Below, in pieces: positions 1 to 32,824 of a stretch of DNA of 32,824 nt. Position numbers and translations under genes: made by a program. Within the stretch, counting starts at the first letter, position 1. The number at the start of each line of letters is the position of its first letter. The notes below the pieces were generated by a model that was given only the letters and a program-made list of their open reading frames with translations, did not search any database and was not told where the DNA came from. Source of the DNA: Candidatus Cacconaster stercorequi. Its GTDB lineage: Bacteria; Bacillota; Clostridia; Oscillospirales; Oscillospiraceae. The stretch lies in NCBI GenBank assembly GCA_018064925.1, contig JAGHUH010000046.1, forward strand, positions 1 through 32,824. Reading direction: 5' to 3'.

Positions 1-102
1 GCCACCGTGAAAACGGACGGTACCGTGCAGGTCATTTTGAACAATGCCGTGGCGGCGGGCAGTACCTATCCGTGCTATATCACCGGTTTCTGGTTTGTGT
101 AA
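1..102 (+). CDS. C-terminal fragment of an unidentified protein (5' end outside window)
   Basis: Frame 1 is open from the first base to a TAA at 100-102 and encodes 33 residues ending in YITGFWFV. No start codon is visible because the gene begins upstream of the window. The fragment is too short to assign to a family. It ends 35 bp before the peptidoglycan-binding gene, so both may be in one transcript. The small-residue and aromatic-rich end is compatible with a phage structural protein, but that is inferred from the neighbour only. Confidence 0.55.
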   Translation, partial: ATVKTDGTVQVILNNAVAAGSTYPCYITGFWFV

Positions 103-137
103 AGGAAAACTACATTACAATATGAAAGGATGATTTT

Positions 138-1244
138 ATGGCATCGACCTATCAGACCGTGTCCTACGGCTCCACCGGCTCCGCCGTGCGGAAGCTGCAG
201 ACGGCGCTGAACAAGAAGGGCTATACGCTGGATGTGGACGGCATTTTCGGCGACAAGACCCGCGCTGCCGTGCGGGACTATCAGAAGAAGAACAAGCTGC
301 TTTTGGACGGCATCGCCGGCAACGAGACCTGGAGCCACCTGATGCAGAGCGTCACCAAGCCCACCAAGGCCACCACCGGCAAGCAGGTGCTCTCCGGCGT
401 GTCCGACGAGACGGCGGATGCCCTGCGCCGACTGGAGAAGGGCTATGCCCCCTCCGACGATGTGAGGGCGGCGCAGGCGGTGTGGCAGAGCACCGAGTCC
501 ACCCGTCCCGGGGCGTATCAGTCGCCCTATGCCCGTCAGATGGCGGCGCTGTACAAGGAGATCCAGAACCGCCCGGATTTTGCCTATGACCCGGCGCAGG
601 ATGCGTTGTATCAGCGCTACGCCGCCCTCTATACCCGTCAGGGGCAGCAGGCCATGGCGGACACCATGGGCGAGGCGGCGGCGCTCACCGGCGGCTACGG
701 CTCCAGCTACGCCCAGAGCGCGGGACAGCAGGCGTATGGCGCGTATTTGCAGGAGCTGAACGATCTGCTCCCGGAGCTGGCGGCCAACGCCCGGGAGCAG
801 TACGACGCCCAGGGGGAGGCGCTTTTGGCGCAGTACGGTCTTTTGGAGGATCGGGAGCAGCAGGCGTACGGACGGTGGCAGGACAAAATGGATGTGTGGC
901 AGGAGGACCGCGACGCCGCCCGGGATGCCTACACCGCGCTGCAAAAGCAGGATTACGACGCCTACGAAACCCTGCTGGGTCACTATCTGAGCAAGGCCAA
1001 GACCGAGCAGTCCGCCTCCGACGGCAAGCAGGCCAATACCGGCAAGACCGCCGCCGCCAAGAAGAGCTCCCTCAGCTCCACCGCCAGTGAGAGCTTGCAG
1101 CGGGCCATGAAGAACTACCTCGCCTCCGGCAATTCCGCCGCGGCGCTGCGTCTGGCCTCGCAATATAAAGGCCGCATGACGGCAGGGCAGAAAAAGACCT
1201 TTACCAAGCTGTTCAGCAAGTACGGAAAGACGGTGAAGCTGTAA
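138..1244 (+). CDS. Peptidoglycan-binding domain protein with phage-structural-like body
   Basis: The product has 368 residues. Residues about 10-68 form a PG_binding_1 domain (GSAVRKLQTALNKKGY, then VDGIFGDKTRAAVRDYQ), which binds cell-wall peptidoglycan. Residues about 150-290 contain a Gln/Ala/Tyr-rich helical region with AAALTGGYGSSYAQSAGQQAY and LNDLLPEL motifs that I associate with structural or tail-associated proteins of Clostridia phages. A Lys/Ser/Ala-rich C-terminus follows. There is no signal peptide, so export would need lysis or another route. The ATG at 138 follows AAAGGA with proper spacing. It is probably a prophage gene or one domesticated from a phage. The domain call is firm and the phage origin is an inference from remembered family resemblance. 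Confidence 0.75.
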   Translation: MASTYQTVSYGSTGSAVRKLQTALNKKGYTLDVDGIFGDKTRAAVRDYQKKNKLLLDGIAGNETWSHLMQSVTKPTKATTGKQVLSGVSDETADALRRLEKGYAPSDDVRAAQAVWQSTESTRPGAYQSPYARQMAALYKEIQNRPDFAYDPAQDALYQRYAALYTRQGQQAMADTMGEAAALTGGYGSSYAQSAGQQAYGAYLQELNDLLPELAANAREQYDAQGEALLAQYGLLEDREQQAYGRWQDKMDVWQEDRDAARDAYTALQKQDYDAYETLLGHYLSKAKTEQSASDGKQANTGKTAAAKKSSLSSTASESLQRAMKNYLASGNSAAALRLASQYKGRMTAGQKKTFTKLFSKYGKTVKL

Positions 1245-1292
1245 GGGATTTCCACCTTACATAGCTTGCAGGAAAACGGCTTTGCAAAGTAC

Positions 1293-1331
1293 TTCGCCCC
1301 GCGGCAGGGATTGTCCTTGCCACGGGGCGAA
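1293..1331. other. Inverted repeat (hairpin) overlapping a promoter
   Basis: Arms TTCGCCCCGcGGCA and TGCCaCGGGGCGAA can form a 14-bp stem with one mismatch. No T tract follows on either strand, so this is not a standard intrinsic terminator. The right arm overlaps the -35 element of the next gene, so it could be an operator or a factor-assisted terminator for the upstream gene. Confidence 0.55.
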
Positions 1332-1345
1332 AAACACGGTATACT
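1317..1345 (+). promoter_or_regulatory. Sigma-A type promoter for the transglutaminase-like gene
   Basis: TTGCCA at 1317-1322 and TATACT at 1340-1345 are separated by exactly 17 bp. The start codon lies at 1382 and the ribosome site GGGGAGG at about 1368-1374. The -35 sits inside the right arm of the inverted repeat. Confidence 0.7.
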
Positions 1346-1381
1346 ATATCAATTAGACAGTACGGACGGGGAGGACGCACC

Positions 1382-2434
1382 ATGGCGGGATATTACTATC
1401 AGCAACTGAACAGGGAGCAGCGGGGGGCGTATGAGGCCATGCGCGCCGGCTTTGACCGTCTGCAGCCCGCCATCCGGGTGCCGCGGCTGGAGGGGCGGGA
1501 GCTGAGCGAGGTGTATCAGCGATTGAAGCTGGACGAGCCGCTGCTCTTTTTCGTGGTGGGCTTTACCTACCGTTTTTACCCCGGCGCCGACCATGTGGAG
1601 CTTTTGCCGGAGTACCTCTTTGACAAGGGACGCATCAAGTCCCACCGTCAGGCCATTGACACCCGCATTGCCCGTCTGACCCGTCCCCTGCAGGGCAAGA
1701 GCGATGCGGACAAGGAGCGCGCCATCCATGACTTCATTCTGGAGAATGTGCGCTACGACAAGCTGAAAAAATCCTACTCCCACGAGATCATCGGCCCGCT
1801 GACGCAGGGCGTTGGCGTGTGCGAGGGCATCGCCAAAACGGTGAAGGTGCTGTGCGACGCCGTACACATTCCCTGCATCGTGGCCCTCAGCGAGGCCAAC
1901 CCCGACGCCGGAGTGAAGTACCGCCACGCATGGAATGTGGTGTCGGTGGATGGGAAATATTACCATTTGGACGCCACCTTTGACAACTCCCTCCAGCGGG
2001 GGGAGAAGCGATACGACTACTATAATCTGGACGACCGCCACATCTTCCGCGACCACGAAAAGCTGGTGCTGCCGGTGCCGGAGTGCACCGCGGACAAGGG
2101 GTATTTCTACCGCAAGCTGTCCTTCACCAAGCCGGAGGATGTGGAAAACCGGGTGAGGCAGGCATTGCGGAAAAAGCAGCCGCGCTTCGTGTTTCACTGG
2201 CGGGGCGGCGGGCTGAACCGGGAGATTTTGGGCGAGCTGTGGCGCTGCGCGGATCGTCTGGCGGCGGAAAAGGGCAAGAGCGCCGCCTGCTCGGTGAATA
2301 TGGCCCAGTCTGTGATCCAGTTCGACTTTGCCGACAGCGCCGCGGCGGCGGTGACCATCCAGCAGCCGGATGAGGGGCGGGAGGAAGAAAATTCCTCCGC
2401 CACGGCTTTACAGGCTGCGAAAAATCAGATATAA
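1382..2434 (+). CDS. Transglutaminase-like (papain-like fold) domain protein
   Basis: The product has 350 residues. A transglutaminase core is visible with the Cys-His-Asp triad in order: C147 in GVGVCEGIA, H182 in YRHAWNVV and D197 in YYHLDATFD, with the usual DKERAIHDFILENVRYD helix before the Cys. Bacterial members are mostly cysteine peptidases or amide-modifying enzymes acting on peptides or the cell wall. There is no clear signal peptide, so the location is probably cytoplasmic. About 120 residues after the core (HWRGGGLNREILGELW onward) form an extra domain I do not recognise. The start at 1382 has a strong ribosome site. The gene has its own promoter and its 3' end carries the promoter of the next gene. 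The substrate cannot be predicted. Confidence 0.85.
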   Translation: MAGYYYQQLNREQRGAYEAMRAGFDRLQPAIRVPRLEGRELSEVYQRLKLDEPLLFFVVGFTYRFYPGADHVELLPEYLFDKGRIKSHRQAIDTRIARLTRPLQGKSDADKERAIHDFILENVRYDKLKKSYSHEIIGPLTQGVGVCEGIAKTVKVLCDAVHIPCIVALSEANPDAGVKYRHAWNVVSVDGKYYHLDATFDNSLQRGEKRYDYYNLDDRHIFRDHEKLVLPVPECTADKGYFYRKLSFTKPEDVENRVRQALRKKQPRFVFHWRGGGLNREILGELWRCADRLAAEKGKSAACSVNMAQSVIQFDFADSAAAAVTIQQPDEGREEENSSATALQAAKNQI

Positions 2435-2435
2435 T
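2407..2435 (+). promoter_or_regulatory. Promoter inside the end of the transglutaminase-like gene
   Basis: TTTACA at 2407-2412 and TATAAT at 2430-2435 have a 17-bp spacer. The -10 overlaps the stop codon of the upstream gene. It would drive the flippase and tetR pair starting at 2481. Confidence 0.75.
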
Positions 2436-2480
2436 AAAGAATACTGCGCAAAATGCACAGGGTGAGGAGGCGATGACACC

Positions 2481-4022
2481 GTGGAACGCAATCAGGTGAG
2501 GATCGGCGCGGTGCTGTCCTATATCTCGCTGGCCATGAGCACCGTCATCTCGCTGGTCTATACGCCGGTGATGATCGAGCGGCTGGGCCACAGCGAATAC
2601 GGCGTGTACCAGATGGTACTGCCCATCATTTCCTATCTTCAAATGCTGTCCTTCGGCCTGACCAGCGCCTATGTGCGGTTCTACTCCCGCTTCAAGGTGG
2701 CGGGCGACAAAAAGAACATGGCGCGGCTGAACGGTATGTTCGTGACCATCTACCTGATTTTGGGCGCATTGGTCATGACCATCGGCTTTTCGCTGTCCTT
2801 CCACGGCGATGTGATCTTCGGCACGAAATTCACCCCCGACGAGGTGGCGCTGGGCGAAAAGCTGCTGCGCATCATGACGGTGAACGCCGCCATCGCCTTT
2901 CCCATCAGCGTGTTCGAGTCCCATGTCACCATCAACGAGCGCTACCTCTTTCTGCGCATCGTGGGCATCGGCAAGCAGGTGCTCAACCCCCTGCTGATGA
3001 TCCCGCTGCTGATCCTGGGCTACCGCTCCATCACGCTGACGGTGGTGAGTTTGTGCTTCACCGTGTTAAGCGGCATCATGCACATCACCTACTGTCTGGT
3101 GAAGCTGAAAATGCCGTTCTCCTTCCGGGGCTTCAATTTCGGCCTGCTGCGGGAGATGTTCGGCTTTACGGTGTATGTGTTCATCGGCATCGTGGTGGAT
3201 AACTTCAACTGGAGCATCGACCGATTGCTGCTGGGCTGGCTTCACGGCTCCAACGCCGTGACCATCTATGTGGTGGCGGCACAGCTCAATATCTTCTATC
3301 TGACCTTCGCCTCGGCGCTGTCCGATGTGATGACGCCCCGCGTCCACCGCCTGGTGGCGGAGGGACGCCCCATGCGTGAGCTGGACGCCCTGTTCACCAA
3401 GGTGGGACGATTGCAATTTCTGCTTTTGGGCTGCATCTTCCTGGGCTTTGTGGCGGTGGGTCGCCCCTTCGTGATGCTGTGGGGCGGCGGCGAGGAATTC
3501 GGCGTGGACTATTACACCACGCTGCTGCTGTTCTTTGCCACCATCTGGCCCAATGTGCAGACGGTGGGTCTGGAAATTCAACGCGCCAAAAATATGCACA
3601 AGTTCCGCTCACTGGTCTACGGCGGCGTGGCCATCGCCAACGCCCTCATCAGCATCCCGTTGTGTATGCGATGGGAGGGACTGGGCGCCGCCATCGGCAC
3701 CATGCTGGCCACCTTCGTGGGCAATGTGCTGCTGATGAACTGGTACTACGACAAGCGGATCGGACTGAATATCCGGCGGTTCTGGCGCCATATCCTGCAT
3801 CTGGTGCCCGCCATGCTGCCGCCCGCCGTGGTGGCGGTGCTGCTGGCGCGGAGCGTCCATGCCACCAGCTACTTCGGCCTGATCCTGCCGGGACTCTTGC
3901 TGGTGGCGGTGTACGGCGGCAGTATGTGGCTGTTCGGCATGAACCGCTATGAGCGTGAGCTGGTGATGAATCCCGTGCGGAAGGTGCTGGGACGCCTGAT
4001 GCGGAGAGGAGGTCGCCGCTGA
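2481..4022 (+). CDS. Polysaccharide/lipid flippase (MOP superfamily, Wzx-like)
   Basis: The product has 513 residues with about 12-14 hydrophobic helices. The N-terminus (SYISLAMSTVISLVYTPVMIERLG followed by EYGVYQM) is the standard opening of polysaccharide biosynthesis / oligosaccharide flippase proteins. These move lipid-linked sugars across the membrane. The start is GTG at 2481, 10 nt after GGAGG; the nearby ATG at 2473 is in a different frame. The stop TGA overlaps the ATG of the tetR gene by one base, so the two are translationally coupled. No glycosyltransferases are adjacent, so the transported substrate is unknown. A general multidrug MATE role is less likely given the Wzx-like start. 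Confidence 0.85.
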   Translation: MERNQVRIGAVLSYISLAMSTVISLVYTPVMIERLGHSEYGVYQMVLPIISYLQMLSFGLTSAYVRFYSRFKVAGDKKNMARLNGMFVTIYLILGALVMTIGFSLSFHGDVIFGTKFTPDEVALGEKLLRIMTVNAAIAFPISVFESHVTINERYLFLRIVGIGKQVLNPLLMIPLLILGYRSITLTVVSLCFTVLSGIMHITYCLVKLKMPFSFRGFNFGLLREMFGFTVYVFIGIVVDNFNWSIDRLLLGWLHGSNAVTIYVVAAQLNIFYLTFASALSDVMTPRVHRLVAEGRPMRELDALFTKVGRLQFLLLGCIFLGFVAVGRPFVMLWGGGEEFGVDYYTTLLLFFATIWPNVQTVGLEIQRAKNMHKFRSLVYGGVAIANALISIPLCMRWEGLGAAIGTMLATFVGNVLLMNWYYDKRIGLNIRRFWRHILHLVPAMLPPAVVAVLLARSVHATSYFGLILPGLLLVAVYGGSMWLFGMNRYERELVMNPVRKVLGRLMRRGGRR

Positions 4023-4633
4023 TGCCCAAAAAAGCAGGACGCAACACCAAGGGCCGCATCGTGGCGGCGGCGTGGCAGCTCTTTTACGAGCAGGGCTACG
4101 ACAACACCACCGTGGAGGATATCGTGTTCGCCTCCCAGACCTCCAAGGGTTCGTTTTACCACTACTTCGAGGGCAAGGACGCCCTTTTGGGCTCGCTGAG
4201 CATCATCTTCGACGAGAAGTATGAGGAGCTGCGGGAGCAGATGGACCCGGAGATGCCCGCCATGGACGCACTGATCTATCTGAACCGTGAGCTGTTCACC
4301 ATGATCGACAACAGCGTGTCGGTGGAGCTGCTGGCGCGGCTCTTTTCCACCCAGCTCACCACCAAGGGCGAAAAGCACCTTTTGAACCGCAGCCGCACCT
4401 ATTTTAAATTGGTGCAGTCGCTGGTGCGGCGGGGGCAGGAGCGGGGCGAGCTGCGGAGCGATCTGTCGGTGAACGAGATCGTCAACGGCTACGCCATGTT
4501 TGAGCGGGCGCTGATGTACGACTGGTGTCTGTGCAACGGCGAGTACGCCCTGACCCGCTATGCCGGGCAGATGCTGCCCATGTTTTTGGACGGCTTCCGC
4601 GCCGAAAAGGCGGAAAACGCCGTCTTGCAGTAA
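4022..4633 (+). CDS. TetR/AcrR family transcriptional regulator
   Basis: The product has 203 residues. The N-terminal helix-turn-helix is classic: GRIVAAAWQLFYEQGYDNTTVEDIV, then SKGSFYHYFEGKDALL at residues about 40-57. The C-terminal ligand-binding domain is helical and unassigned. The start codon overlaps the flippase stop (TGATG), so the two proteins are made together and the regulator probably controls this operon or a linked transport function. The inducer is unknown. A weak terminator follows at 4670. Confidence 0.92.
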   Translation: MPKKAGRNTKGRIVAAAWQLFYEQGYDNTTVEDIVFASQTSKGSFYHYFEGKDALLGSLSIIFDEKYEELREQMDPEMPAMDALIYLNRELFTMIDNSVSVELLARLFSTQLTTKGEKHLLNRSRTYFKLVQSLVRRGQERGELRSDLSVNEIVNGYAMFERALMYDWCLCNGEYALTRYAGQMLPMFLDGFRAEKAENAVLQ

Positions 4634-4669
4634 AAAAAATTTCGGTCACAAATTTATTTTCTAAAATCG

Positions 4670-4694
4670 TACAGCGAAAAAACGCTGTATTTTC
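4670..4694 (+). terminator. Intrinsic terminator after tetR
   Basis: TACAGCG and CGCTGTA form a 7-bp stem around an A6 loop, followed by TTTTC. It is short, so moderate strength. Confidence 0.6.
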
Positions 4695-4712
4695 AATGGA
4701 ATAACCTCGATT

Positions 4713-4760
4713 TACAGCAGCGGCGTACAGACTTCATTCTGAACGCCGTTCTGTATTTAC
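4713..4760 (+). other. Imperfect hairpin in the leader region of the symporter gene
   Basis: TACAG (4713-4717) pairs with CTGTA (4751-4755) and CGGCGT (4721-4726) with ACGCCG (4743-4748), with internal loops. It lies between the upstream terminator and the promoter of the symporter gene. It may be a second terminator arm or a regulator-binding inverted repeat. Confidence 0.4.
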
Positions 4761-4784
4761 GCCTACTTTTGTTTGTGGTATAGT
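4756..4784 (+). promoter_or_regulatory. Probable promoter of the sodium symporter gene
   Basis: TTTACG at 4756-4761 and TATAGT at 4779-4784 with 17-bp spacing; the start codon is at 4817. Confidence 0.55.
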
Positions 4785-4816
4785 AGCATGGTCAACATGA
4801 GAGGAGAAAGGAAACT

Positions 4817-6361
4817 ATGACTTCTGCAAACATCTGCATTATCATCACCATCGTGGCCTATCTGGCAGCGATGATTTTGGTAGGCGTATTTTATTCGAAA
4901 AAGAGCGCCGGCGGTACCGGCGATTTCTATCTGGGCGGACGCCGGCTGGGCCCCGTGGTCACGGCTATGTCCGCCGAGGCCAGCGACATGAGCTCGTGGC
5001 TGCTGATGGGTCTGCCCGGCGTGGCGTACTTCACCGGCGTGGCCGACGCGGCATGGACGGCCATCGGTCTGGCGGTGGGTACTTACCTCAACTGGCTGCT
5101 GGTGGCAAAGCGCCTGCGCATCTATTCCGAGGAGATCAGCGCCATCACCGTGCCGGAGTTCATCTCCAAGCGCTTCGGTGACACCAAGCAGATCCTGCGG
5201 GGCATCGCCGCCGTGGTGATTTTGGTGTTCTTCATCCCCTATACCGCCTCCGGCTTTGCCGCCGTGGGCAAGCTGTTCCATAACCTGTTCGGCTTCGATT
5301 ACATGATCACCATGCTCATCGGCGCCGCCATCATCATTCTGTATACCATCATGGGCGGCTTCATGGCCGTGTCCACCACCGACCTCATCCAGTCCATCGT
5401 CATGACCATTGCCCTCATCGTGGTGCTGGGCTTCGGTATCAGCGTGGCCGGCGGCTGGGGCGCCGTGTGCGACAACGCCAACAGCATCGCAGGCTACCTG
5501 AGCCTTACCGCCACCGGCAATATCCAGACCGGCGAGGTGGGCTCCTACGGCTTGCTGACCATCGTCTCCACCATGGCGTGGGGTCTGGGCTACTGCGGTA
5601 TGCCCCACATTCTGGTGCGCTTCATGGGCATCAGCGACGCGGGCAAGGTGAAGATCTCCCGCCGCATCGGCTCCATCTGGGTGGTGATCTCCATGGCCGT
5701 GGCTGTCACCATCGGCATCGTGGGCTACGCCATGTCCCAGAACGGCGCCATTCTGACCTTCGAGTCTTCCTCTGCCGCCGAGGCCGTGATCGTGAAGATC
5801 GCCGATCTGCTGAGCACCCACGGCGTGGCTGCCGCGCTGATGGCAGGTCTGATTTTGGCGGGCATTCTGGCCTCCACCATGTCCACCTCCGACTCCCAGC
5901 TTCTGGCGGCCTCCTCCAGCGTGTCCGAGGATCTGCTGGGCGGCCTGTTCGGCATCAAGATGTCGGAAAAGACCACCATGTGGGTGGCCCGCATCACCGT
6001 GGTTGCCATCTCCGTCATCGCCGTGTTCATCGCCCGTGATCCCGACAGCTCCGTGTTCAATATCGTGTCCTTCTCCTGGGCCGGCTTCGGTGCCGCCTTC
6101 GGCCCCGTGGTGCTGCTGAGCCTGTTCTGGAAGCGCGCCAACAAGGCCGGTGCCCTGGCCGGTATGATCGCCGGCGGCGGCATGGTGTTCGTGTGGCACT
6201 ACCTCCTCAAGCCCATGGGCGGCGTGTGGGGCATCTACGAGCTGCTGCCCGCCTTCGTGCTGGCGCTGATCGTCAATGTGGTGGTGTCTCTGGCCACCGC
6301 CAAGCCCGACGAGAGTGTGACCGATGCCTTCGACAAGGCCAAGTCCCTGTATCACAAGTAA
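4817..6361 (+). CDS. putP: Sodium/proline symporter (SSS family)
   Basis: The product has 514 residues, the normal PutP length, with about 13 transmembrane segments. PutP-type signatures are clear: DFYLGGRRLGPVVTAMSAEASDMSSWLLMGLPG near the N-terminus (positions 4919-5017), YSEEISAITVPEFISKRFGD, and STSDSQLLAASSSVSEDL late in the protein. It couples sodium influx to uptake of proline or a related amino acid. The ATG at 4817 follows GAGGAGAAAGG. The gene is monocistronic, between its own promoter and a strong terminator. Substrate could be another amino acid, but the motif pattern is closest to PutP. Confidence 0.9.
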   Translation: MTSANICIIITIVAYLAAMILVGVFYSKKSAGGTGDFYLGGRRLGPVVTAMSAEASDMSSWLLMGLPGVAYFTGVADAAWTAIGLAVGTYLNWLLVAKRLRIYSEEISAITVPEFISKRFGDTKQILRGIAAVVILVFFIPYTASGFAAVGKLFHNLFGFDYMITMLIGAAIIILYTIMGGFMAVSTTDLIQSIVMTIALIVVLGFGISVAGGWGAVCDNANSIAGYLSLTATGNIQTGEVGSYGLLTIVSTMAWGLGYCGMPHILVRFMGISDAGKVKISRRIGSIWVVISMAVAVTIGIVGYAMSQNGAILTFESSSAAEAVIVKIADLLSTHGVAAALMAGLILAGILASTMSTSDSQLLAASSSVSEDLLGGLFGIKMSEKTTMWVARITVVAISVIAVFIARDPDSSVFNIVSFSWAGFGAAFGPVVLLSLFWKRANKAGALAGMIAGGGMVFVWHYLLKPMGGVWGIYELLPAFVLALIVNVVVSLATAKPDESVTDAFDKAKSLYHK

Positions 6362-6376
6362 GCGTAAAATCGAATG

Positions 6377-6409
6377 CCCGGATGTGCCGTAAGGTGCATC
6401 CGGGTTTTT
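6377..6409 (+). terminator. Intrinsic terminator after putP
   Basis: CCCGGATG and CATCCGGG form the stem, extended inward by wobble pairs, followed by TTTTT. Confidence 0.9.
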
Positions 6410-6442
6410 GCCTGGTACCCGCCGTCCCCGACAACAAAACGC

Positions 6443-6471
6443 TTCCCATTTTCTGCCCGCTGTGCTATACT
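6443..6471 (+). promoter_or_regulatory. Promoter of sfsA-mntP
   Basis: TTCCCA at 6443-6448 and an extended -10 TGC-TATACT ending at 6471, 17-bp spacing. Confidence 0.55.
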
Positions 6472-6498
6472 GAATAAATTCGAAAGGGGGGCGGCGCT

Positions 6499-7173
6499 GT
6501 GCAGTATGGTCAGATCGTACCGGCGCGGTTTATCCACCGCCCCAACCGCTTCATCGCCCATGTGGACATCGGCGGCGAGACGGTGGTGTGCCATGTGAAG
6601 AACACGGGACGCTGCCGGGAGCTGCTGGTGCCGGGGGCGGTGGTGTATCTGGAAAAGAGCCAAAACCCCAACCGCAAGACCGCCTATGACCTCATCGCCG
6701 TGGAGAAGGGGCCGCGGCTCATCAACATGGACGCCCAGGCGCCCAACCGCGTGTTCGGCGAGTGGGCCGCCACCTTCGACCCCGCCGCCACACGGGTGCG
6801 TGCGGAGTACCCCTTCGGCCGCTCCCGTCTGGATTTCTGTCTGGAGACGCCGGCGGGACTCCATCTGGTGGAGGTCAAGGGCGTCACGCTGGAGCGCGGC
6901 GGTCACGCCCGGTTTCCCGATGCCCCCACGGAGCGTGGCGTGCGGCATTTGCAGGAGCTGACGGAGGCGGTGCGTCAAGGCCACCGCGCCACGGCGTTTT
7001 TCGTCATTCAGATGGCGGATATTCTGGACTTTTCCCCCAACGATACCACCCATCCGGCCTTCGGCGCGGCATTGCGTCAGGCGGCGCAGGCGGGAGTGGA
7101 GGTGGCGGCGTGGAGCTGCCGCGTCACGCCGGACAGCCTGACCATCCACCGCCCGGTGCCGGTGATTTTGTAA
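6499..7173 (+). CDS. sfsA: DNA/RNA nuclease SfsA (sugar fermentation stimulation protein family)
   Basis: The product has 224 residues, close to the usual 230. The N-terminal OB-like part (IVPARFIHRPNRFIAHV, then CHVKNTGRCRELLVPG) and the nuclease-like core (YPFGRSRLDF, then LVEVKGVTLERGGHARFPDAPTERG at positions about 6856-6942) match SfsA. The family was named for an effect on maltose use in E. coli and has a PD-(D/E)XK-type nuclease fold; the cellular role is not settled. The start is GTG at 6499 after AAAGGGGG. The mntP gene starts 18 bp downstream, so the two form an operon. Confidence 0.92.
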   Translation: MQYGQIVPARFIHRPNRFIAHVDIGGETVVCHVKNTGRCRELLVPGAVVYLEKSQNPNRKTAYDLIAVEKGPRLINMDAQAPNRVFGEWAATFDPAATRVRAEYPFGRSRLDFCLETPAGLHLVEVKGVTLERGGHARFPDAPTERGVRHLQELTEAVRQGHRATAFFVIQMADILDFSPNDTTHPAFGAALRQAAQAGVEVAAWSCRVTPDSLTIHRPVPVIL

Positions 7174-7191
7174 AAAAGCGAGGATGATACC

Positions 7192-7764
7192 ATGAGCTTG
7201 ATGGAAATTTTTCTCATCGGCATCGGCTTGAGTATGGACGCCTTTGCCGTGGCCATCTGCAAGGGATTGGCCATGCAGCGGGTGAATTATCGCCACGCGG
7301 TGCTGATCGCCGGCTATTTCGGCGTGTTTCAGGGTCTGATGCCGCTGCTGGGCTGGTTTCTGGGCTCCCAGCTTGCCGGATATGTCACCCGTTTTGCCCC
7401 GTGGATCGCGTTCATCCTGCTGGCGGTCATCGGCGGCAACATGATCCGCGAGAGCTTTTCCGATGAGGACGAGGCGGAGGAAAACAGCGACCGCATCAGC
7501 CACAAGGAGCTGTTGCTGCTGGCCGTGGCCACCAGCATCGACGCGCTGGCGGTGGGGATCAGCTTCTCCATGGTGACGCTGTCCGTGTCCATCGGCGCGG
7601 CGGTGGTGCTCATCGGCTGCACGACGTTTGCCATCTCCTTCGGCGGCGTGTTCATCGGCAACATTTTTGGCGCAAAATATAAAAACCGCGCCGAGTTCGT
7701 GGGCGGTGCGATTTTGATTTTGATCGGGCTGAAGATCCTGCTGGAGCACTTCGGCGTGCTGTAA
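7192..7764 (+). CDS. mntP: Manganese efflux pump MntP
   Basis: The product has 190 residues and six hydrophobic helices arranged as two related halves. The first half has LIGIGLSMDAFAVAICKG and the second LLAVATSIDALAVGISFS, each with the acidic residue that lines the metal path in MntP. The protein exports Mn2+ to avoid toxicity. In other bacteria mntP is often controlled by a manganese riboswitch; I see no such element because the gene follows sfsA by 18 bp. A strong terminator follows. Confidence 0.92.
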   Translation: MSLMEIFLIGIGLSMDAFAVAICKGLAMQRVNYRHAVLIAGYFGVFQGLMPLLGWFLGSQLAGYVTRFAPWIAFILLAVIGGNMIRESFSDEDEAEENSDRISHKELLLLAVATSIDALAVGISFSMVTLSVSIGAAVVLIGCTTFAISFGGVFIGNIFGAKYKNRAEFVGGAILILIGLKILLEHFGVL

Positions 7765-7780
7765 GATACGAAACAACCCA

Positions 7781-7811
7781 AAAGACCTGCCGTACCCGGC
7801 AGGTCTTTTTT
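7781..7811. terminator. Bidirectional intrinsic terminator between mntP and the Nudix gene
   Basis: AAAGACCTGCCG and CGGCAGGTCTTT form a 12-bp perfect stem around a TACC loop. T runs exit on both strands, serving the two convergent genes. Confidence 0.93.
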
Positions 7812-7831
7812 GCGCATATGCGATTTGCATT

Positions 7832-8446
7832 TCACGATTGCCGCATGGTCTCCGTCAGCCACCATGTGATCCGTGCGGTGAGCCCCCACAGGGGATGGGG
7901 CAGACCGTGGTACACGGGCACCTCCATGCGTCCCGGCGCCCAGGGATAGTCCGGCGGCACCTGCACCTCGTCATAGGGGAAATTCTCGATAATGGGCTGC
8001 AGCTTGTAGTGGTAGAAGGTGGGCGGATTGTCGCACAGATACGACAGCGGCACCAGAAACACGGTGTCCACCTCGCCCTCGCAGAGCTGCAGGTGCTCCA
8101 GCGCGGCGGCGTCCACCCGCGCCAGCACGGGCCGCATCAGCGCCACGGTGCGCAGATAGAGAAAGTCCGGCTCGCCCAGCACTTCGATGGCGCTTTCGGG
8201 GATGCCCAACTCCTCCCATGTCTCCCGCAGGGCGCATTGCACCGGCGTTTCACCCGGCTCCATGCGTCCGCCGGGGAAGCAGACCTCACCGGGCTGACGG
8301 CGCATTTTGGCGGCGCGCACCTCGTAGAGGAGGTACAGCCCGTCCTCCTTTTCCACCAGCGGCACCAGAACGGCGAACTCATGCCGGGCACCCTGCAGGG
8401 TGGGGCGGTGGTGCTGAAATTGATCCTTGAAATCCTGAATGGTCAT
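7832..8446 (-). CDS. Nudix hydrolase, CoA pyrophosphatase type (NudL-like)
   Basis: The product has 204 residues. The Nudix box is complete: GGRMEPGETPVQCALRETWEELGI (GX5EX7REUXEEXGU) at positions about 8205-8276. It is preceded by VRAAKMRRQPGEVCFPGG, the extra motif of the CoA-pyrophosphatase group that cleaves CoA into 4'-phosphopantetheine and 3',5'-ADP. Metal binding is by the REXXEE glutamates. The ATG at 8446 follows GAGGG. It has its own promoter and shares a bidirectional terminator with mntP. Confidence 0.88.
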   Translation of the reverse strand: MTIQDFKDQFQHHRPTLQGARHEFAVLVPLVEKEDGLYLLYEVRAAKMRRQPGEVCFPGGRMEPGETPVQCALRETWEELGIPESAIEVLGEPDFLYLRTVALMRPVLARVDAAALEHLQLCEGEVDTVFLVPLSYLCDNPPTFYHYKLQPIIENFPYDEVQVPPDYPWAPGRMEVPVYHGLPHPLWGLTARITWWLTETMRQS

Positions 8447-8469
8447 GGTGCATCCCTCACTTTGCCATT

Positions 8470-8499
8470 AGTATACCACAAAATCGCGGCAAGGCACAA
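8470..8499 (-). promoter_or_regulatory. Promoter of the Nudix gene
   Basis: On the minus strand, TTGTGC (8499-8494) and TATACT (8475-8470) are separated by 18 bp. It starts right beside the terminator of the upstream miniprotein gene. Confidence 0.55.
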
Positions 8500-8500
8500 C

Positions 8501-8532
8501 AAAAAAAATCCCCCACCCGGGTGGGGTGGGGG
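8501..8532 (-). terminator. Strong terminator of the Cys-rich miniprotein gene
   Basis: On the minus strand CCCCCACCC and GGGTGGGGG form a perfect 9-bp stem with a 5-nt loop, followed by ATTTTTTTT. Its presence supports the reality of the small gene directly upstream. Confidence 0.92.
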
Positions 8533-8552
8533 AAAGGGATGCGTCAGATGGG

Positions 8553-8708
8553 TCAGCAGCCGCAACCGCAGCCGTTGTTGCTGTTCAGACCGCAGCCGTT
8601 GCCGCAGCCGTTGCCGCAGCCGTTGCCGTTGCCGCAGAACAGGAACAGGATGATGATGGCGATGATGATCCAGCAGCAACCGCCGCCGCAGGAATTCTGG
8701 TTACACAT
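8553..8708 (-). CDS. 51-residue Cys/Gly/Asn-rich single-pass membrane miniprotein
   Basis: Reading the minus strand from ATG at 8708 to TGA at 8553-8555 gives 51 residues. An ideal ribosome site AGGAGG lies 8 nt upstream and a strong terminator lies 20 bp downstream. The protein has MCNQNSCGGGCCW at the N-terminus, one hydrophobic segment (residues 14-24, IIIAIIILFLF), then a tail of CGNG-type repeats ending in CGCGC. Eleven residues are Cys (2, 7, 11, 12, 25, 31, 35, 39, 47, 49, 51). The layout recalls small Gly-rich YjcZ-type sporulation membrane proteins, but Cys content is much higher. Possible roles are metal binding or disulfide crosslinking at the membrane or spore surface; all are inference. 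No family is assigned. Confidence 0.8.
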   Translation of the reverse strand: MCNQNSCGGGCCWIIIAIIILFLFCGNGNGCGNGCGNGCGLNSNNGCGCGC

Positions 8709-8785
8709 AGTGCATACCTCCTATGAAAATTCAGACCGTTGATCGGTCACATTCCATGGTATGCCCCGGGGAGGAAATGGTGACA

Positions 8786-9415
8786 TCAGGTGCGTGAGAT
8801 GCGGTAGCTGAGGGTCAGCAAGGTGTCCACGAAGTGGATATCCTCGAAGAAAACATCCTCACCATCGGCGGACAGCTCCACATTGGTGAAGTTCCAGAAG
8901 CCGCGGATGCCCATGTCGATGAGGCGGCTGGCCAGCGGCTGTGCCACGCTCTGGGGCACGGTGAGCACCGCCACATCGGGTCGGTACTGCGCCACATAGG
9001 CGTCCAGCTCGTCCATGGAGCGGATGGTGATGCTGCCCACGGTCTTGCCGATGAGGGCGGGGGAGATGTCGAAGGCGGAGTCCACATGGAACCCGGCCTT
9101 GGCGAAATCGAAGTTCTGCAGCAGGGCGTGGCCCAGATGACCGGCGCCCACGATGATCAGGCGATGGCCGTAGTCGATGCCCAGAATGTGGCCGATCTCG
9201 GCGCGCAGCTCGGCCACATTGTAGCCGTAGCCCTGCTGACCGAATTCACCGAAGCAGCTCAGATCCTGCCGGATCTGTGAGGCGGTGATGTCCATCTTGT
9301 TGCCGAGGGAGCTGGAGGAGATGCGCAGCACGCCCTTATGATACAGGTCATCCAGATAGCGGTAGTAGCGAGGCAGACGGTGGATGACGGCGTCGGAGAT
9401 TTTTTGCTTTTTCAT
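8786..9415 (-). CDS. rex: Redox-sensing transcriptional repressor Rex
   Basis: The product has 209 residues, the usual Rex length. The N-terminal winged helix (SDAVIHRLPRYYRYLDDLY, then SSSLGNKMDITASQIRQDLSCFGEFG) binds DNA and the Rossmann domain (LIIVGAGHLGHAL, GxGxxG) senses the NADH/NAD+ ratio. Rex represses fermentative and reductive genes when NADH is low, and is typical of anaerobes. The ATG at 9415 follows AAAGGA; an in-frame extension to 9514 lacks a ribosome site and would cover the promoter. The gene has a consensus promoter with a Rex-operator-like repeat across its -35, suggesting autoregulation. Confidence 0.95.
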   Translation of the reverse strand: MKKQKISDAVIHRLPRYYRYLDDLYHKGVLRISSSSLGNKMDITASQIRQDLSCFGEFGQQGYGYNVAELRAEIGHILGIDYGHRLIIVGAGHLGHALLQNFDFAKAGFHVDSAFDISPALIGKTVGSITIRSMDELDAYVAQYRPDVAVLTVPQSVAQPLASRLIDMGIRGFWNFTNVELSADGEDVFFEDIHFVDTLLTLSYRISRT

Positions 9416-9502
9416 ATAGGTGTCCTTTACAAAGGTCATTTCCGCCAAAGCGGTGTAGTGGATGGAAGAAACTGGTATTTTGTAGTTTCTTTTGTCAAGG
9501 GT

Positions 9503-9531
9503 ATTGTACCGCATGAGGGGAAACTTGTCAA
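9503..9531 (-). promoter_or_regulatory. Consensus promoter of rex
   Basis: On the minus strand TTGACA (9531-9526) and TACAAT (9508-9503) are separated by 17 bp. Confidence 0.85.
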
Positions 9532-9543
9532 CTTTTTTAACAA
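9525..9543. promoter_or_regulatory. Candidate Rex operator overlapping the rex -35
   Basis: TTGTCAA, a 5-bp spacer and TTAACAA form a near-perfect inverted repeat. Known clostridial Rex sites read TTGTTAAN4TTAACAA, so the half-sites match but the spacer is one base longer. Binding is therefore plausible and not certain. Confidence 0.5.
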
Positions 9544-9562
9544 TCTTTTTTGCAAAAACGGC

Positions 9563-9591
9563 TTTACTTTTGGCGGTGGAATTGGTATAAT
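9563..9591 (+). promoter_or_regulatory. Promoter of the tRNA-Arg gene
   Basis: TTTACT at 9563-9568 and TATAAT at 9586-9591 with 17-bp spacing, 28 bp before the tRNA. Confidence 0.75.
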
Positions 9592-9618
9592 ATTTCAGTC
9601 ACAAAAGTGAATAGGTAT

Positions 9619-9695
9619 GTGCCCGTAGCTCAGTTGGATAGAGCGTCAGACTCCGACTCTGAAGGCCGCTGGTTCGACTCCAGTCGGGCATACCA
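9619..9695 (+). tRNA. tRNA-Arg (anticodon CCG), CCA encoded
   Basis: A full cloverleaf can be drawn: acceptor GTGCCCG/CGGGCAT (one G-U pair), D stem GCTC/GAGC, anticodon stem TCAGA/TCTGA with loop CTCCGAC, five-base variable loop, T stem GCTGG/CCAGT with loop TTCGACT, discriminator A and encoded CCA (9693-9695). The anticodon at 9653-9655 is CCG, reading the Arg codon CGG. Confidence 0.96.
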
Positions 9696-9696
9696 G

Positions 9697-9737
9697 GCTC
9701 CCGTGAAGGTAAAACCTTTGCGGGAGCGTTGCTTTTC
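9697..9737 (+). terminator. Probable terminator of the tRNA gene
   Basis: GCTCCCG (9697-9703) pairs with CGGGAGC (9721-9727); AAGG/CCTT extends the stem inside. The exit is GTTGCTTTTC, a modest T tract. Confidence 0.6.
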
Positions 9738-9853
9738 AAGAAAACGGACGAACCAAAAGCGGCCTTCAAATTCAAATGAGGCCCCCGGCTTGCCGGCGGC
9801 GCGGCTTTTTGGTACAAATTGCCATGTACGGCGCGATACCGCCGCCAAACCGC

Positions 9854-9889
9854 AAAAAAAAGACGATGGGATGAGCCACCGTCTTTTTT
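9854..9889. terminator. Intrinsic terminator of spoIIP (bidirectional)
   Basis: GACGATGG (9862-9869) pairs with CCACCGTC (9876-9883), with A8 before and T6 after, so T tracts exist on both strands. It lies just past the spoIIP stop codon. Confidence 0.85.
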
Positions 9890-9892
9890 ATT

Positions 9893-11077
9893 TTAAGAGG
9901 ATTTCTTCAAAAGCGTGTCCGCCAACCCTTGAGCGAACAGCCGTCCGGCGTAAATGGCTTCGTCCAGCGAATTGCCGGCGGTGCCCACCTCCACCAGCAT
10001 GGAGCCGGTGCAGACCTCCTGATTGTAGCCGGAGTTCCGCAATGTGATGGGGCGCATCAGCGTGGGGTGGTCGGCTAAAATCGTCCGCTGCACCGCCACC
10101 GCCAGCTTCAGGTTTTCCTGCCAGTTATCGTAATCGCTGCCCATGACCAGACTCAACTGCGCGGCGTGGGGATCCTCGCGGCTCACCAGCTTGTACTGTC
10201 GCCCGTCCTCGTCCTCGATGGCGTCGCGATGCACATCCAGAATGAAGGACAGCGAGGGGTACTTGTCCATGTAATCCTCCATGGCGTCCAGACTGCTGTC
10301 GTAGGCGGCATCGTAGGAGGGCACATCGTGGAGCGTCCGGTCATGCAGCACGGCAATGCCGTTTTGCGACAGCACCGCGGCGATCTCATCGCCCACCCGC
10401 ACCATGTTGCAGTCGGTGTCGGTGGTGCGGTAATAGCCGGAGCCCTCGTATTTTTCACCCTTGGGCATGGTGTAGGCCTCGCTGGCGTGGGTGTGGATGA
10501 TCAGCACCTGCGGACCATCATCACTCAATGCGGCATCGAAGGTGCCGCCGGAAAACATCTTCATGTTCAGTGACTGCACGGAGGTGTTCTTGATGTAAAC
10601 CTTTCCGGTGACGCTGTAGCCCTTTTTCGACGGCGGGATCACCGTCTCCGACGGCGCGCCGTTGTCCTTGAACTTCAAATCGGCGGCCACGGTGGAGGCA
10701 GGCAGCGTGGGGGGCTTTTCCGCCTCGTCGGTATCGTCCGCGTCAGGATCATCGGCGGTATCGTCGTCGGTATCGTCGGCGGTATCGTCGGCGGTGTCGT
10801 CATCCGGATCATCCTTGTCCGCGGTGTCGGATATTGTGATGCGCTGCGCCATCAGCACCGGCGACTGGCGCAGCGTCAGCAGGGCGCTTAATGGCAGACC
10901 GCCGGTATCAAACCAGTCCCCCAGCTCCCACCGCACCAGAAGCTGTGGCAGGCGGGTGTCGCGCAGGGCCTGCCACGCGTCATTGGGCGTGGCGCTGTGG
11001 GCGGCGGCAGCGACGGTCCACAGTGTGGCGGCGGACAGCACCAGGGCCAGACTTCTCCGCATTTTTTGCACCTTCAT
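9893..11077 (-). CDS. spoIIP: Stage II sporulation protein P (SpoIIP)
   Basis: The product has 394 residues. SpoIIP is an amidase/endopeptidase that, with SpoIID and SpoIIM, digests septal peptidoglycan during engulfment. Motifs are LIIHTHASEAY, SFILDVHRDAI and SMLVEVGTAGN, which carry the zinc-binding His and catalytic Glu of the family. A signal/anchor helix occupies residues 7-26. Residues 84-118 are a linker made almost only of Asp, Thr and Ala. The ATG at 11077 follows GAGGTG; a TTG at 11083 would be too close to that site. No gpr gene is next to it, unlike in many Clostridia. It shows the organism is, or descends from, a spore former. Confidence 0.94.
   Translation of the reverse strand: MKVQKMRRSLALVLSAATLWTVAAAAHSATPNDAWQALRDTRLPQLLVRWELGDWFDTGGLPLSALLTLRQSPVLMAQRITISDTADKDDPDDDTADDTADDTDDDTADDPDADDTDEAEKPPTLPASTVAADLKFKDNGAPSETVIPPSKKGYSVTGKVYIKNTSVQSLNMKMFSGGTFDAALSDDGPQVLIIHTHASEAYTMPKGEKYEGSGYYRTTDTDCNMVRVGDEIAAVLSQNGIAVLHDRTLHDVPSYDAAYDSSLDAMEDYMDKYPSLSFILDVHRDAIEDEDGRQYKLVSREDPHAAQLSLVMGSDYDNWQENLKLAVAVQRTILADHPTLMRPITLRNSGYNQEVCTGSMLVEVGTAGNSLDEAIYAGRLFAQGLADTLLKKSS
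10724..10828 (-). repeat. Asp/Thr/Ala-coding tandem repeat within spoIIP
   Basis: The plus strand shows repeated tcgtcggcggta-like 12-mers. They encode DTADD-type units in the linker between the N-terminal part and the amidase domain of SpoIIP. Such tracts can change length by slippage. Confidence 0.75.
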
Positions 11078-11121
11078 GGTCAATCACCTCAGACAAGCAT
11101 ATGGGCCTGTCCGGCGGAATA

Positions 11122-11137
11122 TGCCCCCCGGGGGGCA
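11122..11137. other. Perfect 16-bp GC palindrome
   Basis: TGCCCCCCGGGGGGCA is self-complementary and lies between spoIIP and the terminator of the next minus-strand gene. No T tract follows on the minus strand. Its function is unknown. Confidence 0.5.
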
Positions 11138-11140
11138 AAA

Positions 11141-11173
11141 AAAGAGCGTTCCGCTCCGGCGGAACGCTCTTTT
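11141..11173 (-). terminator. Terminator of the His-rich small gene
   Basis: AAAGAGCGTTCCGC and GCGGAACGCTCTTT form a perfect 14-bp stem with a TCCG loop. On the minus strand it ends in a T7 run. Confidence 0.93.
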
Positions 11174-11187
11174 CGATGTGATGTTTT

Positions 11188-11415
11188 TTATTCCTCTTTC
11201 AAAATCTGAAGGGCCTCGGTGAGCTTCTCATTGGCCAGATTGAAATCCACGATGGCGTCGTGGATCAGAGCGGCGGCGTCGCCCTCGATGCTGTGAGCCA
11301 GCTGGTGAAGCTCTTCGGCGTGATGGCTGTTGTGGTCGATCATATAGGTCAGCAGGGCCAGACTCTCCTCACGGGAATGGTGGCTCTGTTCGTTGGCGTG
11401 ACAATGCTCGTGCAT
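11188..11415 (-). CDS. His-rich 75-residue helical protein, putative metal-binding
   Basis: The product starts MHEHCHANEQSHH and contains 11 His (2, 4, 6, 12, 13, 28, 31, 32, 37, 41, 52) and one Cys. After the His-rich head the rest (LALLTYMIDHNSHHAEELHQLA onward) is predicted helical, with His spaced 3-5 residues apart, as on one face of a helix. This suggests cytoplasmic binding of a transition metal. It is divergent from a CsoR-like metal sensor with adjacent promoters, which supports a joint metal-homeostasis role. It has its own promoter and terminator. I know similar unnamed proteins in Clostridia but no assigned function. Confidence 0.8.
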   Translation of the reverse strand: MHEHCHANEQSHHSREESLALLTYMIDHNSHHAEELHQLAHSIEGDAAALIHDAIVDFNLANEKLTEALQILKEE

Positions 11416-11444
11416 ATCGAATCCCTCACTTGTCTGTTTTGCTC

Positions 11445-11473
11445 ATTGTACCATGTCCGCCGCGGCAAGTCAA
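11445..11473 (-). promoter_or_regulatory. Promoter of the His-rich gene
   Basis: On the minus strand TTGACT (11473-11468) and TACAAT (11450-11445) with 17-bp spacing. It lies back to back with the csoR-like promoter, the two -35 elements being 23 bp apart, so one operator between them could control both. Confidence 0.8.
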
Positions 11474-11496
11474 ATCGGATGCGGCGCAATCGTCAC

Positions 11497-11525
11497 TTGC
11501 ATAAAATCCGACCCGATGGTACAAT
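11497..11525 (+). promoter_or_regulatory. Promoter of the CsoR-like gene
   Basis: TTGCAT (11497-11502) and TACAAT (11520-11525), 17-bp spacing. Both divergent -10 elements share the same ATGG before TACAAT. Confidence 0.75.
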
Positions 11526-11558
11526 TGGGACAGGTTTTGAGAAAAAGGAGTCTTTCCC

Positions 11559-11852
11559 ATGGACGAACACATCCACCAGCAGATCCCCCATGAGCATACC
11601 CAGACCAAAGCGGTGCTCAACCGTCTGTCCCGCGCCCAGGGGCATCTGGAGTCGGTGCGCCGCATGGTGGAGCGGGGCGAGGACTGCACGGAGGTACTGG
11701 TGCAGCTCAGCGCCGTGATCTCCGCGCTGAACAGCACCGGCCGCGTGATTTTGAAGGATCACATCACCCATTGCATCGTCAACGCGATGGAGGAAAACGA
11801 CATCGACGCCATGAACCGTCTGGATGCGGCCATCGACCGTTTTATGCGCTGA
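11559..11852 (+). CDS. CsoR/RcnR-family metal-sensing repressor
   Basis: The product has 97 residues. The family core is LNRLSRAQGHLESVRRMVERGEDC, then LVQLSAVISALNSTGR and ILKDHITHCI. The sensor residues are C43, H68 and C72, with the same 25 and 4 residue spacing as the Cys-His-Cys Cu(I) site of M. tuberculosis CsoR. An N-terminal tail adds H4, H6, H11 and H13. These all-helical repressors bind GC-rich operators and release them with metal. Cu(I) is the likely inducer, though the His tail could shift preference to nickel or cobalt. No copper ATPase is adjacent. The only linked candidate target is the divergent His-rich gene. Confidence 0.92.
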   Translation: MDEHIHQQIPHEHTQTKAVLNRLSRAQGHLESVRRMVERGEDCTEVLVQLSAVISALNSTGRVILKDHITHCIVNAMEENDIDAMNRLDAAIDRFMR

Positions 11853-11887
11853 TGTTGACAGAATGTTCACCATTTTGCCCGAAAAAA

Positions 11888-11896
11888 TGATATAAT
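11888..11896 (+). promoter_or_regulatory. Extended -10 promoter of the 77-residue membrane protein gene
   Basis: TGATATAAT is an extended -10 element (TGn-TATAAT). A good -35 at 17 bp is lacking; a TTGACA at 11855-11860 is 30 bp away and thus not paired with it. Confidence 0.55.
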
Positions 11897-11952
11897 AGAG
11901 GGGTAAATTTGATTTCCGACTCGATGTGCCCCATCGAAGTAAGGAGGACATT

Positions 11953-12186
11953 ATGGAAAAAATCATGAAAGCTGTCACGGAAAGCGGCAAAAAGGCCGTG
12001 GATTGCCTGCTGAATGCGGGCAAAGCCGCTGTGGGTGCCGTCGCGGGAGCCGCCGTGTGCGTGTGCGGCAGGGTAAAGGGCTTTGCCGTGGAGCATTGTC
12101 AGGGCGTGCTTTTGGTGACGGCCATCTGCTCCGGCATTGTGGCCGTTGCGTCCTGCGTGGGCTATCTGCTGTGCAAAAAGGACTGA
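11953..12186 (+). CDS. Small membrane protein of unknown function (77 residues)
   Basis: The ATG at 11953 follows AAGGAGG directly, so it is preferred over an in-frame ATG at 11926 that has no ribosome site. The protein has an amphipathic N-terminal helix with many Lys, an Ala/Gly-rich stretch (KAAVGAVAGAAVCVCGRVKG) and a C-terminal membrane helix (VLLVTAICSGIVAVASCVGYLL) ending in CKKD. Five of its Cys are spread over both helices. It precedes htpG by 77 bp with no terminator T tract between, so it may be co-transcribed with the chaperone. I do not recognise a family. Confidence 0.75.
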   Translation: MEKIMKAVTESGKKAVDCLLNAGKAAVGAVAGAAVCVCGRVKGFAVEHCQGVLLVTAICSGIVAVASCVGYLLCKKD

Positions 12187-12206
12187 CCCCAGCCATCGTA
12201 TATCAC

Positions 12207-12234
12207 CGGGGAGATGCTTTGCGGCATCTCCCCG
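12207..12234 (+). other. Stable hairpin just before htpG
   Basis: CGGGGAGATGC and GCATCTCCCCG form a perfect 11-bp stem with a 6-nt TTTGCG loop. No T tract follows, so it is not a normal terminator. It lies 12 nt before the htpG ribosome site and could protect or process the mRNA or act as a factor-dependent attenuator. Confidence 0.6.
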
Positions 12235-12263
12235 TCCAATTCCCGTAAGGAGGTACATTATTT

Positions 12264-14150
12264 ATGGAAAAGAAAGAATTTAAGGCGGAATCCAAACGCC
12301 TGCTGGATCTGATGATCAACTCCATCTATACGCACAAGGAGATCTTCCTCCGGGAGATCATCTCCAATGCGTCCGATGCCATCGACAAGCTGTGCTATCT
12401 CAGCCTGACGGATGACAAGGTGGGCATCGCCCGGGACGAGTTCGCCATCCGTCTGGTGGTGGACAAGGACAACCGCACCCTCACCGTCAGCGACAACGGC
12501 ATCGGCATGAGCGCCGAGGAGCTGGAGAACAATCTGGGTGTCATCGCCTCCTCCGGCAGCCTGAAATTCCGCAGCGAGATGGACGAGACCGCTCAGACGG
12601 AGACGGACATCATCGGCCAGTTCGGCGTGGGCTTCTACTCCGCCTTCATGGTGGCCGATCACATCACCGTGGTGACGCGGAAGTACGGCGCGGAGCAGGC
12701 ATATCGCTGGGACTCCGACGGCGTGGATGGCTACACCATCGAGCGGTGCGAAAAGGACAGCGTGGGCACGGACATCATCATGCACATCAAGCCCGACGGC
12801 GAGGAGGAGAACGAGTACAGCCAATACTTGCAGGAATATCCCCTGCAGCGTCTGGTGAAGAAGTACAGCGACTATATCCGCTTCCCCATCCGTATGCTGA
12901 TGCCCCACGCCAAGCGGAAGGAGGGCAGCAGCGAGGACAAGCCGGAGTACGAGGAGGAGCTTGTGCTGGAGACGCTCAACTCCATGGTGCCCCTGTGGCA
13001 GCGCAAAAAGAGCGAGGTCACGAAAGAAGAATATGACAAGTTCTATCAGGAGCGTTTCGGCGAGTACGCCGTACCCCAGTCGGTGATCACGGTCTCCGTG
13101 GAGGGCGCCGTGACCTATAAGGCGCTGCTGTTCATCCCCTCCAAGGCGCCGGGTCTGTACTACACCGAGGATTTCAAGCCCGGTTTGCAGCTCTATTCCG
13201 CCGGCGTGATGATCATGGATCAGTGCGCCGACCTGCTGCCGGAGCAGTTCAACTTTGTCCGTGGCGTGGTGGATTCTCCCGACCTGAGCCTGAACATTTC
13301 CCGTGAGCTGTTGCAGCATGACCGCCAGCTGAAGATCATCCGCAACAATCTGGAAAAGAAGATCAAGGGTGAGCTGGAGCGGATGCTCCGTGACGAGCGG
13401 GAGGCATACGAGACCTTCTATCAGAATTTCGGCCGCCAGTTGAAGCTGTGCGCCATGGACAACTACGGCGCCAAGAAGGAGCAGCTGCAGGATCTGCTGC
13501 TGTTCTATTCCAGCACGGAGAAGAAGCTGGTGACGCTGGGTGAGTATGTGTCCCGGATGCCCGAGGAGCAGAAGTTCATCTATTACGCCTCCGGCGACAC
13601 CGTGGAGGCCATCGACCACCTGCCCCAGACGGAGCTTCTGAAGGATCACGACATGGAGATCCTCTACTTCACCGATGGCGCCGATGAGTTCCTCTCCGAG
13701 ATGCTCCGCACCTATCAGGACAAGCCCTTCCGCAGTGCCGTGGACGGCGAGCTGGAGCTGCCCGATGAGAAAAAGCCGGATGTGACCGAGAGCCACACTG
13801 CCACCTTTGCCTTCATTCAGGATACGCTGGGCGAGCGTATCACCGAGGTGCGCGCCTCCGGCAAGCTGAGGACCCACCCCGTGTGCATGACCAGCGGCGA
13901 GGGCATCACCTTTGAGATGGAGCGCTATTTCACCGCCGTGCAGCCGGAGCTGGGCATGAAAGCCAAGCGCATTCTGGAGGTGAATGTGGAGCATCCCGCC
14001 TTCCTTGCGCTGGAGACTGCCCGGATCATGGAGCCGGACAAGGCGAAGAAGTACGCCGAAATCCTCTACAATCAGGCGCTGCTGATCGCCGGTCTGCCCA
14101 TCGAAAATCCCAGCGATTATACCGACCTGCTGTGCTCGCTGTGGCAGTGA
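12264..14150 (+). CDS. htpG: Molecular chaperone HtpG (bacterial Hsp90)
   Basis: The product has 628 residues, full length. The ATPase domain shows the GHKL motifs: E31 and N35 in REIISNASDAIDKL, D77 in SDNGIGM, and GQFGVGFYSAF from 118. The middle domain has SPDLSLNISRELLQ and a C-terminal dimerisation domain follows. It folds and remodels client proteins in the cytoplasm, using ATP. The ATG at 12264 follows TAAGGAGG. No CIRCE operator is visible upstream. A strong terminator follows at 14247. Confidence 0.97.
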   Translation: MEKKEFKAESKRLLDLMINSIYTHKEIFLREIISNASDAIDKLCYLSLTDDKVGIARDEFAIRLVVDKDNRTLTVSDNGIGMSAEELENNLGVIASSGSLKFRSEMDETAQTETDIIGQFGVGFYSAFMVADHITVVTRKYGAEQAYRWDSDGVDGYTIERCEKDSVGTDIIMHIKPDGEEENEYSQYLQEYPLQRLVKKYSDYIRFPIRMLMPHAKRKEGSSEDKPEYEEELVLETLNSMVPLWQRKKSEVTKEEYDKFYQERFGEYAVPQSVITVSVEGAVTYKALLFIPSKAPGLYYTEDFKPGLQLYSAGVMIMDQCADLLPEQFNFVRGVVDSPDLSLNISRELLQHDRQLKIIRNNLEKKIKGELERMLRDEREAYETFYQNFGRQLKLCAMDNYGAKKEQLQDLLLFYSSTEKKLVTLGEYVSRMPEEQKFIYYASGDTVEAIDHLPQTELLKDHDMEILYFTDGADEFLSEMLRTYQDKPFRSAVDGELELPDEKKPDVTESHTATFAFIQDTLGERITEVRASGKLRTHPVCMTSGEGITFEMERYFTAVQPELGMKAKRILEVNVEHPAFLALETARIMEPDKAKKYAEILYNQALLIAGLPIENPSDYTDLLCSLWQ

Positions 14151-14246
14151 GAGGATGGCGGTGAAAGGCGTCTGCCGGTGTGTGCGTATGGCGCGGCACC
14201 GGAGATCGTCAATCATGATCTGATCTATGCATAATGGACGCATAGG

Positions 14247-14272
14247 CGGCGAGGAGAAATCCTCGCCGTTTT
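14247..14272 (+). terminator. Intrinsic terminator of htpG
   Basis: CGGCGAGGA and TCCTCGCCG pair around a GAAA tetraloop, followed by TTTT. It also marks the left border of the AT-richer block. A smaller hairpin CTATGC/GCATAG lies directly upstream (14225-14245). Confidence 0.92.
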
Positions 14273-14293
14273 CTTATATCAGATCAATAAATA

Positions 14294-14322
14294 TTGATAA
14301 ATGCTATGTCATTTGTTATAAT
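14294..14322 (+). promoter_or_regulatory. Promoter of the XRE/PrsW gene block
   Basis: TTGATA (14294-14299) and TATAAT (14317-14322) with 17-bp spacing. It is the only clear promoter seen for the genes up to 17679. Confidence 0.82.
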
Positions 14323-14351
14323 ATATGTAATTGTATGGGAGGAGTATTGCG

Positions 14352-14573
14352 ATGGAATTCTCTGAAAAAGTAAAAACCGTACGGAAATTAGTGAATTTCT
14401 CTCAAGAGGACATGGCTCATCAGTTGGGTGTTAGCTTTGCGACCGTGAACCGGTGGGAAACTGGAAAGTCCAAGCCGAGCAAATTGGCGATCCGGGCGTT
14501 TGAGGAATTCTGTAAAACGAAAGCGATTATTCTGGATCCTGATGGATCCGCAGCCGACTCCGGCAGTGTTTGA
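14352..14573 (+). CDS. Mini XRE-family DNA-binding protein
   Basis: The product has 73 residues and is almost only a Cro/CI-type helix-turn-helix: VRKLVNFSQEDMAHQLGVSFATVNRWETGKSKPS. A short tail (ILDPDGSAADSGSV) replaces any sensor domain. The ATG at 14352 follows GGGAGGAG; an upstream TTG at 14331 lies on top of that site. It heads the AT-richer block and is 49 bp before a membrane protein gene, so it probably regulates this block. Its codon use is clearly AT-richer than in htpG. Confidence 0.88.
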   Translation: MEFSEKVKTVRKLVNFSQEDMAHQLGVSFATVNRWETGKSKPSKLAIRAFEEFCKTKAIILDPDGSAADSGSV

Positions 14574-14622
14574 AATCATTATGTTTCCGCCAACAAAACG
14601 GATGAAGAAAGGATGGACATAG

Positions 14623-15291
14623 TTGATTAAAATACATGAATTACTGGCTTTTGCCGTTTCAGCGGCAGCTTTCGGCTATGGCGCGTTCCATCTTTTCCGA
14701 AAAGGAATACCGAAGTTCTTTCGGTTGTATGTATGCGCCGCCGGATGTTATATGCTGGAAGAACTGTGGGTGATTGTCAACTCGCTGCTGGGAAACGGTA
14801 GTCAGGATGGTCTGGTAACGGTTCGCTTGTTTGGTTTTTTCGGATGCCTGTGCTTTATGCTTTCCGCTAATGCCAACGAATTCGATAAGGTCGTTGACGA
14901 GGGCAAAAGCAAAAATGCGAAGCTGCTGGCAATCATTGCGCCGACCGTTCTGCTCGCGTTTTATGCGCTCTATGCGTTTTCACCGATGAATACAAAATCG
15001 GCGGCGGTTATCGTGATCGGATTTCTCAGCATCTTCCCCGCGCTGCCTGCGTCCTATTTCAACCTAAAGCATTTGCTGCTGCCGCCGGACGAGGTGGGCT
15101 TTTTGAAGGGCACGAAGCAGATTGATATTCTCGCACTGGCCTTTTATGCGGCAAATTATGTGTATCCTTTGATGGATCTGCACTGTCCGAAAACGGTCAT
15201 GAGCGTATATGATCTGCTCCTTGCCGGGATGCTTTTCGGAATAATCGCAGCGTGCAGAAAGGGGGCTGTCAAATGGGAAGCCTTCATCTGA
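14623..15291 (+). CDS. Multi-pass membrane protein of unknown family (about 7 TM)
   Basis: The product has 222 residues starting with TTG at 14623, after AAGGA at 14609; a stop codon directly upstream rules out extension, and the next ATG would remove two helices. Hydrophobic segments lie at residues about 6-24, 32-56, 62-83, 98-118, 125-145, 167-184 and 191-211. There is no recognised catalytic motif. The last 19 bases overlap the start of the PrsW-type protease gene, indicating translational coupling and a likely complex. It could be a substrate receptor or stabiliser for the protease; that is inference. Confidence 0.78.
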   Translation: MIKIHELLAFAVSAAAFGYGAFHLFRKGIPKFFRLYVCAAGCYMLEELWVIVNSLLGNGSQDGLVTVRLFGFFGCLCFMLSANANEFDKVVDEGKSKNAKLLAIIAPTVLLAFYALYAFSPMNTKSAAVIVIGFLSIFPALPASYFNLKHLLLPPDEVGFLKGTKQIDILALAFYAANYVYPLMDLHCPKTVMSVYDLLLAGMLFGIIAACRKGAVKWEAFI

Positions 15292-15911
15292 TGCTTTTTA
15301 TATGTCTTGCAGTTCCGCTGTCCATGATGCTCTTTGTGTTCAGCGGACGGTCAAGGGCGCTTCTCGGCTTTCTGCTGACAGGGATTTTTATGTGCCTTTT
15401 TGCCGGAGAAATCAATGGACTGATCCGGAGTGGATCCGAACTGCCTATGCGATTTCTGACTGTAAATATTACGCCCATTGTTGAGGAAATACTGAAAGCA
15501 ATCCCAATCGTTTTTATTGCATTTCTGATCAGACCGAACCGTCAGTTCCTATTGGAATGCTCCATTGCTGTCGGCGTGGGGTTTGCAACGATGGAAAACA
15601 CCTGCCTGCTTTTTGACTCTGCGTCTGCACTCTCCGCGGGGATGATCATAGCGCGCGGATTCGGCGCGGGCATGATGCACGGCGTCAGCACGCTGGCAGT
15701 CGGATATTCCATGACCATTGTCAGCTCGGACAGGAAGCTTTCCTACACAGGAACGGTGGCTGCGCTTTCGGCGGCAATCATTTATCATTCGATCTATAAC
15801 ATCATGGTACAGTCGGCGTATCCGCTGCTGGGTATTCTTCTGCCGCTCGTGACCTATATACCGATTGTGATCATCATGAGTAAAAAATGGAGTAGCCACA
15901 AGCAGGGTTGA
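15273..15911 (+). CDS. PrsW-family intramembrane (glutamic-type) protease
   Basis: The product has 212 residues with about 7 membrane helices. PrsW motifs appear in order: PIVEEILK with E71, E72 and K75; VGVGFATMENTC with E108 and N109; ARGFGAGMMHG with R128 and H136; and IIYHSIYN with H172. PrsW cleaves anti-sigma factor RsiW in B. subtilis; the family belongs to the Rce1/CPBP-like glutamate proteases. The ATG at 15273 follows AAAGGGGG; an in-frame ATG at 15252 is less likely. No sigma/anti-sigma pair is in the window. Two single-pass surface proteins downstream are possible substrates. Confidence 0.85.
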   Translation: MGSLHLMLFICLAVPLSMMLFVFSGRSRALLGFLLTGIFMCLFAGEINGLIRSGSELPMRFLTVNITPIVEEILKAIPIVFIAFLIRPNRQFLLECSIAVGVGFATMENTCLLFDSASALSAGMIIARGFGAGMMHGVSTLAVGYSMTIVSSDRKLSYTGTVAALSAAIIYHSIYNIMVQSAYPLLGILLPLVTYIPIVIIMSKKWSSHKQG

Positions 15912-15952
15912 TTCGTATAACTATTTGACACTTCAAAAACGGGAGAACAGTT

Positions 15953-16747
15953 ATGAAAAAACAAAGCATATCACGAATGATTCTTTGTGTTGCCGTCATC
16001 GCGGCGCTATTGGCAGGATCAAGCATCACAGCGTTTGCGGAATCACCGGATTATGTCATTCACAATTATATGGAACTTGAACAATTTGCCTGTTCCGTCA
16101 ATTCCGGGAATTCCTATGAAGGGAAAGTGATAGCGTTGGCGGACGATTTCGGCACAGAGGAAGGAACACTCACAACCCCTATCGGATTAGACCATCCTTT
16201 TGACGGTACTTTTGACGGTAATGGGCGCTCCGTGAAGCTGAATATCGTATCTGATACTCAGCTTGATTTCGCCGGAATGTTTGGCGGGATCTCCAAAGAC
16301 GCGGCTGTCGAGAATCTGACCGTTACGGGAAATGTTGCGGGAGATGCGTATTGTGTCGGCGGTATATGCGGGACGAATTTCGGCAGAGTTGTCAACTGCA
16401 CCAATAACGCAGGCGTTACAGGAGAGGAATTCGTTGGCGGCATTTGCGGAATTAATGGCAATGGCGCTATTGTCAACTGCATCAATAACGGAGATATTGC
16501 AGGAAAATCGCAGGTGAACGGTATTTGCGGAGATAATCAATACGGTACAATCGTAAACTGCTCCAACAGCGGAAAAGTTGACAGAGAAGCCGATTCCGCC
16601 TCCCTCACTGGCTCGGTGTTGTCTGAGGGCAGCCTTGCCATTGTCTCCGCGGTGCTGGGGATCGCAGTGGGCATCGCCGGGACGCTGCTGGTGATGAAGA
16701 AAAAGAAACCCGCCCCGGCTGCCGGCGGCAGCGAAGACGGCAAATAA
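15953..16747 (+). CDS. GLUG-repeat surface protein, signal peptide plus C-terminal membrane anchor
   Basis: The product has 264 residues. Residues 1-29 are a signal peptide (LCVAVIAALLAGSSITAFA). After a beta-rich lead-in (IGLDHPFDGTFDGNG) come three GLUG-type repeats: VGGICGTNFGRVVNCTNN, VGGICGINGNGAIVNCINN and VNGICGDNQYGTIVNCSNS. GLUG repeats form beta-solenoid-like surfaces in adhesins and peptidases. The C-terminus is a membrane helix (LAIVSAVLGIAVGIAGTLLVM) and a KKKK tail, so the protein is exposed outside and anchored once. The start at 15953 has GGGAG 8 nt upstream. It lies 41 bp after the PrsW gene. Its stop codon overlaps the ATG of a PrsW relic. Confidence 0.85.
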   Translation: MKKQSISRMILCVAVIAALLAGSSITAFAESPDYVIHNYMELEQFACSVNSGNSYEGKVIALADDFGTEEGTLTTPIGLDHPFDGTFDGNGRSVKLNIVSDTQLDFAGMFGGISKDAAVENLTVTGNVAGDAYCVGGICGTNFGRVVNCTNNAGVTGEEFVGGICGINGNGAIVNCINNGDIAGKSQVNGICGDNQYGTIVNCSNSGKVDREADSASLTGSVLSEGSLAIVSAVLGIAVGIAGTLLVMKKKKPAPAAGGSEDGK

Positions 16748-16794
16748 TGGAAAATACCTGTCTTCTTTTTGATTCCGCATCTGCTCTCTCTGCA
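16747..16794 (+). pseudogene. 48-bp relic of a second PrsW gene
   Basis: This stretch encodes MENTCLLFDSASALSA, identical to residues 107-122 of the intact PrsW at 15591-15638. The DNA differs at 9 of 48 positions and every change is a silent third-base change. After residue 16 the reading continues for 13 unrelated codons to a TGA. It must come from a diverged but once functional PrsW paralogue, now lost by deletion or recombination. The remaining bases to 16914 (about 120) show no recognisable gene. Confidence 0.8.
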
Positions 16795-16914
16795 GAGTTG
16801 ATACATAAAACAACGGGTAGCTATGCTTCGTGCTGATTTGTATAAACCGGTGAAAGACATTGCGGCCACGAAGCTTGCGGCACTATCTATAAAGAATAGG
16901 AGAATCTGAAAATC

Positions 16915-17679
16915 ATGAAAAAGATGAATATTTGGGCGATTACGCTCTGCGTCGCCGTACTCACGGTGCTGCTCTCTGTACCGGGCATTTCTGCCTTCGC
17001 AGCCGATGATGTTCCGCAGTGGGTGGGACCTGATGATGTAGAGATCCATCACGGCGATGTTACCAATTATGTTTCGAAAGACGGGACATATTCGGCGGAA
17101 ATCCCGGCAGACGGGATCGCCTGGATCTACTACAGCACCTCTTTTGACAGATTCTGGATAGGCATTGATAATCCGGACGGCGTTTTTGAAGAGGGAAGCC
17201 GGTTCCATGTACGCTGGTCCGCCGATGATTCATCGGGGCACGAAGATATCGGCATCATCTCGGATCGGAGCGACAGAAGAGTAAATGATTTGACCCTTTT
17301 GGAGATGGGGGTGGAACGCCCCGACGGCACGGCATACCGGGTGCTTGATCGGAAGGTGTCGCTGTACCTGCAGCCTGCCGACTGCGTGGATGACCGGATG
17401 GCATTCTCCGTGTATGCCGATGAAGGCTATGATGAGATAATGGATACAAGAATTGTAAGAATGATGACTCCGGACGGAGCAGAGACGACACTAATTGACC
17501 TTCGGCTGACGCATCCGGACACTCAGCTGCATTTTGAGTGGAAAACATCGCTTTGGGCATCCGCCTTCAGCGAGCATGAGCCGCTGATTCTGTGTCTGGG
17601 AGCGGCAGTTGTTCTTGCGGTTACGACCGTGATCCTTGTCAGACGAAAGAAAAAAGGGACTTCACGGACGAGCCGCTGA
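16915..17679 (+). CDS. Secreted, C-terminally membrane-anchored protein of unknown function
   Basis: The product has 254 residues. Residues 1-29 form a signal peptide (LCVAVLTVLLSVPGISAFA) strikingly like that of the GLUG protein upstream. The external domain (about residues 30-215) is acidic and beta-rich with no repeat or catalytic motif I recognise. A single membrane helix (LILCLGAAVVLAVTTVILV) is followed by RRKKKGTSRTSR, so the tail is cytoplasmic. The ATG at 16915 follows AGGAG at 16898 with rather wide spacing. The shared architecture with the GLUG protein suggests both act together or both are protease substrates. Confidence 0.75.
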   Translation: MKKMNIWAITLCVAVLTVLLSVPGISAFAADDVPQWVGPDDVEIHHGDVTNYVSKDGTYSAEIPADGIAWIYYSTSFDRFWIGIDNPDGVFEEGSRFHVRWSADDSSGHEDIGIISDRSDRRVNDLTLLEMGVERPDGTAYRVLDRKVSLYLQPADCVDDRMAFSVYADEGYDEIMDTRIVRMMTPDGAETTLIDLRLTHPDTQLHFEWKTSLWASAFSEHEPLILCLGAAVVLAVTTVILVRRKKKGTSRTSR

Positions 17680-17767
17680 CATTCTGCCTGGATGTGAGAA
17701 AAGAATGTGGCTGAATACGCCCACATACAAGAGTGGTTATAGAATGCAGGATAGGAGCTGCCATTTT

Positions 17768-17836
17768 ATGGCTGAGTATTTGAAACTTGCTTCCACTCTC
17801 TATATGGATTCAATAGCAAACAAGAACATTTTTTAG
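17768..17836 (+). CDS. Possible 22-residue peptide or gene remnant
   Basis: ATG at 17768 to TAG at 17834-17836, with AGGAG 10 nt upstream, encodes MAEYLKLASTLYMDSIANKN plus two residues. It may be a small peptide or the truncated start of a lost gene. It is supported only by the ribosome site and position before a terminator. Confidence 0.3.
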   Translation: MAEYLKLASTLYMDSIANKNIF

Positions 17837-17855
17837 CATGTCAAGCGGTAAAATT

Positions 17856-17896
17856 AACCCGCCGAAGAGGAAATGAGTTCCTTTTCGGCGGGTTTT
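17856..17896 (+). terminator. Intrinsic terminator at the right border of the AT-richer block
   Basis: AACCCGCCGAA (17856-17866) and TTCGGCGGGTT (17884-17894) form an 11-bp stem, with GAGGAA/TTCC pairing inside, then TT. Confidence 0.88.
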
Positions 17897-18023
17897 ACGA
17901 TACAAAATACTTCCTTATGTGGCGGTGCCATTGCCGACCGTGCTTTTTCGCCGTTGGGTGCAGCCGGAGTTGCATTAAACGAAAAATGATAAAATTTGTT
18001 ACCGGCTTGTAATTGAGGCGTTG

Positions 18024-18051
18024 TTGTTTTATCGGGGCAGCACGATATACT
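18024..18051 (+). promoter_or_regulatory. Promoter of the deacetylase gene
   Basis: TTGTTT (18024-18029) and TATACT (18046-18051), 16-bp spacing. Confidence 0.55.
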
Positions 18052-18083
18052 ATAAAATGAGCAAAAATACCGGAGGCGTTACC

Positions 18084-19553
18084 ATGGCAGAGAGAAAGAA
18101 AAAAAGAACGATAGGACGCGCGATCCGATTGGCGGGATGCGCCGTTTTGCTGCTTGCCCTTGTGATCGGAGGCATGAGCCTGATCAAGGGGTATTTTATT
18201 TTGTCGCCGCAGGTACACCTGTCCGTGCAGGGCAGTCAGAAGCAGGACATCGACGCGTTTTCAAAATATACCGATGAGGGCGCCGTGGCCATGTTGGGCA
18301 AAACGGATCTGAGCGATCAGATTAAGACGGAGGGCAGCGTCAATACAAAGGTGCCCGGCAGCTATATCGTTACATATTCCCTTGATTATAAGGGCAAGCA
18401 CTATACGCAGCAGCGCACCGTTCGGGTGGTGGACCGCGACGCGCCGGAGCTGAAGCTGAAGGGTGAGGACACCGTGGTGGTGTCGCGCATGGAGCTGTTT
18501 GACGAGCCGGGCTATACGGCGAAGGATCGCTGTGACGGCGACCTGACGGACTGCGTGACGGTGGAGCAGCAGAAGAAGGATGCCACAACCTATCGGGTGG
18601 TCTATCAGGTGGCGGACAAGGCAGGCAACATGGCGGAGGCCGTCCGCACGCTGGAGATTCGGGATATCGTGCCGCCGGAGCTGGAGCTGCGGGGCGAGGA
18701 GCATATGTTTGTGCCGCGGGGCGACCGCTTTACGGACCCGGGCGCCGTGGCCACGGATGACGCCGACGGCGACCTGACCGAGGCCATCACCTGTACCGGT
18801 ACGGTGGACACCGACGCGGTGGGGGATTATACCCTGCGTTACAGCGTCAGCGACAGCGCGGAGAACCGCGCCGAGGTCAAACGCACGGTGACGGTGTACG
18901 AGGAGAGCGCGGACAACCCCAATCGCATCTACCTGACCTTCGATGACGGCCCCACCGAGAAGGTCACGCCGCATATACTGGATGTTCTGGAGAAGAATCA
19001 TATTAAGGCTACCTTCTTCATTCTGAAGTATTCCGATGAGGACAAGCCCATTTTGCAGCGCATGATCAACGCGGGGCACACCGTGGGCATCCACGGCTAT
19101 TCCCACGATTATGCCACCATTTATTCCTCCGAGAAGGCGTTTATGAACAGCATTCAGACCCTCCACGATCAGGTGCAGAAGGACTTCGGCTATGACGCCA
19201 AGGTGATCCGTTTCCCCGGCGGCAGCTCCAATACCATCAGCGCGGACTATAAAAAGGGCATCATGACCTGCCTGACGAAGCGGGTGGAGCAGGAGGGCTA
19301 CACCTACTTTGACTGGAATGTGGACAGCAGCGATGCCAACGGCAACAATGTGGATGCCTCCACGATTTACGAGTCTACCACCCAGGGCCTTTTTAAGGAC
19401 GGGAACAATGTGGTCTTGATGCACGACAGCTACTATAAGACCACCACCGCCGATGCGCTGCAGAAGATCATCGACTACGGCCACAAAAACGGCTACTCCT
19501 TCCTGCCCATTACCGCCGACACGACGCCGTGCCACCACGGCGTGGCAAATTGA
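18084..19553 (+). CDS. Polysaccharide (peptidoglycan) deacetylase with Ig-like repeats
   Basis: The product has 489 residues. A basic N-terminus and one membrane helix (about residues 14-37) anchor it. Three Ig-like modules follow (about 40-125, 126-200, 205-275), each with the DxxPPELxLxG-type start seen in DUF5011/HYR domains. The NodB catalytic domain begins near residue 280: YLTFDDGPT with D287 and D288, HTVGIHGYSHD with H337 and H341, RFPGGSSN at 376, and VVLMHDS near the end. It removes N-acetyl groups from wall glycans, giving lysozyme resistance. The ATG at 18084 follows GGAGG; earlier in-frame codons lie in the promoter. Confidence 0.92.
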   Translation: MAERKKKRTIGRAIRLAGCAVLLLALVIGGMSLIKGYFILSPQVHLSVQGSQKQDIDAFSKYTDEGAVAMLGKTDLSDQIKTEGSVNTKVPGSYIVTYSLDYKGKHYTQQRTVRVVDRDAPELKLKGEDTVVVSRMELFDEPGYTAKDRCDGDLTDCVTVEQQKKDATTYRVVYQVADKAGNMAEAVRTLEIRDIVPPELELRGEEHMFVPRGDRFTDPGAVATDDADGDLTEAITCTGTVDTDAVGDYTLRYSVSDSAENRAEVKRTVTVYEESADNPNRIYLTFDDGPTEKVTPHILDVLEKNHIKATFFILKYSDEDKPILQRMINAGHTVGIHGYSHDYATIYSSEKAFMNSIQTLHDQVQKDFGYDAKVIRFPGGSSNTISADYKKGIMTCLTKRVEQEGYTYFDWNVDSSDANGNNVDASTIYESTTQGLFKDGNNVVLMHDSYYKTTTADALQKIIDYGHKNGYSFLPITADTTPCHHGVAN

Positions 19554-19557
19554 GCGG

Positions 19558-19586
19558 TTGCCAAAAGGCGGGAATCCTGCTATAAT
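19558..19586 (+). promoter_or_regulatory. Promoter of the uridine-kinase-like gene
   Basis: TTGCCA (19558-19563) and TATAAT (19581-19586), 17-bp spacing, close to consensus. Confidence 0.8.
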
Positions 19587-19628
19587 ACAGGGTGGAAAAC
19601 GATCATTGAGAAAGGAATTGTTTGAGAT

Positions 19629-20555
19629 ATGCGAGTTATTGATTTGGAAAATATCAATTACGCCATGCGCAACGAAACGCAGTTCGTGCTGCGCTGCGAG
19701 GAAGTGTTTCACGATAAGATCAGCGCCGCAGCCACGGCGATTTTGTCGGATAAGCAGAATAAGCCCGTGGTGGCGCTGACCGGCCCCTCCGGCAGCGGCA
19801 AGACCACCACCGCGATGCGCCTGCGGGACTATCTGGAAAATCTGGGCGTGAAGGTGTGCCTTCTGAGCATGGACAACTTCTTCCTGCCGTTGGATCAGCG
19901 TCCCCCTGAGGCCACCGACTGGGAGTCCCCCTACTGCGTGAATACGGAGCGGCTGATCTCCACCATCAGCCGCCTGATGGACGGCTATGAGGTGGATGTG
20001 CCGTGGTACGATTTCAAGACCGGCACCACCGGCGGGTATAAAAAGATGCAGGGCAGCCGCGATGCCATTATCATCGCCGAGGGCATCCATATGCTCAACC
20101 CCCTGATCTTTGACAAGATCCGCGGCGTGGCCAACGGCGTGTATGTGGCGCCGCGCACCCGTATCATCACCGACGATGATAAGATCGTCCGTCCGGAGCA
20201 GCTGCGTGTTGCCCGGCGTCTCATCCGCGACTATAACGGCCGCGGCCATTCCCCCCGGGAAACGGTGGAGCGCGTGGAGAGCGTCAACCGCGGCGAGGTG
20301 CAGTATATCCAGCCCTACAAGAGCAACGCCGCCATTCATATCGACACCTTCCACGATTATGAACCCTGCATTCTGGCCAAGTATATCAACGAGATCCCCA
20401 TGTTCCGTCAGGAGCTGACGGCGGATTTCCTGGCGCAGCATGATCTGACCGACCTGATGAAGGTGGTGGGCGGTGTGCCGCCGCTGCACACCCCCTATGT
20501 CCCCCGCAATTCCATTGTCCGCGAGTTCGTCGGCGGAAGCTGCTACGAATATTGA
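19629..20555 (+). CDS. Uridine kinase-like P-loop nucleoside kinase
   Basis: The product has 308 residues. The Walker A loop GPSGSGKTT lies at residues 52-60 and LLSMDNFFLP is the conserved Asp-containing motif of the uridine kinase/phosphoribulokinase family. The middle part has VPWYDFKTGTTGG and AIIIAEGIHMLNP. It probably phosphorylates a nucleoside or sugar with ATP. Length is greater than classic Udk (about 210) because of extra N- and C-terminal parts, so substrate may differ. A cytidylate-kinase-like gene follows by 16 bp. Together they suggest pyrimidine salvage. Confidence 0.85.
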   Translation: MRVIDLENINYAMRNETQFVLRCEEVFHDKISAAATAILSDKQNKPVVALTGPSGSGKTTTAMRLRDYLENLGVKVCLLSMDNFFLPLDQRPPEATDWESPYCVNTERLISTISRLMDGYEVDVPWYDFKTGTTGGYKKMQGSRDAIIIAEGIHMLNPLIFDKIRGVANGVYVAPRTRIITDDDKIVRPEQLRVARRLIRDYNGRGHSPRETVERVESVNRGEVQYIQPYKSNAAIHIDTFHDYEPCILAKYINEIPMFRQELTADFLAQHDLTDLMKVVGGVPPLHTPYVPRNSIVREFVGGSCYEY

Positions 20556-20571
20556 TTGGGAGGAAGAAACC

Positions 20572-21192
20572 ATGAAAATTGTTACCATCAGCCGTGAATT
20601 CGGCAGTGGCGGCCGCGAGGTGGGCAAGCGTCTGGCCGCGGCACTGGGCGTGCCCTGCTATGACAACGAGATCATCGAGATGATCGCCAAGGAAAACGGC
20701 TTTGACGAGAACTATGTGGCCAATGTGTCGGAAAAGAGCATCGAGGCCGCCTATCCGCTGACCATCGGCAACCGCTTTGCCATGCCGCCGCTGACCTTGA
20801 TCGATCAGCCCATCCGCGTGGTGTCCGCCCAGCGGCAGATCATCGAAAATCTGGCGGCGAAGGGCGATTGCGTCATCGTGGGCCGCTGCGCCGATGTGAT
20901 TTTGCGGGACTATCATCCGCTGAATATCTTCGTCTATGCCGACAAGGAATCCAAGCTCAAGCGCTGTCAGGAGCGCGCACCGGCGGGAGAAAACCTCACC
21001 CGCAGCGAGCTGGAGCGCAAGATGAAGCAGATCGACAAGAACCGCGCCAAGCACCGTGCCATGTATGCCGACAGCAAGTGGGGCAGCAAGGAGACCTATC
21101 ACCTGTGCCTCAACACCAGCGGCAAGGAGATCAAGACCCTGATCCCCGCGCTGGCGGCCTTTGCCCGGAGCTGGTTCGGCGACGAGGCATAA
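20572..21192 (+). CDS. Cytidylate kinase-like family protein
   Basis: The product has 206 residues and begins MKIVTISREFGSGGREVGKRLAA, the glycine-rich nucleotide loop of the Cytidylate_kin2-type family (not the classic GXXGXGK). CVIVGRCADVIL and a basic lid region (KRCQERAPAGENLTRSELERKMKQIDKNRAKHR, positions about 20957-21055) follow. True substrates of this group are not well defined. The ATG at 20572 follows GGGAGGAAG; it is co-transcribed with the uridine-kinase-like gene. A terminator follows. Confidence 0.87.
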   Translation: MKIVTISREFGSGGREVGKRLAAALGVPCYDNEIIEMIAKENGFDENYVANVSEKSIEAAYPLTIGNRFAMPPLTLIDQPIRVVSAQRQIIENLAAKGDCVIVGRCADVILRDYHPLNIFVYADKESKLKRCQERAPAGENLTRSELERKMKQIDKNRAKHRAMYADSKWGSKETYHLCLNTSGKEIKTLIPALAAFARSWFGDEA

Positions 21193-21206
21193 AAATACGC
21201 GATTTG

Positions 21207-21241
21207 AAAAGAGAGCGATTCCCTGCGGAGTCGCTCTTTTT
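21207..21241 (+). terminator. Terminator after the cytidylate-kinase-like gene
   Basis: GAGCGATTCC (21213-21222) and GGAGTCGCTC (21227-21236) pair with one wobble; A run before and T5 after. Confidence 0.88.
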
Positions 21242-21273
21242 GCCCCCCTTTGCGAAAACTTGCAGGGGAAAAG

Positions 21274-21302
21274 TTGCAAATTCGGGCGGAGTAGGCTATC
21301 AT
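21274..21302 (+). promoter_or_regulatory. Promoter of the FTR-like/MBL operon
   Basis: TTGCAA (21274-21279) and TATCAT (21297-21302) with 17-bp spacing. Confidence 0.65.
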
Positions 21303-21335
21303 TGTCGTATCGAAACGAAAAGGGGGGAATGCACC

Positions 21336-21533
21336 GTGAAAATTCGTCTGAACGAGGATCGGGAGATCGTGAACATGATCCGTCAGGGTCTGCGGAAGAA
21401 GGAGGGCTATTGCCCCTGCCGTCTGGCCAAAACGGAAGAAAATATGTGTATGTGTCAGGAGTTCCGGGATCAGATCGCCGATCCGAATTTCGAGGGCTAC
21501 TGCCATTGCCGACTGTATTATAAGGAAAAGTAA
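21336..21533 (+). CDS. Ferredoxin-thioredoxin reductase catalytic chain-like small protein
   Basis: The product has 65 residues starting with GTG at 21336 after AGGGGGG. It has three CxC motifs: C26-P-C28, C38-M-C40 and C56-H-C58. In FTR catalytic chains the order is CPC, CPC, CHC, with four Cys holding a 4Fe-4S cluster and two forming the active disulfide. The CPC-to-CHC distance of 30 residues equals that of cyanobacterial FTR (C55 to C85), but the middle pair lies earlier and has Met instead of Pro. The protein is shorter than plant FTR (about 115). No variable subunit or thioredoxin is adjacent. The next gene starts 2 bp after its stop. Confidence 0.8.
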   Translation: MKIRLNEDREIVNMIRQGLRKKEGYCPCRLAKTEENMCMCQEFRDQIADPNFEGYCHCRLYYKEK

Positions 21534-21535
21534 CC

Positions 21536-22336
21536 ATGAAGCTGACGATTTTAACCGACAACACCACCCGAATCGACCGCTATTATCTGGGCGAGCCGGG
21601 CGCGTCGTACTATCTGGAGGACGGCGATGCGCGGATCCTGTTCGATACCGGCTATTCCGATGTCTACCGCCGCAACGCGGAGAAGCTGGGGATTGACCTT
21701 GCTGCGGTGACGGCGGTGGCGCTGTCCCACGGACACAACGACCACACCGGCGGATTGCGGTATTTTCCGGAAACGGAGGAAAAACTGCCGCTGGTGGCGC
21801 ATCCCGCCGCCTTTGAGCCGAAGCGCTATGGCGAGACGGCCATCGGCTCGCCGCTGGAGGCGGAGGAGCTGGCGCAGCGCTTTGCCCTGCGCCTGACGGC
21901 GGAGCCGGTACAGCTTTCGGAGCATATCATGTGGCTGGGTCAGGTGCCCCGGACGGTGCCTTTTGAAAACCGCAGTCCCATCGGCGAGCATTTTGCGGAC
22001 GGGGCGTGGCAGCCGGATTTCCTGATGGATGATACGGCGCTGGTCTACCGCGGTGCCGAGGGGCTGTGGATCATCACGGGATGCAGCCATGTGGGCATCT
22101 GCAACATCACGGAGTATGCCAAGCGCGTGACGGGTGAGGAACGCATTTGCGGTATCATCGGCGGATTTCATCTGCTGAAAATGACCTCCCGGGTGGGGAA
22201 AACGGTGGAATATCTCAAGGCGCAGCATCCTGCGCACCTGTGTCCGTGTCATTGCACCTGTTTCCACGCCCGTGCTGCCATTCATGCCGCGGTGCCGGTG
22301 GAGGAGGTCTGCGTGGGCGACACCATGGAGCTGTGA
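21536..22336 (+). CDS. MBL-fold metallo-hydrolase
   Basis: The product has 266 residues. The metallo-beta-lactamase motif is SHGHNDHTGG with H65, H67, D69 and H70; later ligands lie in TGCSHVGICN and GGFHLL. The opening LTILTDNTT is typical of the subgroup annotated as dihydropterin beta-ribofuranosylaminobenzene phosphate synthase-like. The substrate is unknown. It starts 2 bp after the FTR-like gene and so is translationally coupled. A Cys/His-rich stretch near the end (HLCPCHCTCFHAR) is unusual and could hold an extra metal. Confidence 0.9.
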   Translation: MKLTILTDNTTRIDRYYLGEPGASYYLEDGDARILFDTGYSDVYRRNAEKLGIDLAAVTAVALSHGHNDHTGGLRYFPETEEKLPLVAHPAAFEPKRYGETAIGSPLEAEELAQRFALRLTAEPVQLSEHIMWLGQVPRTVPFENRSPIGEHFADGAWQPDFLMDDTALVYRGAEGLWIITGCSHVGICNITEYAKRVTGEERICGIIGGFHLLKMTSRVGKTVEYLKAQHPAHLCPCHCTCFHARAAIHAAVPVEEVCVGDTMEL

Positions 22337-22345
22337 GATCAGGAG

Positions 22346-22374
22346 AAACCGTGCGGCATACGCTGCGAGGTTTT
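22346..22374 (+). terminator. Probable terminator after the MBL gene
   Basis: AAACC (22346-22350) pairs with GGTTT (22369-22373) and the inner bases TGCGGC/GCTGCG add wobble-containing pairs; T-rich exit. Confidence 0.6.
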
Positions 22375-22428
22375 CCGTTTTTGCGCACCGATAGGCAAAA
22401 GCGGCATAGATTGAAAATGGGGCAGCGC

Positions 22429-22457
22429 TGAACAGGATTTTTCCTGATGCGTATAAA
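22429..22457 (+). promoter_or_regulatory. Possible promoter of mazF
   Basis: TGAACA (22429-22434) and TATAAA (22452-22457), 17-bp spacing. The -35 is poor. Confidence 0.4.
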
Positions 22458-22533
22458 TTCCGCGGCTGCGTGGGAGAATGAAAGTGACCTGAGCGAAGGC
22501 CCGGGTACTTCTTGGCGGCGGAGTGTGAACCTT

Positions 22534-22899
22534 GTGGATACAAATGTGAAACGCGGTGATATCTTCTATGCAGATCTGAGCCCTGTGGTCGGAAGCGAGC
22601 AGGGCGGTGTGCGGCCGGTGCTGATCGTGCAGAACGATACCGGCAACCGGCATTCACCCACGGTGATCGCGGCGGCCATCACCTCCCAGACGGGGAAGGC
22701 GAAGCTGCCCACCCATATTGATCTGGCAGCCCACAGCTCCGGTCTGCCCAAGGATTCGGTGATCCTGCTGGAGCAGATCCGCACGCTGGATAAGCGCCGC
22801 TTGCGGGAAAAGATGGGGCGGGCAGACAGCGCGGTGATGGAGAAGGTGGACACGGCCATTGCGGTGAGCTTCGGCCTGCCCCGCAGCCGTCTGGTGTAG
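22534..22899 (+). CDS. mazF: MazF/PemK-family toxin, mRNA interferase
   Basis: The product has 121 residues. Family motifs are [30 protein letters not shown] and [22 protein letters not shown], nearly as in B. subtilis NdoA/EndoA, which cleaves RNA at UACAU. The start at GTG 22534 sits 10 nt after GGCGGAG; GTG at 22525 is too close and GTG at 22546 is possible, while an in-frame ATG at 22447 would add an untypical 29-residue lead. No antitoxin gene lies upstream; the 200 bases before it hold only a terminator and a possible promoter. An antitoxin would have to be elsewhere. Confidence 0.92.
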
Positions 22900-22956
22900 C
22901 CACCTGTCCGGCCGGTACATACGCCGGAGGGCAAGTGGGGGAGCGTGTGATAAAAT

Positions 22957-23001
22957 AACGCACCTGTGCATAAAACTGTACAGGTGCGTTGCCGCTTTTT
23001 T
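22957..23001 (+). terminator. Terminator after mazF
   Basis: AACGCACCTGT (22957-22967) and ACAGGTGCGTT (22980-22990) form a perfect 11-bp stem, then GCCGC and T6. The T tract is displaced by five bases. Confidence 0.7.
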
Positions 23002-23034
23002 GGGGGCAGAAAATCGACTGGGTGGGGTGATGGA

Positions 23035-23529
23035 ATGGACTATCCGCTGTATGTAGAAAACAGGAAACGGGGCACACTGCGCCTGACGGCCATGGGCAAT
23101 GACACCTGCTTTGAGGTGCTGTGCCCGGCGCTGACGGGACTGCATCGCGTGTACGCCCAAGGGGAGCGGGGGCGTCTGCTTCTGGGCGTGCTGGAGGGAG
23201 GGCATCTGCGCCGGCGGTTTTCCGAAACGCTGACGGCGCCCATCGGACGGGTGCTGTGCGGACGCACCGAGGAAAGCGCCGCGCCGGCGGAGGGCGCATG
23301 GACGGATGCGCCGGACGAGACGCATCCGCAGTTTCCGCCATTGCCGCCGGAAACGCTCTTTTGCCGGCGGGGCGGGCGCTATTATCTGGCCATCCCCTAT
23401 GCCGAGGGGGAGCCGTTTCCGTTGGAGGAGCTGTTCTGCTTTGCCCGGGTCTGCACCGTGGACGGACGGCTGCGGGCGGTCTTTGCCTTTGACCGGCAGG
23501 GAAATCCCTGCCTTGGGCGCAGGCGGTAA
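23035..23529 (+). CDS. Conserved-looking protein of unknown function
   Basis: The product has 164 residues. Its first half ([47 protein letters not shown]) looks like a beta-barrel or sandwich; a Pro-rich middle follows and a second beta-like part has [10 protein letters not shown] and [12 protein letters not shown]. No signal peptide or catalytic motif is seen. The ATG at 23035 has a G-rich ribosome site (GGTGGGGTGA). I recall similar unnamed proteins in Oscillospiraceae but cannot give a function. Confidence 0.75.
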
Positions 23530-23569
23530 AAAATATTCACAAAAAAATCTACCATATCTTGTATTCCTG

Positions 23570-23578
23570 TGGTATAAT
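23570..23578 (+). promoter_or_regulatory. Extended -10 promoter of nrdR
   Basis: TGG-TATAAT at 23570-23578 is an extended -10. CCATATCTTG at 23552-23561 resembles an NrdR box core (CWATATATWG, 8 of 10), which would allow autoregulation. Confidence 0.55.
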
Positions 23579-23624
23579 ACCTCACAATAGCTATACTGTA
23601 GTGATGAGAGGGAGGCACAGAAAT

Positions 23625-24080
23625 ATGAAATGTCCCTATTGCGGTTATCGCGAGAGCAAAGTGGTGGATTCCCGCCCTGCGGACGAGGGCAGCAGCATTC
23701 GCCGCCGCCGGGAATGCCTGCAATGCGAAAAGCGTTTTACCACCTATGAAACGGTAGAGAGCCTGCCCATGGTGGTCATCAAGAAGGATGGCAGCCGCCA
23801 GAGCTTTGATCGGAACAAGGTGCTGCGCGGCATTCAGCGCTCCTGTGAAAAGCGTCCCGTTCCCGTGGCGGATATGGAGCGCATGGCCATGGAGATCGAG
23901 CAGGAGATCCAGAACTCGCTGGAGCGCGAGGTCAGCACCGAGGTGGTGGGCGAGATGGTCATGGATAAGCTCAAGACCGCCGACGAGGTGGCCTATGTGC
24001 GCTTTGCCTCGGTCTATCGCCAGTTCAAGGATATCAATACCTTCATGAGCGAGCTGACCAAGCTGCTGAACGAGAAGTAA
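23625..24080 (+). CDS. nrdR: Transcriptional repressor NrdR
   Basis: The product has 151 residues. A zinc ribbon is formed by C3, C6, C31 and C34 (MKCPYCG and CLQCEKRF), with the DNA-contacting RRRREC. An ATP-cone domain follows ([21 protein letters not shown]). NrdR senses ATP/dATP and represses ribonucleotide reductase genes; none is in the window. The ATG at 23625 follows GGGAGG. It is convergent with the DUF4363 gene, with one base between the stop codons and no terminator. Confidence 0.96.
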
Positions 24081-24081
24081 G

Positions 24082-24462
24082 CTATAAGATATTTTTGATG
24101 CTGATGCGCTCCATTTCATCCAATAGCTTCAACTGCGAGCGGAGGTCGGCCAGCGTGGAGCGAAACTCCACATCGTCCTCCTCCTGACATAGTACGCGGC
24201 AGCGCTGCAGCAGCGATTCCGCCGCGTCGATTTCCTTGTGGTCGATGACGATGTGCAGCCATGTCTGGCAATCGCTCCAGCTATCGTAGACGGCATCCAG
24301 CTGTTGGCGGGCATCGTCCCATGATTGCTCCCGGGCGGCGGTGTCGATGCTGTCCAGTTGGCGCGTCCACTCGTCGCACCGACGGGAGAGACTGACGCTG
24401 TTGAAGCAGGATAATACCAGAATGAGCGTGAGGATGAAAACGGGAATGCGAAAAACCTTCAT
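24082..24462 (-). CDS. DUF4363 family protein
   Basis: The product has 126 residues: an N-terminal signal anchor (IPVFILTLILVLSCFNSV) and a charged helical domain with many Trp (CDEWTRQLDSI, SWDDARQQLD, SWSDCQTWLHIVIDHKEID). This architecture with the DUF421 partner is typical of the DUF4363 family of spore-forming Clostridia. The start ATG at 24462 follows AAGGAGG and overlaps the stop of the upstream DUF421 gene by 4 bases. Function is unknown; it probably acts at the membrane together with the DUF421 protein. Confidence 0.85.
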   Translation of the reverse strand: MKVFRIPVFILTLILVLSCFNSVSLSRRCDEWTRQLDSIDTAAREQSWDDARQQLDAVYDSWSDCQTWLHIVIDHKEIDAAESLLQRCRVLCQEEDDVEFRSTLADLRSQLKLLDEMERISIKNIL

Positions 24463-25142
24463 GGCTTGTCCTCCTTGCGCACGCAGATGACGCCGCCGCT
24501 CTGATCGATGGAGAGCAGGAAAATTTCCTGCGGCGTCCGGGCGTTGTTTTGTTGGAGCTGCTTGTTCAGCCACGCATCGTTCAGCCCTGCCAGACGCAGA
24601 TTGTTCCGCAACAGCCGTCCGTCGTTGATGATGACGGTGGGCAGGAATACATCGTCCGCCACCGCCTGCCCCAATTGCGCCGGCGTGGCGGGTTGGCAGT
24701 CGCTGCGCAGCAGGATGGACAACTGTCCGCTGGTCTCCCAGATGGCGTATTTCACATCATTGAGGTTGGAGACGCCTTGCGTGCGGAGCTCCTCCAGCAG
24801 CTCGTCCAGCGTCATGCGGTTGTGGCGCATCACATCCTGCTGCAGCTTGCCGTCCCGGATGATGATGGCGGGCCTGCCGCAGATCAGCGCGCGGAACCGT
24901 ACGCTGCGCAGACTGCAATAGCTCAGCAGCGCGGACATGGACAGCAGCGTCAGGATGGGAATGATCCCGTTGAGCAGCGGGATGCCGAAATCCTGCATTG
25001 GCACCGCCGCCAGATCGCTGAGCAGCATGGTCAGCACCAGCTCGATGGGCTCCAGCTCACCGATCTGACGCTTGCCGCTGAGCCGCAAGCCGGCAATCAG
25101 AATGAGATAGAGGAGTACAGTGCGGAAAAACGCAGTTACCAT
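24459..25142 (-). CDS. DUF421/YetF-family membrane protein
   Basis: The product has 227 residues. Three membrane helices occupy residues about 1-85 (TVLLYLILIAGLRLSGKRQIGELEPIELV opens the family, positions about 25031-25118). The cytoplasmic part has ALICGRPAIIIRDGKLQ, MTLDELLEELRTQGV and VKYAIWETSGQLSIL. YetF-type proteins are tied to spore membranes in Bacillus, but their activity is not known. The ATG at 25142 follows AAAGGGGG. It is divergent from glmS and couples to DUF4363. Confidence 0.9.
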   Translation of the reverse strand: MVTAFFRTVLLYLILIAGLRLSGKRQIGELEPIELVLTMLLSDLAAVPMQDFGIPLLNGIIPILTLLSMSALLSYCSLRSVRFRALICGRPAIIIRDGKLQQDVMRHNRMTLDELLEELRTQGVSNLNDVKYAIWETSGQLSILLRSDCQPATPAQLGQAVADDVFLPTVIINDGRLLRNNLRLAGLNDAWLNKQLQQNNARTPQEIFLLSIDQSGGVICVRKEDKP

Positions 25143-25489
25143 GAATGATCCCCCTTTAGAGGAAGTATTTCCATTTCCGGGGAAATTATGACAAGGAATG
25201 CAAAAAGTGCCCGACACCTTTGCAGATAGAAAAATCGCAGAGAAGAAAGGAGTATTTTGAGGAAGCCCCTCACATAAGCGCCATGTGCCTGCCCCAAAGC
25301 GGGGCAGGATAACGAGGAGGAGAGAGAATCGAACCTTCGGCGGATGCTCTCCCGCGTACCGGACGCGTGACACAGCCGACAAATATGCGGGCAACCGCAG
25401 AACAAAGGGGCTGTGACCGGGAGCAAGAGGCAAATGATCTGCGCGTTTGTCCTTTTGATAGAATTTGAATTTATCAGGAGGAATAGGAT
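25143..25489. other. Divergent intergenic region between DUF421 gene and glmS
   Basis: It holds the glmS ribozyme (about 25271-25430) and the glmS ribosome site. I could not find convincing promoter elements for either gene in 25143-25270; both must nevertheless start there. Confidence 0.6.
25271..25430 (+). ncRNA. glmS ribozyme/riboswitch (glucosamine-6-phosphate-activated)
   Basis: Conserved parts are all present: AAGCGCC at 25276-25282 with the self-cleavage site between 25277 and 25278, the P1 hairpin CCTGCCCC/GGGGCAGG, then ACGAGGAGGAGAGAG, TCGAACCTTCGGCGGATG and CAACCGCAGAACAAAGGGG near 25392-25410. The RNA cleaves itself when glucosamine-6-phosphate is bound, and the mRNA is then degraded, giving feedback control of glmS 60 bp downstream. 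The exact 3' end is approximate. Confidence 0.95.
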
Positions 25490-27325
<1,836 letters not shown>

Positions 27326-27341
27326 AATCTTATACGATAAT

Positions 27342-27368
27342 AAAAACCGCCCGAAAGGGCGGTTTTTT
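27342..27368. terminator. Bidirectional terminator between glmS and the MATE gene
   Basis: AAAAACCGCCC and GGGCGGTTTTT pair around a GAAA loop; T6 on the plus strand and T5 on the minus strand. Confidence 0.95.
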
Positions 27369-27384
27369 GATGCAATATCCCAAT

Positions 27385-28701
27385 TCACAGCACCTCTTTG
27401 GCGGTGCGGCGCAGGAAGAAAACGGAGATGGCAAGGCAGATACTCTCGGAGATCACCGAGGTAAACCAGATGCTGCTGCCGCCCCGGACGGCGGCCAGAA
27501 GCAGCAGAACGCCGGCCTGCAAAATAAGTCCCCGTCCCACGGACACGGTGATGGCAGCGCGGGGACGCTCCACCGCGGTCATAAAGCCGCCGATGAGCAC
27601 ATTGAAGCCCAACAGCAGATAGGTAGGGCAATAGCGGCGGAAGGCGGTGACGGTGGCGGCGTTCAGCGCGGGATCGGTGTCGCCCAGAAAGGCGTGGACA
27701 AGCTGTGGGGAGAGCAGGAAAAACAGCACCGTGCACAAAATACCGGCGGAGATGGCGGTGGTCAGACCGTAGCGCAGAAGTGTGCGGCAGTTCCGGCGAT
27801 CCTGCCGGCCGTACTGGTAGCTGACCAGCGGCTGTGTTCCCTGGGAAACGCCCATCATGATGTTGATAACCATGGTGTTGGCATAGGCGATGATGGAGTA
27901 GCTGACCAGACCGTTCTGCCCGATGCACCGGAGAATGGTGTGGTTGAACAGGAAGATCATCAATCCGTTGCACAGCTCCGTAACGCCGTCGGAAATGCCC
28001 AGCGGGATCAGACGGCGATAGATCCCCCAATCCATTTTGAAGCGCACCGGATGGAAGGTGGTGTGCTTGCCGAAAAAGTGGGCGAAGTAGATGACGCAGG
28101 TCAGAAGCTGGGACAGTCCCGTGGCGGTGGCGGCGCTGCGGATGCCCCATTTCAGCACGAAGATGGCCAGATAATCCAGCACGCAGTTGGTCACACAGCC
28201 GCAGGTGACGGACAAAATGGCGATGCGGGGATAGCCGTCGGTCTTGACGAGGATCTCCAGATTGTAGGACACGATGAAGCAGCAGGCGAAGGGCGCGATG
28301 CCCCGCAGATAGTCCATCACATAGGGCAGCGTGACATCCCGCGCCCCCAGCAGACGGGCCAGCGGCTCGGGAAACAGAAAGACCAGCGCGGTGATGGTCA
28401 GCCCGATGCCCAGAAGCAGCACCAGATCCTGGGAAAACAGGGCGTTGGCCTCGTCGCGCTTTCCCTGCGCCAGATCAATGGCGATGATGGTGGAGCTGCC
28501 CACGGCAAAGGCCACGGCGATGGAAAACATGGCGCTGAGGAAGGGGTTGGACAGGGTGACGGCGCTCATGGCGTATTCGCCCAGACCCCGCGCCACGAAC
28601 AGACCGTCCACGATGGAGTAGAGGGAAAAAACCATCAGCGAGGAGACGGTAGCCGCGGCGTAGCGGATGAAGTTGGACAGCATGGAACGGGATTGCGGCA
28701 T
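27385..28701 (-). CDS. MATE family efflux transporter
   Basis: The product has 438 residues with about 12 membrane helices. MATE features are FSLYSIVDGLFVARGLGEYAMSAV at the start and NTMVINIMMGVSQGTQPLVSYQYGRQ in the second half (positions about 27790-27880). These proteins export drugs or metabolites with sodium or proton exchange. The ATG at 28701 follows AAAGGAG. Only about 30 bp separate the start codon from the terminator of the upstream gene, leaving little room for a promoter. Confidence 0.92.
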   Translation of the reverse strand: MPQSRSMLSNFIRYAAATVSSLMVFSLYSIVDGLFVARGLGEYAMSAVTLSNPFLSAMFSIAVAFAVGSSTIIAIDLAQGKRDEANALFSQDLVLLLGIGLTITALVFLFPEPLARLLGARDVTLPYVMDYLRGIAPFACCFIVSYNLEILVKTDGYPRIAILSVTCGCVTNCVLDYLAIFVLKWGIRSAATATGLSQLLTCVIYFAHFFGKHTTFHPVRFKMDWGIYRRLIPLGISDGVTELCNGLMIFLFNHTILRCIGQNGLVSYSIIAYANTMVINIMMGVSQGTQPLVSYQYGRQDRRNCRTLLRYGLTTAISAGILCTVLFFLLSPQLVHAFLGDTDPALNAATVTAFRRYCPTYLLLGFNVLIGGFMTAVERPRAAITVSVGRGLILQAGVLLLLAAVRGGSSIWFTSVISESICLAISVFFLRRTAKEVL

Positions 28702-28730
28702 GAGGATCTCCTTTCGCAAAAAGTGGGGAA

Positions 28731-28762
28731 AAAGACCGCCGTCAGTTGGGCGGCGGTCTTTT
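28731..28762 (-). terminator. Terminator of the LCP gene
   Basis: AAAGACCGCCG (28731-28741) and CGGCGGTCTTTT (28751-28762) pair around a 9-nt loop; T run on the minus strand. Confidence 0.92.
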
Positions 28763-28781
28763 CAGCATTGAGAGGGGGGTG

Positions 28782-30338
28782 TCAGCTTTCGGGCACCACG
28801 GGGGTCTCGCCGTTCAGCACCTGCTGGATCAGCGTCTTGGCGGTGGCGACCATTTCGTCGTCCGGCCACATGACCCAGGCGTTGCCGGCGGAATAGGTGT
28901 AGCATTCATCGCCATTACCGGAGACGGCATAGGAGGTGATGTTCCAATCCGGCATCCCCTTGAGCTGCATCTTCACCAGAGAGGTGATCTGCTTGTAGCT
29001 GATGTTGGTGATGAAGGAATCGGACACGGCGCCCAGCAGATCCTGATAGTTGGACAGCACGGCGGGAGAGGTGGCCTTTTTCAGAATGGCCTTGATAACC
29101 GTCATCTGGTTGCGTCCGCGCTGATTATCGCCGTCGGCGAAGGAGTAACGCTCGCGGGAGAAGGCCAGTGCCTCGCGGCCGCTGACATGGATCTGTCCTT
29201 CAGGGAAGTAGAAGCTCTCGCGGGAGAAGCCGTCGCCGTCCTCGTCGGGCATTTCCATGTTGGTGGTGGTAAATTCGCAGGGGGACTCGATATCAATGCC
29301 GCCCAATGCGTCCACAATATCCACCAGACCGTTGAAGTTCACGCGGACATAGTAGGGCGTTTCGGTGCTGTACAGGTCGTCCAGCGTGGCCATGGATTCG
29401 CTGATACCGTACATACCGGCATGGGTCAGCTTATCCAGCTCGCCATTCATGTTCAGGGGCAGGTAGTAGTCGCGGGGGGTGTTCAGCAGCAGGATCTGGT
29501 GGGTCTTGGGATTGACCACGGCCAGAATGTTCACATCGCTGCGGCTCTGGATCCCCAGATCGGTGCTGCGGGCATCAATGCCGCTGCAATATACCAGGAA
29601 GCAATCCTTGGTCAGCGAGCTGCCGTTGTTGATGGTTTCCATCTCGCGCTCGGTGGTGAACTCGTAGATCACCCGGGTCTGCTCGGTGAAGTCCTTGTAG
29701 TTTTCCATATCCTCGATCATGTCGAAGTATCCCTCGTTGAGGATGATGGCCCGCACATTGTCGTCATACAGGGCGTCCACCAGATCGGTCATGGTATCGT
29801 AGCCCGTGGGGCTGATGGCGGTGCCGGTCTCCTCCTGCACCTTCTGCACCAATCCCTGGGTGTTCTCGGTGTTGGAGTGGGACAGAGCGCCGAATTTATA
29901 TTGCAGCGCGTCTTGGATGTTCTGGGCACTGTCGTCCTTCATCACCAGCACGGCGGTGACTTCCTTTTCGATCAGCTTGCCGGTGATCTTGGACAGCGCC
30001 GACTGCACGGAACCCACAGCCACCATGCCGTAGATCATGGCGGCAGAGAGGATCAGCGCAATGATGCCGCAGATGAGCTTACCGATTTTGTTGCGGCGCA
30101 GGGGCATCTGCACAATGATATGGATGGAATTGATGACAAACAGAACGACCATCAGAATGATCAGATAGAGATTGCTGAGCATTTCGGTGGCGATCAGACG
30201 GGCAAACAGTGCCAGACTGCACAGCAGAAGCAGCAGCATGGCAAAGGCGCCGAACTTATCCAATCCGGTGCGTCTGGCGCGGCGTTTCCCGTTGCTCTGC
30301 TCAACGGGACGGGGAGCAGAAGTATCCTTTTGTTTCAT
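28782..30338 (-). CDS. LytR-CpsA-Psr (LCP) family cell-wall polymer ligase
   Basis: The product has 518 residues. A basic head is followed by three membrane helices (about 29-50, 56-76, 87-110) and an extracellular region. The LCP domain has GIDARSTDLGIQSRSDVNILAVV and LLNTPRDYYLPL, with the Arg and Asp that bind the lipid pyrophosphate, and later REALAFSRERYSFADGD followed by RGRNQ. LCP enzymes attach teichoic acids or capsule to peptidoglycan. A domain of about 170 residues between the helices and LCP core is extra. The ATG at 30338 follows AAAGGAG. The promoter is at about 30426. Confidence 0.93.
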   Translation of the reverse strand: MKQKDTSAPRPVEQSNGKRRARRTGLDKFGAFAMLLLLLCSLALFARLIATEMLSNLYLIILMVVLFVINSIHIIVQMPLRRNKIGKLICGIIALILSAAMIYGMVAVGSVQSALSKITGKLIEKEVTAVLVMKDDSAQNIQDALQYKFGALSHSNTENTQGLVQKVQEETGTAISPTGYDTMTDLVDALYDDNVRAIILNEGYFDMIEDMENYKDFTEQTRVIYEFTTEREMETINNGSSLTKDCFLVYCSGIDARSTDLGIQSRSDVNILAVVNPKTHQILLLNTPRDYYLPLNMNGELDKLTHAGMYGISESMATLDDLYSTETPYYVRVNFNGLVDIVDALGGIDIESPCEFTTTNMEMPDEDGDGFSRESFYFPEGQIHVSGREALAFSRERYSFADGDNQRGRNQMTVIKAILKKATSPAVLSNYQDLLGAVSDSFITNISYKQITSLVKMQLKGMPDWNITSYAVSGNGDECYTYSAGNAWVMWPDDEMVATAKTLIQQVLNGETPVVPES

Positions 30339-30425
30339 ACATGGGACTCCTTTATATGTAATATGGATAAAGATCAAAGCACAGCCGGCAAAAACAGACA
30401 AGCTAATATTACACGGCATTAAGTT

Positions 30426-30454
30426 ATTATACCCCTGTATGCGTACAAATTCCA
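30426..30454 (-). promoter_or_regulatory. Probable promoter of the LCP gene
   Basis: Perfect TATAAT on the minus strand (30431-30426); the -35 at 17 bp is TGGAAT, a poor match. Confidence 0.45.
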
Positions 30455-30598
30455 GTATAAAATATGACAAAACTGTGAATTTTGGGGAACGGACGGGAAA
30501 ACGGAAGAAAATCATAAAGGAAACTGAAACGGCTCTTAATGAAAAATTCACACAATGGCTACATGACGCGCCGCCGCCCGCCGTATACTGATAGACGG

Positions 30599-30627
30599 TT
30601 GAACGCACGAAAAAAATGTGTTATACT
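30599..30627 (+). promoter_or_regulatory. Promoter of the nucleotidyltransferase gene
   Basis: TTGAAC (30599-30604) and TATACT (30622-30627), 17-bp spacing. Confidence 0.75.
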
Positions 30628-30671
30628 AAACAATACGGAGTTTTGTATTCGACAAAGGAGGATATGATCGC

Positions 30672-31598
30672 ATGAAAGCAGCTCTTGTCATTATGGCAGC
30701 CGGTCTCGGCTCTCGCTACGGCGGCAACAAACAGGTGGACGGCGTGGGCCCCAACGGGGAAATCCTGATGGAATACTCCATCCATGACGCCGTACGCGCC
30801 GGTTTTACCAAGGTCGTCTTTGTGATCAAGCCGGATATGCTCCAACTGATGGAGAACCTGTGCGGCCATTATCTGAAACAGAAAACGACCCGGGACGGCA
30901 CGCCGCTGGAGGTGTGCTACGCGTTTCAGGATTTTTCCGGCGTGCCCGATTTTTATACCGTGCCCGCCGGACGCACCAAGCCCTTCGGCACGGTGCACGC
31001 AGTGCTGTCCGCCAGAGACTATATCAGCGAGCCGTTCTGCGTCATCAATGCCGATGACTATTACGGCGTGGACGCCTACCGCACGATTTATGAAGAATTG
31101 TGCCGCCTGCCGGAGAGCGGCAGAGCCACCATGGTGGGCTATCAGCTGAAAAACACCGTCAGCCCCAGCGGTACGGTGTCCCGCGGCATCTGTCAGGTGG
31201 ACAACGGCTGCCTGTCCGGCGTGAAGGAAGCGCTGAAGATCCAGCTGTTCCCCGACGGCTCCATCGCCGATGTGGCCGACGGCGGACATCGGGAGATGCA
31301 CCCCGACACGGTGGTGTCCATGAACTTCTGGGGCTTCGCACCCGCTATTTTCAGCGAGTATGAGGCCTATTTCCACCGCTTTTTGCGGGAGGAGGCCGGC
31401 GACAATATCAAGGCGGAGTGTATGCTGCCCAACCTCATCGGCGAGCTGATCGGAAATGGCAGGCTGCAGGTGTCCGTGCTGCACTCGGCGGATCGCTGGT
31501 TCGGCATGACCTATCAGGAGGATCGGGAAAAGGTGGCTGAGGAGCTGAAGCGTCTGCACGAGATCGGCGTATATCCCGCGTCACTCCGGGCGGAATGA
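30672..31598 (+). CDS. Sugar-nucleotidyltransferase family protein (GT-A fold)
   Basis: The product has 308 residues. The nucleotide loop MAAGLGSRYGGNKQVDGVGPNG resembles the GXGXRXG...K signature, and VINADDYYGVDAY carries the metal-binding Asp pair. Such enzymes transfer a nucleotide to a sugar phosphate or related acceptor. The length fits glucose-1-phosphate-type uridylyl/thymidylyltransferases but the substrate cannot be read. The ATG at 30672 follows AAGGAGG. It lies between a wall-polymer ligase and an inverted repeat, and may feed envelope polymer synthesis. Confidence 0.88.
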   Translation: MKAALVIMAAGLGSRYGGNKQVDGVGPNGEILMEYSIHDAVRAGFTKVVFVIKPDMLQLMENLCGHYLKQKTTRDGTPLEVCYAFQDFSGVPDFYTVPAGRTKPFGTVHAVLSARDYISEPFCVINADDYYGVDAYRTIYEELCRLPESGRATMVGYQLKNTVSPSGTVSRGICQVDNGCLSGVKEALKIQLFPDGSIADVADGGHREMHPDTVVSMNFWGFAPAIFSEYEAYFHRFLREEAGDNIKAECMLPNLIGELIGNGRLQVSVLHSADRWFGMTYQEDREKVAEELKRLHEIGVYPASLRAE

Positions 31599-31610
31599 AT
31601 ACATTATAAT

Positions 31611-31646
31611 ATATAAGGCCGTGATCGTCGGATCACGGCCTTATAT
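31611..31646. terminator. Perfect 16-bp inverted repeat between convergent genes
   Basis: ATATAAGGCCGTGATC and its complement flank a GTCG loop. No T tract exits on either strand, so termination, if any, may need a factor. It lies between the nucleotidyltransferase stop and the Asn/Gln miniprotein stop. Confidence 0.6.
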
Positions 31647-31658
31647 GGGTAAAGCAGG

Positions 31659-31755
31659 TTATCGCTGGTTCTGGTTGTTCTGGTTCTGGTTGTTCTGGTT
31701 GTTCTGATTGTTCTGATTACGATTCTGATTGTTCTGGTTGTTCTGATTGGTCTTG
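31659..31755. repeat. Tandem gttgttctg-type 9-bp repeats
   Basis: The plus strand consists of ttctg-gttg units in 6- and 9-bp steps, which encode the Asn/Gln repeats of the miniprotein on the other strand. Such a tract may vary in length between strains. Confidence 0.8.
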
Positions 31756-31766
31756 TTGTTTTCCAT
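31659..31766 (-). CDS. 35-residue Asn/Gln-repeat miniprotein
   Basis: The minus strand reads from ATG at 31766 to TAA at 31659-31661. An ideal ribosome site AAAGGAGG lies 7 nt upstream (31774-31781). After MENNKT the protein is made of NQ and NNQ units with one internal Arg and a final QR; 29 of the 35 residues are Asn or Gln. There is no hydrophobic segment, so it is soluble and likely disordered or prion-like. The function is unknown; a role in sporulation, adhesion or aggregation can only be guessed. It is not any repeat family I can name. Confidence 0.72.
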   Translation of the reverse strand: MENNKTNQNNQNNQNRNQNNQNNQNNQNQNNQNQR

Positions 31767-31863
31767 TATGGCACCTCCTTTGGTACAGCCGTAGTGTTGC
31801 CGGAGATGAGACGGAATATACATGGCAGGCGGCAAAAAAGCATAAAAAAATCGGAAAAATTTG

Positions 31864-31892
31864 TTGACAAGGGATAGCACGAATGATATAAT
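31864..31892 (+). promoter_or_regulatory. Perfect consensus promoter of infC operon
   Basis: TTGACA (31864-31869), 17-bp spacer, TATAAT (31887-31892), also with an upstream TG. It is the strongest promoter in the window. Confidence 0.93.
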
Positions 31893-31899
31893 ACTCCAG

Positions 31900-32030
31900 A
31901 AAACAAAGAAGGTCGGTGCATCCGCCTCACCTCCAGCGCCAGCAAAGAGGTCAACAGCGAAAGGCAGCGTCTCCGTTTGGGGATTGCGGCTTGTTGCGCG
32001 GATGCCATGTGCGTTCGCGTTTTTTATTTT
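31900..32030 (+). promoter_or_regulatory. infC leader with terminator/antiterminator (L20-leader-like attenuator)
   Basis: CGCGGATGC (31997-32005) can pair with GCGTTCGCG (32011-32019) around a 5-nt loop and is followed by T6-A-T4, an intrinsic terminator inside the leader. GCATCCGC at 31918-31925 is exactly complementary to GCGGATGC at 31998-32005, so it can open the terminator. The two structures exclude each other. Firmicutes infC-rpmI-rplT operons are controlled by such leaders, with L20 binding. Confidence 0.8.
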
Positions 32031-32050
32031 ATGATGGAGGTGCTTCGGCT

Positions 32051-32569
32051 ATTAGCAAGGTAGTGCATCAACTGAACGAGGAGATCCGCGATAAGGAGCT
32101 CCGCCTCATCGGCGAGACCGGCGAGCAGCTTGGCATCATGTCCTCCGACGACGCTCTGAAAATTGCTGAGGAGCGCGGGCTGGATCTGGTGAAAATTTCT
32201 CCGCAGGCCGTGCCGCCTGTATGCAAGCTCATGAACTACGGCAAGTTCCGTTTCGAGCAGAGCAAGCGGGAAAAGGAAGCCAAAAAGAACCAGCATGTGG
32301 TGGAAATCAAAGAAATCCGTATGTCTCCGGGCATTGACATCGGCGATTTCAACACCAAGCTGAAAAATGCGCAGAAGTTCCTGGCAGACGGTAACCGAGT
32401 GAAGGTTTCTGTCCGTTTCCGCGGCAGAGAAATGGCTCATACGGATATCGGCCGCGAGCTGCTGAAGAAGTTTGCCGAGCAGTGTGCTGAGGTAGCCACC
32501 ATGGATAAGGCAGCGAAGATGGAGGGCAGAAATATGTCCATGTTCCTCTCTCCCAAAGCTGGTAAATAA
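32051..32569 (+). CDS. infC: Translation initiation factor IF-3, ATT start codon
   Basis: The product has 172 residues. The N-terminal domain has LNEEIRDKELRLIGETGEQLGIMS and LDLVKISPQAVPPVCKLMNYGKF; the C-terminal domain has IKEIRMSPGIDIGDF and VKVSVRFRGREMAH. IF-3 checks start codons and keeps ribosomal subunits apart. The start is ATT at 32051, 10 nt after GGAGG (32036-32040). There is no ATG or TTG in frame at a suitable distance and a GTG at 32063 is 22 nt away from that site. ATT starts of infC allow autorepression, as known in E. coli. rpmI follows by 48 bp. Confidence 0.95.
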   Translation: MSKVVHQLNEEIRDKELRLIGETGEQLGIMSSDDALKIAEERGLDLVKISPQAVPPVCKLMNYGKFRFEQSKREKEAKKNQHVVEIKEIRMSPGIDIGDFNTKLKNAQKFLADGNRVKVSVRFRGREMAHTDIGRELLKKFAEQCAEVATMDKAAKMEGRNMSMFLSPKAGK

Positions 32570-32617
32570 GTTGATTTCTTTTTGTAGTACAAAAGGATAT
32601 ATGGAAGGAGTATAATT

Positions 32618-32815
32618 ATGCCTAAACTGAAGACCCATAGCGGCGCTAAGAAGCGTTTTAATCTGACGAAATCCGGCAAGGTCAAGAGAGCTCACGCTTT
32701 CAAGAGCCACATCCTGACCAAGAAGGACACCAAGCGCGGCCGTCGCCTGCGCAGCACCACCTATGCGGATTGCACCACCGAGGCTACCATCCGCAAGATG
32801 ATCCCTTACAAATAA
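32618..32815 (+). CDS. rpmI: 50S ribosomal protein L35 (bL35)
   Basis: The product has 65 residues, the normal length, with [20 protein letters not shown] at the start and [21 protein letters not shown] at the end. It is a small basic protein of the large ribosomal subunit. The ATG at 32618 follows GGAAGGAG. It belongs to the infC-rpmI-rplT operon; rplT is expected just beyond the window end. Confidence 0.98.
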
Positions 32816-32824
32816 GAGTCGGAA

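What the first reader, a model, noticed from the sequence alone, without database searches (positions are those of the whole stretch)
14294..17896. AT-richer cassette: XRE regulator, multi-pass membrane protein, PrsW protease and two single-pass surface proteins
Seen: one promoter, small intergenic gaps, a 19-bp overlap between the unknown membrane protein and PrsW genes, and two downstream proteins with near-identical signal peptides (LCVAV...SAFA-like) and C-terminal membrane helices with basic tails. Composition differs clearly from the flanking high-GC genes and the block is bounded by terminators. Known: PrsW cleaves single-pass membrane proteins in regulated intramembrane proteolysis, but its usual partners are a sigma/anti-sigma pair, which is absent here. 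Inference: this is a self-contained signalling or surface-remodelling system in which PrsW, perhaps with the unknown membrane protein as partner, cuts the two surface proteins, under control of the mini XRE protein.
Basis: partly seen in the sequence, partly recalled or inferred. Interest (0 to 1): 0.75.

Follow-up and report, generated by a model that had tools for sequence, protein, structure and literature searches.

The report
PrsW protease with receptor-like partner module
A small gene cassette in a gut bacterium pairs a membrane-embedded protease with an undescribed seven-helix partner and two surface proteins that carry a shared tail signal, which suggests a new kind of tail-cutting system for placing proteins on the cell surface.

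Summary
The cassette is real: 48.9% GC against 58.5% around it, flanked by terminator-like hairpins, with a 19-bp overlap between a membrane-protein gene ("P2") and a PrsW gene. P2 matches no Pfam family (18 of 18 members) and models confidently as a seven-helix bundle. P2 and this PrsW type are a fixed pair: 14 of 14 full-length P2 genes found without a PrsW query have PrsW directly downstream. Both window surface proteins end in a C-terminal signature, [AGT]-S-x-[FL]-(S/G)-x-G-S/N, helix, basic tail. A profile of 26 tails from other genomes finds only these two in the window (E 4e-11 and 1e-5; next 0.39). The signature sits on unrelated ectodomains beside P2-PrsW pairs and is rare in genomes without the pair. 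My reading: P2-PrsW is a tail-processing or sorting protease for such proteins, working like rhombosortase or myxosortase but built on PrsW. Cleavage is inferred, not shown; co-distribution outside the training genomes is modest (P 0.007). The XRE gene is not conserved with the pair. A remnant of a second PrsW gene lies between the two surface-protein genes.

The parts
14244..14271 (+). terminator-like hairpin that bounds the cassette on the left
14294..14322 (+). best promoter-like site (TTGATA-17-TATAAT, 11 of 12), upstream of the XRE gene
   Evidence: the region as a whole is not richer in such sites than shuffles
14352..14573 (+). 73-aa XRE-type HTH protein; not conserved with the pair
   Evidence: Pfam HTH_3 2.9e-11; match in 1 of 24 relative loci
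14623..15291 (+). P2: 222-aa seven-helix membrane protein of an undescribed family, partner of PrsW
15273..15911 (+). PrsW-family glutamic intramembrane protease, 212 aa, motifs EEILK, FATME, HSIYN
15953..16747 (+). surface protein 1: signal peptide, GLUG repeats, C-terminal signature, helix, KKKK tail
16595..16708 (+). C-terminal signature of surface protein 1 (GSVLSEGSL, helix, KKKK)
16747..16807 (+). remnant of a second PrsW gene (about 20 codons, 12 of 57 ungapped bases differ, 16 residues in a row identical)
16915..17679 (+). surface protein 2: signal peptide, unknown ectodomain, C-terminal signature, helix, RRKKK tail
17545..17655 (+). C-terminal signature of surface protein 2 (ASAFSEHEPL, helix, RRKKK); the weaker match
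17856..17894 (.). terminator-like inverted repeat (17-bp arms) that bounds the cassette on the right

Best explanation
The cassette is a horizontally acquired tail-processing module. Shown: P2 and PrsW are a fixed, overlapping gene pair, and the two surface proteins share a tripartite C-terminal signature (motif, helix, basic tail) with many unrelated proteins next to such pairs. Inferred: the surface proteins are exported by Sec and lose their N-terminal signal peptide, so the C-terminal helix is their only anchor. PrsW, whose known relative makes the site-1 cut of RsiW, then cuts at or beside the [AGT]S-x-[FL] motif at the outer edge of that helix. This frees the ectodomain or passes it to another anchor. 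P2, a seven-helix receptor-like protein with a conserved inner face, holds, presents or gates the protease. It works like rhombosortase or myxosortase, with a PrsW enzyme and an added partner.
For: Pairing: 14 of 14 full-length P2 genes found without a PrsW query have PrsW directly downstream, as has one P2 cut by its contig end (L057); in 20 of 20 junctions read, the genes overlap by 1-19 bases. Motifs EExxK, FxxxE, H and HxxxN invariant in 16 of 16. Signature: with whole genomes left out in turn, P0004 scores 26.4 and P0005 13.8 bits, the only two hits above 10 bits in the window; a profile of 26 tails from other genomes gives E 4.4e-11 and 1.1e-5, next 0.39. In the window's own genome the only matches that span the motif at E<=1 are these two (both are training sequences). 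Ectodomains with the signature are unrelated: LRR_5, GLUG, PG_binding_1, List_Bact repeat, beta-helix, PET-hydrolase-like (10 scanned, 9 with a hit). Adjacency: signal-plus-C-terminal-anchor genes are 15 of 116 genes within two genes of a pair and 1 of 152 further out, Fisher P 2e-5; 13 of 33 loci against 6.0 expected, 0 of 5000 permutations. Of the 16 genes so picked, without regard to the motif, 14 carry it or a close form by eye, L023 (GTAFGQGS) among them, which was in no profile. Co-distribution: motif-spanning matches (E<=1e-5, from model position <=6) in 0 of 385 pair-negative class genomes. G448, with 4 pairs, holds 15 matches at E<=1e-5, 13 on contigs without a detected pair. Transfer: low GC; the window PrsW groups with a horse-faeces Clostridia copy (100/99), not with the three copies of its own genus.
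Against: No cleavage is shown. The signature model was trained on neighbours of the pair, so hits in training genomes are circular. In genomes that gave no training sequence, 3 of 18 pair-positive against 2 of 575 pair-negative have it (P 2e-4); but one of the 3 (G519) has only a broken P2 piece and no PrsW match. Counted as pair-negative, it leaves 2 of 17 against 3 of 576 (P 0.007) or, with the 56 pair-negative relatives added, 4 of 632 (P 0.009). G464, G493 and G519 thus carry the signature without a PrsW match; they may be incomplete. 20 of 33 pair loci have no anchored surface gene within two genes by the mechanical rule, among them the closest relative L009. P0005's match is weak. An ordinary PrsW (L136) also has a C-terminally anchored protein beside it, without the motif. 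In four relatives the pair sits with an ECF sigma factor; L007 and L008 there end in a QTGD tail, and L034 has no such protein within its stretch. The extra 16 rows were found with a model that included the window tails.
Confidence: 0.52

Rival explanations
1. Regulatory reading: P2-PrsW is a sensor plus site-1 protease that acts on a regulator (an anti-sigma factor elsewhere, something unlinked here). The surface proteins are the regulated output, not substrates.
For: L007, L008, L034 and L035 carry an ECF sigma gene (Pfam-confirmed for L007 and L008), a small two-helix protein, P2 and PrsW. B. subtilis PrsW is reported as site-1 protease of anti-sigma RsiW (passages of PMC4183432). Two-component genes lie beside the pair in L032, L070 and L072 (Pfam for L070 and L072).
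Against: No sigma or anti-sigma gene in this cassette. It does not explain why unrelated ectodomains share the same motif at the helix edge beside the pairs.
Confidence: 0.22
2. The shared tail is only the ordinary membrane anchor of a donor lineage. The genes travel together on a transferred island and PrsW acts on something else.
For: Low GC and patchy distribution; G464, G493 and G519 have the motif without a PrsW match.
Against: 0 of 385 pair-negative class genomes have a motif-spanning match at E<=1e-5. The other pair-negative matches at E<=1e-5 begin at model position 9-15 (G252, G302, G537, G600, G616), apart from G054, which matches from position 2 but lacks the motif by eye.
Confidence: 0.18
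3. One reading: PrsW cuts the two surface proteins as input of a signalling circuit controlled by the XRE protein.
For: The XRE gene is 49 bp upstream of P2 on the same strand with no terminator-like site on that strand between them.
Against: XRE matched in 1 of 24 relative loci; the tails left in the cytoplasm are about 16 and 12 residues.
Confidence: 0.05
4. A decaying island without present function.
For: A second PrsW gene is reduced to 61 nt.
Against: All five genes are open; the PrsW active-site motifs are intact and invariant. In the remnant 10 of 12 differences are at third positions, so both copies were probably under selection before the loss.
Confidence: 0.03

Closest known systems
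Rhombosortase / GlyGly-CTERM (PMC3237569, passages read)
   Same: tripartite C-terminal tail shared by otherwise unrelated secreted proteins; an intramembrane protease subfamily co-distributed with it; target and protease encoded by consecutive genes in some cases; several targets per enzyme
   Different: serine protease of the rhomboid family, widespread among but rare outside Proteobacteria; here PrsW with a seven-helix partner, mostly in Clostridia; different motif; co-distribution here is weaker
Myxosortase MrtX / MYXO-CTERM and MrtJ / JDVT-CTERM (PMC11980579, passages read)
   Same: glutamic intramembrane protease with EE and HxxxN motifs acting on a C-terminal tail; MrtJ forms a two-gene unit with its single target
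   Different: CPBP family, not PrsW; MYXO-CTERM has an invariant cysteine before the helix, proposed to be lipidated, which is absent here; no P2-like partner in the passages read
PrsW-RsiW of Bacillus subtilis (passages of PMC4183432)
   Same: PrsW family protease
   Different: substrate there is an anti-sigma factor; the window protein scores 28 bits against NCBIfam's PrsW equivalog cut-off of 225 and comes with P2
PrsW-dependent polymorphic toxins (PMC3482391, passages read)
   Same: PrsW proposed to process secreted proteins
   Different: there PrsW is an N-terminal domain fused to the toxin; here it is a stand-alone 212-aa protein and the proposed targets are separate, C-terminally anchored proteins
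Sortase / LPXTG (as described in passages of PMC3237569)
   Same: C-terminal motif, helix, basic tail on surface proteins
   Different: no LPXTG in either window protein; the protease here is membrane-embedded

Membership tests
PrsW family (PF13367) | match over Pfam gathering score | tested here: met
   66.8 bits, cut-off 23.5
PrsW family (PF13367) | conserved motifs EExxK, FxxxE, HxxxN/D (motif names recalled) | tested here: met
   invariant in 16 of 16 aligned proteins, as HxxxN
PrsW equivalog of NCBIfam (NF033739) | cut-off 225 bits | tested here: not met
   28.2 bits
PrsW anti-sigma circuit | sigma/anti-sigma genes beside PrsW | tested here: not met
   none in the cassette; sigma genes present in L007, L008, L034, L035
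C-terminal sorting/processing systems (GlyGly-CTERM kind) | tail of motif, helix, basic cluster shared by proteins otherwise unrelated | tested here: met
C-terminal sorting/processing systems (GlyGly-CTERM kind) | tail and protease co-distributed over genomes | tested here: inconclusive
   untrained pair genomes 2 of 17 against 3 of 576, P 0.007 (3 of 18 against 2 of 575 if G519 counts as pair-positive); three genomes with tail but no PrsW match
C-terminal sorting/processing systems (GlyGly-CTERM kind) | target and protease encoded side by side in some genomes, several targets per enzyme | tested here: met
   G448: 15 tail matches, 4 pairs
C-terminal sorting/processing systems (GlyGly-CTERM kind) | protease cuts the tail | not testable with these tools
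   needs an experiment
Rhombosortase | rhomboid family protease | tested here: not met
   P0003 matches only PrsW models at E<=1
Myxosortase (CPBP) | CPBP family protease; invariant cysteine in the target motif | tested here: not met
   no CPBP match at E<=1; no cysteine in the motif before the helix of P0004 or P0005 (P0005 has one inside the helix)
Sortase substrates | LPXTG-type motif before the helix | tested here: not met
   tails of P0004 and P0005
Microbial rhodopsin / GPCR (for P2) | seven-helix fold | tested here: inconclusive
Microbial rhodopsin (for P2) | retinal lysine in the membrane part of helix 7 (recalled) | tested here: not met
   residues 192-211 have no lysine or arginine; the segment bounds were set by eye
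PrsW-type polymorphic toxin | PrsW domain fused to a toxin domain | tested here: not met
   stand-alone 212 aa

The most novel reading that the evidence does not exclude
A new class of C-terminal protein-sorting system, mostly in gut Clostridia: a PrsW glutamic intramembrane protease with an obligate, undescribed seven-helix receptor-like subunit recognises an [AGT]S-x-[FL]-(S/G)-x-G-S/N tail signal, so that cutting (release or re-anchoring) of surface proteins is gated by a sensed signal. The same pair serves anti-sigma circuits in related lineages, linking sorting and signalling by one ancestry.
Probability: 0.33. Interest if true: 0.88.

Novelty: new variant of a known kind. Interest (0 to 1): 0.71.

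Why it matters
In the passages read here, PrsW is described as a site-1 protease for an anti-sigma factor or as a domain of toxins. If the reading holds, the family also has a dedicated surface-protein branch with a fixed partner; all 16 named loci are metagenome-assembled or uncultured genomes, several titled as horse faeces or rumen. That gives a testable substrate signal for an otherwise orphan protease, a first function for an unnamed membrane protein family, and a way to predict surface proteins in these genomes. It would add another unrelated enzyme type to the rhomboid, exosortase and CPBP tail-processing systems.

Tried and rejected
Viral or plasmid origin: a scan of viral contigs with the PrsW alignment gave 62 pattern matches and no relative; no match in plasmids; two unannotated records of the phage collection at about 30% identity, not followed. 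P2 as the membrane part of a histidine kinase: two-component genes lie beside the pair in L032, L070 and L072, but hhalign of P2 with the membrane part of the L070 and L072 kinases gave probability 0.1. P2 as an AgrB relative: one weak Pfam hit (E 0.025, below cut-off), not repeated by any of 18 members at E<=0.01. P2 has no match in solved-structure sequences at E<=1. Foldseek gave no match at E<=0.001; the rows are mainly rhodopsins and GPCRs. P0005's helix gave a weak NCBIfam hit to GG_III-CTERM (12.2 bits, cut-off 22); not taken up. Lysine-only tails: pair-negative hits such as L108, L110, L115, L119 and L120 lack the motif by eye and were rejected as members. G054 (L107) passes E<=1e-5 from position 2 but lacks the motif by eye; it is in the 4 of 632 figure and not in the 2 of 575 or 3 of 576 figures, which cover the class and G448-family searches only. 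A published cleavage site of RsiW to compare with the motif was not found. A structure of P0005 (single sequence) had mean pLDDT 44 and was not used. Searches for a printed account of a PrsW tail-sorting system or a PrsW seven-helix partner: (listings; passages of four listed papers read); none seen in that library. Rows left out of the adjacency count: L021 (PrsW fragment), L054, L057, L058, L064, L076 (fragments or cut by contig ends), and L012, which is the same locus as the longer L071; near-duplicates (L074/L075; L010 and L067 from one contig) were kept, and the P2 position in L007 is approximate. One search had wrong coordinates for L006 and L016; one search replaces it. On rechecking, confidence was lowered from 0.55 to 0.52 and the novel reading from 0.35 to 0.33 because G519 cannot be counted as pair-positive; the two main rivals were raised a little for the same reason.
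Full report
What is there. The finding lies in a 3.6-kb block of five genes on the + strand: an XRE-type regulator (14352-14573), a membrane protein here called P2 (14623-15291), a PrsW-family protease (15273-15911), and two proteins with a signal peptide and one C-terminal helix (15953-16747 and 16915-17679). The 19-bp overlap of P2 and PrsW is exact. The block has 48.9% GC against 58.5% for the rest of the window and is its lowest 3.6-kb stretch; third-position GC is 0.51-0.59 in the five genes against 0.85 and 0.79 in the two neighbours measured. Hairpins bound it at 14244-14271 and 17856-17894 (the second has only four T and is not in the terminator list). The best promoter-like site, 14294-14322, matches 11 of 12 bases, but the region has 6 such sites where shuffles give 5.4. 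The two signal peptides share 15 of 29 residues (alignment), so 'near-identical' is too strong.

A lost second PrsW. Between the two surface-protein genes lies a 61-nt piece of a second PrsW gene (16747-16807; alignment score 72, best of 300 shuffles 49). Over 57 ungapped bases 12 differ, 10 of them at third positions, and 16 residues in a row are identical. The two copies therefore probably diverged under selection before one was lost. That each copy belonged with its own surface protein is inference.

P2 and PrsW are a fixed pair. A scan of genome contigs with PrsW gave 16 loci. P2 lies directly upstream in 15; the sixteenth, L021, is a PrsW fragment. Because that search began from PrsW, I also searched with P2. 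All full-length P2 genes found that way and not already known have PrsW directly downstream: 5 of 5, 5 of 5 and 4 of 4, together 14 of 14. A P2 gene cut by its contig end (L057) has PrsW too. Three broken or truncated P2 pieces (L058, L064, L076) have none by tblastn, and one (L054) is cut on the downstream side. In 20 of 20 junctions read the genes overlap by 1-19 bases, in 13 of them by exactly 13. Six ordinary PrsW loci of related genomes (L136-L140, L142) have no P2 match within the 2-3.6 kb held; five of them were put in a tree and form a separate group (100/99; long branches make the root unsure). The motifs EExxK, FxxxE, H and HxxxN are invariant in 16 of 16. The protein passes the Pfam PrsW cut-off (66.8 against 23.5 bits) but is far below the NCBIfam equivalog cut-off (28 against 225).

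The surface proteins share a tail signal. Many loci have, next to the pair, proteins with a signal peptide and a C-terminal helix with a basic tail. By a mechanical rule such genes are 15 of 116 genes within two genes of the pair and 1 of 152 further away (Fisher P 2e-5); 13 of 33 loci have one, against 6.0 expected and 0 of 5000 permutations. Twenty of 33 have none by that rule; it misses some (for example L067 and L074, read by eye). Of the 16 genes picked by the rule, 14 carry by eye the motif just before the helix, or a close form: [AGT]-S-x-[FL]-(S/G)-x-G-S/N, for example GSVLSEGSL in surface protein 1, ASAFSEHEPL in surface protein 2, GSVFGEGS in L015, ASVFSKGN in L068, and GTAFGQGS in L023, which was in no profile; L008 and L016 lack it. 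With whole genomes left out in turn, the two window proteins score 26.4 and 13.8 bits and are the only hits above 10 bits in the window. A profile of 26 tails from other genomes gives E 4.4e-11 and 1.1e-5, next 0.39; 16 of those rows were found with a model that included the window tails. The second protein is the weaker member. Ectodomains with the tail are unrelated: LRR_5, GLUG, peptidoglycan-binding, List_Bact repeats, beta-helix, PET-hydrolase-like (10 proteins scanned, 9 with a Pfam hit). No NCBIfam tail model reached its cut-off on them.

Does the tail go with the pair? A 12-row tail profile (A5) was searched in 26 pair genomes, 60 relatives, 391 class genomes and 196 genomes of another family. 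I counted matches at E<=1e-5 that begin at or before model position 6. Class: 3 of 6 pair-positive, 0 of 385 pair-negative. Other family: 4 of 6 with a P2 match, 2 of 190 without (G464, G493). Relatives: 1 of 4 pair-positive, 1 of 56 pair-negative (G054, which lacks the motif by eye; pair status there rests on a PrsW search). Several pair-positive genomes gave training sequences, so the fair comparison is untrained ones: 3 of 18 (G163, G447, G519) against 2 of 575 (P 2e-4). But G519 has only a broken P2 piece and no PrsW match. Moved to the other side it leaves 2 of 17 against 3 of 576 (P 0.007), or 4 of 632 with the relatives (P 0.009) (genomes that occur in two searches were not merged). In the window's genome the only motif-spanning matches at E<=1 are the two cassette proteins; the third is partial, E 0.107. 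Genome G448 has four pairs and 15 tail matches at E<=1e-5, 13 of them on contigs without a detected pair, so the signal is not just a neighbour effect. Against the reading, G464, G493 and G519 have the motif but no PrsW-family match.

A second setting. In L007, L008, L034 and L035 the pair follows an ECF sigma gene (Pfam-confirmed for L007 and L008) and a small two-helix protein; in L008, L034 and L035 a second small protein follows, and in L008 and L035 a large secreted protein. The tails of L007 and L008 are QTGD-like, not the signature; L035's protein runs off the stretch. There the pair may do the classical site-1 cut. The window type could be a branch turned to surface proteins.

Most likely mechanism. 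Shown: pair, shared tail, neighbourhood, partial co-distribution, signs of transfer. Inferred: export, then cutting by PrsW at the motif at the outer edge of the helix, gated or presented by P2, with release or re-anchoring. The short cytoplasmic tails (about 16 and 12 residues) make a released signalling fragment unlikely. The XRE gene matched 1 of 24 relative loci, so control by it is at best local.

Compared with what is known. Rhombosortase/GlyGly-CTERM (passages of PMC3237569) and myxosortase (passages of PMC11980579) show the same logic with other proteases. PrsW is reported for an anti-sigma factor (passages of PMC4183432) and in toxins as a fused domain (passages of PMC3482391). No account of a PrsW tail-sorting system or of a seven-helix PrsW partner was seen in the listings; most papers of subscription journals are not in that library. 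I file it as a new variant of a known kind: it works like a tail-processing system but is not a member of the rhomboid, CPBP or sortase families.

Noticed in passing
window 16747-16807: 61-nt remnant of a second PrsW gene, 10 of 12 differences at third positions; evidence of an older two-copy locus.
   Followed up: yes
L007, L008, L034, L035: Relatives of the pair lie with an ECF sigma gene, a small two-helix protein, P2 and PrsW; a second small protein follows in L008, L034 and L035, and a large secreted protein in L008 and L035 (in L007 such a protein is divergent from the sigma gene). The small protein is a candidate anti-sigma factor and PrsW substrate; the two scanned (L008, L034) reach no Pfam cut-off.
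   Followed up: partly
L032, L070, L072: Two-component genes lie beside the pair; in L070 and L072 (Pfam His_kinase and HATPase_c) a kinase with a several-helix membrane part and a response regulator directly follow it, in L032 they precede it (by eye). The membrane part is not detectably related to P2.
   Followed up: partly
L018:128-610: An XRE domain fused to sigma-70 region 4, two genes upstream of a P2-PrsW pair; the gene between looks by eye like a membrane-anchored serpin.
   Followed up: no
L074 and L075: A GLUG/C-terminal-tail protein gene overlaps that of a 1,580-aa secreted protein just upstream of the pair in two genomes.
   Followed up: no
L136:499-1395: A lipoprotein-like protein with a C-terminal helix and basic tail beside an ordinary PrsW gene, without the tail motif.
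   Followed up: partly
records MT838012.1 and MT835688.1: Unannotated human-faecal records in the phage collection with PrsW-like frames at about 30% identity.
   Followed up: no
window 25266-25425 and 9619-9692: glmS ribozyme and a tRNA gene (Rfam).
   Followed up: no
window 18084-19553: Polysaccharide deacetylase with surface Ig-like domains (Pfam) directly downstream of the cassette; high GC, so probably native.
   Followed up: no
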